A DNA stretch of 64,000 nucleotides from Gemmatimonadota bacterium (GTDB taxonomy: Bacteria; Gemmatimonadota; Gemmatimonadetes; Gemmatimonadales; GWC2-71-9), in contig PNAE01000012.1 of NCBI GenBank assembly GCA_003169895.1, forward strand, positions 62,001-126,000, read 5' to 3'. Below, piece by piece: positions 1-64,000 of the stretch; within the stretch, counting starts at the first letter, position 1; each line of letters opens with the position of its first letter. Position numbers and translations under genes: made by a program. The notes beneath the pieces are model-generated. The model did not search any database and was not told the origin of the DNA. It worked only from the letters and a program-made list of their open reading frames with translations.

Positions 1-288
1 GTCCGTGACGTTGTACGCGCCTATCTCCTGCTGCTGGAACGCGGCACGCCCGGCGAGGTGTACAACGTCGCCAGCGGCGTTGGCCGCCGGCTGGCAGATT
101 GCTTCGATCTGCTCGCGCGGTTCATTGGTGTGGACGCCCATGCGGAGCAGGATCCATCGCTGCTCCGATCCACCGATATTCCGGTCCTGATCGGTGACGC
201 GACCCGGCTGCGGACCGCGACCGCGTGGTCGGCCGAGATTCCTTTCGAACGCACGCTCCAGGACATCGTGGATGCCCAAGCGGACTGA
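1..288 (+). CDS. C-terminal part of an NAD-dependent sugar-nucleotide epimerase/dehydratase (5' end outside window)
   Basis: The frame is open from base 1 to a TGA at 286-288, giving about 95 residues. It begins [15 protein letters not shown] and continues GEVYNVASG, the typical C-terminal pattern of extended short-chain dehydrogenases of the GDP-mannose 4,6-dehydratase / GDP-4-keto-6-deoxymannose reductase group. The ending [20 protein letters not shown] matches their substrate-domain tail. The N-terminal NAD fold and the YxxxK catalytic site lie outside the window, so the exact reaction cannot be decided. The carB start overlaps its last 17 bases. Confidence 0.8.
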
Positions 289-3200
289 CATCTCTTCCAT
301 CCTGATCATCGGTTCCGGGCCCATCATCATCGGCCAGGGCGCCGAATTCGACTACTCCGGCACGCAGGCGGTGCGCGCGCTGAAGGAGGAGGGGTACCGG
401 GTCATCCTGGTGAATTCGAATCCCGCCACCATCATGACCGACCCGGAACTGGCCGATCGCACCTACATCGAGCCGGTGACGCCGGAATGGGTCGCCAAGG
501 TGATCGAGCGCGAGCGGCCGGACGCCCTGTTGCCGACAATGGGTGGGCAGACCGCGCTCAACGTCGCGATGGCGCTGGTCCGCGATGGCACGCTGGAGAT
601 GTACGGCGTGGAACTGATCGGCGCCAACGAGCGGGCGATCCGGATTGCCGAGGACCGGGCCGAATTCGCCCAGGCGATGGATCGCATCGGGCTGGCCACG
701 CCGGCGGGCAGCGTCGTTGGCTCGATCGAAGCCGGCCTCGCCGCGGTCGAGCGCACCGGCTATCCCTCGATCCTGCGCCCGTCCTACACCCTTGGCGGTA
801 CCGGGGGTGGCATCGCGTACAACCGCGAGGAGTTCGAGGCACTGCTCAAGCACGGCCTGGACCTGTCGCCGGTGCATTCGGTCCTCGTCGAGCGGAGCAT
901 CATCGGCTGGAAAGAGTTCGAGCTTGAGGTGATGCGCGACAGCGCTGACAACGTCGTGATCGTCTGCTCGATCGAAAACGTCGATCCGATGGGAGTCCAC
1001 ACTGGTGACTCGATCACGGTGGCGCCGGCGATGACGCTGACCGATCGCGAATACCAGAAAATGCGGGACGCGTCCATCAGGATCATCCGCGAAGTTGGTG
1101 TCGCGGCCGGCGGCTGCAACATCCAGTTCGCCGTCGACCCGGCGACGGGCGAACAGCTTGTCATCGAGATGAATCCGCGCGTGTCGCGATCGTCGGCGCT
1201 GGCTTCCAAGGCAACGGGCTTCCCGATTGCGCGCATCGGCGCGAAGGTCGCCGTCGGCTACACCCTGGCTGAGCTGCCGAACGACATCACCAGAACCACG
1301 CCCGCGTCGTTCGAACCGGTGCTCGATTACGTCGTGGTCAAGATTCCGCGCTTCGCGTTCGAGAAGTTCCCCACGGCCGAGCCGTTCCTGACCACCCAGA
1401 TGAAGTCGGTGGGCGAGGCAATGGCCATCGGCCGCACCTTCAAGGAAGCGCTGCAAAAGGGCTTCCGTGGCCTCGAAGCCGGCCGCGCCGGCTGGGTGAT
1501 CGGTGCCGGGCCGATCGACGACCGCCTGAGCGACGTGGACCGCGCCACGTTGCTTTCGGCGATCCGCCGTCCAACACCCGAGCGGCTGTTTCAGATCAAG
1601 CGCGCGCTGATCGCGGGCGTCTCCGTCGACGACCTGCACGACGCGTCCAGGATCGATCCGTGGTTCCTCCACCAACTCGCCGAGCTGGTCGCAATGGAAG
1701 ACGAATGGATCGCGTTCCGCTACGGCGAAGACGCAGCCGCCGATCGGGCCATGTTGCTGCGGTTCAAGCGCGCCGGCTTTTCCGACTGGCAGCTCGGTGA
1801 TCTGAAGCAACTCGACGAGGCGCACATTCGCGCTGGGCGGCATCGGCTGGGGCTCCGTCCGGTATACAAGACCGTGGACACCTGCGCGGGCGAATTTCCG
1901 TCGAGTACCCCCTATCTGTACTCCTGCTGGGACGAAGAGAACGAGGCGGCCCCGGACGGGCGGCCGACCGTGATCATCCTGGGCTCCGGCCCGAATCGGA
2001 TCGGCCAGGGCGTGGAGTTCGACTACTGCTGCGTCCGGGCGACGCTCGCCTTCCGCGAACTGGGCTACCGCACGGTGATGGTCAATTCGAACCCGGAGAC
2101 GGTGTCGACCGACTTCGACATCTCGGACGTGCTCTACTTCGAGCCGCTGACGCTCGAACATGTGCTGGAGATCGTGCACGTGGAACAGCCGATCGGCGTG
2201 GTCGTCCAACTCGGTGGCCAGACGCCGCTCGGCCTCGCCAAGGCCCTGGCCGCGGCCGGCGTGCCGATCATGGGGACGTCGCCGGACTCGATCGATATCG
2301 CGGAGGATCGCCGCCAGTTCGAGGCGCTGGTGCGCAAGCTCGGCATCCGGCAGCCGGCGAACGGTACGGCGGACACGGTGGCGGGCGCGCTCGAGGCGGC
2401 AGAACGGATCGGCTATCCGGTACTGGTCCGCCCGAGCTACGTCCTGGGTGGTCGCGCGATGCGGATCGTCTATGATGCCGAGGAATTGCGCGGCTTCTTC
2501 GACGAAGCAGCACGGGTTGCTCCCGGACACCCGGTGCTGATCGACTCGTTCCTCGAGGATGCCTTCGAGGCCGACGTCGACGCCATCTGTGATGGCGAGA
2601 ATGTCGTGATCGGCGGCGTAATGCAACATATCGAGGATGCCGGGATCCATTCCGGCGACTCTGCCTGCGTTCTTCCGCCGTATCTAATCACCGAGGCGCA
2701 AGTCGAGCAGATGCGCGAGCACACTCGCGCATTCGCCAAGGCACTGGGCGTGGTCGGCTTGATCAACGCGCAATACGCGATCAAGGACGGTGTCGTGTAT
2801 TGCCTCGAAGTGAATCCTCGCGCATCACGAACCATCCCGTTCGTTTCCAAGACGACCGGCGTGCCGCTCGCCGGGCTAGCGGCCGCGGTGATGGTCGGGA
2901 AGAAGCTCACCGAGCTGGGGTTGACCGACGACCCGTTGCAGCCATACGTGGCGGTGAAGGAAGCGGTCTTCCCGTTCGCGAAGTTTCCCGGTGTCGACAC
3001 GCGCCTCGGTCCCGAGATGCGTTCCACCGGTGAGGTGATGGGGATCGCGGATTCGTTCGGCATGGCGTTCGCCAAGGCGCAGGCCAGCGCCGACGGCGCG
3101 CTGCCGCTTTCCGGATCGGTGTTCGTCACCGTCAACGATCACGACAAGCCCACGGTCGTGCCCATCGCGCGCCGGTTTCACGAACTCGGCTTCCGGATCC

Positions 3201-3529
3201 TGGCGACCTCCGGCACGCAGCGTTATCTGCGCGCGCGCGGCATCCCCGCCGAGCCAGTGCTGAAGGTGTACGAGGGGCGGCCGAACGGTATCGACCTGAT
3301 GGTATCGGGACAGGTCCACCTGCTGGTCAACACGCCGCTTGGCAAACTGACGCAGCGAGATGATTACGCCATGCGACGCGCCGCACTGCAACACGGCGTG
3401 CCCTACACGACCACGATGTCGGCAGCCGCGGCGGCCTGCGATGCGATCATCGCGCTGAAGAGCCGACGGTTGGAGGTGTGCTCGCTGCAGGAGTGGCATG
3501 CATTGGCGAGAGAGGCGGCGAAGGCGTGA
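272..3529 (+). CDS. carB: Carbamoyl-phosphate synthase large subunit
   Basis: Makes carbamoyl phosphate from bicarbonate, ATP and glutamine-derived ammonia for arginine and pyrimidine synthesis, in the cytoplasm together with CarA (not in this window). The 1085-residue product has the duplicated CarB layout. The first biotin-carboxylase-like half starts with [19 protein letters not shown], and the second starts near residue 566 with [17 protein letters not shown]. Both carry the MGGQT/LGGQT motif of the family. A methylglyoxal-synthase-like regulatory domain follows from about residue 950 ([10 protein letters not shown]). The length is close to the usual ~1070. I chose ATG 272 because [16 protein letters not shown] matches the expected N-terminus; the upstream in-frame start would only add shadow sequence. 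The gene is coupled to murB by a GTGA overlap. Confidence 0.97.
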
Positions 3530-4500
3530 CACCCACAACGGCGCGGGACTCCGGTTTCGCGGCCGCGCTGCGATCACAGGTTCGTGGCGACGTTCGTGAG
3601 CATGAGCCGCTGTCGCGCTGGTCCACGTACCGCATCGGTGGGCCGGCCACCGTGCTCTTTCCGTCCACCGCTGAGGACGTTGCCGCCGCACTGCGCCGAT
3701 GCAGCGTCGTCGGCGTGCCGTGGTTTGCCCTGGGCCTCGGATCCAACCTGCTGTTTCCCGATGCCGGTCTCGATGCGCTGGTGATCCGCATCGGCAAGGG
3801 ACTCGATCAGCTCACGGAGCGCAATGGCGAATGGGTGCTCGGCGCCGGACTCCCCGCGCCGCTCGCCGCCAAGCGCACGGCCGCCGCCGGCTGGGGCGGA
3901 ATTCACAAGATGGTGGGTGTGCCGGGAAGCGTCGGCGGCGGCATCGTGATGAACGCTGGTTGCCATGGCGCCGAATGGCGCGACGTTGTGAAATCGGTGC
4001 ACACCGTTGACGCTCAGGGACACGACCACCTTGTTGCCGCAGCCCAGGCCGGATTCACCTATCGCCGCAGCGATCTCGGCCACGTGGTGGTGCTGAGTAC
4101 GACCGTGACGCTGCAGCAGGAGGACGCCGCGCGGCTGGAAGAGGAGACCGAGTCGCTGTATCGGTGGCGCAAGGAGGGCACCCCGTTCAACCAGCCGTGC
4201 TGCGGGTCGGTATTCAAGAATCCGGTTCTGGCGCGCGACCATGATCCGGCGGGTCCGCGCACCAGTGGCCAGTTCATCGAGGCCACCGGGCTCAAGGGTT
4301 TACGGGCTGGCGGCGTGAAGGTGTCCAGCATGCACGCCAACTACTTCGTGAACACCGGCGATGGAACGGCGGCGAACGTGCTCGACTTGATGAAGACGGT
4401 GCGGAGCCGTGTCGCGGAGCAGTGGGGCGTCACGCTGGAACCCGAGGTCAAGTTGATCGGCAGCGATGGAGGAGTGACCACGATGGACGAGAGAGGATAA
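3526..4500 (+). CDS. murB: UDP-N-acetylenolpyruvoylglucosamine reductase
   Basis: Cytoplasmic FAD enzyme that reduces UDP-GlcNAc-enolpyruvate to UDP-MurNAc, the second committed step of peptidoglycan synthesis. The 324-residue protein shows the FAD-binding region ([43 protein letters not shown]) and the C-terminal catalytic region (GSVFKNP, then [12 protein letters not shown]), as in short type-II MurB. GTG 3526 overlaps the carB stop (GTGA). An in-frame start at 3478 would overlap carB by a further 48 bases and is less likely. The stop codon lies in the loop of a strong hairpin (4486-4512). Confidence 0.95.
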
Positions 4501-4512
4501 TCCTCTCTCGTC
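4486..4512 (+). terminator. Hairpin across the murB stop codon
   Basis: A perfect 12-bp inverted repeat (GACGAGAGAGGA and its complement) with the murB TAA as the 3-base loop. No U-tract follows, so it may be a processing or stability hairpin rather than an intrinsic terminator. The arms resemble the GAGACGAGA-type repeats at 45976 and 46491. Confidence 0.6.
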
Positions 4513-4523
4513 ATGGCACCCCC

Positions 4524-4529
4524 TATCTT
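4524..4529 (+). promoter_or_regulatory. Putative -10 element TATCTT
   Basis: TATCTT lies 36 bases before the start of the acetyltransferase gene, after the murB hairpin. The same hexamer recurs before several operon-leading genes here (31691, 43016 minus, 46066, 46624, 52047). No clear -35 box was seen. Confidence 0.4.
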
Positions 4530-4565
4530 TGGACGCACTAGCCGTGAGCTCAAACAGGAGAATTC

Positions 4566-5165
4566 ATGCCCGACTTCTTTGTCCACGAATCCGCCTACGT
4601 CGACGATGGCGCCGTCATCGGCAAGGGAACCAAGGTCTGGCATTGCTCCCACGTCATGCCCGGTGCCGTGATCGGTGAGCGGTGCAACCTCGGCCAGAAC
4701 GTCGTCGTGATGCCAGGGACCAGGATCGGCAACAACGTCAAGATCCAGAACAACGTTTCGATCTACGAAGGCGTCGAGCTGGAAGACGACGTCTTCTGCG
4801 GGCCGAGCTGCGTGTTCACCAACGTGATGAATCCCCGCAGTCACATCTCGCGCAAGCACGAATACCGCCGCACGGTCGTCCGCCGCGGCGCGTCGATCGG
4901 GGCGAATGCCACCATCGTCTGCGGGACGACGCTCGGCGAGTTCTGTTTCATCGGAGCCGGGGCCGTGGTCACCAGCGACGTTCCGGATTTCGCGCTGATG
5001 GTCGGAGTGCCGGCTCGACGGGTCGGCTGGGTGTCCCAGTGCGGCGTGAGGCTGGCACTGCGGGAAGGGAAGGCCACCTGCGGCGAGTGCGGGTGGCGGT
5101 ATGAGGAGGTGGCGGGGGTGCTTCGCGTTGTGCCCCCCCCTCCGCTAAGTTCCCTCCCGGCTTGA
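4566..5165 (+). CDS. Hexapeptide-repeat N-acetyltransferase (WbpD/WlbB-like)
   Basis: Probably acetylates the 3-amino group of UDP-2-acetamido-3-amino-2,3-dideoxy-glucuronate using acetyl-CoA. The 199-residue product is a left-handed beta-helix protein: hexapeptide-like turns run from residue 10 to about 150 ([17 protein letters not shown]-type turns, [23 protein letters not shown]), and GVPARRVGW is the usual end of WbpD-type enzymes. The tail has CxxC (residues ~178-181), often present in this family. AGGAG lies just before the ATG. The next three genes encode the matching aminotransferase, 3-dehydrogenase and 6-dehydrogenase, which supports the assignment. A run of eight C at 5133-5140 near the 3' end could slip but would change only the last few codons. 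Confidence 0.85.
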
Positions 5166-5207
5166 AGTTGAGTGCATTCACCCCCCGGCCCGTTGAGGTA
5201 ACCTGTC

Positions 5208-6323
5208 GTGCCCGTACCGATGCTCGACCTGAAGGCCCAGTACCAGACTGTGAAGGACGAAGTCCTCACCCGCATGATGTCGGTCATCGAGCGGCAGCAC
5301 TTCATCATGGGCAGTGAAATCGCGGAATTCGAGAAAGCCATCGCCGAACTGTCCCACGTCAGGAATGCCGTTAGTTGTGCCTCGGGGACCGACGCGATCC
5401 TGCTGCCCGTGCGGGCGCTCAATCTCGTCCCCGGCGATGAGGTGATTGCCCCGGCGTTTACGTTCTTCGCCACCGCCGGCGCGATTCACAACGGCGGCGG
5501 GAAGCCGGTCTTTGTCGACATCGATGCCGGCACCTTCAACGTCGATCCCGACGCGATCGCGCGAGCGATCACGCCGCGCACGCGCGCGATCGTCGTGGTC
5601 GACCTCTACGGCCAGATGGCCGCACTCGAGCGAATTCTGCCGCTCGCGGAGGAGCACGGCATCGCGGTGATCGAGGACGGTGCACAGGCCATCGGCGCCC
5701 GTCGCAAGATCAACGGCACCTGGCGCATGGCCGGCGAACTGCCGACGGTGGGCACCTTCTCGTTCTTCCCGAGCAAGAACCTCGGCGGCTGGGGCGACGG
5801 CGGGATGATGACGACCCAGGACGATGCCCTCGCCGAGCGGCTGAAGCGCCTCCGCCTGCACGGCGGTGCCAAGCAATACCATCACGAGGAAGTCGGCCTC
5901 AACTCGCGGCTCGATACGCTGCAGGCCGCCATCCTCCTCGCCAAGCTGCCGCACCTCGCCGGCTGGAGCGCCGGCCGCCGCGCCCGCGCGGCGCGTTACG
6001 ACGAGGCCTTCGCCGGGTTCGCGCCGGTGCGGATTCCGCTAACCGACCCGGCCAACGAGCACATCTTCCATCAATACACCGTGCGGGTTGAGCGCCGCGA
6101 CGAACTGCGCACCTTCCTGCAAGGTCGCGGCATCGGCTGCATGGTCTACTATCCCATCGCGCTCCACTTGCAGCCGTGCTTCGCGGACCTCGGCTATCGC
6201 ATGGGCTCGCTTCCGGTCACCGAGCAGGCAATGGAGGAGGTCATCTCGCTGCCGATCTATCCTGAACTGACCGACGCGCAGCAGGACGAAGTGATCGGAG
6301 CGGTGCGGGAGTTCTACGGGTGA
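5208..6323 (+). CDS. DegT/DnrJ/EryC1/StrS sugar aminotransferase (WbpE-like)
   Basis: PLP enzyme expected to transfer an amino group from glutamate to the 3-keto sugar made by the downstream oxidoreductase. The 371 residues open with MLDLKAQYQT and contain SGTDAILLPVRAL (phosphate-binding region), IEDGAQAIGA (Asp that contacts the PLP pyridine) and FSFFPSKNLGGWGDGG, whose Lys should form the Schiff base. Start GTG 5208 follows a GAGGTAA ribosome site; ATG 5220 is an alternative four codons later. The upstream TAAGTT near 5146 could be a -10 element. It overlaps the next gene by 4 bases. Confidence 0.9.
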   Translation: MPVPMLDLKAQYQTVKDEVLTRMMSVIERQHFIMGSEIAEFEKAIAELSHVRNAVSCASGTDAILLPVRALNLVPGDEVIAPAFTFFATAGAIHNGGGKPVFVDIDAGTFNVDPDAIARAITPRTRAIVVVDLYGQMAALERILPLAEEHGIAVIEDGAQAIGARRKINGTWRMAGELPTVGTFSFFPSKNLGGWGDGGMMTTQDDALAERLKRLRLHGGAKQYHHEEVGLNSRLDTLQAAILLAKLPHLAGWSAGRRARAARYDEAFAGFAPVRIPLTDPANEHIFHQYTVRVERRDELRTFLQGRGIGCMVYYPIALHLQPCFADLGYRMGSLPVTEQAMEEVISLPIYPELTDAQQDEVIGAVREFYG

Positions 6324-7336
6324 GCCGCCTGAAGGTCGGGGTCATCGGGGCGGGAGCGTGGGGGAAGAACCACGTGCGGACCCTCGCCGGCATGGTCGAC
6401 GTCGAACTCGCCGCCGTGTGCGATGCCAACGAGGCGACGCGTGGCAGGATCTCGGCGCAATACCCTGATGTGTTCGTCACCGATCAGCCGGCCGAACTGC
6501 TAAGCCGCGTCGAAGCGGTCGTCATCGCCGCCCCGGCACCCGTGCATGCGCCGCTCGCGTTGCAGGCCATCGCCGCCGGCATCCCGGCACTGGTAGAGAA
6601 GCCCTTCGCGCTGTCGGTCGCCGACGCGGAAGCCATGGCGGAGGCGGCGACCCGGCAGGGCGTGCCGCTGCTCGTCGGTCACCTGCTGGTCCACCACCCG
6701 ATCATCGCGCTGCTCAAGAAAAAGCTCACCGACGGCTCGCTTGGCACGCCCTACTACCTCTACTCGCAGCGCGTGAATCTCGGCCAGGTGCGCCCCGACG
6801 AGAATGCACTCTGGTCGCTCGGTCCGCACGATGTGTCGATTGCACTCGACCTGCTCGATGAAGCACCGATCAAGGTCGCCGCGCACGGCCACGCATACCT
6901 GCAGCCCGGCATCGAGGACGTCGTATTCGTCATCATGACCTTCGCATCCGGTGTCGTCGCCCACGCGCAGCTGTCCTGGCTGGACCCCCACAAGGAGCGC
7001 AAACTCACCGTGGTCGGGTCGCGACAGATGGCGGTGTTCGACGACATGGCTCCCAGGGAAAAGCTCCGGATCTACGACAAGGGTGTCGACCGCAAGGAAG
7101 CCTTCGTATCGGCCGCCGAATCGCTCACCTTGCGGGAGGGGGATATTTCGATTCCCCGGATCCCCGGCGGAGAGCCCCTGCCGATTGAATTGGCCCACTT
7201 TGTGCGCGTTGCCCGGGGGGCTCCGGCGGAACGGGCCAATGCAGCGGACGGGGTGCGGGTGGTGCGGGTCCTCGAGGCGGCGAGTCGGTCCCTGGCCGCA
7301 GATGGCACACCGATCGATGTGGAGATGGGCGCATGA
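6320..7336 (+). CDS. Gfo/Idh/MocA-family oxidoreductase (WbpB-like)
   Basis: Likely oxidises C3 of UDP-GlcNAc-uronate to the 3-keto form, the substrate for the aminotransferase just upstream. It has 338 residues with an N-terminal NAD-binding fold (VGVIGAGAWGKNHVRTLAG) and the family signature EKP (LVEKPFALSVADAEAM), then the alpha/beta substrate domain with SLGPHDVSIALDLL carrying the conserved H-D pair. GTG start inside the previous stop (GTGA overlap) and ATGA overlap with the following dehydrogenase. Exact substrate is inferred from the four-gene context. Confidence 0.87.
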   Translation: MSRLKVGVIGAGAWGKNHVRTLAGMVDVELAAVCDANEATRGRISAQYPDVFVTDQPAELLSRVEAVVIAAPAPVHAPLALQAIAAGIPALVEKPFALSVADAEAMAEAATRQGVPLLVGHLLVHHPIIALLKKKLTDGSLGTPYYLYSQRVNLGQVRPDENALWSLGPHDVSIALDLLDEAPIKVAAHGHAYLQPGIEDVVFVIMTFASGVVAHAQLSWLDPHKERKLTVVGSRQMAVFDDMAPREKLRIYDKGVDRKEAFVSAAESLTLREGDISIPRIPGGEPLPIELAHFVRVARGAPAERANAADGVRVVRVLEAASRSLAADGTPIDVEMGA

Positions 7337-8619
7337 GTCTCGCAGATGAGTTGATTGCTCGCGCCGAGCGGCGCGACGTGACGTTTGGCATTGTTGGCCT
7401 GGGCTACGTCGGCCTCCCGCTGGCGATCGAGTTGGGTCGCGCCGGCTACAAGGTGCTGGGATACGACGTGTCGCAGCGGGTCGTCGACGGGCTCAACGCC
7501 GGACGGTCGCACATCAAGGACGTGTCGGACAGCGACGTGGCCGCGCTGCGCGGCACTCAGCGTTTCGAGGCGACGACCGACAAGACGCGGCTCACGGAAG
7601 CCGATGCCATCTCGATCTGCGTGCCGACACCGCTGTCGAAGTACAAGGACCCCGACGTGTCGTTCATCGTAGCGGCGACCGAAGCGGTGAAGGGCACCCT
7701 GCGTCGCGGCCAGGTCATCATCCTGGAAAGTACGACTTATCCCGGCACCACCCGCGAAATCATGCTGCCGGCGCTCGAAGATACCGGGCTCAAGGTCGGC
7801 GAGGATTTCTTCCTGGCATTCTCTCCCGAACGCGTCGACCCGGGCAATCCCAAGTACGGCACCAAGAACACGCCCAAGGTCGTCGGCGGCATTACGCCCG
7901 ACTGCCACCGTGTCGCGTGCGCGATGTACGCTCCGGCGATCGACACGCTCGTGCCGGTGTCGACGACCGAGGCGGCCGAGCTGGTCAAGCTGCTGGAGAA
8001 CACCTTCCGCAGCGTGAACATCGGGCTCGTCAACGAAATGGCGATCGTCTGCGACAAGCTCGGCGTTGATGTCTGGGAAGTGATCGAAGCCGCCGCGACC
8101 AAACCATTCGGTTTCATGAAGTTCCTGCCGGGGCCCGGCCTCGGCGGTCACTGCATACCGATCGATCCGCACTACCTCGCGTGGAAGATGCGGGGCCTCA
8201 ACTACAAGACGCGCTTCATCGACCTCGCCGGCGAGCTCAACAGCGAGATGCCGCTATTCTGGGTCCGCAAGCTGATGGAAACCCTCAACGACCAGACCAA
8301 GGCGATCAAGGGCGCCAAGGTCCTGGTGCTCGGCGTGGCATACAAGAAGGACATCGAAGACCTGCGCGAGAGCCCGGCGCTCGACATCCTGGCGTTGCTG
8401 CACCAGTACGGAGCCAACGTCTCGTACCACGATCCGTATGTCGCGAAGTTTTCCGAGGGCGGTTACGACTATCAATCGGTTCCGCTCACCGAAAAGCTGC
8501 TCCGTGACGTCGACGCAGTGCTCATCGTCACCGATCACGCCAGCATCGACTGGCAGCTCGTCAAGCGGGCATCGAAGCTGATCGTGGATACGCGACACGT
8601 GATCGCCAACCTGGCCTGA
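7333..8619 (+). CDS. Nucleotide-sugar 6-dehydrogenase (WbpA-type, probably UDP-GlcNAc 6-dehydrogenase)
   Basis: Oxidises C6 of a UDP-sugar to the uronate with two NAD+. The 428-residue product has the three-part UDP-sugar dehydrogenase layout: N-terminal Rossmann motif [17 protein letters not shown], central region with the catalytic Cys in [16 protein letters not shown], and C-terminal domain with [17 protein letters not shown]. The [12 protein letters not shown] form is typical of the UDP-GlcNAc/UDP-ManNAc dehydrogenases rather than UDP-glucose dehydrogenase, which is encoded next door. ATGA overlap upstream, 1-base overlap downstream. Confidence 0.92.
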
Positions 8620-9935
8620 TGCGAGTAACGATCGTCGGCTCGGGGTATGTCGGCCTGGTCGCCGGCGCCTGCCTTGCCGAGACGGGCAACGATGTCGTCT
8701 GCGCGGACCGCGATGCCGCCAAGATCGACGGCCTCGGTCGCGGCAGGCTGCCGATCTACGAACCCGGGTTGGAGCCGCTGGTCACCCGTAACGCGGCGGC
8801 CGGCCGGCTGCATTTCACCACTGATCTCGAAGCCGCGGTCGAGCACGGCGACGTCGTGTTCATCGCGGTCGGCACGCCGCCGGGCGAGGACGGTTCGGCG
8901 GACCTGCAGCACGTGCTCGATGTCGCGACCACCATCGGCCGGCACCTCGACCGCTTCAAGGTGGTGGTCACCAAGTCGACGGTGCCAGTCGGCACGGCCG
9001 AAAGGGTTCGCGCCGCCGTGCGCGCCGTCACTCGCGCCGACTTCGCGGTGGCGTCGAACCCGGAGTTCCTCAAGGAGGGTGCGGCGATCGGGGATTTCAT
9101 GAAGCCCGATCGCGTGGTCCTCGGTGTCGATGATCCACGCGCCGAAGAACTGCTGCGCGAACTCTACTCGCCGTTCGTGCGCAGCGGCTCGCCGATCCTG
9201 TTCATGGACATCCCCTCCGCCGAAGTGACCAAGTACGCCGCCAACGCGATGCTGGCCACCCGGATCTCGTTCATGAACCAGATCGCCGACCTGTGCGAGC
9301 GCGTCGGCGCCGACGTGTTCGCCGTGCGCCAGGGGATCGCCAGCGACTCGCGCATCGGGCCGGCGTTTCTCTTTCCCGGCCCGGGATACGGCGGCTCGTG
9401 CTTTCCGAAGGATGTCAAGGCGCTGATGCACACGGCACGCAGTGTGGGCATGGCGCCCGACCTGTTCGACGCCGTGGAATTCATCAACGAACGACAGAAG
9501 CAGGTGATGTTTGCCAAGCTCGGGCGACTCGTCGGCGACGTGACGGGCAAGACCATCGCCGTGTGGGGCCTCGCCTTCAAGCCCGGGACAGACGACATGC
9601 GCGAGAGTCCTGCCGTGGCGCTCGTCGATGCGCTGCTCGCCGCTGGCGCCAGCGTGCAGGCGCACGATCCCGAGGCCATGGACGTCGCGCGCGGCATCTG
9701 GGGGGAACGCGTCCGCTACGCCGCCGAGCCGTATGCGGCGCTTGACGGCGCCGACGCGCTCTGCGTGGTAACCGAGTGGCTGGTATACCGCACACCGGAC
9801 TTCCAGCGCATCAAGGAATTGCTGCGGGCGCCGGTGATTGTCGATGGCCGCAATCTCTATGAGCCGGAACGCATGAATCGGCTGGGCTTCCAGTATGCGG
9901 GGATCGGGCGCGGCCAGAATGGAGCGGGACGCTGA
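8619..9935 (+). CDS. ugd: UDP-glucose 6-dehydrogenase
   Basis: Converts UDP-glucose to UDP-glucuronate (two NAD+ per turn), the substrate for the decarboxylase encoded next. It has 438 residues with [19 protein letters not shown] at the N-terminus, [12 protein letters not shown], the helix with [10 protein letters not shown], the catalytic Cys in [16 protein letters not shown] and the C-terminal [15 protein letters not shown]. All are hallmarks of bacterial Ugd. It shares one base with each neighbouring gene, so it sits inside a translationally coupled operon. Confidence 0.95.
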
Positions 9936-10876
9936 TGCGCGTGGCCATCACGGGCGCCGCCGGCTTTCTCGGCTCCCACCTCGCCGACCGCTTCCTGGCC
10001 GACGGCCACGAGGTGATCGGGTACGACAACTTCCTCACCGGCCAGCCCGAGAACCTCGCGCACCTCGCGCGGGAACGCCGGTTCGACTTCGTCGAGCACG
10101 ACGTGAGCGAGCCATTCACCGTGACCGGCGCGCTCGGTGGCGTGCTCCACTTCGCGTCACCCGCGAGCCCGCCCGACTATCAGCGGTTTCCCCTGGAGAC
10201 CCTGCGCGTCGGGTCGCTCGGTACGAGCAACTCGCTCGACATCGCCCGGGCCGCGGGGGCGCGATTCCTGCTCGCGTCCACGTCGGAGGTGTACGGCGAT
10301 CCCGCCGTGCATCCGCAGCCGGAGACCTACTGGGGCTACGTCAACTCGGTCGGTGAACGCAGCATGTACGACGAAGCCAAGCGGTTCGCGGAAGCGACCA
10401 CGATGGCGTACCATCGCAGCTGTGGCGTCGACACGCGCATCGTACGGATCTTCAATACCTACGGGCCGCGCATGCGCCCGCACGACGGCCGCGTCGTGTC
10501 GAACTTCATCGTCCAGGCGTTACAGGGGCAGCCGCTCACGGTGTACGGCAACGGCCAGCAGACGCGGTCATTCTGTTACGTGACGGACCTGATCGACGGC
10601 ATCTACCGTCTGTTCCTTGGGCGTCGCGTCGAACCGACGAACATGGGCAATCCCGGTGAATTCACCATGCTGGAACTCGCCGCGCTCGTGCTCGAGCTGA
10701 CCGGATCGAACTCCACGCTGGAGCATCGCTCGCTGCCGGCTGATGACCCACGGCAGCGCAAGCCGGACATCACCACCGCACGAACGGTACTGGGCTGGGA
10801 GCCGAAGGTGCCGCTGCGTGACGGCCTGCGCCGGACGATCGAGTATTTTCGCACGGTGGTCACCGATGGACGTTAG
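9935..10876 (+). CDS. UDP-glucuronate decarboxylase (UDP-xylose synthase type)
   Basis: Extended short-chain dehydrogenase that decarboxylates UDP-glucuronate to UDP-xylose through a 4-keto intermediate. The 313 residues start with the NAD motif [15 protein letters not shown], then show [10 protein letters not shown] (diagnostic of this group), STSEVYGDP and the catalytic YDEAKR (YxxxK), and [19 protein letters not shown]. The position directly after ugd makes a two-step UDP-Glc to UDP-GlcA to UDP-Xyl route plausible. The next gene begins within its last 11 bases. Confidence 0.9.
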
Positions 10877-11573
10877 CACCCGGAGCGTCTTCGAGGTCGC
10901 GCGCGAGCGCTTCGCCAACCGCGACTATTATGGCGCGCTGCTGTCGCTCGAAGACCTGACCGGCTCCGGGCGCGCCTATGCGGACGTACATCACCTTCGC
11001 GGCCTCTGTTTCTCGCTCCTCGACCGGCCCGACGAAGCCCTGCAGGAATTCGATCTCGCCCTGGCGCTCAACCCGCGCTATCTCGAAGCCCTGCTGCATC
11101 GGGGACTGGTGCTCAACCAGCTGGGACGGGGCGTCGAGGCGGCAATCGCATTCACTGCGGCGGCGGCGGCCGAAGGTCCGCCGGTCGCCGGCTTCAGCGC
11201 CCCGGTGGCCGCCCGACTAGCCAATGAGCATGCCCGCCTTGGCGATGCGTACGCCGAGGCGGGCGCGCTGGCCGAAGCCGTGCTCGAGTACCGCAGGGCG
11301 GTGGAGCTGGGGCCGGACTTTCACGACCTCCGGCTGCGCTTGGCGCGACTGCTCCTCGAGGCCGGGAATCCGCTCCAGGCGCGCGAAGACCTCGAGGTGA
11401 TCCTGGAGGCGCGCCCCGATTGGGTCGACGCGCAGGTACAGCTGGGCATGGCTCGATACCTGTCCGGCGACGCCGCGGGGGCCCGGGACACCTGGCGCGC
11501 GTGCCGCGACGCCCGACCCGATCTCGAGCGAATTTCGGCCTATCTCGCCATGCTGGAGCGCATTCCGGAGTGA
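10866..11573 (+). CDS. TPR-repeat protein, probably cytoplasmic
   Basis: The 235-residue protein has no signal peptide and is built of tetratricopeptide-like helices: residues ~30-75 ([21 protein letters not shown], split here as two helices, then [16 protein letters not shown]), ~125-160 ([20 protein letters not shown]) and ~175-215. Such repeats usually mediate protein-protein contacts. The start was chosen at ATG 10866, 11 bases before the end of the decarboxylase gene; the longer frame would run far into it. It is coupled to the lipoprotein gene by GTGA. Function unknown; the context suggests envelope biogenesis. Confidence 0.75.
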
Positions 11574-12487
11574 ACTCCGCCAGATTGCTGGCGACCGGCT
11601 TCGTTGCCGCAGTCGCTGCCGGATGCTCGGTCGCGCAGAGCGGCAGGGAACAGTTGGGCGACGAAGCCTGGCACGATGCCCGGTGGGCTGACGCCGTGGC
11701 GGACTACCGCGCGGCCGGCGATTCGCCGCGCCTGCTGGCCAAGCTGGCCGACGCGACGCTGCAAGGCGGACTGCTGACCCAATCGGCCGAGGCATGGACC
11801 AGACTCGGCACCGACGCGTCCGACCGCGCGGCCGAAGCTGCGGCTGGCCTGGCGCGAGTAGCGTCCGCCGCAGAACAGGCCGGCAACGACGCCGCGTTGG
11901 CGCAGGCGATCGCAGGATTGCGGCGGATCGCGCCGGGGTGGCCGTTGCAGCGCGTTGCCGCCCGCATGGGACGGGTCGCCGATCTGTCCCCCGCGGCTGC
12001 GGCCGAAGCGATTCCTGCATTGTTATCTGCGTCGCCCGGCCGCAACGCGGCGGAGCTGATGTTGCTGGCGCTCGGCCGCGCCGACCGAGCTCGAGGTTCG
12101 TGTGATGTTGCGGTTCCCGTATTGGAGGGCGTACTGCGCACAACCATGAATGCCGAACTGCGCGACAGCGCGACGACGCCGCTGGCCTGGTGTGAATTGC
12201 AATTGGGGCTGGCCGCACTCGCCTCCGCGCACCCGGGTGATGCCGAGCGCTGGCTCGATCGCGCGGCGCAGCACGACCCGAACGGTGCCGTCGCTCGGCG
12301 GGCACGCGTGGCGTTTGGCGACGCCCTGGCGAGCGAGGGCGACAGCACTGCCGCACGACTGACGTGGCAGGCGGTGGCCACGGCGCCGGTTCCCCCCGAC
12401 TCGCTGACCCAGCTTGCCGTGCTGCGCCTGCAGCGGCCGCCGGCCGCGGTGATCGATTCCGGCACCGTTCGCCCGGAGCACCCGTAA
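11570..12487 (+). CDS. Predicted TPR-like lipoprotein, function unknown
   Basis: 305 residues starting with GTG 11570 inside the previous stop codon. The N-terminus ([19 protein letters not shown]) is a short lipoprotein signal with a lipobox AAGC at residues ~16-19, so the mature protein is likely membrane-anchored in the envelope. The rest is Ala-rich and helical, with degenerate repeats (LGDEAWHDARWADAVADYR, WCELQLGLAALASAHPGDAE) resembling tetratricopeptides. I do not recognise a specific family. It shares one base with the following BamD-like gene, and the two may act together. Confidence 0.7.
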   Translation: MNSARLLATGFVAAVAAGCSVAQSGREQLGDEAWHDARWADAVADYRAAGDSPRLLAKLADATLQGGLLTQSAEAWTRLGTDASDRAAEAAAGLARVASAAEQAGNDAALAQAIAGLRRIAPGWPLQRVAARMGRVADLSPAAAAEAIPALLSASPGRNAAELMLLALGRADRARGSCDVAVPVLEGVLRTTMNAELRDSATTPLAWCELQLGLAALASAHPGDAERWLDRAAQHDPNGAVARRARVAFGDALASEGDSTAARLTWQAVATAPVPPDSLTQLAVLRLQRPPAAVIDSGTVRPEHP

Positions 12488-13308
12488 TGCACGCTATGCG
12501 CTACCCGGCCCTCCTGCTCGCAACACTGGCGCTGTCCGGCTGCCTGCACCATCGGGCAGCACCCCATGTGTCGCTCAATCCGCTCACGGCGACGCCCAAG
12601 ACGATCGACTCGCTCTGGAACGCCGGGCTGGATTGGTACCGGCGGCACAAATGGGAAAAGGCTGCGACCGCATTCGATCGCGTGGAACTCGAACTGCCGC
12701 CGGGCGATCACCGCATCCTGCAAGGCCGCCTCTATCTCGGCGAGTTGTACGTCCGCTCCGGCAGCAACCTGCAGGGCGTCCGCGAGTACCGCCGCGTGGT
12801 CGACGAGTTCCCGACCGACTCGCTGGCACCCGAGGCGTTGCTTCACGCCGGTGACGCGTACTTCAAGTTGTGGCGCAATCCCGAGCTCGATCCGACGTAC
12901 GGCCTGACCGCGTTGTCGGTGTACACCGAGGTGCTGACGCGGTATCCCAACGCGCCGGCCGCCACGAAGGCGCGCGCCCAACTGCAGGACCTCGACAACC
13001 GGTTCGCGTTCAAGGATTACAGGAACGCGCATTTCTACCTCAAGTTCAAGGCCTACGAATCGGCCATCCTGCTCTACAAGAGCCTGGTCGCCGATCACCA
13101 GCATGCCATGATCGTCCCCACGGCACTGGCCGAGTTGATCACCGCCTACCGCAAGCTGGGCTATGTCGAGGACATCCACGACACCTGCGCCTACATGGTG
13201 CGCGACTGGTCGGCGACGCCGCAATACAAGGCGTCATGCCCGGGGACTCCGGCCGCCGCTGGGACGGACAAGCCGGCGGCCGGTGCGGAGAAGCCGGCAG
13301 GACGCTGA
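12487..13308 (+). CDS. BamD-like outer-membrane lipoprotein with TPR repeats
   Basis: 273 residues. The N-terminus MHAMRYPALLLATLALSGC is a lipoprotein signal with lipobox LSGC. Five helical-pair repeats follow (for example DWYRRHKWEKAATAFDRVEL, GVREYRRVVDEFPTDSLAPE, SVYTEVLTRYPNAPAATKA, AHFYLKFKAYESAILLYK), spaced as in BamD/ComL, which recruits BamA substrates for outer-membrane protein assembly. The length is close to E. coli BamD (245). ATG 12487 overlaps the preceding TAA; ATG 12496 is an alternative. It ends with a Lys/Ala-rich tail. Assignment to BamD rather than another outer-membrane TPR lipoprotein is inference. Confidence 0.8.
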   Translation: MHAMRYPALLLATLALSGCLHHRAAPHVSLNPLTATPKTIDSLWNAGLDWYRRHKWEKAATAFDRVELELPPGDHRILQGRLYLGELYVRSGSNLQGVREYRRVVDEFPTDSLAPEALLHAGDAYFKLWRNPELDPTYGLTALSVYTEVLTRYPNAPAATKARAQLQDLDNRFAFKDYRNAHFYLKFKAYESAILLYKSLVADHQHAMIVPTALAELITAYRKLGYVEDIHDTCAYMVRDWSATPQYKASCPGTPAAAGTDKPAAGAEKPAGR

Positions 13309-13914
13309 GTGCGGATCGGCGTGTTCGGCGGGTCGTTCGATCCGATTCACAATGCGCACCTGATCGTCGCGCGCGTCGCCCTCGAACAACTCGAGCTCGA
13401 CCGGCTCCTCTTCATGGTGGCGGCGTCGCAACCGTTCAAGCAGGGTCGGCACGTGGCCGATGCCGCGGCGCGGCTTCACATGGTGGCACTGGCGGTGGCT
13501 GGGATTCCCGACTTCATCGCCGACGATCGGGAACTCCGGCGACCCCCGCCGTCGTACACGGTCGATACCCTGCGGGAGCTGCGCGCGGAGCAGCCTGACG
13601 CCGAGCTGGTGCTGGTGATGGGTGCCGATGTTGCGAGCGGAATGGACGACTGGCACGAGACCGAGGCGATCGGCACGCTGGCGAAGCTGGCGGTGTGCGA
13701 CCGGTTTCCGCCACGAAGCGCCGGGATCAAGGCGAGCCCCGGGCCGTGGGTCACGGCCGGGCTGAATTACGGGCTGCAGGTGCCGGGGCTCGACATCTCG
13801 TCCACGATCGTCCGCGCCCGCGCGGCGGCGGGAAAGTCGCTCGCCGGCTGGGTTCCTTCGGCGGTGGCCGACTACATTGTGGCCTCCCGGATTTATCGGA
13901 GCGGTACCGGATGA
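13309..13914 (+). CDS. nadD: Nicotinate-nucleotide adenylyltransferase
   Basis: Transfers AMP from ATP to nicotinate mononucleotide in NAD synthesis. The 201-residue protein begins with the nucleotidyltransferase motif GVFGGSFDPIHNAHL (HxxH-type active site) and has SYTVDTLRELR, LVMGADVASGMDDWH and the C-terminal ISSTIVR motif. All are characteristic of bacterial NadD. GTG start directly after the previous TGA, and its own stop overlaps the secA ATG (ATGA). Confidence 0.95.
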   Translation: MRIGVFGGSFDPIHNAHLIVARVALEQLELDRLLFMVAASQPFKQGRHVADAAARLHMVALAVAGIPDFIADDRELRRPPPSYTVDTLRELRAEQPDAELVLVMGADVASGMDDWHETEAIGTLAKLAVCDRFPPRSAGIKASPGPWVTAGLNYGLQVPGLDISSTIVRARAAAGKSLAGWVPSAVADYIVASRIYRSGTG

Positions 13915-16900
13915 TCAAGCGGGCGGTCGAGGCAGTCTTCGGGTCGCGGCAGGACCGCGAAGTCAAGCGGTTGCAGCCGGTGCTCGCCGCAATTCGCGAG
14001 CACGAGGCGCGCCTCGCCCCCATGGACGAGGCCGCCCTCCAGGCACAGACCGCCAGGTTCCGCGGCATCCTTGCCGAGCGGACCGACGCCCTGCGGGCCG
14101 ACGTCGAGCGCTTGCGCGCCGCCAAGCACGGGTGCGCCGACCCGGTCGAGCGCGAGGCAATCGACCAGGATCTCCAGCGGGCGGAACACGAGTGGAAGCA
14201 GGCGATCGTCACCACGCTCGACGACCTCCTGCCCGAGGCGTTTGCGACCGTTCGCGAAGCATGCCGCCGCCTGCTCGGCACGACCGTGAACGTCACCGGG
14301 CAGCCGATCGACTGGAACATGGTGCCGTTCGACGTCCAGCTGATCGGCGGAATCAACCTGCATCGCGGCCGCATCGCCGAAATGGCCACCGGCGAAGGCA
14401 AGACGCTCGTCGCCGTGCTGCCGCTGTATCTCAATGCGCTTCCCGGGCGGGGGTCGCACCTCGTCACGGTGAACAACTACCTCGCCCGCCGCGATTCGCA
14501 GTGGATGGGCCACGTCTTCACCTGGCTCGGCCTCTCCATTGCCTGTCTCGACGACACCGAACCGTCGTCGCCCGAGCGGCGCGCCGCGTACAACGCCGAC
14601 ATCACCTACGGCACCAACAATGAGTTCGGCTTCGATTACCTGCGCGACAACATGGTGTTCGGGCTGGAGCAGCGGGTGCAGCGCGAGCATGTCTTCGCCA
14701 TCATCGATGAGGTCGACTCGATTCTCATCGACGAAGCCCGTACGCCGCTGATCATCTCGGGGCCGGTGGGTGACGAAGACAGCGTGCACTACCGCGGCTA
14801 CAACGGCAAGGTCGCCGACCTGGTGCGGCGGCAGAACGAGGTCGTCAGCGGCCTGGTGGCCGAGGGCGAGCGGCTGCTCGAAAATGACAAGACCCGCAGC
14901 GACGGCGGCGTGAAGCTGTACCAGGCCCAACTCGGGATGCCGAAGAACAACAAGCTCCTCAAGTTGATGAACGAGATCGGCGTCAAGCAGCTCCTGCAGC
15001 GCACCGAGCTCGACTACATCGCCGATCGCAAGCTGCCGGCGCGCCAGCAGCAAATGCGGGAGATCGAGGAGTCGCTCTTTTTTGTGCTCGACGAGAAGGG
15101 CCATTCGGTCCACCTGACCGACCGCGGCTCCGCGGCACTGTCGCCGCACGACCCAATGCTGTTCATCGTACCCGACATCTCCCAGGAAATTCACGCGCTG
15201 GAGCACGACCCCGACCTCTCGCTGGAGGAAAAGGCCGAGCAGCGCCAGAAGATCGAGGCGGATTACGCCGCCAAGAGCGAGCAGCTGCACATCATCCACA
15301 AGCTGCTGCAGGCCCATGCGCTGTACGAGCGCGAAGTCGACTACATCGTGCAAGAGGGCCAGGTCCTCATCGTCGATGAGTTCACCGGCCGCATCATGCA
15401 CGGGCGCCGCTGGTCCGACGGGCTGCACCAGGCGGTCGAAGCCAAGGAAGGCGTGACGGTGAAGGGCGAGACGCAGACGCTCGCCACCATCACAATCCAG
15501 AACTACTTCCGCATGTACGAAAAACTCGCCGGCATGACGGGCACGGCCGAGACCGAGGAGACCGAGTTCTACTCGATCTACAAGCTCGAGGTCGCCGTCA
15601 TTCCGACCAACAAGCCGATGCGCCGCACCGATCATCCCGACCAGATCTACAAGACGCGCCGGGAGAAGTACAACGCGGTGGCGGACGAGGTCGAGCGGAT
15701 CCACCAGCAGGAGTGGCCGGTGCTGATCGGCACCACCAGCGTGGACGTGTCGGAAACGCTGTCGCGCCAGCTCAAGCGGCGCGGGCTGCCGCACGAAGTC
15801 CTCAACGCCAAGTATCACCAGCGCGAGGCCGAGATCGTGGCGGGCGCCGGGCGCAAGGGCGCCATCACGATCGCGACCAACATGGCCGGCCGCGGCACCG
15901 ACATCAAGCTCGATCCGGCGCTCGACCTGACCAGCGACGAAGCCGGCCTGCACATCATTGGCACCGAGCGGCACGAGTCGCGGCGCATCGACCGGCAGCT
16001 GCGCGGCCGCTCGGGTCGCCAGGGCGACCCCGGGGTGTCGCTGTTCTTCATGTCGCTCGAAGACGACCTGATGCGGCTGTTCGGTTCCGACCGTATCGCG
16101 CGGATGATGGACAAGAGCGGCGCCGAAGAGGGCGAGGTCATCACCGGCAAGCTGATCAGCGCCGCGATCGAGGGGGCGCAGAAGCGGGTCGAGCTGCAGA
16201 ACTTCCAGGCCCGCAAGCGGCTCCTCGAATACGACGACGTGATGAACCAGCAGCGCGAGGTGATTTATTCGACGCGCCTCTTCGCGCTGGAGCGGGGCGA
16301 GGAGCTCAAGGCCGAGGCGATCAAGATGATCCGCGCCGCGGTGGACCCGGTAGTGCGCGGCTATCTCGCCACCAGCGAGCCCGAGGAGTACGATCGCGCT
16401 GGCCTGCGCGCGGCGCTGATGATGCAGTTCATGGTGGGGCCCGAAACGATCCTCGACCCGGTCGCGACGCCGACGCTCGATGCGCTGGTGGAAGTGACGC
16501 GCGCGGACGCCGAGCAGGCATTCGCGCGCAAGATCGTCTACCTCGAGGAATTCGGTGCCCGGATCGGGGTGCCCGATGTCGAGCTGCAGGTACTGTCGCA
16601 GGTGATGCTCGCGGCGCTCGACGAGAAGTGGAAGGATCACCTCTACGACCTCGACCAGCTCCGCAACGCCATTCAGTACCGCGCCTATGGCCAGCGCGAT
16701 CCGCTGGTGGAATACAAGAAGGAGGCCTTCGAGATGTTCGAGGACCTCCTGCGCGACATCCAGGCGACGTTCGCGGAACGGTATCTCAAGATCCAGGTGA
16801 GTGCCGATGCTCCCGCGCCCCCGCCACGGATGCCGCCGCCTACCGTGCTGAGCGCCCCGTCGAGTGACGACCTCTTTGCCGGCCCGCCGACCCGCACCGT

Positions 16901-17042
16901 GGGCGCCCCGCCGCCGCGGATCAGCACGCCGCTCGGTACCGTCGGTGCGCCGGGGTTGAGCGGGGCACCCGTGGGAAGAAACGATCCGTGCCCGTGCGGG
17001 TCGGGGAAGAAGTACAAGAAATGCCACGGGGCGGGACGATAG
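13911..17042 (+). CDS. secA: Preprotein translocase ATPase SecA
   Basis: Motor ATPase that drives unfolded preproteins through SecYEG at the inner membrane. It has 1043 residues with Walker A EMATGEGKTLVAVLPLYL (residues ~155-172), preprotein-binding and helicase motifs (VNNYLARRDSQWMG, IIDEVDSILIDEARTP, TNMAGRGTDIKLD, RQLRGRSGRQGDPG), the helical scaffold region and the C-terminal zinc motif PCPCGSGKKYKKCHG that binds SecB or phospholipid. It is somewhat longer than E. coli SecA (901), owing to insertions and a Pro-rich linker near residues 970-1010. ATG 13911 overlaps the nadD stop. It is the last gene of the run that starts at 4566. Confidence 0.98.
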   Translation: MIKRAVEAVFGSRQDREVKRLQPVLAAIREHEARLAPMDEAALQAQTARFRGILAERTDALRADVERLRAAKHGCADPVEREAIDQDLQRAEHEWKQAIVTTLDDLLPEAFATVREACRRLLGTTVNVTGQPIDWNMVPFDVQLIGGINLHRGRIAEMATGEGKTLVAVLPLYLNALPGRGSHLVTVNNYLARRDSQWMGHVFTWLGLSIACLDDTEPSSPERRAAYNADITYGTNNEFGFDYLRDNMVFGLEQRVQREHVFAIIDEVDSILIDEARTPLIISGPVGDEDSVHYRGYNGKVADLVRRQNEVVSGLVAEGERLLENDKTRSDGGVKLYQAQLGMPKNNKLLKLMNEIGVKQLLQRTELDYIADRKLPARQQQMREIEESLFFVLDEKGHSVHLTDRGSAALSPHDPMLFIVPDISQEIHALEHDPDLSLEEKAEQRQKIEADYAAKSEQLHIIHKLLQAHALYEREVDYIVQEGQVLIVDEFTGRIMHGRRWSDGLHQAVEAKEGVTVKGETQTLATITIQNYFRMYEKLAGMTGTAETEETEFYSIYKLEVAVIPTNKPMRRTDHPDQIYKTRREKYNAVADEVERIHQQEWPVLIGTTSVDVSETLSRQLKRRGLPHEVLNAKYHQREAEIVAGAGRKGAITIATNMAGRGTDIKLDPALDLTSDEAGLHIIGTERHESRRIDRQLRGRSGRQGDPGVSLFFMSLEDDLMRLFGSDRIARMMDKSGAEEGEVITGKLISAAIEGAQKRVELQNFQARKRLLEYDDVMNQQREVIYSTRLFALERGEELKAEAIKMIRAAVDPVVRGYLATSEPEEYDRAGLRAALMMQFMVGPETILDPVATPTLDALVEVTRADAEQAFARKIVYLEEFGARIGVPDVELQVLSQVMLAALDEKWKDHLYDLDQLRNAIQYRAYGQRDPLVEYKKEAFEMFEDLLRDIQATFAERYLKIQVSADAPAPPPRMPPPTVLSAPSSDDLFAGPPTRTVGAPPPRISTPLGTVGAPGLSGAPVGRNDPCPCGSGKKYKKCHGAGR

Positions 17043-17077
17043 AGACCGACCGCCGTTTCACGACGAATGGCGGGGTG

Positions 17078-17100
17078 AGCCACTTAGTGATGGGTGGCTT
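17078..17100. terminator. Possible hairpin between convergent secA and the barrel/Ig-like gene
   Basis: AGCCAC (17078-17083) pairs with GTGGCT (17094-17099) around a 10-base loop containing the minus-strand stop codon, and is followed by TT. It lies where two genes converge. The weak stem and short T-run make this only a candidate. Confidence 0.3.
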
Positions 17101-18802
17101 GTCTCCATGCGGAGAGCAGAGCGTTGATTGCCGGCGCTGAATTCGTCGAACCGACCATCGGTTCCCGGAGACCGGCGCTCGGGCAGGCCGCCATCGACGC
17201 GGCGATCGCGCCAGTCATGCCTGTGACGGCAAACCCTGCGGCGTGCGCGCCAGCTGAATCCTCGCTGAACGCAAAGACGAAATTCTTGCTGGCGGCGATG
17301 CGATTCGCCAACAATTTCCGTGCGGCGTTACTGCCGCGGAAATAGATGAAACTGTGAATGCCCTGCGAAGTTTTCAACCAGGTATCGGACGTGATGGGGC
17401 CGCCATCGAAACTGTAGCTCACTGCTCCAGCGGCCGAGACAAAACTTTGCGTGACGACGCCCAGGACAAAGGTGCCGGATCCGCAGCCGATCAGGAGGGT
17501 GGGGTATCCTGACTGCCGGGACTGATTGGTGGCGTGGTTGGACGATTCCAGAGCTGCCCCAATCGTCGAGCCGTTACCGAAGGGGAGCCAGTCGTAGCTT
17601 GTGACAGAATAGGTGGCGGTCGCGTTCTCCGACTTCGCCTGAATCACCACCATGCCTGATCCCGCGGTGACTAACCTACCCGAACCGTCCACGTTCGCTG
17701 TCCCACTGATTACGCTCCAGGTAACTCCGCGCGCCACGGGAGTGCCGTCGGCCAGCCGCGATTGGGCTCGGTACGCATTCAGCACTCCGGCCCTCGCTCG
17801 GGACGGGCCGACAATGGCCACTGACGTCACCGGCGGTGATGGCGGTGATGGCGGTGGCGGCGGTGGCGGCGGTGGTGGTGTCGGCAGTGGTGGTGTCGGC
17901 GGCGGTGGCGGTGGCGGCGGCAGGGACCGGGGCGCCGGTGGCGGGGGCGGCGCCATCGGTGCCGGCACGGTCACGGTCACGTTGGCCGCCGCGGTCAGCT
18001 TGCCCTTGCGGCTGTACGCGACAACCTGCGCGGTCCCCGGTACCGTCGCAGTGTAGCTACCGGTCAACGAGTCGAGCCTACCCGAACCGGTCAGACGATA
18101 TGCCACGTCGGCCGAGCCGCCACAGTAGCTGGCGGTGGCCGAGAACGTCTCGGTCTCGCCCGGCTGAAGGTTCGCCGACGTTGGCCGGATGGTGATCACG
18201 TCAGCGGCGTGGTCACAACCGTGTCCACCGAGCAGGAAGTCCACACCGATCTGCCCGCCGGCGTAGGTGTTGAGGACGTTGAATGTGCCTTTGGGAACGA
18301 TGTCGAGTGTTCCGTCGAGGCGGAAGCTGAGCGCCCGCAATGCCCGCCAGCGGAAGCCGACCGTGCCGCCCATGCCAAACGTGCTGTTCTGGATCGCCTT
18401 CGACAGGTGCTGGTCACTGACACCCGCACCGGCCAGCAAGAAGAGCCGGTTGCTGACCGGCGCGTTGTACACCAGCTGCAGGTGAATCGGCGTGTACAGC
18501 AGCGGGCACGACACACTGTTGGGAGGGGTGCAGGAAACCAGCGACGCAGATGGCGCAACGTCGAACGGGTTGCTGGACACGTCCAGTTCGACCGCAAGAT
18601 TCCTTGCCACAAAGAGACCGATTCGCCCGCCGCCGCCCCATCGGTTGCTCGTAGTATTCATGACCGTGTAGGCCGTTGTCGGACGGTTGTATCGCCCGAA
18701 GGCACCGATCTCGAACGTGCCCTTCCCGATGCCTGTGGCCTGACCCGCCAGTGTACTGGCTGTCATGAACACGGCAGTCACCGCCAGCCCGATGCGACGC
18801 AT
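17084..18802 (-). CDS. Composite surface protein: beta-barrel, Ig-like domains, Pro-rich linker, VasI-like C-terminal domain
   Basis: 572 residues. The signal peptide MRRIGLAVTAVFMTASTLAG is followed by a likely outer-membrane beta-barrel (~20-190; FEIGAFGRYNRPTTAY, GGGGRIGLFVARNLAVELDV, GGQIGVDFLLGG). An Ig-like segment (~200-280; ITIRPTSANLQPGETETFSA) leads to a Pro-rich linker of some 45 residues, then a second Ig-like Big_2-type segment (VAIVGPSRARAGVLNAYRAQ). The C-terminal ~150 residues (TLLIGCGSGTFVLGV, VSYSFDGGPITSDTWLKTS, ending AACP) resemble the VasI/T6SS-associated fold by pattern only. The start at 18802 follows a GAGGAGGGTGGG ribosome site; a start at 18835 is unlikely. Precise role unknown; surface display next to polysaccharide-export genes is inferred. 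Confidence 0.7.
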   Translation of the reverse strand: MRRIGLAVTAVFMTASTLAGQATGIGKGTFEIGAFGRYNRPTTAYTVMNTTSNRWGGGGRIGLFVARNLAVELDVSSNPFDVAPSASLVSCTPPNSVSCPLLYTPIHLQLVYNAPVSNRLFLLAGAGVSDQHLSKAIQNSTFGMGGTVGFRWRALRALSFRLDGTLDIVPKGTFNVLNTYAGGQIGVDFLLGGHGCDHAADVITIRPTSANLQPGETETFSATASYCGGSADVAYRLTGSGRLDSLTGSYTATVPGTAQVVAYSRKGKLTAAANVTVTVPAPMAPPPPPAPRSLPPPPPPPPTPPLPTPPPPPPPPPPSPPSPPVTSVAIVGPSRARAGVLNAYRAQSRLADGTPVARGVTWSVISGTANVDGSGRLVTAGSGMVVIQAKSENATATYSVTSYDWLPFGNGSTIGAALESSNHATNQSRQSGYPTLLIGCGSGTFVLGVVTQSFVSAAGAVSYSFDGGPITSDTWLKTSQGIHSFIYFRGSNAARKLLANRIAASKNFVFAFSEDSAGAHAAGFAVTGMTGAIAASMAACPSAGLREPMVGSTNSAPAINALLSAWRQATHH

Positions 18803-18883
18803 CCCACCCTCCTCGTGATGCTTTGCCCCACACATTCCCCTGAAGCCGCCGGTCGCCGCCGCCGGTGGTGAACCGGCGCAGCC

Positions 18884-20401
18884 CTAGTGGGAGAGTACGC
18901 CGCCGAGGCGGAAGCCGATAGTGGCCTGGACTCGCCCGACGAATTCCGTCGCGCCTGAATTGCTCACGTGCTGGAATCCAGCCTGCCCCGTCACCGCAAC
19001 GCCCCGTTCCTCGCCGCTTACCCCCACGGTGGCCTGCCACGTGTCGCGCCGGGTCCCGATGAACAACGTCGGGGTCGTGGCCGCGGTGGTTGCGTCTGGG
19101 AAAGGATCGTTGATGCTTCCCTGGCCCTGCCGGCGCAGGTCGAGTTGCGGGGTCACCAGCCAATGATCGCGAACCGGCACGCTGGCGCTCAGCGAAAATT
19201 GGTCGTTGTCGATGAAGTTGCGCCCGATACCCACGCCGGCATCGGTGAAGTTCTCGTTGACATTGGTGGTGTGATAGGCCAGCGAGGAATTCATCGCGTA
19301 GCTCGCTCGCCACGCGAACCCGCCGGCGAGCGGCCCCGCAGTCACGACGCCGAGTCCGAAGCGGTGCGGGTAGGGATTCGCCGGGTCGAAGGTCCAGTCG
19401 TCGATCGCTCCCTGAACCTCGAGCCGGAACTGGCGTATCGGGCGCCACGTCGCGTCGCCACCGAGCATCGCGTTGCGCCGGTCACCGATGCCGAACTGCC
19501 GGCCGAACGTCATCAGGATCAACGGATTGAGGATCGTCGGGTCCGGCGCCCCGCCGCTGCGCTGGGAGACCGAGGATTCCCACACGGCGAGATCGAGGTT
19601 ATCGCGCACGCGAACCTGCAGGCGGTGGGCGGCGAACAAGCGCGTTACCACGGCGCCGCTATCGGTCACGCCGTCGCTCAATGGTGCCACGAGCGCCTCC
19701 AACCGGATGGTCCGGTTGCCGACCCAGAACGACAGGTCGGTGCGCGGATAGCCGTAATCACTGATCGGAATGCCGGGCATGCCGACCGGCCCCCAGTTGC
19801 GCGACATCTGGCCGAGATGTATGCCGCCCCATTTCCACTGCACCGTGGCATACGCTTCCACGAACCGGAAGTAGTTGAGGTTACCGACCGATCCGTACGG
19901 ATGGTAATCCGGGTCGTCCCTCAGGCTCGGCTCGTACGCCGGGCGCATGCTGGCCGTGAAGTTGCCCAGACTCATCGTGAACGCGGCATCGACATAGGCC
20001 TGCAGGTTGCCCACGCCGCCCGGCGCCAGGAGATCCCGGCGGCCCTGCGTGTACGCCTGCACGCCGCCGCGAGGTGCCACGCGCCACCAGGCTTCCGCCG
20101 TCGGCAGCTCCCACGCGCGCAACAACTCACGCACCAGGCGTGCACTCGCACCGGTCGAATCATGCGCCGCCGCGGTGTGCAGAGCGGCGACGACCGTGCG
20201 CTGCAGCAGCGGTCGCACCTGCGGGGAAGGGTCGTTCACGTCGCCGCGAGCGATCAGTAGCTCCAGCATCGGCAGTCGCGGATCATCGAGTGCGATGTAC
20301 GGCGAGCCCTGCGCGGTGGCAGCGTGCGCCGTGACTGTTGCGACCAAGGCGAGCAGTACGACGACCAACCGCCAACGAGTGGAGCACACGCCGGCGATCA
20401 T
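18884..20401 (-). CDS. Wzi-like capsule assembly outer-membrane protein
   Basis: 505 residues with signal peptide MIAGVCSTRWRLVVVLLALV ending near HAATAQG, then SPYIALDDPRLPMLELLIARG and a long series of amphipathic beta strands (VQWKWGGIHLGQMSRNWGPV, YPRTDLSFWVGNRTIRLEAL) ending in FRLGGVLSH with the usual C-terminal strand. This pattern fits the Wzi family, whose E. coli member helps attach capsule at the cell surface. I chose ATG 20401, 13 bases after the SLBB gene stop; a longer frame exists but would overlap that gene. It is co-transcribed with the SLBB exporter, so both likely act on the polysaccharide encoded at 24-36 kb. Confidence 0.78.
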   Translation of the reverse strand: MIAGVCSTRWRLVVVLLALVATVTAHAATAQGSPYIALDDPRLPMLELLIARGDVNDPSPQVRPLLQRTVVAALHTAAAHDSTGASARLVRELLRAWELPTAEAWWRVAPRGGVQAYTQGRRDLLAPGGVGNLQAYVDAAFTMSLGNFTASMRPAYEPSLRDDPDYHPYGSVGNLNYFRFVEAYATVQWKWGGIHLGQMSRNWGPVGMPGIPISDYGYPRTDLSFWVGNRTIRLEALVAPLSDGVTDSGAVVTRLFAAHRLQVRVRDNLDLAVWESSVSQRSGGAPDPTILNPLILMTFGRQFGIGDRRNAMLGGDATWRPIRQFRLEVQGAIDDWTFDPANPYPHRFGLGVVTAGPLAGGFAWRASYAMNSSLAYHTTNVNENFTDAGVGIGRNFIDNDQFSLSASVPVRDHWLVTPQLDLRRQGQGSINDPFPDATTAATTPTLFIGTRRDTWQATVGVSGEERGVAVTGQAGFQHVSNSGATEFVGRVQATIGFRLGGVLSH

Positions 20402-20414
20402 CTGCGGTACTCGC

Positions 20415-22853
20415 CTACAACTTGATGAGCGCAACGATGACCGTCGCGGTGCCCGCCAGCATCGTCGCGATCGCGGCGATGAGCGAGATATTGTCGCGCG
20501 GCGGCCGGTCGGGCTTCGTGGGAACCGATACCACCGAACCCGGTGTTGGCGTCGGTGTGCGACCGGCGAAGAAGAGGAAGCCGCCCTGCTGTGTTTCGGT
20601 CTTGCCGTTGGCGTGCCGGACGCTCGCCCGGCTGCGGTTTCCGTTTTGCGCCACGCCGCCTGCCGCACCGATGTAGTAATCCAGCCCCTTGCCGGGCTCC
20701 CACAGCACGCTGCCCGGCGAGTTGACGGCGCCATCGATGCGCACGCTCGGCTGGTATTCCGGGATGATGATGCGGTCGCCTGGTCGGAGCGCGATGTCCT
20801 GCTCCGATCCGGGCCGGCGCAGCGCCTGTGACAGGTCCACATCCAGCTGGCCGACGCCGTCCACTTCACGAATGAATCTGATGCCAGCGGGATAGGCGCG
20901 ATCCGTCATGCCACCGGCCCGGGCGAGGAGATCGGTCAGGCGATCGGTCTTGGTCCGCAGGGAATAGGTGCCGGGGAAGCGGACTTCGCCGCCGATCGTC
21001 ACGGTGCGCTGGTACGCAAAATCGGGCTGCCGGAAAATCAGCACGTTATCCCACGGCGCTAGCGGGACCTCCGGCGTACCCGAGCGCGGGAACGCGGTGC
21101 CCGGCGGGCCGATATAGCGGCCCAGGCTATCGCGGTCGAACAGGTATGTCGAATCCAGTGGCACGCGAAGCGTTGTCGCCAGCTGACCGCGGCTCCGGTC
21201 GGTCGGCAGCCGGGCGATCTCGGCGGAGTCGAGTGACGCACCAGCAACCAGCCCGTGCGCCTGGAGCACCAGGTCGCGCAGCGTCATCCCGTCGCGCCAC
21301 GGCACGACGGCCGGCAGGTTCACCGCGCCGACGATCGAGACCGTCCGGGTCGGGCGCATGTCGAGCCGGTTGTAGATCACGATCGAGTCCCGGTCCTCGA
21401 GCGACGGATCGGCGGGCCATGGCGCCGCACTGTCGGCCGGCAATGCCACGGGAATGATGCGCCGCGTCTGGTCAGCCTGGTTGAGCCGCGAGATGTGCGC
21501 CCTGCCGGCATAGGTGGCCGGCTGCAGGCCACCGGCGCGGGCGACGAGCCGCGAGAGGGTCAGGCCCGGCTCGATCCCGAACTTGCCCGGCAGGTACACG
21601 CTGCCGCGGATCTCGACGTAGTTCCGCTCGGTGGCGCCAATGCTGAACACCCGGACGGTGTCGCCGTCCTCAAGCGCAAACGGTGGAATCGTTCCGCCGG
21701 GAAGCGGCACGTCGATGGTCACCCGTTGCGAACCGCCGGCGAGGCGCTGCGCCGGCGGCACCACCCGTTCGATCGACACCCGCGTGCGCGCGGCATCGGC
21801 ATCGAGGCCGCCGGCGGCGGCGAGCAGGTCGGCGAGGGTTTCGTTCGCGGCGACGTCGTACGACTCGGGACGCAACACGCTACCGCGGACCGTGACGCGG
21901 CGTTCGCGGACCCCGACATATATCACGTCACCGTTCTCGAGGCGCACGTCGTTCCTGGTGTCGCCCTTGAGCAGGTAGTCGTAGAGGTCGAACGTGGCCA
22001 CCTTGGTGCCATTGCGCCGCACGGCGACGGCGCGCGGGTTCGCCCGCTCGGTCACACCGCCCGCGGTGTACAGGGCAGTGAGCACCGTGCCAAGCGCACT
22101 CACCTGGTAGGCACCGGGCTGGTTCACTTCGCCCACCACGTGCACCTGCACCGCGCGCACATTGGCGACGGAGAGGTCGAACTGGGTCGTGGCATTGGCA
22201 CCGCGGCGCACGCCGGAGTAGACGCGGCCGAGCCGGTCGTAAAGGACGTTGCGCGCCTGATCGAGTGTGAGGTTGGCGAGGAACACCTGACCCACCTGCG
22301 GGATCAGCACGAACCCTTCGCGCGTGATCGAAAGCTGATAGGTCAGCTCGACGTCGCCGGTGAGGATCAGGACGAGGACGTCACCAGCGCCGAGGCGATA
22401 GTCGGGTGGCACCGGACCCGAGAGCAGCGGCAGGAACTGGGTGGTGCTGCGGCGGAACACGTCGACGCCAAACACGCCGCTCGGCGGCCGCTCCGGCGCT
22501 TGGCGAACGCCAGTGTCCACCGGCATTGGTGACAGCGGGGTCGGGGCGAGGCCGAGAGTCTTGATCGCCGCGGCCTGGCTATCGGTGACGGCGCGCGGCG
22601 GCTTCGCCGAGGATGAGTCACCGAGGAACGGATCGAGCAGGGTCGGGTCGTAGCCGCTCGCCTTGAGGCGCGCCCGAATCTGTTCCGGCGTGAGGCCGGA
22701 CTCCTTGATCCGGGCGAGGATGGCGTCGGCGTTGCCCGGCAGTTGCAGGGCGGCCTGGACCTGAGCTTGCGACGGTTGTTGTGCGGCGAGGGGGTTGGCG
22801 AAGGACAGCACGGCGATCACTGCCAGCCAGCGCGGCACAGATCGAGTGAGCAT
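20415..22853 (-). CDS. SLBB-domain polysaccharide export outer-membrane protein (Wza-like)
   Basis: 812 residues with signal peptide MLTRSVPRWLAVIAVLSFAN...LAAQQ. After a helical region (~25-80), the polysaccharide export domain appears around residues 150-235 (PDYRLGAGDVLVLILTGDVE, EGFVLIPQVGQVFL). Several SLBB beta-grasp repeats follow (VHVVGEVNQPGAYQVSALG; VTVRGSVLRPESYDVAANE; VEIRGSVYLPGKFGIEPGL; VSIVGAVNLPAVVPWRDGM; VTIGGEVRFPGTYSLRTKT; VRIDGAVNSPGSVLWEPGK). One hydrophobic helix lies at the extreme C-terminus (ISLIAAIATMLAGTATVIVAL). It is much larger than E. coli Wza (379) because it has about six SLBB units. Upstream TAGGTT lies 7 bases from the ATG, so the mRNA could be leaderless. 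Confidence 0.9.
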   Translation of the reverse strand: MLTRSVPRWLAVIAVLSFANPLAAQQPSQAQVQAALQLPGNADAILARIKESGLTPEQIRARLKASGYDPTLLDPFLGDSSSAKPPRAVTDSQAAAIKTLGLAPTPLSPMPVDTGVRQAPERPPSGVFGVDVFRRSTTQFLPLLSGPVPPDYRLGAGDVLVLILTGDVELTYQLSITREGFVLIPQVGQVFLANLTLDQARNVLYDRLGRVYSGVRRGANATTQFDLSVANVRAVQVHVVGEVNQPGAYQVSALGTVLTALYTAGGVTERANPRAVAVRRNGTKVATFDLYDYLLKGDTRNDVRLENGDVIYVGVRERRVTVRGSVLRPESYDVAANETLADLLAAAGGLDADAARTRVSIERVVPPAQRLAGGSQRVTIDVPLPGGTIPPFALEDGDTVRVFSIGATERNYVEIRGSVYLPGKFGIEPGLTLSRLVARAGGLQPATYAGRAHISRLNQADQTRRIIPVALPADSAAPWPADPSLEDRDSIVIYNRLDMRPTRTVSIVGAVNLPAVVPWRDGMTLRDLVLQAHGLVAGASLDSAEIARLPTDRSRGQLATTLRVPLDSTYLFDRDSLGRYIGPPGTAFPRSGTPEVPLAPWDNVLIFRQPDFAYQRTVTIGGEVRFPGTYSLRTKTDRLTDLLARAGGMTDRAYPAGIRFIREVDGVGQLDVDLSQALRRPGSEQDIALRPGDRIIIPEYQPSVRIDGAVNSPGSVLWEPGKGLDYYIGAAGGVAQNGNRSRASVRHANGKTETQQGGFLFFAGRTPTPTPGSVVSVPTKPDRPPRDNISLIAAIATMLAGTATVIVALIKL

Positions 22854-22877
22854 GGGTGGTAACCTAACGGCGGTGAC

Positions 22878-23087
22878 TCAGAGGCCGGTGCCCTGGAGGG
22901 CGGACCGCACGTCGGTCCGGGCGAAGTCGGCTCCCGAAAAGAGCAGCGGCTCGTTCCGCTCGATGGCCAGCGCGTAGGCGAAGCAGTCGCCGAAGTTGAG
23001 TGCCGCCGGATGGCGGCCGCGACCGAAGCGGAGCCAGCCCAGGCGTGGTCGGTTGACCGGGTTCTGGTTTCGCGTCATACCAGGCAC
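22878..23087 (-). pseudogene. C-terminal remnant of a VapC-type PIN toxin
   Basis: An open stretch of about 69 codons contains [21 protein letters not shown] and ends [15 protein letters not shown], the C-terminal half of VapC/PIN ribonucleases: the acidic D in NFGDC and the D of GADF are present. The N-terminal half with the first catalytic Asp (usually DTSAL) is missing, and an in-frame TGA stands at 23097-23099, just upstream. No partner antitoxin precedes it. It is probably a decayed toxin next to the intact toxin-antitoxin pair. Confidence 0.7.
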
Positions 23088-23109
23088 CAGTTGCGCTCAG
23101 CGGGTCTCA

Positions 23110-23126
23110 TAGTTAGCTAAAAAGCA
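23110..23126 (+). promoter_or_regulatory. Putative promoter/operator of the toxin-antitoxin pair
   Basis: TAGTTA (23110-23115) could be a -10 element about 10 bases before the antitoxin ATG, and the overlapping palindrome TTAGCTAA (23113-23120) is a candidate operator for antitoxin autorepression. There is no Shine-Dalgarno sequence between it and the ATG, so the mRNA is probably leaderless. Confidence 0.35.
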
Positions 23127-23368
23127 TGACTAAGTCAGCGGTGTTCACGGTCCACGCGGCGAAGACGCAGCTCTCTCGCCTGCTGGCGCGGGTCGAGGCG
23201 GGGGAGGAGATCATCATCGCCCGGGGTGACGTGCCGGTGGCCCGACTGGTCGGCCTGCCCGCGACGGGGGGCCGCCGCTTCGGCTCACTTGGGGTGGCTG
23301 CCGCGCTGCCCGATGATGCCTTCTTCGCACCCCTCCCCGATGACGAGCTGGACGCATGGGACGAGTGA
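23126..23368 (+). CDS. Phd/YefM-family antitoxin
   Basis: 80 residues. VFTVHAAKTQLSRLLARVEAGEEIIIARGDVPVARL (given here in two parts: the first 20 residues form the DNA-binding N-terminus, the rest the dimer strand) is typical of Phd/YefM antitoxins, which neutralise a PIN toxin and repress their own operon. The acidic C-terminus (LPDDELDAWDE) should wrap the toxin. The stop is overlapped by 13 bases with the toxin start, as usual for such pairs. Confidence 0.88.
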   Translation: MTKSAVFTVHAAKTQLSRLLARVEAGEEIIIARGDVPVARLVGLPATGGRRFGSLGVAAALPDDAFFAPLPDDELDAWDE

Positions 23369-23787
23369 AGCGGGTCCGGGAGACGCGGCGTCCGCCCCGG
23401 CGGGGGATCCTGCTCGACAGCCACGCACTGGTCTGGTGGCTCGTGGGCGATGATCGCATGCCGCCGAGGCTGCGGCGCCGTCTCGCCGATCTGTCGGCGC
23501 CGGTGTTTGTCAGTGCGGCGACCGCTTGGGAGATCGCGACCAAGGTGCGGTTGGGCAAGCTCCCCGCCGCCGCGCCGATTGTGGAGCGGCTCCCCGAGCT
23601 ACTGGCCGAGCAGGGATTCCGCGAGCTGCCGATTTCCCTGCCGGCGGCGCGGCTGGCGGGGACGATCGCCGCGGCGCATCGCGATCCATTCGACCGGATG
23701 CTCGCCGCTCAGGCCACGCTCGAGGAGCTCGATCTCGTCAGCGCCGACCCGGTCTTTCCATCGCTCGGCGTACAGGCGGTGTGGTGA
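23356..23787 (+). CDS. VapC-type PIN-domain ribonuclease toxin
   Basis: 143 residues. Acidic PIN residues are all visible: D in GILLDSHALVWWL, E in SAATAWEIATK, D in HRDPFDRMLAAQA and D in LVSADPVF. The RDPFDR motif is typical of the PIN subgroup paired with Phd-like antitoxins. Members cleave RNA (often tRNA) when the antitoxin is degraded. The N-terminus has a basic extension of about 17 residues before the PIN core; an internal start may be used instead, but ATG 23356 overlaps the antitoxin as expected. Confidence 0.9.
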   Translation: MGRVKRVRETRRPPRRGILLDSHALVWWLVGDDRMPPRLRRRLADLSAPVFVSAATAWEIATKVRLGKLPAAAPIVERLPELLAEQGFRELPISLPAARLAGTIAAAHRDPFDRMLAAQATLEELDLVSADPVFPSLGVQAVW

Positions 23788-23821
23788 CCGAAAGGGATTC
23801 AGGCGCCGCTGCCACGGCGGC

Positions 23822-23857
23822 TTGACGGGGTCGGCGCCTGCCCGGTCTATTGCACCG
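23822..23857 (+). promoter_or_regulatory. Putative promoter of the VanZ-like gene, leaderless
   Basis: TTGACG (23822-23827) is separated by 18 bases from TCTATT (23846-23851), and the GTG start codon follows 6 bases later. This spacing fits a sigma-70-like promoter with transcription starting at or beside the start codon. Confidence 0.4.
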
Positions 23858-24220
23858 GTGAAATCCATTCGTCACACCCTCTTTATCCTGTACGTTGCGG
23901 CCATGGTGGTGGCCTTTCTGGTTCCGGTGCCGACGCTGCCGGTTTCGTTACCGAACCAGTTCGACAAGATGGTCCATTTCGGGATCTTCCTCGGGTTCGC
24001 GCTGCTGCTCCACCTTGACCGACGACCGAGGCTCGGGGTAACGCTGTTGGTATCGCTCGCGTTCGCGGGAGGGGTCGAGTTGGTGCAGTCCCTGATACCG
24101 TATCGGAGCGGGGATTGGCGGGATTTTGTCGCTGGAGCCGCAGGGGCCATGCTGGCGGTACTGCTGATACCCCTGTTCAGGCGCCGATCAGGGAACGTTG
24201 GGGACGCCGCAGTGCCGTAG
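23858..24220 (+). CDS. VanZ-like small membrane protein
   Basis: 120 residues with about four hydrophobic segments (TLFILYVAAMVVAFLVPVPT, DKMVHFGIFLGFALLLHL, LGVTLLVSLAFAGGVELVQS, DFVAGAAGAMLAVLLIPLF). KMVHF in segment 2 and GVELVQSLIPYRSGDWRDFVAGAAG, split across segments 3 and 4, are the conserved VanZ signature (ExxQ, GR/SGDxxD). VanZ proteins give low-level teicoplanin resistance in some Gram-positives, but most members are of unknown role and often lie beside polysaccharide genes, as here. Start GTG 23858 chosen because upstream in-frame sequence is a shadow of the toxin gene. Confidence 0.85.
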   Translation: MKSIRHTLFILYVAAMVVAFLVPVPTLPVSLPNQFDKMVHFGIFLGFALLLHLDRRPRLGVTLLVSLAFAGGVELVQSLIPYRSGDWRDFVAGAAGAMLAVLLIPLFRRRSGNVGDAAVP

Positions 24221-24497
24221 GCGCTCCCGCGAAATGAGGTCGTTTGAGTACGGGTCGATGGACCCGGAAAGGGGGGTGCTGTGCCGGGCCCTGTTCGCCG
24301 CCGTCATTGCGCGTGCGACGAATCCCGACGCCCAAGGCAGACTGTGCATCCAGATCGATGAGCCGCGGATCGCGCGGTTCGAGCTTCTGGTGGGCCGGGC
24401 GGTGAACCGATTCAAGCTCGAAACGCGCAGGTCGCCGCAGACAGCGGAAAGGCAATTCGTGGTAGTTCAGGCCCGTGCGACAGAGCGCACCCACTGA
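24198..24497 (+). CDS. Hypothetical small protein, doubtful
   Basis: An open frame of 99 codons (ATG 24198, or ATG 24234 giving MRSFEYGSMDPERG and 87 residues) fills the space between the VanZ-like gene and the polymerase gene. Its TGA overlaps the polymerase ATG (TGATG), which favours translation. The product has no signal peptide, no membrane helix and no motif that I recognise. Neither start has a good ribosome site. It could be non-coding spacer. Confidence 0.33.
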   Translation: MGTPQCRRRSREMRSFEYGSMDPERGVLCRALFAAVIARATNPDAQGRLCIQIDEPRIARFELLVGRAVNRFKLETRRSPQTAERQFVVVQARATERTH

Positions 24498-25786
24498 TGC
24501 TCTCCCTCCTCGTCGTCCTCGCCGGTTTCGCGGTCGTGTCGGTCGTGTCTTGGCGCGTGGAGCGCAGCTGGATCGCACCGTCGACCGTCTGGCCGATCGG
24601 CTGGGGCCTCTACGCTATAGCAACGATCCCGTACATGGCGGAGCCACTGGACTTTGTGCCGGGCACGCTATGGATCCTCCTCAACTGCGCCGTCTTTCTG
24701 GTGGGTTCGGCGCTGTCGCGGGGGTTCGTCTTCTCTCGCGTGCGCTGGTCCGGCGAGCCGAAGGACCGGTTCCCGTACCTACTCGCCATCGTTTCCTTCC
24801 TGGCGCTGGCCGGCATCGCATCCCTTGCCGTCGCGGTCCGGTCCTTGGGGTTCTCAGTCGTGGACTTGTTTTCGTTCCAAGGGCTGGCGCGGATGTCGGC
24901 GCTGTCCCGCGCTGTCTTCTACTTCGGCGACATCGAGCAGGGCGGCCTGGCGCGCATACTGGTGGTGTTGGCGTACACCGGGCCGGCGTTCGGTGGGCTT
25001 TACTTCGCGATCACTAAGCGCTTGAGCCACCGGGTGATCGGACTGATGCCGCTGTTTGCCATTACGCTGGTGGGCATGGTTTACGGATCGCGGATGGGCG
25101 TCCTCTTCGGCGGCTCATTCTGGTTGGCAGCGTTCTTAGCCGGCCGCCTTCTCGATACCGCCGACCGTCCGGCCGCAGGTACGCGGCTGTTCTTCATGGT
25201 CGGTGGGCTGTCGTTCGGCCTGCTGGCCGGCGTCTCCACCGGCATCCAGTTCATCCGCTACTTCGTGGGAAACCAGAAGACAGCCGACCTAATCCTGGCC
25301 GACCCTTTCGGCTTCCTAGCCGCTTGGGCGACTTGGTTCCGTGACTCGGGCCGGGCGGAGGACGGGCTGGCGGCAGGCTTCTACAGCTTCGAACGGATCG
25401 GCCGGATGCTCGGTTTCGACCGCCCGGCGTTCCCGGCCATTGATCTCGGCTTCACCAGCTCCAACGTGTACACCGTGTTTCGAGCCCTCATCGAGGACTA
25501 CGGCGCGTTCGGTTCGCTGATCGTGGTACTCGCGATCGGCTTCGTTGGATCGCTGGCATATCGCGCGGTGGTGGCGGGACGCTCGTCGTGGTTGGGGCCG
25601 CTCAGCCTGGTGTACGCATTCATGTTCGTCGGGATGGCGCTCAGCCTGTTCGCATATACAGGCCCGACGGCTGGTGCCATCTGCTTTGTGGCCTACCTTC
25701 TGGTTGTCGGGCATCCGCGGAGCATCGTGCGGCGCATGCTCTTCACGTTGGGCCAGCGACAGTTCTCTGGTGGTGCGCCTGTCTGA
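24497..25786 (+). CDS. O-antigen/capsule repeat-unit polymerase (Wzy-like)
   Basis: 429-residue polytopic inner-membrane protein with about 11-12 hydrophobic segments, starting MLSLLVVLAGFAVVSVVSW. Features of the oligosaccharide repeat unit polymerase family are present: a long periplasmic loop near residues 280-330 (FRDSGRAEDGLAAGFYSF), GSRMGVLFGGSFW, and the segment LIEDYGAFGSLIVVLAIGFV (the EDYG motif common in these polymerases). It joins lipid-linked repeat units on the periplasmic side. Adjacent Wzx, Wzz and glycosyltransferase genes support the call. Sequence identity among Wzy proteins is low, so topology and context carry the assignment. Confidence 0.82.
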   Translation: MLSLLVVLAGFAVVSVVSWRVERSWIAPSTVWPIGWGLYAIATIPYMAEPLDFVPGTLWILLNCAVFLVGSALSRGFVFSRVRWSGEPKDRFPYLLAIVSFLALAGIASLAVAVRSLGFSVVDLFSFQGLARMSALSRAVFYFGDIEQGGLARILVVLAYTGPAFGGLYFAITKRLSHRVIGLMPLFAITLVGMVYGSRMGVLFGGSFWLAAFLAGRLLDTADRPAAGTRLFFMVGGLSFGLLAGVSTGIQFIRYFVGNQKTADLILADPFGFLAAWATWFRDSGRAEDGLAAGFYSFERIGRMLGFDRPAFPAIDLGFTSSNVYTVFRALIEDYGAFGSLIVVLAIGFVGSLAYRAVVAGRSSWLGPLSLVYAFMFVGMALSLFAYTGPTAGAICFVAYLLVVGHPRSIVRRMLFTLGQRQFSGGAPV

Positions 25787-26813
25787 CGCCACGGCTCCGC
25801 GCCTGCGGCTGCTGATGCCGCACACGGCGCTGTCATCGTTCATTCAGGCCGATGTTGCCAGCCTGGAAATGGCGCACGAGGTCACGCTGGTTCCCTGCGG
25901 GTCGCTGGCGGCGATCGCGCGCAGTGTGCTGCTCGCGCCACGCGGGGACGCGGTCGTCTGCTGGTTCGGCAGCACCCGGTACCTTCCCTTGGCGCTTTCG
26001 GCGCGGCTGTGGGGCCGACCGGTGATCATCATCAGTGGCGGGTACGACGTCGCCTCGGTTCCGGCGCTCGACTACGGCAACATGTACCACCGGGGGAGCC
26101 GGCTGCTGGGCCGGGCGCTGTTCCGGCTGGCGACAGTGGTCGCATCGATCTCCAAGTCTGCGGCGGCGGAGGCCAGCGCAAACGCCGGAGTGCGCGACAC
26201 GCAGATCCGGCTGTTGTATCTTGGGCTCGACGGGTCGCTCGGCGCCGGGGCACCATCGTGGGCCGCGAAGGAACGGATGGCGCTGACGGTAGGCCATGCC
26301 GACCTCTCCAGCATCCACCGCAAAGGCATCTTGACCTTCGTCCGGGCCTCACGGCTCCTGCCGGAGGTGCCGATGATGGTGGCCGGCCCGATAACGCCCG
26401 ACGCCCTGACGGTCCTTCGGGCGGCGGCCGGGCCTAACGTGCGGTTCGAAGGCAAGGTGAGCTGGGACAGGCTGTGCGCGCTGTACGCCGGTGCACGGAC
26501 CTATGTGCAGCCGTCTCGGCACGAGGCGTTCGGCTATTCAGTGGCCGAGGCGATGTTGCATGGCTGTGTGCCGGTGGTGTCTCGGTGCTATTCGCTCCCG
26601 GAGGTGGTGGGCGACAGCGGCTGGTATATCGAGGACCCAGACGATCTGGGGCAGGTCGTGGCGGCGATCCACCTTGGGCTGGAAGCGCCGACGCCTGGGC
26701 AGGCGCCACGGGATCGGGTCCTGGCGATGTTTTCGGGGGCGGGACGGCGCGAGGCGCTGCTGAAGTTGGTCGTCGAGGTGTGTCAGAGGGGGGTATGTGG
26801 AACACGCGACTGA
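25770..26813 (+). CDS. Glycosyltransferase family 4
   Basis: 347 residues. The C-terminal nucleotide-sugar-binding domain is clear: GHADLSSIHRKGILTFVRA, FEGKVSWDRLCALYAGARTY, then HEAFGYSVAEAMLHG with the EX7E motif of GT4 retaining enzymes. The N-terminal acceptor domain is short and begins near RLRLLMPHTALSSF. It likely adds one sugar of the repeat unit on the cytoplasmic face. Starts GTG 25770 or GTG 25773 (adjacent) overlap the end of the polymerase gene by 17 or 14 bases; the longer reading frame upstream is a shadow. Confidence 0.87.
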   Translation: MVRLSDATAPRLRLLMPHTALSSFIQADVASLEMAHEVTLVPCGSLAAIARSVLLAPRGDAVVCWFGSTRYLPLALSARLWGRPVIIISGGYDVASVPALDYGNMYHRGSRLLGRALFRLATVVASISKSAAAEASANAGVRDTQIRLLYLGLDGSLGAGAPSWAAKERMALTVGHADLSSIHRKGILTFVRASRLLPEVPMMVAGPITPDALTVLRAAAGPNVRFEGKVSWDRLCALYAGARTYVQPSRHEAFGYSVAEAMLHGCVPVVSRCYSLPEVVGDSGWYIEDPDDLGQVVAAIHLGLEAPTPGQAPRDRVLAMFSGAGRREALLKLVVEVCQRGVCGTRD

Positions 26814-27858
26814 AGCGGACGACCGCGGTGAGATCACGCCGCTCTCCGTCGCGAACTTTGCGCTGCGGTACCGGTGGCCGCTGTTGGGCCTGCCGTTCGC
26901 GGCGTTCGCAGCCTCGATCCTGCTGTCCTATTTGCTGGGCGTCGGTTACGCGAGCCGGTCTAGTTTCGTGCCTCAACCGCGGGAGGCGACCGGGTCGCAG
27001 GTGTCGGCCATCGCGGCCCAGTTCGCGCTGCTGGCCGGCGGCGGGTCGGGGAGCAGCGAGTCGGTGGAGTTCTATGGCCACTTGCTTCGGTCACGTGAAC
27101 TGCTCACGCAAGCCGTCCTTTCGCGATTCGCGACGCCGCGTGACGGAGAGGATTCGCTGCGCGGTACACTGGTGGAACTGTGGCGCATGACAGGGGCCGA
27201 CTCCGCCGCGCGGGCGCGGGCGGCAGCCGACCGTCTCGACCGCCAGTTGTCCATCACCACCTCGCGTGAAGCGAACACGGTGACAGTGGTGACGCGTGCT
27301 GAGTCGCCGGCGCTAGCGGTCCAGATCAATCGGCGACTCCTCGAGCTGGTCAGCGTGTTCAACTTACAGAAGCGCCGCTCACGGGCCGCTGCCGAGCGAG
27401 AGTTCACGGTTGCGCGGCTGCGAGAGTCCGAGCAGGAGCTCGAGACCGCCGAGGCCGCGCAGAGGCAGTTCTTCGAGCAGAACCGCGAATACACCGCGTC
27501 GCCGCAGCTGCGGTTCGAGGCGGCCCGGCTCGAGCGCAGAGTGACCCTGCGTCAAGAGGTCTCCCTGTCTCTGGCGCAGTCGTATGAGCAGGCACGCATC
27601 GAGGAGGTCCGCGACACGCCGGTGATCACGGTAGTTGACCGGCCCGAGTTCTACATCCGCCAAGCGCGCAGTCGCCTCACCGACGCGGTCGTCTGGGCGC
27701 TGCTCGCCGGGATCCTCGCGGTGGTCGCGACGGTCACACGAGAGTATCTCGAGCGAGAACGCCGCTTGGGCGCGGCCGACTACGGGGCGTTCGTCGCGGC
27801 GTTGCGGGGCTTGCGCTTCAGCAAGTGGGTGTCGCGCCGCGACCCGTCCGACGAATGA
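26797..27858 (+). CDS. Chain-length determinant protein (Wzz-like)
   Basis: 353 residues with the Wzz layout: an N-terminal membrane helix (~30-50, PLLGLPFAAFAASILLSYLL), a periplasmic region with long coiled-coil helices (~180-250, RRSRAAAEREFTVARLRESE, ELETAEAAQRQFFEQNREYT), the strand VITVVDRPEF, and a C-terminal helix (~300-320, AVVWALLAGILAVVATVTRE). Such proteins set the polymer length made by Wzy. There is no cytoplasmic tyrosine-kinase domain. GTG start with a CAGAGGGGGG ribosome site, overlapping the GT4 stop. Confidence 0.87.
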   Translation: MEHATEADDRGEITPLSVANFALRYRWPLLGLPFAAFAASILLSYLLGVGYASRSSFVPQPREATGSQVSAIAAQFALLAGGGSGSSESVEFYGHLLRSRELLTQAVLSRFATPRDGEDSLRGTLVELWRMTGADSAARARAAADRLDRQLSITTSREANTVTVVTRAESPALAVQINRRLLELVSVFNLQKRRSRAAAEREFTVARLRESEQELETAEAAQRQFFEQNREYTASPQLRFEAARLERRVTLRQEVSLSLAQSYEQARIEEVRDTPVITVVDRPEFYIRQARSRLTDAVVWALLAGILAVVATVTREYLERERRLGAADYGAFVAALRGLRFSKWVSRRDPSDE

Positions 27859-29156
27859 GAGCGGACGCGGCTGCACCCCGCTGGTGGGCGCAGTGGGGGC
27901 GGCCGTTTGGCCAGACGGCCTCGTTGCGGGACTACGGCGTCACCTTCGCAGCGGAATTCGGCACGCTGGCGGCGGGGCTGCTGGTCCTCCGGCTGGCGGC
28001 ATCGAATTGGGGGACGGTTGGGTTCGGCGAGTACATACTGGTGCGCCGAACACTGTCGCTGCTGCAGCTACCAATTCTCTGCAACATGGGGATCGCCATC
28101 TCGCGCTACGTGGCGATCGCCGGGGTGAAAGCCGCACAGCACACCCGCGCGACCTACCTCCTCGCGGCCACAGCCGTGGCTATGAGCGTCTCCGTCGCGT
28201 GCGCTGGGTTCCTCCTCCTGCTGGCCGGCCCGGTGGCGTCGCTCATGTTCGGTTCGGCGCAGTTCGCGCCCGATATCCGGGTGATCGCCCTCGCCCTGCC
28301 GGGGCTGGCGTTGCACGGCGTGGCGTACGGGTACTACCGCGGCCGCCTGCAAATGCTGGTGGCCAACGCGCTGCAGGTCCTGAACCTCGCCCTAGTGCCT
28401 CTGGCCGCCATGGCAATACTCGGGGCGTCTGTCCAGCAGGCAGTGCTGGCGCTGGCAGTCGCGTGGAACGTGGTGGCCATCGCCTTCATTGTGCCGCCGC
28501 TATTGGCGGCGCGGGCGGAAGGACATGCAGGGATCCGTGATGCCATCGCTGAATTGCTACGATTCGGGGTTCCGCGGGTCCCAGGGGAGTTCGCGCTCGC
28601 CGCGCTTTTCTCGCTTCCGACCACGATCACCGCGCATCTGGGCGGGGTCGAGCAAGCTGGATTCGTGGGTCTCGGGGTTTCGCTGCTGTCCATGGTGGGT
28701 TCGATGTACGCGCCGCTCGGCCAGATCGTCCTGCCATCAGTGAGCGCGATGGCGGCCCGCGGAGAGACCGGGACCCTGCGCCGCGATGTTCAGCGGCTGT
28801 GGCTCGCCTGCGTGGCGAGCGGCGCGGCAATGGTCGTGGTGCTTGCGGCCAGTGCGCGTCTGCTGGTGACGTTGTACGTGGGCGCAACGTTCTTGCCGGC
28901 GGTGCCGGTGGTGAGGCTGGTGCTGTTGGCGGGAGTGCCACACATCACCTACGTCGTGCTGCGCAACGTGCTCGATGCCCTCGATCCGAGGCCCCTGAAT
29001 GCCCGCAACCTGGTGGTGGCGCTTGTGGTGTTCGTGGCAGTGGCGTTGGCGATCAGGAAGCCGGAGGCGGTCGGGGCGGGCCTGCTGGCTGGCGTCACGG
29101 TGCTGGGCGGGCTAAGTCTGCGGGACACGCACCGGCTGCTTCAATCGGCGACATGA
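27855..29156 (+). CDS. Flippase of lipid-linked polysaccharide repeat units (Wzx-like)
   Basis: 433 residues with about 12 membrane helices. It opens with a cytoplasmic Arg/Trp-rich stretch, then FAAEFGTLAAGLLVLRLAAS and WGTVGFGEYILVRRTLSLLQ, the N-terminal signature of polysaccharide transporters in the MOP/MATE-like superfamily. It moves undecaprenyl-linked oligosaccharides across the inner membrane. ATG 27855 overlaps the Wzz stop (ATGA), and its own TGA overlaps the next glycosyltransferase ATG. Confidence 0.87.
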   Translation: MRADAAAPRWWAQWGRPFGQTASLRDYGVTFAAEFGTLAAGLLVLRLAASNWGTVGFGEYILVRRTLSLLQLPILCNMGIAISRYVAIAGVKAAQHTRATYLLAATAVAMSVSVACAGFLLLLAGPVASLMFGSAQFAPDIRVIALALPGLALHGVAYGYYRGRLQMLVANALQVLNLALVPLAAMAILGASVQQAVLALAVAWNVVAIAFIVPPLLAARAEGHAGIRDAIAELLRFGVPRVPGEFALAALFSLPTTITAHLGGVEQAGFVGLGVSLLSMVGSMYAPLGQIVLPSVSAMAARGETGTLRRDVQRLWLACVASGAAMVVVLAASARLLVTLYVGATFLPAVPVVRLVLLAGVPHITYVVLRNVLDALDPRPLNARNLVVALVVFVAVALAIRKPEAVGAGLLAGVTVLGGLSLRDTHRLLQSAT

Positions 29157-30202
29157 CGGCCCCCGCCACCCCGACGACGCCGTTCGTCACCGTACTCGTG
29201 CCGTGCCGCAATGAGGGCCGGTTCATTGCGCCGTGTCTCGCATCCATCCTCGAGAACGGGTATCCCACGCACCGCTTGGAAGTTCTGGTCGTCGACGGCG
29301 CCAGCACCGATGACACCGCCGATCAGGTCCGGCGCTTCGCCGCCTCGCATCCGTCCGTGCGGTTGATCGACAACCCCCGTCGCGTGACGCCGGTCGCCCT
29401 CAATCTTGGTATCACCTCCGCGAAGGGCGCGTACATCCTCTGGATGAGCGCGCACAACACTTACCTCGCCGGCTACATCCGTGAATGTGTGGCCGCCGCC
29501 GAGCGTTTCGGCGTTGCCAATGTCGGTGGCGGCATCGAGACGGTGGCTCGTGACACCAACCTGATGGCGCCATTCGTGGTGGCCGCGTTGACGCACCGGT
29601 TCGGTGTTGGCTCATCTGCGTTCCGTCTGGCGTCCAGCGAGCCGCAGTGGGTGGACACCGTCTTCGGCGGCTGTTACCGCCGCGACGTGTTCGACCGCGT
29701 CGGTCTTTTCAACGAGGCCCTAACGCGCGGGCAGGACATGGAATTCAATCTGCGGCTGAAGCGGGCCGGCCTGCGGACTCTGCTACTGCCCACGGTCCGG
29801 AGCATCTACCACGCCCGGTCGCGCTACCTCGAATTCCTGCGCCACAACTGGACCAACGGCGTCTGGGCAATCCTGCCGTTCCGTTATGTGGAGCACCCAC
29901 CTGTCGGATTGCGTCACCTTATACCGATGACCTTCGCTGGGGCGTTGGTGACGGCGCTCGTCCTTGCCACAACCGTGCCACACGGGATCTGGGCGCTAGC
30001 CGCCTTAGGTTCCGCCTATATCCTTGCTGCTACGGCGGCGAGCGTGGATGTCGCCTTGCGGTTCCGGAATCCGTTATACCTGCTGGTGATGCCCTGGATG
30101 TTCCTGTCTTTGCACCTGAGTTACGGCGGAGGAAGCCTGTGGGGCGGCGCGCAGCTTGGCGGGGCGTGGCTCCGGAAGCGCGTGACGGGTTGGGACCGAT
30201 AG
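29153..30202 (+). CDS. Glycosyltransferase family 2, membrane-associated
   Basis: 349 residues with a GT-A core: FVTVLVPCRNEGRFIAPCL, VLVVDGASTDDTADQVRRF (nucleotide-binding Asp), the DxD-like region ILWMSAHNTYL (Asp replaced by Ser-Ala, which is unusual), and FGGCYRRDVFDRVGLFNEAL and RGQDMEFNLRLKRAG (catalytic-base region ED-like QD). Three hydrophobic segments near the C-terminus (~265-345) suggest membrane anchoring, as in ExoA-like succinoglycan transferases. ATG 29153 overlaps the flippase stop. Confidence 0.87.
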   Translation: MTAPATPTTPFVTVLVPCRNEGRFIAPCLASILENGYPTHRLEVLVVDGASTDDTADQVRRFAASHPSVRLIDNPRRVTPVALNLGITSAKGAYILWMSAHNTYLAGYIRECVAAAERFGVANVGGGIETVARDTNLMAPFVVAALTHRFGVGSSAFRLASSEPQWVDTVFGGCYRRDVFDRVGLFNEALTRGQDMEFNLRLKRAGLRTLLLPTVRSIYHARSRYLEFLRHNWTNGVWAILPFRYVEHPPVGLRHLIPMTFAGALVTALVLATTVPHGIWALAALGSAYILAATAASVDVALRFRNPLYLLVMPWMFLSLHLSYGGGSLWGGAQLGGAWLRKRVTGWDR

Positions 30203-30433
30203 CGGTACGAATAATTTCTCCTTCTATCGTCGAACGGGAAATTCAACGGTATTGCGTGGTCCGGTTGGGTGGTCCTTGTGCGAGACGTTAGCGGCCGATC
30301 TGACTCGATGCACCATCGACCCAATCTGTCCGCGCCGCTCTAGGCAAAGGCAGGCATGTCACGCGGCTGTGCGCGGGACTGAGATGCAGTCCCTCGAGCA
30401 CCTGCCGTGCCGAGTCGAACCCAGCGCCTTTGA

Positions 30434-30841
30434 GCTGAGGCAAGGCCCCGGTGGCCGGCTGGTCTACGGGAAACGCCGCCTCGGGCGCACCGTGAAGCCG
30501 CAGTCCGTCCAGGCAGCGCAGGACTCGTCCTTAATACCCCCGTTACTCCCAACAGCCTGACCAACAAGCTCTTCGAGTACATGAGTGCCGGACTGCCACT
30601 ACTGCTCGGTCTCAAGGGCGAAGCAGAGACGATCGTGAGGGAATGGGATTGTGGGTTGGTCTATGAGCCCGGGAATGCATACGATCTGGCGCGGGCGGTG
30701 GTGGAGCTCGTTGCGAATCCCGAACTCCGCTCGCCGCTGTCTTCGGGCTCCGCCAGAGCCTTCCGAACCTCGTTTGCCGAGGACGTCATCTACCCGCGTC
30801 TCGTGCAGTATCTCGAGGAGCAGGCTCGGGTGCGACGCTGA
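30434..30841 (+). pseudogene. Glycosyltransferase (GT4-like) C-terminal remnant
   Basis: From about base 30510 this frame reads GLVLNTPVTPNSLTNKLFEY, then MSAGLPLLLGLKGEAETIVR and CGLVYEPGNAYDLARAVVEL, an unmistakable C-terminal third of a WbuB-like GT4 enzyme. Upstream the frame hits TGA at 30431-30433, and the N-terminal two thirds cannot be found; 30203-30430 has no recognisable coding and is locally AT-richer. An ATG at 30581 could give an 86-residue peptide, but it lacks the catalytic half. Most likely a broken gene in the polysaccharide cluster. Confidence 0.75.
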
Positions 30842-30844
30842 GAC

Positions 30845-31648
30845 TCAGGGACGCACGCCGCGTACGTAGATCACCTTGAAGTCGGTGATCGGGCCCAGCT
30901 TCATGAGCTCGCGACGGGATTCGCTGAGGGCCCCATCGGTCAGTTCGGCCGGGATAGGCATCAGCTTGCCATATAGTAGGCGCTTCAGGCGCGCCCGGCC
31001 CTTGAGCGTCCGCGGCACGAGGCCGAGAGTGGTGAGGAGTTGGCGGGCGAGTGGCAGGATGGCTGCGGCCAACTTCGCGAGGGGTGAATGTCCCGACCTG
31101 ACCGGGAATCCCGCTTCGACAGTGACTCGGAACCCGCGCTGGGTCAAGGCCGCACGGAATTCGTCGCCGGTGTGGTAGTGAACACTGAACGGACTCGCCA
31201 CGAAGTCGGGACGCTCGGGATTGGCGTTGATGAAGAGGATCTCCGACGCTGACGCGAGAATCCGGGTGATTTCATCGAGCGCATGCTTCATATTCGGGAT
31301 GTAGTAGGTGGCCTCGAAAAAGAGGAGGACATCGAAGCTGGAGGACTTGAAGGGAAGGTGTTCCGCCGTGAGACGGACCAGGGGGATCCGTGTGCCGTAG
31401 TGCTGCCTCCCGGAGGCCAGAAGGGACTGGGAGTAGTCTCCCCCGACTGTCAGGCGGGCCCGGCGGGCGATCAGGCCCAAGCCGAGACCCGCACCGCAGC
31501 CGAGTTCCAGCACACGCCGACCCGCGGCGGCCTCGGCCGCCAGGGCGTAGCGGGTAGCCATCATCTGGGCTGCCTCGGAGGTGAGGCCCCCGCCCGTGGT
31601 CTCGGTGATGTCCTCGTAGCGCGGTCGGCTGGCGTCGAGCTTGGGCAT
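30845..31648 (-). CDS. SAM-dependent methyltransferase (class I)
   Basis: 267 residues. Motif I RRVLELGCGAGLGLGLIARR binds S-adenosylmethionine, and LTAEHLPFKSSSFDVLLFFE is the usual post-I/II region of the Methyltransf_11 group. The C-terminal part is basic (RTLKGRARLKRLLYGK). It may O-methylate a sugar of the repeat unit, but the substrate is unknown. ATG 31648 was chosen as the first start before a normal N-terminus; the open frame extends much further upstream only because of GC-rich composition. It is the only minus-strand gene in this cluster and is divergent from the next gene. Confidence 0.85.
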   Translation of the reverse strand: MPKLDASRPRYEDITETTGGGLTSEAAQMMATRYALAAEAAAGRRVLELGCGAGLGLGLIARRARLTVGGDYSQSLLASGRQHYGTRIPLVRLTAEHLPFKSSSFDVLLFFEATYYIPNMKHALDEITRILASASEILFINANPERPDFVASPFSVHYHTGDEFRAALTQRGFRVTVEAGFPVRSGHSPLAKLAAAILPLARQLLTTLGLVPRTLKGRARLKRLLYGKLMPIPAELTDGALSESRRELMKLGPITDFKVIYVRGVRP

Positions 31649-31690
31649 CGTGCTCCAGGCATGAGCTTCATTAACTGTTGGAATCACGTA

Positions 31691-31696
31691 TATCTT
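31691..31696 (+). promoter_or_regulatory. Putative -10 element TATCTT
   Basis: TATCTT sits 28 bases before the ATG of the TylF-like gene in the 75-base divergent gap. TTCATT (31667-31672), 18 bases upstream, is a weak -35 candidate. Confidence 0.4.
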
Positions 31697-31723
31697 AGTT
31701 TCAGACGCCAGCGCGGACAATTC

Positions 31724-32455
31724 ATGAAGAAGTTTCGCACAGCCGCCGAGGAGGAAGTGGGCGCCAACATCGAACGAATATTTAACGCATCTGCTGATTC
31801 TGTCTCCGTGCGGCTGGAGAATTTCCCCAAGTACATCCGTCGCCAACACCTGAAGCGGTTTCTCGCCCTGTACGAAGTCTTCAAACTGGTCCTTCCGGTG
31901 AAGGGATCCGTCGTCGACTGTGGCGTATTCCGCGGCTTCAGCTTCATGAGCTGGGCCAAGCTGAGCGCCATGCTCGAACCGGAGAACCTCACACGGCGCA
32001 TCTACGGCTTCGACACATTCGCGGGCTTCCCATCGGTCTCGGAGCGCGATCGCAACGCCGTCGTGGACATTACCAAGGGCGGTCTTGCGGCAAGCTCGTA
32101 CGACGAGCTTCAATCGCTGATCAGCGAATTCGACCGCGACCGGTTCCTCGGCCACGTCGACAAGGCGCACCTCATCAAGGGTGACGTCTGCGAGTCGATT
32201 CCCAGGTTCGTGGAGGAGCACCCGCACTTGCTCGTGAGCCTCCTCTTCATCGATCTCGATCTGTATGACCCCACAAAGTGCGCGCTCCATCACTTCCTGC
32301 CGCGGATGCCAAAAGGCGCCGTGGTGGCCTTCGACGAGCTCGACAATCCCCAATGGCCCGGCGAGACGCTGGCTGCGATCGAGGAGTTCACCTCGCGACG
32401 ACTGGAGCTGCGGCGCCTCGAGTGGGATCCCTACATCGCGTACGCCGTCCTGTGA
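31724..32455 (+). CDS. TylF/MycF-type O-methyltransferase
   Basis: 243 residues. VVDCGVFRGFSFMSWAKL is the SAM-binding motif of this family, IYGFDTFAGFP follows, and LLFIDLDLYDPTKCALHHFL with GAVVAFDELDNPQWPGET carries the metal-binding acidic residues seen in macrocin O-methyltransferase (TylF) relatives. These enzymes methylate sugar hydroxyls in a metal-dependent way and are frequent in polysaccharide clusters. ATG 31724 was chosen; the upstream open frame overlaps the divergent methyltransferase and is a shadow. Confidence 0.87.
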   Translation: MKKFRTAAEEEVGANIERIFNASADSVSVRLENFPKYIRRQHLKRFLALYEVFKLVLPVKGSVVDCGVFRGFSFMSWAKLSAMLEPENLTRRIYGFDTFAGFPSVSERDRNAVVDITKGGLAASSYDELQSLISEFDRDRFLGHVDKAHLIKGDVCESIPRFVEEHPHLLVSLLFIDLDLYDPTKCALHHFLPRMPKGAVVAFDELDNPQWPGETLAAIEEFTSRRLELRRLEWDPYIAYAVL

Positions 32456-32479
32456 CCCTTCGCTCTCTCGGGTAACGAC

Positions 32480-33601
32480 ATGACTGCCATCACGCCCCGG
32501 TCGATTCCCTTCTTCAACTACGCGGGCGCCTTCGCCGCGGAGGAAGACACCTACATCGGGATCTTCCGTGACATCCTCCGTCGCGGTGCATTCATCCAGC
32601 AGCGGGACCTGGTCGAGTTCGAGGCGCGGCTGGCCGCCTATCTGGGCGTGAACCACGCCATCGGTGTCGGGAACGCGACCGACGGACTCCTGATGGCCTT
32701 CCGCGCGGCGGGGATCAAGCCCGGCGACGAGGTGATCTTCCCTTCACACACCATGGTGGCCTCCCCTGCGTCCGCCGCGCAGTGCGGCGGCGTACCGGTG
32801 CCCGTCGACTGTCGCGACGATCACCTCATCGATCCCGCCGCGATCGAGCGGGCCATCACCCCCCGCACCCGTTTCCTGCTGCCGGTGCACCTCAACGGCC
32901 GCACGTGCGACATGGACGCGATTACGGCCATGGCGAAGCAGCACAACCTGACAATCATCGAGGACGCGGCGCAAGGACTCGGATCAAAGTTCCGAGACCG
33001 GTACGCCGGAACGTGGGGCCTTGCCGCGGCCTACAGCTTCTACCCGGCCAAGATCCTGGGCTGTATGGGGGACGGCGGCGCCATCGTGACCAACGATGCC
33101 GGGATCGCGCACCGGATCCGACTGCTCCGCGATCACGGCCGTGACGAGGTCGGCGAGGTAATGATGTGGGGCCTCAATAGCCGCCTCGACAACCTGCAGG
33201 CCGCCATTCTCGATCACCAGTTCAAGGACTACCAGACGATCATCGACCGCCGCCGCACCATCGCGTCGCTTTACCAGCAGGAGTTGGGCGACGTGACGCA
33301 GCTGACGCTGCCGCCGGCGCCGGGGAGCGACCCGGACCATTACGACACCTTCCAGAACTACGAGATCGAGGCTGATCGCCGCGACGAGTTGAAGGCGTTC
33401 CTGAAGGACCGTGACATCGGCACCCTGATCCAGTGGGGCGGCAAGGCGGTGCACCAGTTCCACGCCTTGGGCTTCAAGGTCTCGCTTCCTAATACCGAGC
33501 GGATGTTCCAGCGGTGCCTGATGATCCCGATGAATCTCACGTTGAGCGACGAAGACGCGCGCTACGTCGCCGGAGTGATCCGCGAGTTCTACGGGTGCTG
33601 A
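32480..33601 (+). CDS. DegT/DnrJ/EryC1/StrS sugar aminotransferase
   Basis: 373-residue PLP enzyme, second of its type in the window but clearly distinct from the one at 5208. Key sites: GVGNATDGLLMAFRAAGI (PLP phosphate contact), IIEDAAQGLGSKF (Asp) and AYSFYPAKILGCMGDGGA (Schiff-base Lys), then WGLNSRLDNLQAAIL. It should aminate a keto-sugar nucleotide for the repeat unit. ATG 32480 lies 24 bases after the methyltransferase stop. It overlaps the transketolase N-terminal gene by 7 bases. Confidence 0.92.
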   Translation: MTAITPRSIPFFNYAGAFAAEEDTYIGIFRDILRRGAFIQQRDLVEFEARLAAYLGVNHAIGVGNATDGLLMAFRAAGIKPGDEVIFPSHTMVASPASAAQCGGVPVPVDCRDDHLIDPAAIERAITPRTRFLLPVHLNGRTCDMDAITAMAKQHNLTIIEDAAQGLGSKFRDRYAGTWGLAAAYSFYPAKILGCMGDGGAIVTNDAGIAHRIRLLRDHGRDEVGEVMMWGLNSRLDNLQAAILDHQFKDYQTIIDRRRTIASLYQQELGDVTQLTLPPAPGSDPDHYDTFQNYEIEADRRDELKAFLKDRDIGTLIQWGGKAVHQFHALGFKVSLPNTERMFQRCLMIPMNLTLSDEDARYVAGVIREFYGC

Positions 33602-34431
33602 ATGCGGCGGCGCCGGAAGGCGCTATCGACAGCCGCGCGCTCGCGAAGAAGATCCGCATCCATGCGCTCCACATGACGAGTCGGGGCGGCAGTTCGCACA
33701 TCGGCGCGGTGCTGTCAATGGCCGACATCGTTGCCGTGCTCTACGGCGGCGTGCTTCAAGTCGATCCGAAGGATCCGACGTGGCCCGCCCGCGACCGGTT
33801 CATTCTCTCCAAGGGTCACGCTGGCGCCGGCGTGTACGCCGCTCTTGCCGAACGCGGCTTCATGCCGGTCGAGAGACTCAAGACCCACTACCAGGACGGC
33901 TCGGATCTGAGCGGCCACGTGTCGCACAAGGGGATTCCGGGCGTCGAACTCTCGACCGGCTCCCTCGGTCACGGGCTATCGGTCGGATCGGGGATGGCTC
34001 TCGGCGCGAAGCGCGACGGCGCGGGCCACCGCGTGTTCGTCCTGCTCAGCGACGGCGAGTGCGACGAGGGGTCGAACTGGGAGGCCATTCTTTTTGCCAG
34101 CCATCACAAGCTCGACAACCTCGTCGCGGTGGTGGACTACAACAAGATTCAAAGCCTTGCTTCGGTGCCCGAGACGCTGGCGCTGGAACCGTTTGCCGAT
34201 AAGTGGCGCGCGTTCGGGTGGGCGGTTGTCGAGTGCAACGGCCACGATCACGACGCGCTGCACGCCACCCTTACTGACGTGCCGGCTCGTGCCGGCGTGC
34301 CCACGGTGGTGCTGTGCCACACGACCAAGGGAAAGGGCGTGTCGTTCATGGAGAATACAGTACTGTGGCACTACCGTACTGCGAAGGGCGAAGAGTTCGA
34401 CCGCGCGCTGGCGGAGCTGGAGGCGCAGTGA
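33595..34431 (+). CDS. Transketolase N-terminal subunit
   Basis: 278 residues, the thiamine-diphosphate PP-domain half of a split transketolase. Seen: HALHMTSRGGSSHIGAVLSM, FILSKGHAGAGVYAALAERG, GSLGHGLSVGSGMALGAK and the TPP/metal motif LSDGECDEGSNWEA, with HTTKGKGVSFMEN at the end. GTG 33595 lies inside the end of the aminotransferase gene. The partner half follows with GTGA overlap. Two-gene transketolases in polysaccharide clusters are thought to transfer two-carbon units to unusual keto-sugars; that role here is inference. Central pentose metabolism is the alternative. Confidence 0.92.
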   Translation: MLNAAAPEGAIDSRALAKKIRIHALHMTSRGGSSHIGAVLSMADIVAVLYGGVLQVDPKDPTWPARDRFILSKGHAGAGVYAALAERGFMPVERLKTHYQDGSDLSGHVSHKGIPGVELSTGSLGHGLSVGSGMALGAKRDGAGHRVFVLLSDGECDEGSNWEAILFASHHKLDNLVAVVDYNKIQSLASVPETLALEPFADKWRAFGWAVVECNGHDHDALHATLTDVPARAGVPTVVLCHTTKGKGVSFMENTVLWHYRTAKGEEFDRALAELEAQ

Positions 34432-35375
34432 GAGACGCTTTCGTCGCGCGGTTGATGCGTCTCGCCGAGGCCAACCCGCGGCTGTTCCTGATCACCGGCG
34501 ACCTGGGGTTCGGCGTGTTGACCAGGTTCGAGGCGGCGCGGTCGGCCCAGTTCCTCAACGCCGGCGTGGCCGAATCCAACATGACGGGACTGGCCACCGG
34601 GCTGGCGCTCAGTGGGCGCGTGGTCTTCACATATTCCATCGCGAACTTTCCGACCTTGCGCTGCCTCGAGCAGCTGCGCAACGACGCCGCCTATCACGAG
34701 GCCAACGTGAAGGTGGTCGCGATCGGCGGCGGGTTCAGTTACGGAGCACTTGGGATGTCGCACCACGCCACGGAAGATCTCGCCATCCTCCGGGCCATCC
34801 CGGGTATCACGGTGGTCGCGCCCGGCTGTATCTGGGAGGTCGAAGAAGCGACGGAGGCCATCGCCACCACTCCCGGGGTCTGCTACTTGCGGCTCGACAA
34901 GTCGAGCGCGGGGCGTACCGACCGGCCAGGTGAGGTGTTCGAGTTGGGGAACATTCGTACTCTGCGCGAGGGGACCGACGTGACACTGGTGGCGACGGGT
35001 GGTATCCTCGGCGTGGCATTGGCGGCCGCCGAGTCGCTGGCTGCTGAAGGGATCCAAGCACGTGTGCTGAGCGTGCACACCCTGCGCCCGTTTGATGCGG
35101 AGACGGTGTTCCGCGCGTGCCGTGAGACCGGCGGCTTGATCACGATTGAAGAACACGTGGTCGACGGTGGGTTGGGAGGGCTAGTGGCCGAGACGTGTCT
35201 CGAGGCGGGAGTGGTGCCGCAGGCGTTCCATCGCATCGGCCTGCGCGCGGGGTTCTCCTCCATCGTGGGCTCGCAGGAGTACCTGAGGACTCGCTACGGC
35301 ATGGACGCCGAGGCGGTGGTGACGAGGGCCCGGGCCATGGTGCGATACGGGGCGTCGGCGGGCGCGACTCAATGA
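34428..35375 (+). CDS. Transketolase C-terminal subunit
   Basis: 315 residues, the pyrimidine-binding and C-terminal half of the split transketolase. Seen: LFLITGDLGFGVLTRF, FLNAGVAESNMTGLATGLAL (Glu that activates TPP is in GVAESN), GALGMSHHATEDLAILRAIP and the C-terminal VTLVATGGILGVALAAAESL. GTG start overlaps the stop of the N-terminal subunit gene, and its stop overlaps the sugar transferase ATG, so the halves are made in step. Confidence 0.92.
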   Translation: MRDAFVARLMRLAEANPRLFLITGDLGFGVLTRFEAARSAQFLNAGVAESNMTGLATGLALSGRVVFTYSIANFPTLRCLEQLRNDAAYHEANVKVVAIGGGFSYGALGMSHHATEDLAILRAIPGITVVAPGCIWEVEEATEAIATTPGVCYLRLDKSSAGRTDRPGEVFELGNIRTLREGTDVTLVATGGILGVALAAAESLAAEGIQARVLSVHTLRPFDAETVFRACRETGGLITIEEHVVDGGLGGLVAETCLEAGVVPQAFHRIGLRAGFSSIVGSQEYLRTRYGMDAEAVVTRARAMVRYGASAGATQ

Positions 35376-36100
35376 AAAGGCTGCTCGACGTGGCCGCGGG
35401 TGTCTTCGGCCTGTTGTTGGGCAGCATCATTCTCATACCGGCGATGATCGCGGTGTGGCTTCAGGACTGGCATTCACCGTTCTACATCGCTTCGCGCGCC
35501 GGGGTTGGCGGGACGCCGTTCCGCATGGTGAAGCTGCGGTCGATGAAGATCTTTGCCGACGCGACCGGCGTTATGTCCACGGCGGCCGGCGACCCGCGCA
35601 TCACCTGGGTGGGGCGGTTCGTGCGTCGTTGGAAGCTCGATGAACTGACACAGCTCTGGAACGTGTTGCGGGGAGACATGAGCTTGGTGGGCCCGCGGCC
35701 ACAGGTGATGCAGGACGTGGCGCTCTACACCGCCGAGGAGCGGCGCCTCCTCACGGTGCGCCCCGGCATCACCGACATGGCCTCGATCGTGTTCGCCGAC
35801 GAGGGCGAGATCTTGCGGGGCGCGGCGGACCCGGACCTGCGGTACAACCAGCTCATCCGGCCGTGGAAGTCGAGGCTTGCGCTTCTGTATGTGGACAAGA
35901 AGCCCTCAATCGGCACCGACCTGCAATTGGTCTGGCTAACGGTGATGAACTCGTTATCGCGGGAGCGTGCGCTACCCGCTGTGGCCGCGATCGCGCACCG
36001 TCTTGGCGGTGGCGACGAACTGGCCCGGGTGGCCCTGCGCAGGGCGCCGCTGCAGGATGCGCCGCCGCCGGGGGCGAGCGAGGTGTTCCGGAAGGATTAG
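35372..36100 (+). CDS. Bacterial sugar transferase, initiating enzyme of the polysaccharide
   Basis: 242 residues. Starts MKRLLDVAAGVFGLLLGSII with the re-entrant membrane helix, then GTPFRMVKLRSM, ITWVGRFVRRWKLDELTQLW and NVLRGDMSLVGPRPQVMQDV, the core of the PglC/WcaJ C-terminal domain that attaches the first sugar-1-phosphate to undecaprenyl phosphate. The region after residue 130 departs from the usual form (TDMASIVFADEGEILRG), a variant known in single-domain members. Its C-terminal tail runs directly into the truncated copy that follows. Confidence 0.9.
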   Translation: MKRLLDVAAGVFGLLLGSIILIPAMIAVWLQDWHSPFYIASRAGVGGTPFRMVKLRSMKIFADATGVMSTAAGDPRITWVGRFVRRWKLDELTQLWNVLRGDMSLVGPRPQVMQDVALYTAEERRLLTVRPGITDMASIVFADEGEILRGAADPDLRYNQLIRPWKSRLALLYVDKKPSIGTDLQLVWLTVMNSLSRERALPAVAAIAHRLGGGDELARVALRRAPLQDAPPPGASEVFRKD

Positions 36101-36117
36101 GCGCGGCCCACGATACC

Positions 36118-36507
36118 ATGCGCGTCGACACCCCGGCGGTCGCGACGCACCTGCTGACCGACGCGCGGTCCCGGCTCACCCCCATCGGCGGGTTCCTGCG
36201 CCGGACCAGCCTCGACGAGCTGCCGCAGTTGTGGTGCGTTCTGCGGGGAGACATGAGCTTTGTGGGTCCGCGCCCGGCGCTCTTCAATCAGGACGACCTG
36301 GTGACTCTCCGTACCGAGCAGGGCGTGCACCAGCTGTTGCCGGGTGTGACCGGCTGGGCACAGATCAACGGGCGGGACGAGTTGTCGATCGCCGACAAAG
36401 TGCGGCTGGATGCCGAGTATCTGCGGCGCCGCTCGATCTGGTTTGACCTGCGGATCCTGATGCTGACGGTGCGGCGCGTCGTCCGGAGCGAGGGCGTGTC
36501 GCACTGA
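36118..36507 (+). pseudogene. 5'-truncated second sugar transferase
   Basis: The frame from ATG 36118 gives 129 residues: MRVDTPAVATHLLTDARSRL, GGFLRRTSLDELPQLWCVLR, GDMSFVGPRPALFNQDDL, LLPGVTGWAQINGRDELSIA and an end at EGVSH. This is a near-standard sugar transferase catalytic domain missing its first ~65 residues, including the membrane helix and the K/RFRSM loop. The sequence before 36118 belongs to the previous gene. It probably arose by deletion between two tandem sugar transferase genes and is likely inactive. Confidence 0.78.
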
Positions 36508-36626
36508 GCGGTCGCCGGGCGGGAGCAGCTGTTGTGGCGGCATGCCGCGCTCGGTGAAGGGTGCGTCGTGGTCTTGGGGAAGCTGTTTGCGAGGAACTGA
36601 TGTGCGAGCTTGCGGCTGGGAACGCC

Positions 36627-36656
36627 AAAGGGGCCGCAGAATTCTGCGGCCCCTTT
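36627..36656. terminator. Perfect palindrome, likely bidirectional terminator
   Basis: Fifteen-base arms reading AAAGGGGCCGCAGAA and its complement meet at a central GAATTC. The hairpin is very GC-rich and ends in TTTG on the plus strand (AAA on the other side), consistent with termination from both directions at the end of the polysaccharide operon. Confidence 0.8.
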
Positions 36657-36780
36657 GTTGGTGGCGGAGAAGCCACGCAGCACACTCGAAACGTGCCTGC
36701 ACTGTAGCGCTCACGTGTCGCCGAGTCAATGCGAGGTACTGGTACAGTTTGACGAATCCGCGCCATTGCTGAGTTTGGAT

Positions 36781-36805
36781 TGCCCGGGCATGTTGCCGGG
36801 CATTT
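36781..36805 (+). terminator. Hairpin upstream of the collagen-like micro-ORF
   Basis: TGCCCGG (36781-36787) pairs with CCGGGCA (36796-36802) around an 8-base loop and is followed by TTTG. It lies about 75 bases before the micro-ORF, so it could be a weak terminator or an attenuator in that gene's leader. Confidence 0.45.
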
Positions 36806-36877
36806 GTCGTTGTGGTGAGTTTACCACGGTGTTCGTCCCTTGCCATGCAGGTTCCTCGAATCGATTGGAGTATCACA

Positions 36878-37021
36878 ATGGGAAACGATGCAAAGCCGGG
36901 ACAGGGTGGCGCTGGTGGGGCCGGTGGCGGTGCCGGTGGCGGTGCCGGTAAGCCGGGTCAGCCGGGTAAGCCGGGTCAGCCGGGTCAGCCGGGTAAGCCG
37001 GGCGCACCAAAGCCGAAGTAG
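36878..37021 (+). CDS. Collagen-like Gly/Pro-rich micro-protein
   Basis: 47 residues with its own ribosome site (TTGGAG, about 8 bases before ATG 36878). The product starts MGNDAKPGQ, runs through a Gly-Ala block (GGAGGAGGGAGGGAG) and then seven Gly-X-Pro triplets (GKP, GQP, GAP), ending KPK. Gly-X-Pro triplets are the collagen-like pattern, but seven are too few for a stable free triple helix by themselves. It has no signal peptide. The DNA is an 18-base-scale imperfect tandem repeat of GGTAAGCCGGGTCAGCCG type. Function unknown. Confidence 0.6.
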   Translation: MGNDAKPGQGGAGGAGGGAGGGAGKPGQPGKPGQPGQPGKPGAPKPK

Positions 37022-37061
37022 CGGGTCGCTGACCAAAAAATCCGCTGGCGAAGCGATGCGA

Positions 37062-37092
37062 TGAAAGGCGTCCTGATCATGGGCGCCTTTCA
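37062..37092 (+). terminator. Hairpin after the micro-ORF
   Basis: TGAAAGGCG (37062-37070) pairs with CGCCTTTCA (37084-37092) around a 13-base loop. There is no long T-run, though TTT lies inside the 3' arm. It is placed 40 bases after the micro-ORF stop, as expected for a transcript end. Confidence 0.6.
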
Positions 37093-37153
37093 AACCGTAC
37101 CAGTACCCAATGCCAGGGTGCGGATGGGGAGTGTCCTAGTTTGAGCCGTCACA

Positions 37154-37261
37154 AACGGGTCGTATCCCCGTTAGTCTTCATTTGTCCGTTTACAGCGGGC
37201 CTCGCACCAAAGGAGGTGCCCCATGTTGAGGCGGACAGCCGGTAAACACCCCAATGCGGGG
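37154..37261 (+). ncRNA. Candidate structured RNA/leader with nested stems
   Basis: Three hairpins lie in a row. First, AACGGG (37154-37159) pairs with CCCGTT (37167-37172). Second is a nested set: GTTTAC 37188-37193 with GTAAAC 37242-37247, GCCTC 37199-37203 with GAGGC 37228-37232, and GCACC 37204-37208 with GGTGC 37215-37219; the apical loop holds AAAGGA, the core of a Shine-Dalgarno sequence. Third, CCCC (37249-37252) pairs with GGGG (37258-37261). The structure precedes two micro-ORFs and a strong terminator at 37399. It matches no RNA family that I recognise. Pairings were found by eye; no energy or covariation test was possible. Confidence 0.4.
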
Positions 37262-37273
37262 ACCACCACATAG
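37223..37273 (+). CDS. Micro-ORF 1 (16 codons) behind a sequestered ribosome site
   Basis: ATG 37223 follows AAAGGAGGTG (37209-37218) by 4 bases. The ribosome site lies in and beside the loop of the nested hairpin, so translation could be controlled by folding. The peptide begins MLRRTAGKHPNAGTTT and ends at TAG. It may be a leader peptide rather than a functional product. Confidence 0.3.
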   Translation: MLRRTAGKHPNAGTTT

Positions 37274-37285
37274 GACCCCCTGACG

Positions 37286-37372
37286 ATGACGCGGCGAGAT
37301 CGGTCGCTGAAGTGGGTCGGTGGGTCTGTGGGCTCGCGGCAGGGCTTCGTGTTCTACGGGACGAATGGCTAA
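37286..37372 (+). CDS. Micro-ORF 2 (28 codons)
   Basis: ATG 37286 starts 13 bases after micro-ORF 1 ends; the peptide begins MTRRDRSLKWVGGSVGS and ends FVFYGTNG. The upstream ribosome site is weak (AGGA at 37272-37275). The strong terminator begins 27 bases after the stop codon. It is short, basic at the N-terminus and Gly/Ser-rich. Nothing similar is known to me, and it could be non-coding. Confidence 0.28.
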   Translation: MTRRDRSLKWVGGSVGSRQGFVFYGTNG

Positions 37373-37398
37373 GCCCAACGTGTTTGAGCCAGAACGTC

Positions 37399-37436
37399 AG
37401 AGCGGCCCCGCCGATCCACCGGGGCCGCTCTTATTT
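37399..37436 (+). terminator. Strong intrinsic terminator
   Basis: AGAGCGGCCCCG (37399-37410) pairs with CGGGGCCGCTCT (37420-37431) around a 9-base loop, directly followed by TTATTT. This is the most canonical rho-independent terminator in the window and marks the end of a short transcript covering the micro-ORFs. Confidence 0.88.
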
Positions 37437-37530
37437 CCCCACCGTGTGGCCTTTGGATTGCATCCGTTCGTCCCCTCTTGCGTAGGTTTAGGGATAGCGG
37501 TAGAACGCCGACAGTGTAGGTTATGGGAGA

Positions 37531-37552
37531 TTGTGAACAGTTTCACAAGGAG
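37531..37552 (+). promoter_or_regulatory. Hairpin overlapping the Shine-Dalgarno of the DUF5678-like gene
   Basis: TTGTGAA (37531-37537) pairs with TTCACAA (37542-37548) around a 4-base loop. The ribosome site AAGGAG (37547-37552) starts inside the 3' arm, so folding could lower translation; the same palindrome could also be a protein-binding operator. Confidence 0.4.
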
Positions 37553-37558
37553 TGTTGG

Positions 37559-37822
37559 GTGGCCGATATGGTATACACGAACCCTTTGAAGGATGAGTTT
37601 GATTACTACTTGGCGCACCAACCCGAGTTTGTCGCGAAGTACAACGGGAAGATTGTTGTCATCAAGGAGCACAAGGTCATCGGATTTTATGGTGACAAGC
37701 CTTCGGCTATTCGCGCCACAATCGAGCAGGGTCATCCCCTAGGCACGTTCTTGGTGCAGCTCGTGTCGCCGGGAGACGAGGCTTATACGCAGACCTTCCA
37801 TAGTCGCGTTTCCTTCTCCTAG
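37559..37822 (+). CDS. DUF5678-like small protein
   Basis: 87 residues from GTG 37559, which has AAGGAG 6 bases upstream; an ATG at 37523 has no such site. The product (DEFDYYLAHQPEFVAKYNGK, IVVIKEHKVIGFYGDKPSA, PLGTFLVQLVSPGDEAY, FHSRVSF at the end) matches what I recall of the DUF5678 family, small cytoplasmic proteins of unknown function often encoded beside retropepsin-like proteases. That is the case here, with the protease gene 3 bases downstream. Base composition is visibly less GC-rich than the flanks, suggesting recent acquisition. Confidence 0.8.
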   Translation: MADMVYTNPLKDEFDYYLAHQPEFVAKYNGKIVVIKEHKVIGFYGDKPSAIRATIEQGHPLGTFLVQLVSPGDEAYTQTFHSRVSFS

Positions 37823-37825
37823 TTG

Positions 37826-38362
37826 ATGTTGGTTCCACCACAGCACCAAAGCTTGCGGGGCGGTTCAACCACCTCGCTTCTCCGCGCGCTGGCAAGCAAG
37901 GTGAAAGTCAGCGCCCCTTTCGCAACCGCGAGCACCGGAACCCCAAGGGTTGTCCTTCACGAATGCCTGGGAATATGGGATACGGGTGCAACCAACTCCG
38001 TCGTCACGCAGGCGGTTGTTGATGCTTGCGGCTTGGTCAGCCATGCGTTCAAGCGTGTACATACCGCGAAAGGGACAGTCGACGACGTTCCCGCATACAT
38101 GATTGACATGCACCTTCCGCCGAGTATGCGATTCCCAGACCTTGAAGCCACACTGGGAGAACTTGCCCCGGGAGCCGATGTGTTGATTGGCATGGACGTA
38201 ATTGGCTGTGGCGATTTTGCGGTAACGAATTTCAAGGGAAGCACGATATTCTCGTTTCGAACACCGTCGCTCATGACAATCGATTTCGTCAAACAAACCA
38301 ACGCTGGCAACGCCGTTCCCAAAACGTTGGTGCGCCACCGCAAGGGTGGCAAGCACCGTTAG
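37826..38362 (+). CDS. Retropepsin-like aspartic protease domain protein
   Basis: 178 residues. The motif LGIWDTGATNSVVTQAVVDA places the catalytic Asp of a D-T-G-A site at about residue 52. A later VLIGMDVIGCGDFAVTNF is the conserved second half (hydrophobic-hydrophobic-G) of single-domain retropepsins, which act as homodimers. The N-terminal ~40 residues are variable. There is no signal peptide, so it is probably cytoplasmic. The start could be ATG 37826 or the TTG just before; no good ribosome site is seen, so it may be translated by coupling to the preceding gene. Substrate unknown. Confidence 0.8.
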   Translation: MLVPPQHQSLRGGSTTSLLRALASKVKVSAPFATASTGTPRVVLHECLGIWDTGATNSVVTQAVVDACGLVSHAFKRVHTAKGTVDDVPAYMIDMHLPPSMRFPDLEATLGELAPGADVLIGMDVIGCGDFAVTNFKGSTIFSFRTPSLMTIDFVKQTNAGNAVPKTLVRHRKGGKHR

Positions 38363-38493
38363 CCAACCTGCTCGGCGTCGTCCGACGTGTCATGCCGCCG
38401 GCGGGAGCAAGTTGTCGCGACCGGACAAGATTGAGGTTTCAGATTCGTGCGCTCCGGTACCGACTGACGCATGCGTGTGTCGCGTTCGAATGA

Positions 38494-38706
38494 TCCGCGC
38501 GCTTCGACGCGAAGCTCGAGCAGCGATTCGCGGAGTCCTCGCTGGTGCTCGAGCAGCGACTCTCCGCGTTTTCGCGGCTGCTCGAACAGCAGATCGCCAC
38601 GCTCGGCATCGATCTGAAAGATCAGCAGGTCATTCAGATGCGGTGGATGATCGGCATGTGCGTCGTTGGGCTCGTTGCGGTGATCGGGCTCTGGGTCCGG
38701 CGATAA
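38494..38706 (+). pseudogene. C-terminal fragment of a coiled-coil/transmembrane protein
   Basis: After a TGA at 38491-38493 the frame reads RFDAKLEQRFAESSLVLEQR, LSAFSRLLEQQIATLGIDL, then QMRWMIGMCVVGLVAVIGLW and VRR before TAA. This is a heptad-like coiled coil followed by one C-terminal membrane helix, like tail-anchored DUF1640/CCDC90-type proteins and many small coiled-coil membrane proteins. No suitable start or ribosome site is present and the frame upstream is closed, so it is probably the remains of a longer gene. A frameshift near 38500 could restore an upstream ATG (38490). Confidence 0.5.
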
Positions 38707-38784
38707 CGGTCGGCGTTTCATTGGCGCCGCAACGAACTGGAACATGTTTTAGGTTGGGCGATTCGGAGGATCGCACCACTGTGG

Positions 38785-40809
38785 GTGTCTCGGCGGATGC
38801 GGCGTCTCCCAAAGGTAATTCCGGACGATTTCACCTGTGCTGACCTCGGCCTGTCGCCCCCAGACTGCGAGCCGCATCTGACAACAGAGAACTGGAACAC
38901 CGCGAACCTCGGACTCCGGAACCGGCACTTCCTGGTTCTGGACCTCCTGCTGCTCCCAACAGCGATATTGGTCTCCTACCTGATTCGCTTTGAGGGGCTG
39001 GAGTGGGGGACTGGCCAAACGCGGGCCGCACTCTGGTATCTCGCACTCTCGCTCCCCGTCAAGATCGTGATCTTTCACCGGACCGGCCTCTACCGCCGGC
39101 TCTGGAGCTTTGCCAGCGTGCTCGAGGTCGAGCGCATCCTGAAGGTGACGGCTCTGACCGGGCTTCTGTCCCTCGGGATCGGCGCCGCAGTCATTCCCGG
39201 CTTAGGTCTTGCCCCCGGGCGAGTTCCCCTGTCCGTCCTCCTCCTCGATGCGCTGCTCACCACGGCGTGCGTCGCGCTACCTCGCATTGCGGCTCGGCTC
39301 CTCGCCGCGCGACGGAGCGCCGGGCGTCGGGTCACTGAACGGCGTGATACTACCCGCCGGGCGTTGATCGCCGGGGCCGGGTCGTCAGGCGCCATGATCG
39401 TCAAGGAGCTCCGCGCCAACCCGCAGCTCGGCCTGATGCCAGTCGGCTTCCTGGACGACGATCCTGCCAAACAGGGCAACCGCCTCCTCGACCTGCCGGT
39501 CCTGGGCCCGCTCTCCCAACTGGTGGAGATAGCGGACGAACTCCGAATCGAGGCGCTGATCATCGCGATGCCCCGGGCACCGGGAAGCGTGATTCGCGAC
39601 CTGGTTCATGCGGCGGGCGCGGCACGGATCAACACCCGTACGGTACCCGGGATGTTCGACATCCTCTCCGGCCGGGTAGCCGTCAGCGCCCTGCGCCAGG
39701 TCCAGATCCAGGATCTGCTTCGGCGCGAGCCGGTGACCACCGATCTTGACGCTATACGCCGGCTCACGGCCGGCCAGACCGTACTGGTCACCGGTGCCGG
39801 TGGCTCAATCGGCAGCGAGCTGTGCCGCCAGGCCTCGCTGCTGGGCCCGAAACGGATCGTTCTGCTCGGCCGGGGTGAAAACTCCATCTTCGAAATCCTC
39901 CACGAGTTGCAGGATCAGTTCCCCAACATCGAATTCGCCCCGGTAATCGCCGACGTCGGCGACCGGGGCAGGCTGGCGCGGATCTTCAAGACTTTCGAGC
40001 CGGTGTCCGTGTTCCATGCCGCCGCGCACAAACACGTTCCCATGATGGAATGCAACGTGGTGGAGGCCATCACCAACAACGTGCTGGGCACCCGGAACGT
40101 GGTCGAACTTGCGGCGTTCTACCGAGTCGAGAAGCTGGTGTTCATCTCCACGGACAAGGCGGTGCATCCCACCAGTGTCATGGGCGCCAGCAAACGGGTG
40201 GCGGAGCAGATCGTCCAGATGGCGGCGGCGGAGTCGGGCCGGAATTTCGTGGCGGTGCGGTTTGGCAATGTGCTGGGCTCACGGGGCAGCGTGGTGCCCA
40301 CCTTCCTCAAACAGATCGCCGCCGGTGGACCGGTCACGATCACTCATCCCGAGATGCGCCGATACTTCATGACCATTCCGGAAGCGGTCCAGCTGGTACT
40401 CCAGGCGGGGGCGCTGGGGCGGGGCGGCGAAGTCTTCGTGCTCGACATGGGTGAGCCGGTCAAGATCGTTGATCTCGCCACTGACCTCATCCGGCTTTCC
40501 GGCAAGGAAGTCGGCAAGGACGTCGAGATCCGCTACACCGGCGTCCGGCCCGGGGAGAAGCTCTACGAGGAGCTCTTTTTCGGCGCCGAGCACGCGGAGC
40601 CGACCGAGCACCCGAAGGTGCTGCGCGCAAGGCACGCGGAGCTGCCACCAGGGGTTGCGACGTTGCTGAGCGAGCTGACTATCGCGGCCCTGGAAGGTCG
40701 ACCGGATGATGATCTGCGCGGCATTCTCAACCGGCTGGTGCCCGACTACGATCCGCGCAACGCGGGGACGCCGGGACCGGCGCTGGAGGAGACCGGCGTT
40801 ACGGTTTGA
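38785..40809 (+). CDS. Membrane-bound nucleotide-sugar 4,6-dehydratase (CapD/WbpM/FlaA1 family)
   Basis: 674 residues. Four hydrophobic segments in the first ~190 residues (HFLVLDLLLLPTAILVSYLI and onward) are followed by a CoA-binding-like Rossmann domain (LIAGAGSSGAMIVKELRANP) and a C-terminal SDR domain from about residue 330 (VLVTGAGGSIGSELCRQASL, HAAAHKHVPMMECN, ISTDKAVHPTSVMGASKRVA). The usual SDR Tyr in YxxxK is replaced by Met in MGASKR, as in WbpM/PglF. It likely dehydrates UDP-GlcNAc to the 4-keto-6-deoxy sugar for the nearby polysaccharide. GTG 38785 or ATG 38797 may be the start; GGAGGA lies at 38766. Confidence 0.9.
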   Translation: MSRRMRRLPKVIPDDFTCADLGLSPPDCEPHLTTENWNTANLGLRNRHFLVLDLLLLPTAILVSYLIRFEGLEWGTGQTRAALWYLALSLPVKIVIFHRTGLYRRLWSFASVLEVERILKVTALTGLLSLGIGAAVIPGLGLAPGRVPLSVLLLDALLTTACVALPRIAARLLAARRSAGRRVTERRDTTRRALIAGAGSSGAMIVKELRANPQLGLMPVGFLDDDPAKQGNRLLDLPVLGPLSQLVEIADELRIEALIIAMPRAPGSVIRDLVHAAGAARINTRTVPGMFDILSGRVAVSALRQVQIQDLLRREPVTTDLDAIRRLTAGQTVLVTGAGGSIGSELCRQASLLGPKRIVLLGRGENSIFEILHELQDQFPNIEFAPVIADVGDRGRLARIFKTFEPVSVFHAAAHKHVPMMECNVVEAITNNVLGTRNVVELAAFYRVEKLVFISTDKAVHPTSVMGASKRVAEQIVQMAAAESGRNFVAVRFGNVLGSRGSVVPTFLKQIAAGGPVTITHPEMRRYFMTIPEAVQLVLQAGALGRGGEVFVLDMGEPVKIVDLATDLIRLSGKEVGKDVEIRYTGVRPGEKLYEELFFGAEHAEPTEHPKVLRARHAELPPGVATLLSELTIAALEGRPDDDLRGILNRLVPDYDPRNAGTPGPALEETGVTV

Positions 40810-41072
40810 TGGCCACGATCACAGCACCGTTCTCACATCGTTATCGCACTTGCCCAACCACGACTGCGTAACGGGGCCCTGCCGAGTGCTGGTGTATGCC
40901 GCGCTCACCGGGAGGCAACTGCGCGCTCCGGCGCCGTGATTCGTCAACGGGATTCCGCCCGGGACCTGGCAGGCAAGTGACGCCGCCGGCATGCAGCGGG
41001 TCTTTCCCGGGTAGTATTCTCGTGCTGGCTCGAACCGGTTGCGCGGGATATCTCCAACCCCAGGCTCATCCG
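40810..41072. other. Intergenic region
   Basis: 263 bases between the dehydratase and the small lipoprotein gene. I see no convincing gene. TATTCT near 41013 could be a -10 element for the lipoprotein gene. Confidence 0.4.
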
Positions 41073-41441
41073 ATGATCGCCCATTCGTATCGGCTACCTC
41101 ATTGCGTCATTGCCGCCGCGGCGCTCACCCTCGGGGCATGCAATGGGGAGACCGCCACGTCCGTGCTGGAGGTCGATCATGTCAGCCAGTCGATCGCGGC
41201 GCGGGTTGGCCAGGAAGTCGATATCACGCTCGGCACGGTCGGTCCCGGCGAGTATGCCTCGATTCCCAGCATCTCATCACCCGCCGTGCGCTTTCTCGAC
41301 GTCTCCGATGTCGGGCCGTATGTGCCGGCGGGCGTCCGGCAGCGCTTCCGCTTTACGGCTCGGGCGTCCGGCGTGGCGATCATCACCTTCCGCCACTCCG
41401 GGACGAATCCGGTGGTTACCGACACCGTCGCGGTGCGTTGA
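41073..41441 (+). CDS. Small predicted lipoprotein, possibly chagasin (I42)-like
   Basis: 122 residues with a lipoprotein signal (HCVIAAAALTLGAC, lipobox LGAC near residue 23). The mature part is all-beta in pattern: ARVGQEVDITLGTVGPGEY, then VPAGVRQRFRFTARASGVAI, ending TVAVR. The order (G-x-x-hydrophobic strand, G-x-x-x-F-x-F, G-x-A-x-I) resembles chagasin-type cysteine protease inhibitors (I42), but the diagnostic NxTxGxxW loop is not obvious, so this is a loose similarity. It is convergent with htpX, with 1 base between the genes. Confidence 0.65.
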   Translation: MIAHSYRLPHCVIAAAALTLGACNGETATSVLEVDHVSQSIAARVGQEVDITLGTVGPGEYASIPSISSPAVRFLDVSDVGPYVPAGVRQRFRFTARASGVAIITFRHSGTNPVVTDTVAVR

Positions 41442-41442
41442 G

Positions 41443-42411
41443 TCAGCTGCCTTTGCCCTGATACGCCATGGCCTTCAGCGCCGCGATCCGCTTGGTCATC
41501 GGCGGATGCGTCGCCCACAGGTTGGCCCAGCCGCCCTCCAGGTCGTTGACCGGGCGCTCCATCGGATCGGCGATGCAGAGTGCGGCACTCCCTTTCTTGA
41601 TCGCCGTTGTCGGTGCGGTGGCCTCGTCGATTTTCTCGAGTGCCGACGCGAGTGCCAGTGGATTACGCGTCAACTCTGCGCTCGACGCGTCGGCGAGGTA
41701 CTCCCGCTGCCTCGACACGCAGAGCGCCATCAGTTGCGCCGCGATCGGCGCCAGCACCACTGCGACGATCCAGATCGCCACGATCACCAGCATGGCGACG
41801 CCGGCGTCCTTGCCGCGCCGCCCGCGTCCGAAGCTGCCGTAGCGCAGCGATCGCCCCGCCCAGTCGGCGATCAGCACCACCGCTCCCACCAGCGCCGACA
41901 CGATCATCATCAGTCGAATGTCGAAATTGCGCACGTGCCCCATCTCGTGGGCCACCACGCCTTGCAGCTCCTCGCGATTGAGCGAACGCAGCAACCCGGC
42001 GGTGACGGCGATTGACGCATGTGCCGGGTCGCGTCCGGTGGCGAACGCATTGGGATCGTCATCGGGAATCACGAAGGCCCGGGGGGCAGGGAGCCCCGAC
42101 GCGATGGCGACCTCCTCGACCACATTCTGCAATTGTTTGTAGCGCAGCTGGTCGTCGTCGCTGGGAGCGGCGGCGAGCAGTTCGTCCAACGGCTGGGCGT
42201 GCGAGGACGCGAGGATCATCCGGTCGCCGGTGCGGTAGCTGAGGAACGCCGAGCCGGTGCCGACGGCCAGCGCTCCGAGCGTTGTCACGGGGAAGGCTCC
42301 GACCACGAAGAGGTCGAGCCCGGCGCCGATCAGCACCACGAACACCACGAATGCCGCCACCACTTCCCAGGTGCGGCGGCGGTTGAAGGCCTCCTGATCG
42401 AGCAGGTTCAA
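41443..42411 (-). CDS. htpX: M48-family zinc metalloprotease HtpX
   Basis: Inner-membrane protease for quality control of membrane proteins. 322 residues with N-terminal helices (~15-60), the zinc motif in VVAHEMGHVRNFD (HExxH), the third ligand region REYLADASSAELTRNP (E of xxxADxxA) and further helices between residues ~180 and 215. A long helical insertion is typical of the HtpX/YggG group. Its start lies 4 bases after the LemA gene stop, and the lemA-htpX pair is a well-known conserved arrangement. Confidence 0.92.
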   Translation of the reverse strand: MNLLDQEAFNRRRTWEVVAAFVVFVVLIGAGLDLFVVGAFPVTTLGALAVGTGSAFLSYRTGDRMILASSHAQPLDELLAAAPSDDDQLRYKQLQNVVEEVAIASGLPAPRAFVIPDDDPNAFATGRDPAHASIAVTAGLLRSLNREELQGVVAHEMGHVRNFDIRLMMIVSALVGAVVLIADWAGRSLRYGSFGRGRRGKDAGVAMLVIVAIWIVAVVLAPIAAQLMALCVSRQREYLADASSAELTRNPLALASALEKIDEATAPTTAIKKGSAALCIADPMERPVNDLEGGWANLWATHPPMTKRIAALKAMAYQGKGS

Positions 42412-42415
42412 CGGG

Positions 42416-42979
42416 CTACGCGGGCGGCTTCAGCGACAGGTCCACGGCTGGGACGGCGCGCTCCGCGTCATCGGTGACCTGGAACAGCTCGGCCTTGGCG
42501 AATCCGCCGGCAATGAGGCTCGACGGAAACGTTTCGCGGACGATGTTGAACTTCGTCGCGATGTCGTTGTAGAACTGCCGGGCGAATCCGATCTTGTTCT
42601 CCGTCGAGGAGAGTTCCTCCTGCAGCATCTTGACGTTGTCGTTGGCCTTGAGCTGCGGGTAGTTCTCCGTGACGGCGAGGAGGCGACCGAGCACCGCGCC
42701 GAGTTCGCCCTCCTTGCGGGCGGCATCGGCCGGGCCGGCGGCCGTCATTGCCCGGGCGCGAGCGTCCATCACCGCTGTCAGGGTATTGCGTTCGAACTCC
42801 ATCGCGCCCGTGACGGTGTTGACGAGATTGGGGATCAGGTCGTGCCGTCGCTTGAGCTGCACATCGATCTGGCGCCAGCCGTTCTGGGTCTCATTGCGAA
42901 GGCTGACGAGACGGTTGTAGGCAAACATCGCCCAGAGTCCGACAACGGCCAGAATTCCGATCAGGATCAGCAGTGGCAT
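42416..42979 (-). CDS. lemA: LemA family protein
   Basis: 187 residues. One N-terminal membrane helix (MPLLILIGILAVVGLWAMFA), then YNRLVSLRNETQNGWRQIDV, LKRRHDLIPNLVNTVTGAME and ARQFYNDIATKFNIVRETFP, all signatures of LemA four-helix-bundle proteins. The N-terminus is outside and the helical domain faces the cytoplasm. Role unknown, but LemA is regularly paired with HtpX. Ribosome site GGGAGG before the ATG. Confidence 0.95.
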   Translation of the reverse strand: MPLLILIGILAVVGLWAMFAYNRLVSLRNETQNGWRQIDVQLKRRHDLIPNLVNTVTGAMEFERNTLTAVMDARARAMTAAGPADAARKEGELGAVLGRLLAVTENYPQLKANDNVKMLQEELSSTENKIGFARQFYNDIATKFNIVRETFPSSLIAGGFAKAELFQVTDDAERAVPAVDLSLKPPA

Positions 42980-43010
42980 GGCGCCTCCCTTGGGGAGGAG
43001 AAGATAGCGC

Positions 43011-43016
43011 GAGCCA
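43011..43016 (-). promoter_or_regulatory. Putative -10 element TATCTT for lemA-htpX
   Basis: On the minus strand TATCTT lies 31 bases before the lemA ATG, leaving a short leader with a GGGAGG ribosome site. It is the same hexamer seen before other operon-leading genes in the window. Confidence 0.45.
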
Positions 43017-43123
43017 CGGAATTCGGCCGATGCGCGTCTGCGCCTCGTCTACTCGCGTCAATCGGATCACCGCACTCGCCCATCGGCGCCAGCGAACCGA
43101 CTCGCCTCGTTGAACGTTCGTCC

Positions 43124-43798
43124 ATGCCCGACGCCGGAACTTGTTCGGATCGACCGCGTGAACGCCTCTGGCGCCTCGGCGCCGCGTCGCTCACCGGCGC
43201 CGAACTCATCGCCATTCTCCTGGGCCACGGCGACCACCGTCACGACGCCCTCGCAATGGCGTCGCTCCTGCTCAAGCCTGCCGGCGGCGGCCTGCGCCGA
43301 CTAGCCGCGCGCCCGCCCGGGGAGCTACTGTTGACGGCAGGCGTGGGACGAGCCAAGGCCGGCAGGCTCCTCGCCGCCTTCGAGCTCGCGGACCGCATCG
43401 CCCGCGAAGAGCGGGCCGCCGTGCCCCGGATCGCCGAACCGGCCGACGTCATGCGGCTGGTGGGGAGCCGCCTTCGGGACCTGCAAGTCGAAGAGTTCCA
43501 TTTACTTGCGCTTGATACCCGGTCCCGGGTGCTGCGCGATGTGCTGGTCACCCGGGGGCTGCTCGATAGCTCACTGGTCCACCCACGTGAGGTGTTCCGT
43601 GCCGCCATCAGCGAGGCCGCCGCGGGTATCATTCTGGTGCACAATCATCCGAGCGGGGACCCGACCCCATCGGCTGAGGATCGAGCCGTCACCCGGCAAC
43701 TGGTGGCCGCCGGCCAGCTGCTCGATCTCCCGGTGTACGATCACGTGATCGTCGCCGGCGACCGTTTCGTCTCGTTTGCCACCGCCGGGCTCCTGTGA
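43124..43798 (+). CDS. radC: RadC-family JAB/MPN domain protein
   Basis: 224 residues. N-terminal helix-hairpin-helix part (RERLWRLGAASLTGAELIAI, LLTAGVGRAKAGRLLAAFEL) and C-terminal JAMM/MPN+ domain with the metal ligands in ILVHNHPSGDPTPSAEDRAV (HxH...D) and the Glu of the preceding HPREVF region. Long called a DNA-repair protein, but its biochemical role is unsettled. ATG 43124 gives the usual family length. It overlaps rel by 4 bases. Confidence 0.93.
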   Translation: MPDAGTCSDRPRERLWRLGAASLTGAELIAILLGHGDHRHDALAMASLLLKPAGGGLRRLAARPPGELLLTAGVGRAKAGRLLAAFELADRIAREERAAVPRIAEPADVMRLVGSRLRDLQVEEFHLLALDTRSRVLRDVLVTRGLLDSSLVHPREVFRAAISEAAAGIILVHNHPSGDPTPSAEDRAVTRQLVAAGQLLDLPVYDHVIVAGDRFVSFATAGLL

Positions 43799-45972
43799 CC
43801 GTTACGTCGCCGCCGTTCACTACGCTCGCCGAGTTGAGTCCCGCCTTCTTCTCGCTGCTCGAGAAGCACGCGGACCGGCTCGACATCGCGGCCATCGACC
43901 GCGCGCTGCGCTACGCGGCAGCGGCGCACCGCGGCCAGAAGCGGGTGAGCGGCGAAGACTTCGTCGAACACTCCATCGCGGTCGCATCGATCCTCGTTGG
44001 GCTCCTCGTCGATACCACGTCGATCTGCGCGGCACTGCTGCACGACGTGGTCGAGGACTCCGACCTCACCACCGACGATATCGCTCGCGAATTCGGCGCC
44101 GAAGTGGCCGAGCTGGTGGATGGTCTCACCAAGATCGCCCACCTCACTTTCCGGTCGTCGGTCGAGGAGCAATCGGAGAACTACCGGAAGCTGCTGCTAT
44201 CGGTCGCGCGCGACGCGCGCGTCATCATCATCAAGCTCGCCGACCGGCTGCACAACATGCGGACCCTCGAGCACCTTGCCGCGGACCGGCGGCATCGCAT
44301 TGCGACCGAGACGCGCGAGCTGTACGCGCCGCTGGCGAACCGCTTCGGCATGGCCAACGTCAAGGCCGAGCTCGAGGACCTCGCGTTCAAGTTCCTGGAA
44401 CCCGAAGAGTACACGACGCTGGCCGAGCAGGTGGCCGGCAAGCGCGCGGTACGTGAGGAGATGATCGAACGGCTGCGCATACCACTGGAACAGGAACTCC
44501 AGCGCGCCGGCATCCCGCACTTCGAAGTGAGCGGGCGCCCGAAGAATCTCTGGTCGATCTACCAGAAGATGAGCAAGCGCAACAAGCCGTTCGACGAGAT
44601 CTACGACCTGATGGCGATGCGCGTCATCGTCGCCACCGTCCCGGAGTGCTATCACGTCCTCGGCCTGATCCATCACGTCTGGACGCCGCTGCAGGAGCGG
44701 ATCAAGGACTACATCGCCAGTCCCAAGTCGAATGGTTACCAGTCGCTGCACACCACCATCTTCGGGCCCGGCGGCCAGCTGTTCGAAATCCAGATCCGCA
44801 CCGGCGAGATGCATCGCACCGCCGAATACGGCATTGCGGCGCACTGGCTGTACAAGACGGGCGGCGTCGAGGACACCCTCGGCAACCAGCTCGGCTGGTT
44901 CCGCCAGCTGCTGGAGCTGCAGCAGGAGAGTCACTCGGCCGAAGAGTTCCTCGAGTTTCTGAAGGTGGACCTGTACCACGACGAGATCTTCGTCTTCACG
45001 CCGCAGGGCGACGTGAAGCAGTTGCCCAAGGGTGCGACCGCGATCGACTTTGCGTTTCACGTTCACACGGACGTCGGCGTGCATACGTCGGGCGCCAAGG
45101 TGAACGGCCGCATCGCGCCGCTGCACCGCGAACTCAAGAATGGCGACACCGTCGAGATCCTCACCTCGCCGCAGGCAAAGCCGAGTCGCGACTGGCTGAA
45201 TCACGTTCGCACCGGGCGCGCCCGCAGCAAGATCAAGCAGTGGATCCGGCAGGAAGAGCAGACGGTGTCGACCCAGCTCGGCCGCGAAATCCTGGCGCGC
45301 GAGCTCAAGCGGCGCCGCCTCGCAGCGTCATCGGCCGACACGATGAATGCCGCCGCAGTGGCGCTCAATCTGGTCGACGGCGCGGCGCTCGAAGTGTCGC
45401 TCGGCCGCGGCGACCTCGCCATCGGCCAGGTGATGAAGGCGCTCTTCCCCGAGCTGCCGGCCGAAGCGCTGCAGGAAAAACCCGCCAACGTCTTTGGCCG
45501 CGTGATGAACCGGTTGCGCCTCGGCCGCGGCATCAAGATCCAGGGCGTCGATGGCCTGATGGTGCGCTACGCCCAGTGCTGCCAGCCGGTCCCCGGGGAT
45601 CAGGTGGTGGGATACGTGACCCAGGGCAGGGGGATCTCGATTCACCGGGCGGATTGTCCCAACCTCCTCACGCTGACGCAAGGCGGGCGGCGCATCGAGA
45701 TCGATTGGCAGGAGCAGACTGGCGAGACCTACGCCGTCCGGCTGGAGGTCGCCGGCGAAGATCGCCGCGGACTTTACGCCGACATCATGCAGGCAATTTC
45801 GCAAACCGGCACCAACATCCGCGCCGCGGACCTCCAATCACGCGACGGGAGCGTGCACGGCACCATCTTCGTCGAGGTCGACAACCTGACGCATCTCGCC
45901 AAAGTGCTCCGCACCATCCGGAAGGTGAAGGGTGTGAACACGGTGGATCGGAGAGAGGCGGCGGGGGAGTAG
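43795..45972 (+). CDS. rel: Bifunctional (p)ppGpp synthetase/hydrolase (Rel/SpoT type)
   Basis: 725 residues controlling the stringent response. Domains in order: HD hydrolase with GQKRVSGEDFVEHSIAVA and ALLHDVVEDSDLT (intact HDxxED, so hydrolysis is expected), synthetase with RPKNLWSIYQKMSKRNKPFD and SPKSNGYQSLHTTI, TGS (EIFVFTPQGDVKQLPKGATA), the zinc-finger/CC region (RYAQCCQPVPGDQVVGY) and the C-terminal ACT domain (YADIMQAISQTGTNIRAADL). The GTG start overlaps the radC stop. A large intergenic inverted repeat begins right after its stop codon. Confidence 0.96.
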   Translation: MTVTSPPFTTLAELSPAFFSLLEKHADRLDIAAIDRALRYAAAAHRGQKRVSGEDFVEHSIAVASILVGLLVDTTSICAALLHDVVEDSDLTTDDIAREFGAEVAELVDGLTKIAHLTFRSSVEEQSENYRKLLLSVARDARVIIIKLADRLHNMRTLEHLAADRRHRIATETRELYAPLANRFGMANVKAELEDLAFKFLEPEEYTTLAEQVAGKRAVREEMIERLRIPLEQELQRAGIPHFEVSGRPKNLWSIYQKMSKRNKPFDEIYDLMAMRVIVATVPECYHVLGLIHHVWTPLQERIKDYIASPKSNGYQSLHTTIFGPGGQLFEIQIRTGEMHRTAEYGIAAHWLYKTGGVEDTLGNQLGWFRQLLELQQESHSAEEFLEFLKVDLYHDEIFVFTPQGDVKQLPKGATAIDFAFHVHTDVGVHTSGAKVNGRIAPLHRELKNGDTVEILTSPQAKPSRDWLNHVRTGRARSKIKQWIRQEEQTVSTQLGREILARELKRRRLAASSADTMNAAAVALNLVDGAALEVSLGRGDLAIGQVMKALFPELPAEALQEKPANVFGRVMNRLRLGRGIKIQGVDGLMVRYAQCCQPVPGDQVVGYVTQGRGISIHRADCPNLLTLTQGGRRIEIDWQEQTGETYAVRLEVAGEDRRGLYADIMQAISQTGTNIRAADLQSRDGSVHGTIFVEVDNLTHLAKVLRTIRKVKGVNTVDRREAAGE

Positions 45973-45975
45973 CCG

Positions 45976-46065
45976 GAGAGACGAGCGACGAGGAGCGCAG
46001 GCCTGTCGCCTTGACCGCTGCGCTCGGGATGACAACCGTATCTCGTCTCTCGTCTCTCGTCTCTC
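45976..46065. repeat. Intergenic inverted repeat, GAGACGAGA type (copy 1)
   Basis: Left arm GAGAGACGAGCGACGAG (45976-45992) matches the pyrimidine-rich right arm (46041-46065, repeats of CTCGTCTCT). A nested stem GAGCGCAG (45993-46000) / CTGCGCTC (46018-46025) closes the centre, so the whole stretch can fold into one long hairpin just after the rel stop. It may act as a terminator or mRNA-stability element. Confidence 0.7.
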
Positions 46066-46071
46066 TATCTT
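46066..46071 (+). promoter_or_regulatory. Putative -10 element TATCTT, leaderless EVE gene
   Basis: TATCTT ends 5 bases before the EVE-domain ATG at 46077. Transcription starting about 7 bases downstream would begin at or next to the A of the start codon, and no Shine-Dalgarno sequence is present. Confidence 0.5.
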
Positions 46072-46076
46072 TTCGC

Positions 46077-46487
46077 ATGCCCGGTGCCTGGCTCCTCAAG
46101 ACCGAGCCCTCGACCTATTCGTGGGGCGACCTCGTCCGCGACGGCAAGACCGTGTGGGACGGCGTCTCGAACGCCGCGGCGTTGATCAACCTGCGCGCCA
46201 TGCGAACCGGTGACGAGGCGCTGATCTATCACTCGGGCGATGGCAAGGCGATTGTCGGCATCGCACGCATCACCCGTGGTGCCTACGCCGACCCGAAGCT
46301 GAAGGATCCCAAGCGCGTGGTGATCGAGGTTCAGCCGGTGCGTGCGCTCAAGACACCGGTAACGCTCGCCGCCGTCAAGGCGGAGCCGGCCCTCGCCCAA
46401 CTGGGCCTGGTGCGGATGAGCCGGCTGTCCTGCATGCCGGTGAGCGCGGAGCAGCGAGCGGTGCTGAGGAAGCTGGGAGTTCGATAA
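46077..46487 (+). CDS. EVE-domain protein
   Basis: 136 residues. GAWLLKTEPSTYSWGDLVRD is the classic EVE/thymocyte-nuclear-protein start, followed by VWDGVSNAAALINLRAMRTG, DEALIYHSGDGKAIVGIARI and LAQLGLVRMSRLSCMPVS. EVE domains have a PUA-like fold and are thought to recognise modified bases in nucleic acids. No nuclease or other partner is fused. The gene stands alone between two long inverted repeats and is probably leaderless. Upstream in-frame open sequence is a shadow of rel. Confidence 0.93.
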   Translation: MPGAWLLKTEPSTYSWGDLVRDGKTVWDGVSNAAALINLRAMRTGDEALIYHSGDGKAIVGIARITRGAYADPKLKDPKRVVIEVQPVRALKTPVTLAAVKAEPALAQLGLVRMSRLSCMPVSAEQRAVLRKLGVR

Positions 46488-46490
46488 AGC

Positions 46491-46590
46491 ACGGAGAGAC
46501 GAGAGACGAGAGACGAGAGAAGAAACGGCCGCAGGGCTGTGACGCCGATGTCAACCCACGGGTCCCCTTCTCTCGTCTCTCGTCTTGCTT
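46491..46590. repeat. Intergenic inverted repeat, GAGACGAGA type (copy 2)
   Basis: The left arm (46491-46524) is a tandem GAGACGAGA repeat; the right arm (46564-46587) is its complement CTTCTCTCGTCTCTCGTC. The core of about 40 bases is unrelated to copy 1. It lies between the EVE gene and uvrB and can form a long hairpin. Confidence 0.7.
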
Positions 46591-46623
46591 TTTCGCTCCC
46601 GAACATTTCCCGAACCAATCGAC

Positions 46624-46629
46624 TATCTT
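46624..46629 (+). promoter_or_regulatory. Putative -10 element TATCTT, leaderless uvrB
   Basis: TATCTT ends 6 bases before the uvrB ATG at 46636, with no ribosome site in between, again suggesting a leaderless mRNA. Confidence 0.5.
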
Positions 46630-46635
46630 CCTTGG

Positions 46636-48675
46636 ATGCCGAAGTTCGATGTTCAGGCCCCGTTTTCGCCTGCCGGCGACCAGCCTCGCGCGATCGCCGA
46701 GCTGGCTGCTGGGCTCCAGCGCGGGGACCGGTATCAGACCCTGCTCGGCGTCACCGGCAGCGGCAAGACGATGACGCTGGCGCACGCCATTGCCGACTGG
46801 CGGCGGCCCACGCTGGTGCTGTCGCACAACAAGACCCTGGCGGCGCAGTTGTACGGCGAGTTCAAGCAGTTCCTGCCGGCCAACGCGGTCGAATACTTCG
46901 TCTCGTACTACGACTATTACCAGCCGGAGGCGTACGTTCCGTCGACCGACGTGTATATCGAGAAGGACGCGTCGATCAACCAGGACCTCGAAGCGCTCCG
47001 GCTGCGCGCTACGTCGTCGCTCATGGAGCGCGACGACGTGGTGATCGTCTCCACGGTGTCGGCGATCTATGGCCTCGGCGATCCCGCGGCCTACCGGGCG
47101 TTGATGGTGTCGGTCAAAGTCGGCGAGCAGCGCGGCCGCGACTTGATTCTCGCCGACCTGGTCGGCATCCAGTACCAGCGGAATGACATGTCGTTTGAGC
47201 CGGGCACCTTCCGCGTGCGCGGGGATACCGTCGAGATCTATCCCGCTTACGACGAGCAGGCGGTGCGGATCGAACTCTGGGGAGACCAGGTCGAGCGGAT
47301 CACGCGCTTTCAGCCGGTCACGGGCAACGCCATCGCGCAGCTCGACCGGTGCGCCATTTATCCGGCCAAGCATTTCGTGCTGCAGCGTCCAACCATCGAG
47401 CGCGCGGTGACGGCGATCCGTGCGGAGCTGGCCGAGCGGCTGCGGGAACTGCGCATGGCGGGCAAGTTGCTCGAGGCGCAGCGACTCGAATCGCGCACCA
47501 CGTTCGACCTCGAAATGCTGGTCGAAGTCGGCACCTGCGCCGGAGTCGAGAACTACTCGCGCCACCTCTCCGGCCGTGCCACCGGCGAGCGCCCGGCGTG
47601 CCTGCTCGATTATTTCCCGGAGGATTACCTCGTCGTCGTCGACGAATCGCACGTGTCGCTGCCGCAGGTCGGTGGGATGTTCAACGGCGATCGCGCTCGC
47701 AAGGAGGTGCTGGTCGAGTACGGCTTCCGGCTGCCGTCCGCACTCGATAACCGGCCGCTCCGCTTCGACGAATTCATGTCGCTGGTGCCGCGAATGATCA
47801 GCGTGTCAGCCACGCCGGGTGAGTACGAGTTGCAGCTGAGCCAGGGTGTCGCGGTGGAGCAGATCATCCGACCCACTGGCCTGATCGATCCGGTGGTGGA
47901 GGTGCGCCCGGTGCGCGGGCAGGTCGACGACCTGCTCGCGCAGATTCGTGAGCGCGTCAAGAAGCGCGAGCGGGTGCTGGTCACTACGCTGACGAAGCGC
48001 ATGGCCGAGGATCTGAGCGACTATCTCGCGCAGGCTGACGTGCGCGTGCGGTACCTGCACAGCGACATCGACGCGATTGAGCGGGTCGAGATCCTGCGCG
48101 GGCTGCGGCTTGGCGACTTCGACGTGCTGGTGGGGATCAACCTGCTGCGCGAGGGACTCGACCTGCCCGAAGTATCACTGGTGGCGATTCTCGACGCCGA
48201 CCAGGAAGGGTTCCTGCGCAGCGAACGGTCGCTGATCCAGACCTGCGGCCGCGCCGCGCGCAACGTGAATGGCATGGCGATCCTCTACGCCGACCGGATG
48301 ACCGGCTCGATGCAGCGCGCGATCGCCGAGATGAGCCGTCGGCGCGACATCCAGCGCGCGTACAACATCGAGCACGGCATCACGCCGATGTCGATCGTCA
48401 AGTCGGTCGATGAAGTGCGGTTGTCGACCCATGTGGCCGACCAGCGCACCGAACGCGTCGACCCGCGCAAGAAGGACCGCGCCGCCGCGGCGCCGGACCT
48501 GCACGACCCAGCGCAGCGTGCCGCGGCAATGGCGGCACTGGAGGCGCAAATGCGGGAGGCGGCGGCGAACCTCGAGTTCGAACTCGCCGCGATGCTGCGC
48601 GACCAGCTCAACGACCTGCGCGCCGCGAGTGCACCCGATGTGGTGCGGGGCTCCGGTCGCCTGGCGCGGCGATGA
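46636..48675 (+). CDS. uvrB: Excinuclease ABC subunit B
   Basis: Damage-verification helicase of nucleotide excision repair, working with UvrA and UvrC. 679 residues: Walker [16 protein letters not shown], the beta-hairpin [20 protein letters not shown] that inserts at lesions, helicase motifs ([46 protein letters not shown]) and a C-terminal UVR motif ([20 protein letters not shown]) for UvrC contact. ATG 46636 ([10 protein letters not shown]) matches the family start. The stop overlaps the tsaE ATG. Confidence 0.98.
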
Positions 48676-49079
48676 ATTCGGAGCCGCTGCACCTCACCGG
48701 GGTCGAGGCCGTTGGTGGACGACTCGGACGCGAGTTGCCGGCCGGCAGCGTGGTGTGGCTGCAGGGTCCGCTCGGCGCGGGCAAGACCACGCTCGCGCGC
48801 GCCATTGCCCGCAGTCGCGGCGTCGGGACCGACGCGACATCGCCGACGTTCGGCCTGGTGCATCATTATCGGGGCCCCGGCGGCGAGATCTATCATGTCG
48901 ATTGCTTTCGCCTGCGGCATCCCGACGAGGCTGCCGATCTCGACTGGCAGACACTCACGGCGTCGGACCTGCTGCTGATCGAATGGCCGGAACGCGCCGG
49001 CGCATGGGCGCCGCCGGCATCGGTGCGAGTGCGCATCAGTCACGTGGGTGACGACCTTCGCCGGGTGGACCTGGAATGA
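48672..49079 (+). CDS. tsaE: tRNA threonylcarbamoyladenosine biosynthesis ATPase TsaE
   Basis: 135 residues with Walker [18 protein letters not shown], the switch region [13 protein letters not shown] and [10 protein letters not shown], the standard TsaE layout. With TsaB and TsaD it makes the t6A modification at position 37 of ANN-decoding tRNAs. ATGA overlap with uvrB and with tsaB; tsaE-tsaB-rimI is a common bacterial order. TsaD is not in this window. Confidence 0.95.
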
Positions 49080-49795
49080 TCACGCTCGCCTTCGACACCG
49101 CGACCGACCGGTGCACGGTCGCCGCGACCGATGGCGCCGGCGTGGCACACCGGTTTGTCGACGGTGCGCGCCGCCATGCGGGCGCGTTGCTCGGCCTGCT
49201 CGACGAAACGCTCCTCGAGCTCGGCGCCAAGCCCGGCGATATCGGCCGCCTGATCGTGGCCGACGGGCCGGGCTCGTTCACCGGGTTGCGCGTTGCCGCC
49301 GCCGTGGCGAAGGCGCTGGCCTGGCGCCGACAACTGGAATGGCGCGTGGTACCGTCGCTGCTCGCACGCGCCGCCGCGCACGCGCCACCGGGCGGCGGCA
49401 AGGTCCTGGCGTTGAGCGATGCCCTGCGGGGCGAACTCTTCGCCGGATGCTGGTACGTCACGCCCACGAGCGTCGAGCGTGCCGGGCCGGCACCGCGGGC
49501 GATGCCCCCGGCATCGCTCGCCAGCTGGACGCCCGTGGACGTAGTAGTGGGTTCAATTCCGCCGCCACTTATCGCGGCGGTGGCGTCCGCTGCGGGCCGG
49601 GAGCCGATCACGGGCGAGGCTGCGTTGCCCGACGCGCGCACCTTGCTCGCGCTGCTGAACATCGCGGCTGCCACTACGCTGGTCGTCAATCCGGCCGGGT
49701 GGGAGCCGGACTATGGCCGACCCGCCGAGGCACAGGTCGTCTGGGAGCGCGCTCATGGGCGAGAATTGCCGCCTGCGCCCGGCATCGCGCGCTGA
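49076..49795 (+). CDS. tsaB: tRNA threonylcarbamoyladenosine biosynthesis protein TsaB
   Basis: 239 residues of the ASKHA fold: [19 protein letters not shown] at the N-terminus, DIGRLIVADGPGSFTGLRVA and AKALAWRRQLEWRVVPSLLA, as in TsaB/YeaZ, the non-catalytic partner of TsaD. The C-terminal half is diverged, as usual for this family. It overlaps rimI by 41 bases if the latter starts at ATG 49755. Confidence 0.93.
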   Translation: MITLAFDTATDRCTVAATDGAGVAHRFVDGARRHAGALLGLLDETLLELGAKPGDIGRLIVADGPGSFTGLRVAAAVAKALAWRRQLEWRVVPSLLARAAAHAPPGGGKVLALSDALRGELFAGCWYVTPTSVERAGPAPRAMPPASLASWTPVDVVVGSIPPPLIAAVASAAGREPITGEAALPDARTLLALLNIAAATTLVVNPAGWEPDYGRPAEAQVVWERAHGRELPPAPGIAR

Positions 49796-50234
49796 CCTGC
49801 CGGTGTTGGCGGCATTGGAGCGCCACGCGTTCGTCGATCCATGGACCCTCGCGCAGCTCGGGGCGGCACTCGACTGGCCGGGCGCGGTCGCGCTGGTCGC
49901 CGAAGACGATGGCGGTGCCGTCGGCTATGTTCTGGGGCGGGTAATCGTGGACGAAGGCGAGATCCTCTCGATCGCCGTCGTCCCTGAACGGCGGCGTCTG
50001 GGGATCGGGCGGCGGTTGCTCGATGCCATGATGACCATGCTGGTTGCGCGGGGCGCACACGCGGCATGGCTCGAAGTCCGGATGTCGAACGACGCGGCAC
50101 GGGCGATGTATGAATCGGCGGGCTTCGCGGCCGCCGGCCTGCGGCCGGATTATTACCGACGGCCGGACGAGGACGCGCTGGTCCTCCGCTGCGAGCTCGA
50201 GGCGACCGCGTCACCTGGTCCAGAGTTGCGTTGA
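49755..50234 (+). CDS. rimI: Ribosomal-protein alanine N-acetyltransferase (GNAT)
   Basis: 159 residues of the GNAT fold: CRLRPASRADLPVLAALERH, ILSIAVVPERRRLGIGRRLL (acetyl-CoA pyrophosphate loop RRLGIG), EVRMSNDAARAMYESAGFAA and RPDYYRRPDEDALVL. The EVR..N..A...Y...GF pattern and the position after tsaB fit RimI, which acetylates the N-terminal alanine of ribosomal protein S18. ATG 49755 chosen over 49713, which would add a Pro/Arg-rich extension overlapping tsaB. Confidence 0.92.
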   Translation: MGENCRLRPASRADLPVLAALERHAFVDPWTLAQLGAALDWPGAVALVAEDDGGAVGYVLGRVIVDEGEILSIAVVPERRRLGIGRRLLDAMMTMLVARGAHAAWLEVRMSNDAARAMYESAGFAAAGLRPDYYRRPDEDALVLRCELEATASPGPELR

Positions 50235-50322
50235 ACCAATCGCGGGTGCGCGCCACGTCAATGCGATGTTTGCGCCGTCCGCCGTCCTCAACCTGAACGT
50301 CCGACTGACCTGGGAGCACGCG

Positions 50323-50820
50323 ATGAGCAAGAGCTTGAACAAAGTCACCCTGATCGGCAACCTTGGCGCCGATCCCGAAGTCCGCAGCACCACCAACGGC
50401 GGTCGCGTTGCGACCGTGTCGCTGGCCACCAGCCGGCAATGGAAGGGCACCGATGGCCAGCGCCAGGAAAAAACCGCCTGGCACCGGGTGATCTTCTGGA
50501 ACGCCAAGGGCAACGGCCAGCAACTGGCCGACCTGGTCGAGCGCTACTGCAAGAAGGGCGACAAGATCTACGTCGAGGGCGAGATTGATTACCGCACCTG
50601 GCAGGACAAGGAAGGCCAGACGCGATACTCCACCGAGATCAACGGCCGCGAGTTGATCCTGCTGTCGGGCAAGGGCGACGGTGGCGAGGGCGGTACCTGG
50701 AGCGGCGCCAAGGCAACGGCCAAGAGCGCGGCGACCGCGCCGGCGGCTGCGACCAAGGACCAGTCGTTCGATGACATGCCGGATGCGCTGGACGCGGAGG
50801 ATGATGATCTGCCGTTCTAA
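50323..50820 (+). CDS. ssb: Single-stranded DNA-binding protein
   Basis: 165 residues. The OB-fold (SKSLNKVTLIGNLGADPEVR, TAWHRVIFWNAKGNGQQLAD, GDKIYVEGEIDYRTWQDKEG) occupies residues 1-110, followed by a flexible Gly/Ala-rich linker and the acidic tip EDDDLPF that binds partner proteins. ATG 50323 has GGGAG upstream and gives the canonical N-terminus; longer frames upstream are non-homologous. Confidence 0.97.
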   Translation: MSKSLNKVTLIGNLGADPEVRSTTNGGRVATVSLATSRQWKGTDGQRQEKTAWHRVIFWNAKGNGQQLADLVERYCKKGDKIYVEGEIDYRTWQDKEGQTRYSTEINGRELILLSGKGDGGEGGTWSGAKATAKSAATAPAAATKDQSFDDMPDALDAEDDDLPF

Positions 50821-50823
50821 CGC

Positions 50824-50912
50824 GTGAAACGTGAGAGGTGACAGGCGAGAGGGGGCTCCCGGGCTGGTCGGCACTCCCTCTCACCTCTTGCCGCTTGCGT
50901 CTCACGTTTTAC
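50824..50912. repeat. Intergenic inverted repeat after ssb
   Basis: The outer arms GTGAAACGTGAGA (50824-50836) and its near-complement (50900-50912, 12 of 13 pairs) enclose an inner stem GAGAGGG (50848-50854) / CCCTCTC (50876-50882). It is similar in design (purine-rich left arm, pyrimidine-rich right arm) to the repeats flanking the EVE gene and could be a terminator. Confidence 0.6.
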
Positions 50913-51093
50913 ATCTCGCGTCTCCCCCGTTCTTCGCCACACCCGTCTCATTTTGCCCCGGCCGCGCTACTGTCCGGGTGAGGACTTGGCCTCTCCGGCC
51001 CGATACTTCCCCCAATAGACTGCCCATCGCCCGTTCTGGCACGTTTCATGGTGCAGGTCATTCCATTCGACCGCCCCTCGGGAGGCAACAGAC

Positions 51094-51921
51094 ATGCGCT
51101 CCACGCTCGCACTGCTCGTTCTGGTCGCCGCGCTGCCCCTCTCGGCGCAGCAGTCCGACCCACTGGCGTTTCTCCGCCATGGGAATGAACCGGCCGACAT
51201 CGCATTTGCCACCTACCGCGACCAGCCCTATGCGCCGGTTCGGTCCGGGGAGGTTCGCGCCGCGAGCTTCCTGACCGAGAGCAGAGCGATGCCGTTCGGC
51301 CAGCTCCTCGGCCCGGTGGATCCGCCCGTCGTTCGCGCGACGCAAAGCGCTGAGGCGGCGATGCCGGGGATGGTGGTGGCGGTGCGACCGCCGGAAGGTG
51401 CATCCTATCAGCGGGGCGACACGGTGATGCTCGCGCTCGTAGTGCCCGGTCCCAAGGGGTGGGGCGACATCGTGCTGCCTACTGGCTTGGCACGCATCGG
51501 TGAGCAGACGCCACGGCAGACACTGGCGACGGTGATCGCCATGTTCGGTCCGATCCGGTACGGCCAGGCCGTATTGCCGGTGGAACCGCTGGTCAATCCC
51601 GGCAAGGTGCAGCCGGTGCCCGTCGCCGGACCAACCGGTGAAGTGATCGGCAGCGAGGAGCCGCGGGAGTTGCAGCAGGTTGGCGGGCAGATGTTCATCA
51701 GCATTGGCCGGTCGTCGGGCCTGCGCGTGGGTGACTTCATCCAGATCCGCCGCCGTCCAACGGCGCGCATCAACGGGAGCAACACCATCGACGATCTGGT
51801 AGCCACCGCGCAGGTGGTCCACACCGGCGACAAGAGCAGCACCATCAAGCTCACCCGGATCATCGATCCGGATATTCGGCCCGGCGCGCCGGTGGTACGC
51901 ACCGCCACGCTACCCAGCTGA
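51094..51921 (+). CDS. Exported protein of unknown function
   Basis: 275 residues with a clear signal peptide (MRSTLALLVLVAALPLSAQQ). The rest is beta-rich and without Cys. The C-terminal ~80 residues (FISIGRSSGLRVGDFIQIRR, VATAQVVHTGDKSSTIKLTR, ARPGAPVV-like end) look like a small beta-barrel domain of the kind found at the ends of FlgT-like and other secreted proteins, but I cannot name the family. It stands alone with a repeat upstream and a terminator downstream. A periplasmic or surface location is likely. Confidence 0.7.
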   Translation: MRSTLALLVLVAALPLSAQQSDPLAFLRHGNEPADIAFATYRDQPYAPVRSGEVRAASFLTESRAMPFGQLLGPVDPPVVRATQSAEAAMPGMVVAVRPPEGASYQRGDTVMLALVVPGPKGWGDIVLPTGLARIGEQTPRQTLATVIAMFGPIRYGQAVLPVEPLVNPGKVQPVPVAGPTGEVIGSEEPRELQQVGGQMFISIGRSSGLRVGDFIQIRRRPTARINGSNTIDDLVATAQVVHTGDKSSTIKLTRIIDPDIRPGAPVVRTATLPS

Positions 51922-51936
51922 ACCCCGGCGAGCGCG

Positions 51937-51965
51937 GCAAAGGGGTCCTGTCTCGACCCCTTTGC
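51937..51965 (+). terminator. Intrinsic terminator-like hairpin
   Basis: GCAAAGGGGTC (51937-51947) pairs perfectly with GACCCCTTTGC (51955-51965) around a 7-base loop, 15 bases after the preceding stop codon. TTT lies in the 3' arm; no further T-run follows. Confidence 0.75.
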
Positions 51966-52046
51966 CCATCGCGCGTGACACCCGCCTCGTGCACCTGATC
52001 GCGCGACGTTGGCGTCACGCACCGCTGCACGTTGACGCCCTCCTGC

Positions 52047-52052
52047 TATCTT
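52047..52052 (+). promoter_or_regulatory. Putative -10 element TATCTT of the epimerase-tol operon
   Basis: TATCTT lies 61 bases before the epimerase ATG. The leader has a CGGAGG ribosome site. TTGACG occurs only 9 bases upstream of the hexamer, too close to serve as its -35 box. Confidence 0.4.
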
Positions 52053-52113
52053 GCCCCCATCGATTCCCAACTGACACGGCGGGTCGCTCCGACGCCCGCC
52101 GCGGAGGCTGTGC

Positions 52114-53064
52114 ATGAGCGGGTCCGTGCTGATCACGGGTGGGGCGGGATTCATCGGGTCACATATCGCCGAGGCGTTTCTCGCGGCCGGATGGTCGGTG
52201 ACGTGTCTCGATGATCTCTCGCGCGGCAAGCGACAGCAGGTCCCCCGGGACGCGCGGTTCGTCAAGGCCGACGTCCGCAGCCCGGAGGCATTCACGGCCG
52301 TGGCCGACGGGAAGTTTGACGTGGTGATTCACCAGGCGGCACAGATCGACGTGCGCATCTCGGTGGACCAGCCCGCGCTCGATGCGTCGATCAACCTGGT
52401 CGGGTTCGCCAACACTCTCTCGGCCGCCGCCGCCGGCGGGGTCAAGCGTGTCCTCTTCGCTTCGAGTGGCGGCGTCGTCTACGGTGACCCCGCGCTCCTC
52501 CCGACGCCCGAGCCGACGGCAAACCTGCCGATCTCTCCGTACGGGGTGAGCAAGCTCGCGGGTGAGCACTACCTGCGCGTCTTGGGTGCGTTGCATGGGT
52601 TCGAGGGCGTGGCGCTGCGATATGCCAATGTGTACGGCCCGCGCCAGGATCCCGCGTCCGAGGCCGGCGTCGTATCGATTTTCGTGTCACGCCTGCGCGC
52701 CGGCAAGCCGCTGACGGTGTTCGGCGACGGCACGCAGACCCGCGACTACGTGTTCGTCAAGGACGTGGCGCGCGCCAACCTGCTCGCCGCGAGCGTGACT
52801 GTGTCCCGCGGGGATCGGCTCGACGTCCCCGCTTTCAACGTGGCCACGGGACGCGAAACCTCGGTGAACGATCTCGCGCAGCATATCGGCCGCGCGCTCG
52901 GCCGCCAACCGGCGATCGAATACGCGCCGCCGCGCCCTGGCGAACTTTTCCGGTCCTGCCTCGACGTGTCGAAGGCTGCGCGCGACCTCAAATGGGTTCC
53001 GCAGGTGTCGTTCGACGAAGGCCTGAAGCAACTGGCCGCCTGGTTTGACGGAGCGGTCCAATGA
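52114..53064 (+). CDS. NAD-dependent epimerase/dehydratase (UDP-glucose 4-epimerase-like)
   Basis: 316-residue extended SDR: VLITGGAGFIGSHIAEAFLA (NAD motif), HQAAQIDVRISVDQP, FASSGGVVYGDP, the catalytic SPYGVSKLAGEHYLRV (YxxxK) and DGTQTRDYVFVKDVARANLL. It is of the GalE/WbpP type, interconverting C4 epimers of a UDP-sugar; the exact substrate cannot be told from the sequence. ATG has CGGAGG upstream. The tolQ ATG overlaps its stop, an unusual coupling of a sugar epimerase to the Tol-Pal genes. Confidence 0.9.
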   Translation: MSGSVLITGGAGFIGSHIAEAFLAAGWSVTCLDDLSRGKRQQVPRDARFVKADVRSPEAFTAVADGKFDVVIHQAAQIDVRISVDQPALDASINLVGFANTLSAAAAGGVKRVLFASSGGVVYGDPALLPTPEPTANLPISPYGVSKLAGEHYLRVLGALHGFEGVALRYANVYGPRQDPASEAGVVSIFVSRLRAGKPLTVFGDGTQTRDYVFVKDVARANLLAASVTVSRGDRLDVPAFNVATGRETSVNDLAQHIGRALGRQPAIEYAPPRPGELFRSCLDVSKAARDLKWVPQVSFDEGLKQLAAWFDGAVQ

Positions 53065-53768
53065 TTCAGGACTCCACCGCCGTCGCCGATACCGGCTTCC
53101 TCCATCTGGTCGTGGCCGCCACGGCCGCGACCCAGACCGTGCTGGTGATCTGCGCGCTGTTGTCGGTCGCCTCCTGGTACGTGATCGCGGCCAAGTGGTG
53201 GGAGTTCCGCCGGATCGCAACGGCCCGGAAGGTGTTCTACCATGCGATCCGGCGCACGCACGGCACCGACGAGCGGCAGCTCGCGATGGCAGGCCTCGGC
53301 GCGTCGCCGTACGCCGAAATCGTCCGGCGTACCACCGCATTCATGCACGACCTGCGCGCCGCGATGCAGCGTGACGGCGTGGCCCGCAGCGGGTTGTCAC
53401 TGACCCAATTGGAGGCGCTCACGCTCACGATCCAGGCGGGAATCAGTGAGACCATCGACGCGACGCGCCGGATGATTCCGTTGCTTGCCATCGTTGCCGC
53501 CTCGGCGCCCCTGCTCGGGCTGCTGGGCACCGTGATCGGCATCATCAACGCCTTCCTCGGCATCGCATCGGGTGGCACGAGCAACATCGCCGCCGTGGGC
53601 CCGGGCATCGCCGACGCACTGATTGCGACCGCGGCCGGCCTGGGCGCCGCGATTCCGGCCGTGGTCGCCTACAACGTCTTCACCGGGCGGTCGGAGCGGC
53701 TCGAGGGCGAGCTGGAGCGCGTGGCACAGGACACCATTGGCGAGCTCGGGCGCGAGGGCAGGCTGTAG
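53061..53768 (+). CDS. tolQ: MotA/TolQ/ExbB proton channel subunit
   Basis: 235 residues with three membrane helices (~17-40, ~130-155, ~170-195; IPLLAIVAASAPLLGLLGTV, GIADALIATAAGLGAAIPAV). The conserved LLGTVIGI and PGIADALIATAAGL motifs line the proton path formed with TolR. It energises outer-membrane constriction during division. Head of tolQRAB-pal-cpoB order. Confidence 0.92.
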   Translation: MIQDSTAVADTGFLHLVVAATAATQTVLVICALLSVASWYVIAAKWWEFRRIATARKVFYHAIRRTHGTDERQLAMAGLGASPYAEIVRRTTAFMHDLRAAMQRDGVARSGLSLTQLEALTLTIQAGISETIDATRRMIPLLAIVAASAPLLGLLGTVIGIINAFLGIASGGTSNIAAVGPGIADALIATAAGLGAAIPAVVAYNVFTGRSERLEGELERVAQDTIGELGREGRL

Positions 53769-53769
53769 C

Positions 53770-54192
53770 ATGGCGGGGCTTGGTGGTGCGTCCCGGCGAC
53801 GGCATCGGCGGCCGCTCAATGCCGACGTAAACATCATCAACCTGGTCGACGTAATGCTGGTGCTCCTGGTGATCTTCATGGTGACGGCGCCGATCCTGCA
53901 AGGCGGGATCCCGGTGCGCCTGCCCAAGGCCGCCAGCAAGCCCATGCAGATGCCCGACGCGCTCACCATCACGGTGCAGCGCAACGGCACCATCGGCCTT
54001 GGCGACCAGCGACTGTCCTGGTCGCAGTTCCAGGTCAACTTCCGCATCCTCGCGGCGACGAAGCATCCCACGGGAGTTTTTGTCCGCGGCGACGCGAGCG
54101 CACCATTCGGGGATGTCGTTCGCGTACTCGGCGAGATTCACGCCGCCGGAATCGAGAAGGTGAGTCTGGTGACGGAGCCCGTGAAGCCATGA
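53770..54192 (+). CDS. tolR: TolR/ExbD proton channel subunit
   Basis: 140 residues. N-terminal Arg-rich cytoplasmic tail, one membrane helix (NLVDVMLVLLVIFMVTAPIL) whose Asp in the LVDVMLVLL motif carries the proton, then a periplasmic domain (GIPVRLPKAAS, GVFVRGDASAPFGDVVRVLG). ATG 53770 lies one base after the tolQ stop. The stop overlaps the next gene (ATGA). Confidence 0.92.
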   Translation: MAGLGGASRRRHRRPLNADVNIINLVDVMLVLLVIFMVTAPILQGGIPVRLPKAASKPMQMPDALTITVQRNGTIGLGDQRLSWSQFQVNFRILAATKHPTGVFVRGDASAPFGDVVRVLGEIHAAGIEKVSLVTEPVKP

Positions 54193-54875
54193 CGGCCGTG
54201 CAGCCGTCACCGGTGCGGGTCGGCGTGGCCGGTACGACGCTGGCGCATGGTGGGCTGATCGCCCTGGCCTTGCTGGCGGCGCATCGTGCGAAACCGCCAC
54301 TGAACATCGTCTACGAAGTGAACCTGGTCGCGGCACCATTGCCGAGCCCGGCACTGCACAACGCCGCGCCGGAGGCAACGCCGGCTGCACCGGAGGACGT
54401 CGCACCGACCGTGGTGAAGCCGCGGGTCGTCAAGCCGGTGCCGAAGCCGCCGACGGTGCCGGCCAAGCGGGTCGACGCCAGGCCGGTGACAAAGTCCCCG
54501 ACCACCCCTGCGTCGGGCGAGCGGCCGAGCACCGGCCGGGATGTCGTGACGCTGCACCAGGAGGGGATCAGCTTTCCCTATCCCGAATACCTGCGCAACA
54601 TCGAGAACAAAATTTTCGCGCAATGGAACCATGCCATGTTCCGGCCGGGACTGGACGTGAAGATCGCGTTCGTGATCCTGAAGGACGGATCGGTGAACTT
54701 GAACAGTCTCGAGATCGTCAAGGGGTCGGGCAGCTACGGCTTCGACTTGAACGCCCGTGCGGCGATCGAAGCCGCGGCCGCCGCCCTCGCCTTCGGGCCG
54801 CTGCCGACCGGCTGGAACGGCGCGTCGTTGCCGATCCAGTTCGACTTTTCCCAGGTCGCGAAGGGAGCGCCATGA
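54189..54875 (+). CDS. TonB-family protein in the TolA position
   Basis: 228 residues: one N-terminal membrane helix (~18-36), a Pro/Lys-rich periplasmic stretch (~55-110, VVKPRVVKPVPKPP) and a C-terminal TonB-like domain (FPYPEYLRNIENKIFAQWNH, DVKIAFVILKDGSVNLNSLE, LPTGWNG). It should link the TolQR motor to Pal/TolB at the outer membrane, as TolA does, although it is much shorter than E. coli TolA (421) and lacks the long helical domain II. Confidence 0.87.
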   Translation: MTAVQPSPVRVGVAGTTLAHGGLIALALLAAHRAKPPLNIVYEVNLVAAPLPSPALHNAAPEATPAAPEDVAPTVVKPRVVKPVPKPPTVPAKRVDARPVTKSPTTPASGERPSTGRDVVTLHQEGISFPYPEYLRNIENKIFAQWNHAMFRPGLDVKIAFVILKDGSVNLNSLEIVKGSGSYGFDLNARAAIEAAAAALAFGPLPTGWNGASLPIQFDFSQVAKGAP

Positions 54876-56188
54876 GCGCCGGCCGCGGGTTCATCGCTGC
54901 GTCCTTGCTGTCCGTCGCAGTACTGCGACTCGGCGCACAGGACTCGACCATCAAGGCCATCCAGCTCGGCGTGCGCGGTGCGTCGTCGGCGCAGCCGGGC
55001 CTCGTGGTGCTGGCGGGCCCCGGACTCGATTCGGTGCGCACCATCGTGCAGCGTGACCTGGAGAACTCGAATCGCTTCACGATGCCGCCGCACGGCGCCG
55101 ATTCGGCGTTCACGCTGCACGGGCCGTTCAATCCCGCCGCGCTCAAGAACAGCGGACTGACCTGGGTGGTCGAGCTGGAGCCGGCGGTCGGCGGCGTCGA
55201 CGTCAAGCTGTACGACATGGCGACGGGAACCATCCGCCAGCAGATGACCCGTCCGCTCGACGCGAGTGGCGTGGGCGACAGCCGCATGACCATCCATCGA
55301 GTCAGCGATCTGGTCGCCGGATGGACCGGTAATATCGGCATCGCGGCGACGCGGATCGCATTCAAGTTGAAGGAAGGTAAGGACGACGCGATCTGGCGCA
55401 TTGACAGCGACGGGGCGAACCTCGCCCGCGTCTCGCGTCCCGGCGGCATCACCGCAACGCCGGCATGGAGTCCCGACGGAGGCAGCATCGCCTTCACCGA
55501 GTACCGAGATGGTCGGTGGACGCTCTTCCTGGAGCGGCTCGGCAGCGGCACGCGTGCCGCCATGCCGAGTTCGTCGGCGGGCGACAGCTACGGCGCGAAC
55601 TTCGCGCCCGATGGCAGGACCCTCGTGTACTCGCACGGACTGGAAGCGGGCTCGGGCATTGAATCCGCGGACATTTCGCGGATGTGTTGTGCACACGTAT
55701 TGACCCATGACGGCCGGTTTGCGGATAATGTGTCGCCTACCTATTCTCCTGACGGACACCGGATCGCATACGTGTCGAACCGCACTGGCACGCCAGAGAT
55801 CTATGTCATCGACGACGACGGCACCGGCCGAGCGCAGTTGGTGCCCTCGGACTTCGAACCGGGCGGCAGGGCACTGCCGACATACTCGCCCGCGTGGTCG
55901 CCCGACGGAGCAACGATCGTGTTCGACCGGGACACCCCGTCGGGAGGAAGACACCTGTTCACCTGGTCCGTCGGCAGCGGACAGGTCATCCAGCTGACGT
56001 CGTCGGGACGGAACGACGATCCCAGCTGGGCCCCGGACTCGCGGCACGTCGTGTTCAAGTCCAACCGGGCTGGCGCGCGCGAGCAGCTATGGATCCTCGA
56101 TGTCGTATCCGGTGCCGTGCGGCAATTGGCCACGTCCGGCGGCGCCCAGTACCCGGCGTGGTCACATATTCTCGGCACCAACCCGTAA
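54872..56188 (+). CDS. tolB: Tol-Pal system beta-propeller protein TolB
   Basis: 438 residues. Signal peptide (FIAASLLSVAVLRLGAQ), TolB N-terminal domain (~25-160; VVLAGPGLDSVRTIVQRDLE) and a C-terminal six-bladed propeller with WD40-like PD40 repeats: AWSPDGGSIAFTEYRDG, NFAPDGRTLVYSHG, TYSPDGHRIAYVSNRTGTPE, AWSPDGATIVFDRDTPSG, SWAPDSRHVVFKSNRAG. Periplasmic partner of Pal and the TolA-like protein. ATG 54872 overlaps the upstream stop. Confidence 0.93.
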   Translation: MSAGRGFIAASLLSVAVLRLGAQDSTIKAIQLGVRGASSAQPGLVVLAGPGLDSVRTIVQRDLENSNRFTMPPHGADSAFTLHGPFNPAALKNSGLTWVVELEPAVGGVDVKLYDMATGTIRQQMTRPLDASGVGDSRMTIHRVSDLVAGWTGNIGIAATRIAFKLKEGKDDAIWRIDSDGANLARVSRPGGITATPAWSPDGGSIAFTEYRDGRWTLFLERLGSGTRAAMPSSSAGDSYGANFAPDGRTLVYSHGLEAGSGIESADISRMCCAHVLTHDGRFADNVSPTYSPDGHRIAYVSNRTGTPEIYVIDDDGTGRAQLVPSDFEPGGRALPTYSPAWSPDGATIVFDRDTPSGGRHLFTWSVGSGQVIQLTSSGRNDDPSWAPDSRHVVFKSNRAGAREQLWILDVVSGAVRQLATSGGAQYPAWSHILGTNP

Positions 56189-56200
56189 GTGGAGGCTGCA

Positions 56201-56767
56201 ATGAATCGGCGTGCACTGATCGCCCTCTCGGTCGGACTCACCTTGGGCCTGACGGCCTGCCACAAGAAGCGGCCAGAGACCGCGCCAACGCCGGTGAATC
56301 CGCCTTCAGCGTTGCCGCCCCAGCCGCCCCCCCCGCCGCCCGCACCGCCGGCGCCACCGCCGGGCACGAGCGATGCCAACCTCGGCGCCGTTGCCGCCGG
56401 CCGCGTGGCGAGCATGTCGGAGCGGATCCATTTCGACTACGATAAATCCGACCTCAAGCCGGAGGACACGAGCCGGCTCGATGGCAAAGCCCAGCTGCTG
56501 AAGCAGTTCACCGCGCTCAAGATCCGGATTACCGGCCATTGCGACGAGCGCGGCTCGGATCAGTACAACATCGCGCTCGGCATGCGTCGCGCGACCGCGG
56601 CCAAGACCTACCTGGTGCAGCTGGGGATCGACGCCTCGCGCATCGACGTCGCGTCGCTGGGCCGGGAAGTACCGGTCGATCCGGGCCACGACGAGTCCGC
56701 GTGGGCGCAGAACCGCCGCGATGAGTTCGACATCATCGCCGGCAGCCAGAGCCTGAGAGCGCCTTGA
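56201..56767 (+). CDS. pal: Peptidoglycan-associated lipoprotein
   Basis: 188 residues. Lipoprotein signal MNRRALIALSVGLTLGLTAC with lipobox LTAC, a Pro-rich linker (residues ~30-60), then the OmpA-like peptidoglycan-binding domain: IHFDYDKSDLKPEDTSRLDG, ITGHCDERGSDQYNIALGMR and NRRDEFDI. ATG 56201 has GGAGG upstream. A run of eight C at 56327-56334 in the linker coding region is a possible slippage site. The stop overlaps the next start (TGATG). Confidence 0.95.
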   Translation: MNRRALIALSVGLTLGLTACHKKRPETAPTPVNPPSALPPQPPPPPPAPPAPPPGTSDANLGAVAAGRVASMSERIHFDYDKSDLKPEDTSRLDGKAQLLKQFTALKIRITGHCDERGSDQYNIALGMRRATAAKTYLVQLGIDASRIDVASLGREVPVDPGHDESAWAQNRRDEFDIIAGSQSLRAP

Positions 56768-57537
56768 TGCGCGCGACTGGCGCAGCCGCTTGCCTGCTGG
56801 CCGGCATGGCCGCATGCGCGACGCCGGGACAGGTGCGCCGGGTGGAAACGCAGGTCGCGATCCTCGACCGCGATCACGCCCGCGCCGACTCCGCGCGGGC
56901 TGCAGACTTGGTCCGGATCCAGGCGATGCAGCGCCAGAGCATGGATTCGATCAACCTGCTGGTGGGTCGGCTGAGCGACAACGTCCAGCGCCTAGGCCGT
57001 GAGACGGCAGCCAACTTCGACAACCTGCGGCAACAGCTTTATCAGGTGGCCAACCTCGCCAGCAATACGCAGTCGACGGTGAAACGCCTGGGGACCCAGA
57101 TCGAGACCGCCGTTTCGACCGCGCCACCCGGATCCGACACCGCCCACGCACCGGCGGGACTGATTCCACAGCCCGATGTGCTGCTGAGCCAGGCGAGTGG
57201 GGCGATGGATCGGTCAGCCAACTCATCGGCGCGGATGGCCTTGAGCACGCTGCTGCAGAACTATCCCACGTCGATCCAGGTCCCGGAGGCGGTGTTCCTC
57301 ATGGGCCGGTCGTTCGATCCGGCGGCACCCGACTCGGCGCGTACCTACTACGACCGCGTGTGGAAGACCTATCCCGATTCGCCGTATGCGCCCACCGCGT
57401 TGTACAAGCTCGGCATGCTGGAGCTGAAGGTCCAGAACGCTGCCGCTGCACGCGGGTATTTTCAACAGATCGTCGACCGGTACAAATCGTCCGACGAATA
57501 CGGGTCCGCGCAGGATCGCCTGCGCGAAAACCCCTAG
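56767..57537 (+). CDS. cpoB: Tol-Pal system protein CpoB/YbgF
   Basis: 256 residues. N-terminal signal with a possible lipobox (LAGMAAC), a coiled-coil trimer region (~30-110; ADLVRIQAMQRQSMDSINLL, LGRETAANFDNLRQQLYQVA) and C-terminal TPRs (SARMALSTLLQNYPTSIQVP, ARTYYDRVWKTYPDSPYAPT, ARGYFQQIVDRYKSSDEYGS). CpoB coordinates Tol-Pal constriction with peptidoglycan synthesis in E. coli. ATG 56767 shares one base with the pal stop codon. Confidence 0.9.
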   Translation: MRATGAAACLLAGMAACATPGQVRRVETQVAILDRDHARADSARAADLVRIQAMQRQSMDSINLLVGRLSDNVQRLGRETAANFDNLRQQLYQVANLASNTQSTVKRLGTQIETAVSTAPPGSDTAHAPAGLIPQPDVLLSQASGAMDRSANSSARMALSTLLQNYPTSIQVPEAVFLMGRSFDPAAPDSARTYYDRVWKTYPDSPYAPTALYKLGMLELKVQNAAAARGYFQQIVDRYKSSDEYGSAQDRLRENP

Positions 57538-57553
57538 TCCTACCCGGCGGCAC

Positions 57554-60500
57554 ATGGCCAATTCTGCCGGCGAGATGCCGTTCCTCGACCACCTCGAGGA
57601 ACTACGCAAGCGCATTCTGCTGGCGCTGGCCGGCGTGGTCGTGGGGCTCGGGATCGGCTGGCTGGCAACCACCCGGTTCGACCTGATCAAGAAGCTCGAA
57701 GTCCCGATCGCCCCGTTCATTCCTGGCGGGAAGCTGACGGTGCTGACGCCCATCGCGCCGTTCATGATCTACCTCAAGTTCGCGATGGTGCTGGGACTGG
57801 TACTGTCCTCGCCCTGGGTGCTCTACCAGCTGTGGGCCTTTCTCGCTCCCGCGCTCACGCGGCGCGAAAAGAAGGCGATCCTCCCCGCGCTGGGGATCGG
57901 CCTGGTGCTGTTCCTCGCCGGCGCCGCGATCGGCTGGCATTACGTCCTGCCGCCCACGATCAAGTGGCTGCTCACGTTCGAGCAGGGCACGTTCATCACC
58001 CAGATCACGTACGACTCCTACCTGGAACTGGTGATCCATCTGCTCGTGGCGATGGGAATTTCGGCCGAGCTGCCGTTGGTGATGATCCTGCTCGCTTCGC
58101 TCGGCCTGCTGTCGTATCGGGTGTACAAGCGGTTCCGACGGTATGCGTTCTTCCTGTCGTTCATCGGTGGAGCGATTCTGTCGCCGACGCCCGAAGTCGT
58201 GTCGATGATCCTGTTTACGCTTCCGTTGCTGATGCTGTACGAGGTAGGCATGGCGGGCGCCTACATCGTCGAGCGGCGCAAGCTGCGTGCGGCGCGCGCC
58301 GTCGCGGCGGGCGCCGTCCTGCTGGCGCTGGCCGTGCCGCATAGCGTGCACGCGCAGTTCCCGCGGCCGGCGCCCGCGCCGGTGCAGGGCGTGCCCGGCC
58401 GGGCGGACACCGGCCGGCGCGGCGTGACGGGCCAGGGGTTGCGCAGCATCGATTCCTCCACGGCCAAGCGCCTCGGGTTGCCCGCCGGACCGACCCGCGT
58501 GTTCCCGGGTCCGGATTCCGTGATGCAGGCCCTCTTGTCCCGCGAAGGGTTTGCGGCGACGCGCTTCATCGCCGACTCGGCGAGTTTCAATGTCGACGAC
58601 CAGCGCATTCTGCTGAGTGGCCGGGCCGCGACCGATCGTGACGCCAGCATCCTTGAAGCCGACCGGATTATCTACGACGACGGCCGCTGCGAAGTCGTGG
58701 CCGAGGGCGAACCGCGGATGTTCGAACCCGGCCAGGCCGCCCTGATCGGCATTACCATGCGGTTCAACACCTGCAACGAACGCGGCCTGATCGGCGAGGC
58801 GTACACCTCGTTCAACGAGCTGGGCGCCAACTGGTTTGTCCGTGGCAATCTCGCCGTCGACTCGAGCGCCAAGCGGTTGTACGCCGCGCACAGCGAGTTC
58901 ACGTCGTGCGACCTCCCCGAGCCGCACTATCACTTTGTCGCCGGCCAGGTCAAGTGGGTGTCACAGTCGATCATCGTCGCACGCCCTGCGGTGCTCTTCA
59001 TTCGCGACGTGCCGGTGGCGTGGTTGCCGTTCATTTTCCAGGACACCAAGAGCGGCCGGGCCTCCGGCATCCTGATTCCGAGGTTCGGCTTCAACGACAT
59101 CGTGCGTCCGACCCGAACCTACAATCGACAGCTCACCGACCTGGGGTACTACTGGGCGCCGAACGACTACATCGACGCCACGGCCCGTTTTGACTGGTAC
59201 GCCAATCGCAACACGCAGTACACCGGGCAGTTCAACTACCGGTGGTTGGACCGGTTCGTCCAGGGCGGCATCAGCGTCACGGATCTGATCCAGACCGACG
59301 GTGCGACCAGCAAGACCGTAAGCTGGCAGCATCGCCAGGAGTTCAACGTCACCACGTCGATCAACCTGAACTTCAACTATGCATCCAATTCTTCCGTGCT
59401 GCAGAACAACGCCATCGACCCGTCGCTGTCGACGCGTGGGATCTACAGCCAGCTGACGCTGCAGAAGCGGTTCCGGTGGGGCCAGCTGAGCGTCGGCGGA
59501 ACGCGCAACCAGAGCCTGAGTGATGGCAGCGGCACGATGACACTGCCGTCGTTGACGATTTCCCCCAGCGCCATGGCGCTGGGGAAGCACATCACGTGGT
59601 CACCATCCTTCAGCGCGCATAACGACATGGCGTTCGGCACGCCGCTGACGGCGTTCAGCGTGTCGGAAACGGGAACTGACACGATCAAGTCGACCGGGCA
59701 CGCCCGCTTGACCGTCGTCACGCTGACCACGCCGCTCGAACTGTTCGGCCTGACGTGGTCGAACTCGCTGCAATACCAGGACCGGCAGGTGGTCGGGCCG
59801 ACGAGCGTGACCCAGCGCGTGCCCGTGAGCACCCGCGATTCGACCGACTCAGTGTCCGTCACGACGTTCCGGGGCGGCGACTTCCAGAGCACGCTGGACT
59901 GGAGTACGGCGGTCAGCCTGCCGTCCCTGTTCCGTAGCACGTGGAAGGTCACGCCATCGATCGGCGTGAGCAACATTGCCTCCGGCGCGTTCGTCCTGCG
60001 CTCGCCCGGCAGCAATGGGAACTGGGTGGCTCAGGGGAAAAAGATGGAGTTCGACCTGCAATCCGTGCCGAGCTTCTACGGGTTCATCAATCGCGGGCTC
60101 GGCCCGTACCAGCGGTTTCGGTACGAGTTCGCGCCGTTCATGGCGTTGAAATGGTCGCCCGCGGCCTCGGTGTCGCAAGCCTATGCCCGCGCGCTCGGGG
60201 CCACCGGCGCCCAGGCGCAGGTCGACGTTCCGGCCCTGATGCAGGCGAGTGTGTCGCTGCACCAGACGTTCGTCGGCAAGATGCGTCCGCTGGCGAGCGA
60301 TACCAACACCGATCCAATTCACCTGGCGGGCCTGCCCAAGAAGCAGATCTTCAGCATCAGCACCTCAGGGATTTCCTACGACTTCGAGCAAGCCAAGCTG
60401 CCACACCGCACCGGCTGGACGACGCAGGCACTGACCAACTCATTCCAGAGTGACCTGTTGCAGGGGTTCACCGTGTCGACGACACACGACCTGTGGCAAG

Positions 60501-61153
60501 GAGCGGTCGGCACGGATACGGCGCGCTTTTCGCCCTTCCTGTCGCAGGTGCAGGCGAGCTTTTCCCTCACGGGTCACACCTTTCACACCATCGCGGGAGT
60601 CCTCGGGCTGGTGCGCCATGACACGGTCACGGCGACGGGGCCGGCGCTCGGCACGTCGTCACCGCTGGCGGCGGCGTCGGCGATGTCAATGCTGCGTCCC
60701 GGTGCGTCGGCGCTGCAGGGCCTGCCCAGGCGGGGGTTCAACGCCAGCGTGACGTATATGTTGTCGCGCCAGCGTGCGACCGGCCCCACCGCGCAGCCGG
60801 TAACGACCGACCCGACCGGGATCGGCTCGCCGCTCGACCCGCTCGGCACGCTGCCGCTGGTGCCAATCATCGCGCCGCCGGCCGCAAGCAGTATCGGCCT
60901 CACCATGTCGTTCTCGCCGACGGCATTCTGGACGGTCTCGTGGAACACGCTCTACGACATCAGCAAGGGCAGTTTCGAGCAGCAGACGATCCAGCTGCAA
61001 CGCGACCTGCACGACTGGCGCGCCAGCTTCAATTTCGTCAAGAACGTCAACGGCAACTTCGCCCTGTATTTCAGCGTGTTCCTGCTCAACCTCCCCGATG
61101 TCAAGTTCGACTACAATCAGACGACACTGCAACAGACGACGCTGGCCCCATGA
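57554..61153 (+). CDS. TatC fused to an LptD-like outer-membrane protein
   Basis: One uninterrupted 1199-codon frame. Residues 1-245 are a complete TatC, the Tat translocase receptor: FLDHLEELRKRILLALAGVV, six hydrophobic segments, LWAFLAPALTRREKKAILPA (the E of APALxxxE) and ILSPTPEVVSMILF. After TatC helix 6 come KLRAARAVAAGAVLLALAV and SVHAQFP (~243-268), a signal-peptide-like segment with a VHA|Q cleavage site. From ~330 an OstA/LptA-like domain (SFNVDDQRILLSGRAATDRD), then DVPVAWLPFIFQDTKSGRAS and LIPRFGFNDIVRP and a C-terminal beta-barrel match LptD, the LPS transporter of the outer membrane. An internal ATG at 58250 with GAGG upstream could start the LptD part alone. Either a real fusion or two overlapping products. 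Confidence 0.88.
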   Translation: MANSAGEMPFLDHLEELRKRILLALAGVVVGLGIGWLATTRFDLIKKLEVPIAPFIPGGKLTVLTPIAPFMIYLKFAMVLGLVLSSPWVLYQLWAFLAPALTRREKKAILPALGIGLVLFLAGAAIGWHYVLPPTIKWLLTFEQGTFITQITYDSYLELVIHLLVAMGISAELPLVMILLASLGLLSYRVYKRFRRYAFFLSFIGGAILSPTPEVVSMILFTLPLLMLYEVGMAGAYIVERRKLRAARAVAAGAVLLALAVPHSVHAQFPRPAPAPVQGVPGRADTGRRGVTGQGLRSIDSSTAKRLGLPAGPTRVFPGPDSVMQALLSREGFAATRFIADSASFNVDDQRILLSGRAATDRDASILEADRIIYDDGRCEVVAEGEPRMFEPGQAALIGITMRFNTCNERGLIGEAYTSFNELGANWFVRGNLAVDSSAKRLYAAHSEFTSCDLPEPHYHFVAGQVKWVSQSIIVARPAVLFIRDVPVAWLPFIFQDTKSGRASGILIPRFGFNDIVRPTRTYNRQLTDLGYYWAPNDYIDATARFDWYANRNTQYTGQFNYRWLDRFVQGGISVTDLIQTDGATSKTVSWQHRQEFNVTTSINLNFNYASNSSVLQNNAIDPSLSTRGIYSQLTLQKRFRWGQLSVGGTRNQSLSDGSGTMTLPSLTISPSAMALGKHITWSPSFSAHNDMAFGTPLTAFSVSETGTDTIKSTGHARLTVVTLTTPLELFGLTWSNSLQYQDRQVVGPTSVTQRVPVSTRDSTDSVSVTTFRGGDFQSTLDWSTAVSLPSLFRSTWKVTPSIGVSNIASGAFVLRSPGSNGNWVAQGKKMEFDLQSVPSFYGFINRGLGPYQRFRYEFAPFMALKWSPAASVSQAYARALGATGAQAQVDVPALMQASVSLHQTFVGKMRPLASDTNTDPIHLAGLPKKQIFSISTSGISYDFEQAKLPHRTGWTTQALTNSFQSDLLQGFTVSTTHDLWQGAVGTDTARFSPFLSQVQASFSLTGHTFHTIAGVLGLVRHDTVTATGPALGTSSPLAAASAMSMLRPGASALQGLPRRGFNASVTYMLSRQRATGPTAQPVTTDPTGIGSPLDPLGTLPLVPIIAPPAASSIGLTMSFSPTAFWTVSWNTLYDISKGSFEQQTIQLQRDLHDWRASFNFVKNVNGNFALYFSVFLLNLPDVKFDYNQTTLQQTTLAP

Positions 61154-61158
61154 GAGCT

Positions 61159-61189
61159 GAGGGCTGGAGGCTGGGGGGCCCTAGCCCTC
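61159..61189 (+). terminator. Hairpin after the TatC-LptD gene
   Basis: GAGGGCT (61159-61165) pairs with AGCCCTC (61183-61189) around a 17-base loop that can form a further GGG/CCC stem. It begins 5 bases after the stop. There is no T-run, so termination is uncertain. Confidence 0.45.
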
Positions 61190-61262
61190 GGCCACCGGCC
61201 CCTCTACACTTCAACTCCCAGTCCCATCGGCACTTGCGCCCCTTCTACCTCTTCGGCCGCCC

Positions 61263-63170
61263 ATGACGCTGCAGAAGCTTAAAGTCGCAGCGCTTCAGCA
61301 CGAACAGCGCGAGGAGTGGGATGCGGCGATCGAGCTGTACCGGCAGGCCATCCGCGACGCCGACGGGGCGTCGGAAGGCGGCGATCCCTCGCTCTTCAAT
61401 CGCATCGGCGACCTGGCGCACAAGTCCGGTGACGATGCCGCCGCATGCGAAGCGTGGGAGCAGGCGGTCATCCGCTACGGCGACCTTGGCTTCCTCAACT
61501 CCGCCATCGCACTCGGCGGCAAGATCCTCCGCGTCAACCCCGGACGGTTGCACACCTATCTGGAACTCGCCCGCTTGCAGGCCCGCAAGCGCGTGCTCTA
61601 CGACGTGCGCCGCAACCTGCAGGTCTATCTCGAGCAGATGACCGCCACCGGCCGCGCTGACGATGCGCGCGCCGCAGTGGAGAAGCTGGGCAACGAATTT
61701 CCCGGGTGGCGCGATCTCGATACGCTGCTGGACGTATTGCTCGGCCGCGAGGGCATCGCCGGCGGGCCGGGCGAGGATCGCGTGGAACCCGGCGCAGGCG
61801 GACGCGGGCTGGTATTCCTCGATACCGCACCTTTGCAAATCGAACGTGCGTCCGAGCCGCCGGCGATGGCCTCCGACGGCGGCATCGACGGATCGGTCAC
61901 CAGCGCGATCGAGCCCCCGGCGGAGCGTGACGAGCGCCCGGTCACGGGCTTCGAGCCGACCCATGACGGCGCGCCGGCAGCGAGCGATCCGGCCGACCGG
62001 TCCCGCGCGGTCGAAGGGCTGGTCGGAGTTGCGCGACCGTCCCACGAGTTGGCGCCGATCGTGCCGCTCGAAAGTCGCGATCAGATCGCCGCGAGCGGCA
62101 CCGCATCGGTCGGTCCGGTCGCCGGACTCGAGACGACGTCTGCGGCGCGGGCCGATAAATCCCCGGCCGACGCCCGGGGCGGCGGCCTCGTCTTCATCCA
62201 GACCGACGCTCCGGCGCTGGTTGCGCCCGTCGAGCTCCCGGCGCCCGCACCGGACGATCCCCTCGGGCAGCGCGTCGCGGCGCACGCACGCCTGGAGCAC
62301 GGCGACCGCGCCGGGGGGATCGCGGGACTCGAGCGATCCCTGGCGCTGTATCAGGACCAGGCCGAGTGGCTCCACGCGTACCAGGTCGCCAGCGAACTGG
62401 TGCAGGCGGAACCGGGCGCAATAGCACGTTATCAGGCCCGCGTGGAGATTGCCGCACGGATGCGCGATTCCGAGCGGCTTTGTGACGCGTACGTCGAACT
62501 CGGCGACGCCCTGGTCCGTGGCGGCGCTCCCGACAAGGCCGTCGCAGTATACCGGCGGATTCTCGAGCTGAACGACGGTCATGAACGGGCGCGCGCGGCG
62601 CTCCGCGCCATGGCGCCCGACAGCAAGGCCGACGAGTCACCGTCCGGGTTTATCGACCTCGGCGCGATGCTCATCGACGACCATCCGCGCTCGACCCGGA
62701 TGCGCACCGAGACGCCGGACGTTGCTCCCGATGAAAACGAGACCTTTCGAGATGCCCTCGCCGAGTTCAAGCGTGCCCTCGACCAGAACCTCCCGATCGA
62801 GGATCATCAGGCGCATTACGACCTGGGCATCGCGTTCAAGGAAATGGGGCTGTTCGACGAGGCGATCAGCGAGTTCCAGAAGGCGCTGCGGGTCCCGGAG
62901 GTCCGGCTCCGCACCTCCGAGGCGCTCGGCGAGGTGTTCTTCGAGCAGGGCAGGCCCGGTGTCGCCGAGACGGTGCTTCGCAGCGTGGAGAACAGTGCCG
63001 AGGGCGACGCCCAGAAGATCGGCGTGCTGTACTGGCTTGGCCGCGCCCTGAGTGCGCAAGGCAAGCACCGCGAGGCCGCAGGTTATTATCAACGCATCAT
63101 CGCCGTTGACGTCAGCTTTCGCGACGCCGGCGAGCGGCTCAGCCAGTCCAGCGGAGATGCAAAGGAATGA
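61263..63170 (+). CDS. Large TPR-repeat protein
   Basis: 635 residues without a signal peptide. N-terminal TPR block (~1-130; EQREEWDAAIELYRQAIRDA, FNRIGDLAHKSGDDAAACEA, GRLHTYLELARLQARKRVLY), a long low-complexity linker rich in Ala, Pro, Glu and Asp (~170-330), and a C-terminal TPR block (~335-630; GDALVRGGAPDKAVAVYRRI, DLGIAFKEMGLFDEAISEFQ, LGRALSAQGKHREAAGYYQR). A scaffold role is likely but the partner is unknown. The prenyl synthase start overlaps its stop (ATGA). Confidence 0.85.
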   Translation: MTLQKLKVAALQHEQREEWDAAIELYRQAIRDADGASEGGDPSLFNRIGDLAHKSGDDAAACEAWEQAVIRYGDLGFLNSAIALGGKILRVNPGRLHTYLELARLQARKRVLYDVRRNLQVYLEQMTATGRADDARAAVEKLGNEFPGWRDLDTLLDVLLGREGIAGGPGEDRVEPGAGGRGLVFLDTAPLQIERASEPPAMASDGGIDGSVTSAIEPPAERDERPVTGFEPTHDGAPAASDPADRSRAVEGLVGVARPSHELAPIVPLESRDQIAASGTASVGPVAGLETTSAARADKSPADARGGGLVFIQTDAPALVAPVELPAPAPDDPLGQRVAAHARLEHGDRAGGIAGLERSLALYQDQAEWLHAYQVASELVQAEPGAIARYQARVEIAARMRDSERLCDAYVELGDALVRGGAPDKAVAVYRRILELNDGHERARAALRAMAPDSKADESPSGFIDLGAMLIDDHPRSTRMRTETPDVAPDENETFRDALAEFKRALDQNLPIEDHQAHYDLGIAFKEMGLFDEAISEFQKALRVPEVRLRTSEALGEVFFEQGRPGVAETVLRSVENSAEGDAQKIGVLYWLGRALSAQGKHREAAGYYQRIIAVDVSFRDAGERLSQSSGDAKE

Positions 63171-64000
63171 CGTTGCCTCAGCTCGGTTCGCTCTCACTTG
63201 GCGATCTCCAGGCCGCGATCGAACCGCGCCTCGGTCAGGTCGAGACCGAAATGCGGCGCATGATCGAAGCGGACTTCCCGCTGATCAGCGACGTGAACGA
63301 GCACCTGCTCCGGATGCGGGGCAAGATGTTTCGACCCACGCTCGTGTTGCTGGCCGACGAAGCGACTGGTGGCCCCTCGGCACACGGCGCGACGCTTGCT
63401 GCGGTCATCGAGTTGATTCATCTCGCGACACTCGTGCACGACGACGCGGTCGATCATTCGGTGCTCCGGCGCGGCATGCCGACGATCAACGCCCTGTTCT
63501 CGCACCAGGTGTCGGTGATCATGGGGGACTTCCTCTATTCGCGTGCCGTCGTGGAGCTGGTGCGGTTTGGCGACCTGCGCGCGCTGGCAATTCTCGCCCG
63601 CGTGACGAACGAGATGACCATCGGCGAAATGCGCCAGTTGCTCGCACACGATCCGCTCGCATTCACCGAGGACCAGTACGACCTGCTCATCAAGGCGAAG
63701 ACGGCATCGCTCATCTCGGGCGCGTGTGAGGTCGGCGCCCTGGGTGCACCGGAACGCGAACGTCTCGTGTTGGCCCGTTTCGGCGAAACGCTCGGCATGG
63801 CGTTCCAGATCGTGGACGACCTGCTCGATTACACCGCCGATGAGTCGCTGACCGGCAAACCATCCGGCCTGGACCTGCGCGAGCACAAGGTCACCCTGCC
63901 GCTGATCTACGCGTTGCCGCGGTTTTCGCCGTCGGAGCGGCGCGCCCTGGAGGCATTGCTCCGGAACCCCCAGCCGGCGGACGCCGAGATTGCCGCCGTG
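63167..64000 (+). CDS. Polyprenyl diphosphate synthase (3' end outside window)
   Basis: The open frame from ATG 63167 to the window end gives 278 residues of a trans-isoprenyl diphosphate synthase. Both aspartate-rich motifs are present: LATLVHDDAVDHSVLRRGMP (DDxxD) and GMAFQIVDDLLDYTADESL, followed by GKPSGLDLREHKVTLPLIYA. GKMFRPTLVLLADEA precedes. The size and motifs fit an octaprenyl/heptaprenyl or similar long-chain synthase for quinone side chains; chain length cannot be told from this portion. ATGA overlap with the TPR gene. The C-terminus is cut by the window edge. Confidence 0.93.
   Translation, partial: MTLPQLGSLSLGDLQAAIEPRLGQVETEMRRMIEADFPLISDVNEHLLRMRGKMFRPTLVLLADEATGGPSAHGATLAAVIELIHLATLVHDDAVDHSVLRRGMPTINALFSHQVSVIMGDFLYSRAVVELVRFGDLRALAILARVTNEMTIGEMRQLLAHDPLAFTEDQYDLLIKAKTASLISGACEVGALGAPERERLVLARFGETLGMAFQIVDDLLDYTADESLTGKPSGLDLREHKVTLPLIYALPRFSPSERRALEALLRNPQPADAEIAAV

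Follow-up and report, generated by a model that had tools for sequence, protein, structure and literature searches.

A tatC–lptD gene fusion in a family of Gemmatimonadota, with a putative signal peptidase site between its halves

How can a single open reading frame code for both a TatC of the inner membrane and an LptD of the outer membrane, and what would become of such a chain after its synthesis? This question is raised by a gene found in the window, i.e. the whole stretch of 64,000 nucleotides from a Gemmatimonadota bacterium that was analyzed here. A first-pass annotation had claimed a single frame that joins a complete six-helix TatC to an LptD-like protein, and this was borne out by translation, by Pfam, by a profile comparison with solved structures and by a structure model. 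The frame starts 16 nt past the preceding gene and runs from its ATG to the stop codon with no internal stop (Table 1). We consider it highly probable that the gene encodes a polyprotein and that signal peptidase I splits this chain at the 267/268 bond into TatC and mature LptD. What was observed is the fused frame with its conservation, the signal-peptide pattern, the single copy of each protein and the genes for signal peptidase; that the chain is really cut, how it is exported, that its halves are made 1:1 and that both are active is what we infer.

Table 1. Features of the tatC–lptD locus; positions refer to the window and assignments at the junction are predictions
Feature	Position	Strand	Basis or remark
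tatC–lptD fusion gene, 1199 aa	57554–61153	+	Stop included; ORF, Pfam, NCBIfam, relatives
TatC part, aa 1–230, six helices, to the conserved LYE motif (E230)	57554–58243	+	Pfam, model helices, invariant residues
TatC C-terminal tail VGMAGAYIVERRKLRAAR, aa 231–248, also putative n-region of the internal signal peptide	58244–58297	+	K/R content
Hydrophobic and c-region AVAAGAVLLALAVPHSVHA, aa 249–267, predicted signal peptidase I site at its end	58298–58354	+	Columns of 50 fusions
Predicted start of mature LptD, Q268 (+1), and Pro-rich disordered linker, aa 268–300	58355–58453	+	Q268 invariant; pLDDT <50
LptD N-terminal periplasmic (OstA/LptA-like) β-domain, ~aa 321–497	58514–59044	+	Profile, model strands
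LptD outer-membrane barrel, ~aa 526–1191	59129–61126	+	LptD_2 from aa 474; model strands; fold search to LptDE
In-frame ATG (M233) with GAGG core upstream	58250–58252	+	No other plausible internal start in this species; not conserved

Residues 12–224 are assigned to TatC by Pfam (PF00902; 193 bits vs. a cut-off of 25.1) with the profile covered over its entire length (1–208 of 208), and the match to the NCBIfam tatC model also exceeds its cut-off. Residues 474–878 belong to LptD_2 (PF19838; 97 bits vs. a cut-off of 22.5). Comparison of a profile built from 50 fusions with solved structures retrieved TatC (4htt, 4b4a and 9dzz) with E-values from 1e-60 to 1e-69 and LptD (7omm) with 2e-9; the region of the β-domain gave profile matches to LptD (7omm, 8h1r) and LptA (8onu). 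An AlphaFold2 model of the full chain (mean pLDDT 76) shows TatC helices up to residue 258, disorder in 257–300, a β-domain and a barrel. A fold search with this model returned LptD chains (best E 1.6e-24) as well as TatC chains (TM-score of about 0.79 by target length). In the LptD half the profile match, the N-terminal β-domain and the barrel are all present. The TatC half looks functional from its sequence, since the key residues E16, R18 and E105, which align with E15, R17 and E103 of Escherichia coli TatC, are invariant in the alignment of 50 fusions.

As the genome contains one copy of TatC and one match to LptD_2, both proteins come from the fused chain, and nothing suggests another source of either. 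Two genes for signal peptidase I are present together with LptF, LptG and LpxC, and one TatA-family gene is located about 460 nt past the end of the window (G000:C5:126460-126603). The surroundings of the fusion form an envelope cluster (54623–63172) composed of TolB-like, Pal (OmpA), CpoB/YbgF-like, tatC–lptD, a TPR protein and a polyprenyl synthetase, after which the TatA-family gene follows. LpxC lies in frame with a FabZ-like domain (a frame of 460 residues; L251, G000:C1, about 18135–18941), which gives this genome another envelope-related fusion; LpxC–FabZ fusions are known from other phyla. An apparent LptF–LptG fusion (an “open frame” of 897 residues) was rejected because a stop was found between them: the two genes are adjacent in the same frame with this single stop in between (L249, G000:C8, about 988136–989617), and the LptF-like protein has a long low-complexity insert of roughly 130–150 residues.

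A stop or a frameshift between two genes could have been lost in sequencing or assembly, as the first-pass annotation had cautioned, and the draft state of the genome as well as a split relative (G271) in which the frame breaks in a poly-G tract would fit such an artefact. The comparison with related genomes that had been proposed there speaks against it. Of 102 genomes from the same family that were searched for TatC, 89 have it, and the loci of the relatives were translated directly to judge the fusion. TatC and LptD share one uninterrupted frame in 66 further species from 31 genera; the fusion is present in separately named public assemblies, too, and several loci (L210 and L211 among them) are ended by the contig edge with the frame still open. 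With so many fused relatives a sequencing error is ruled out, and we give the artefact practically no chance. In addition, the substitutions between close pairs that fall within the region of the tail and the signal peptide are distributed as 60, 38 and 152 over codon positions 1, 2 and 3, a bias which argues that the junction is translated and constrained as protein.

Seven genomes within the family are unfused (G120, G040, G198, G405, G271, G400 and G017). In G271 the genes are split at the poly-G tract mentioned above (L188/L261, G271:C35) and a signal peptide is not evident in the frame of lptD; either the sequencing slipped here or the site itself is slippery. In G017 lptD possesses its own signal peptide and stands alone on a contig other than that of tatC. 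The tail of its TatC (L144, G017:C47:53000-60500) resembles that of another family (f2), and this tatC was possibly replaced by transfer.

Beyond the family, wherever a locus is long enough to show both genes, tatC and lptD are neighbours but not fused. Most of these loci exhibit a 4-base overlap of the two genes, usually GTGA or else ATGA, with the genes in different frames, and the unfused lptD has its own signal peptide, mostly with the same A-x-A↓Q ending (the arrow marks the putative cut). In the sister family (f3) the GTG of lptD is located close behind the TAG stop of tatC, and in two species (G305 and G260) TAG and GTG abut in the same frame, which leaves them one substitution away from a fusion. 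The fusion would have a single origin at the root of this Gemmatimonadota family, where the stop that separated the neighbouring tatC and lptD was lost. A tree built from TatC and LptD together (quick LG+G4 reconstruction in IQ-TREE with SH-aLRT support, G017 left out), which does not resolve how f3 and the two family halves branch, needs five state changes, and this implies one fusion at the family base followed by four later fissions. Such repeated fissions mean that the fusion is dispensable. Relatives with two separate genes had been named in the first-pass annotation as possible counter-evidence; this does not apply within the family with its many fused species and holds outside of it, so these relatives date the fusion and do not refute it.

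Past the LYE motif the fusions display Arg-rich residues, a hydrophobic core, a site of the A-x-A type and then a glutamine. The tail segment (aa 231–248) has a mean of 5.2 K/R in the 67 fusions, and the cut site is nearly always found 34–43 residues past LYE. Among the 50 aligned fusions position −1 is occupied by alanine (43), glycine (5), threonine (1) or serine (1), position −3 mainly by leucine, alanine or valine, position −2 is free and position +1 is glutamine in all 50. Between E230 and D300 no residue other than Q268 is invariant in this set; a weak site, GWT↓Q, is found in one fusion (L205). In the window the hydrophobic segment after KLRAAR ends in the conserved site VHA↓Q (58354/58355). 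The −3/−1 rule is the established pattern of signal peptidase I cleavage. Judged by these residues, a textbook type I signal peptide lies at the junction, with the TatC tail as its n-region, and the signal peptide of LptD is present but internal to the chain. Selection preserves the −3/−1 pattern and the glutamine at +1, whereas the surroundings drift. This glutamine (58355–58357 in the window; lptD signal peptides of L137–L232) does not vary among the fusions and is also the usual residue in unfused lptD of Gemmatimonadota; it resembles the “Q-rule” reported as Bacteroidetes-specific (PMC5837995).

In the proposed processing TatC would be inserted in the inner membrane so that its C-terminus faces the cytoplasm. 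A cytoplasmic C-terminus is established for TatC, and this means that the Arg-rich tail is already placed as n-region. From there the chain would re-enter the Sec translocon via the internal signal peptide, LptD would be threaded through Sec into the periplasm and signal peptidase I would release it at A267↓Q268. The predicted products are TatC carrying about 20 extra residues at its C-terminus as a membrane segment and mature LptD, 932 residues long (aa 268–1199), the latter for assembly in the outer membrane. The suggestion that such a two-compartment polyprotein is topologically consistent had been made at first reading, and it is supported by the 66 fused relatives.

LptD could also be produced mainly as its own preprotein by initiation inside tatC at the ATG of M233, with the fused product being minor. 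This codon with its upstream Shine–Dalgarno-like core could start LptD separately, a start codon with such a core occurs near the junction in 10 of the 67 fusions and the lptD of unfused relatives starts at a similar place. Nevertheless, we regard internal initiation as unlikely because a start codon is conserved at no position across the fusions and the ATG in question is absent from the nearest relative (L208). Within 20 codons past LYE neither ATG nor GTG nor TTG is found in L137, L138, L143, L150, L172, L186, L191, L194 and L208, and L194 is devoid of any start codon up to the cut site. These missing start codons are the stronger argument; many tatC starts in these genomes are without a clear Shine–Dalgarno core, so that a missing core alone is weak evidence. 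Moreover, the full-length chain would still be made. A conserved internal start of LptD is thus rejected in view of the missing shared start codon, and an internal start is possible in this species.

A chain that stays uncut and links TatC in the inner membrane to LptD in the outer membrane across the periplasm would be allowed by the topology, and the model predicts about 44 disordered residues (aa 257–300) between the halves. Its probability appears very slim, since the signal peptidase site is kept while its surroundings drift and the linker, counted from Q268 to the next motif, is of variable length (27–56 residues) and no longer than in split relatives (29–41). The first-pass annotation had left the choice between a periplasm-spanning chain and separation after synthesis; on the basis of the conserved VHA↓Q separation is much better supported and the spanning tether is disfavoured. 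As reasons for keeping the fusion a rerouting of LptD export and a fixed dosage are guesses. It is also improbable that the Tat translocase and the LPS inserter are coupled in such a way that LptD is exported on the co-translational route of TatC with 1:1 synthesis, and that a delayed or partial cut leaves an uncut fraction linking the Tat complex to the Lpt machinery.

For the cleaved TatC–LptD polyprotein favoured here no description was found in the open-access literature, which also yielded nothing relevant on TatC fused to an exported partner and, as far as searched, no bacterial case of a polyprotein cut by signal peptidase. The closest parallel is the fbcH gene of Bradyrhizobium japonicum, which reportedly encodes a polyprotein of cytochrome b and cytochrome c1 that is separated at an internal signal peptide (Thony-Meyer et al. 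1989, Cell 57:683). There, too, an inner-membrane protein lies in frame with an exported protein and both are split after synthesis, a cleavage that is predicted for TatC–LptD, whose sequence pattern displays the corresponding two proteins in one open frame with an internal type I cut site between them. In contrast, the products of fbcH are parts of the same inner-membrane complex, whereas TatC and LptD are parts of unrelated systems in two membranes. In hepatitis C virus (Flaviviridae) core ends in the signal peptide of E1 and signal peptidase separates the two, as described in PMC5402940. The resemblance is that the signal peptide for the downstream partner forms the end of the upstream protein, but the system is viral and eukaryotic and a further protease trims the signal peptide off core; none such is known for TatC–LptD. 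The separate tatC and lptD of other Gemmatimonadota families agree in gene order, homologous proteins and mostly in A-x-A↓Q, and they differ in being two genes, usually with a GTGA overlap or, in the sister family, a TAG–GTG abutment. TatC2 of Halobacterium, a natural fusion of two TatC units (PMC13186574), joins TatC to TatC in one membrane and has no signal-peptide junction. With the principle known from fbcH and core–E1, the novelty lies in the partners, the two membranes, the family-wide conservation and the reversions, and the TatC–LptD pair conserved across a family appears to be undescribed.

Annotation pipelines may name such a gene only TatC, and LptD then looks absent. Bacterial polyproteins cut into products for different membranes are, to our knowledge, rare. 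Here most of a bacterial family makes two important envelope factors, usually independent of each other, as a single chain, and the unfused, the one-step-away, the fused and the re-split states are all visible in living lineages. With these organisms one can ask, as in a natural experiment, if LptD can be delivered along with a multi-spanning membrane protein, if TatC accepts an extra C-terminal segment and how signal peptidase deals with a signal peptide that follows a polytopic protein.
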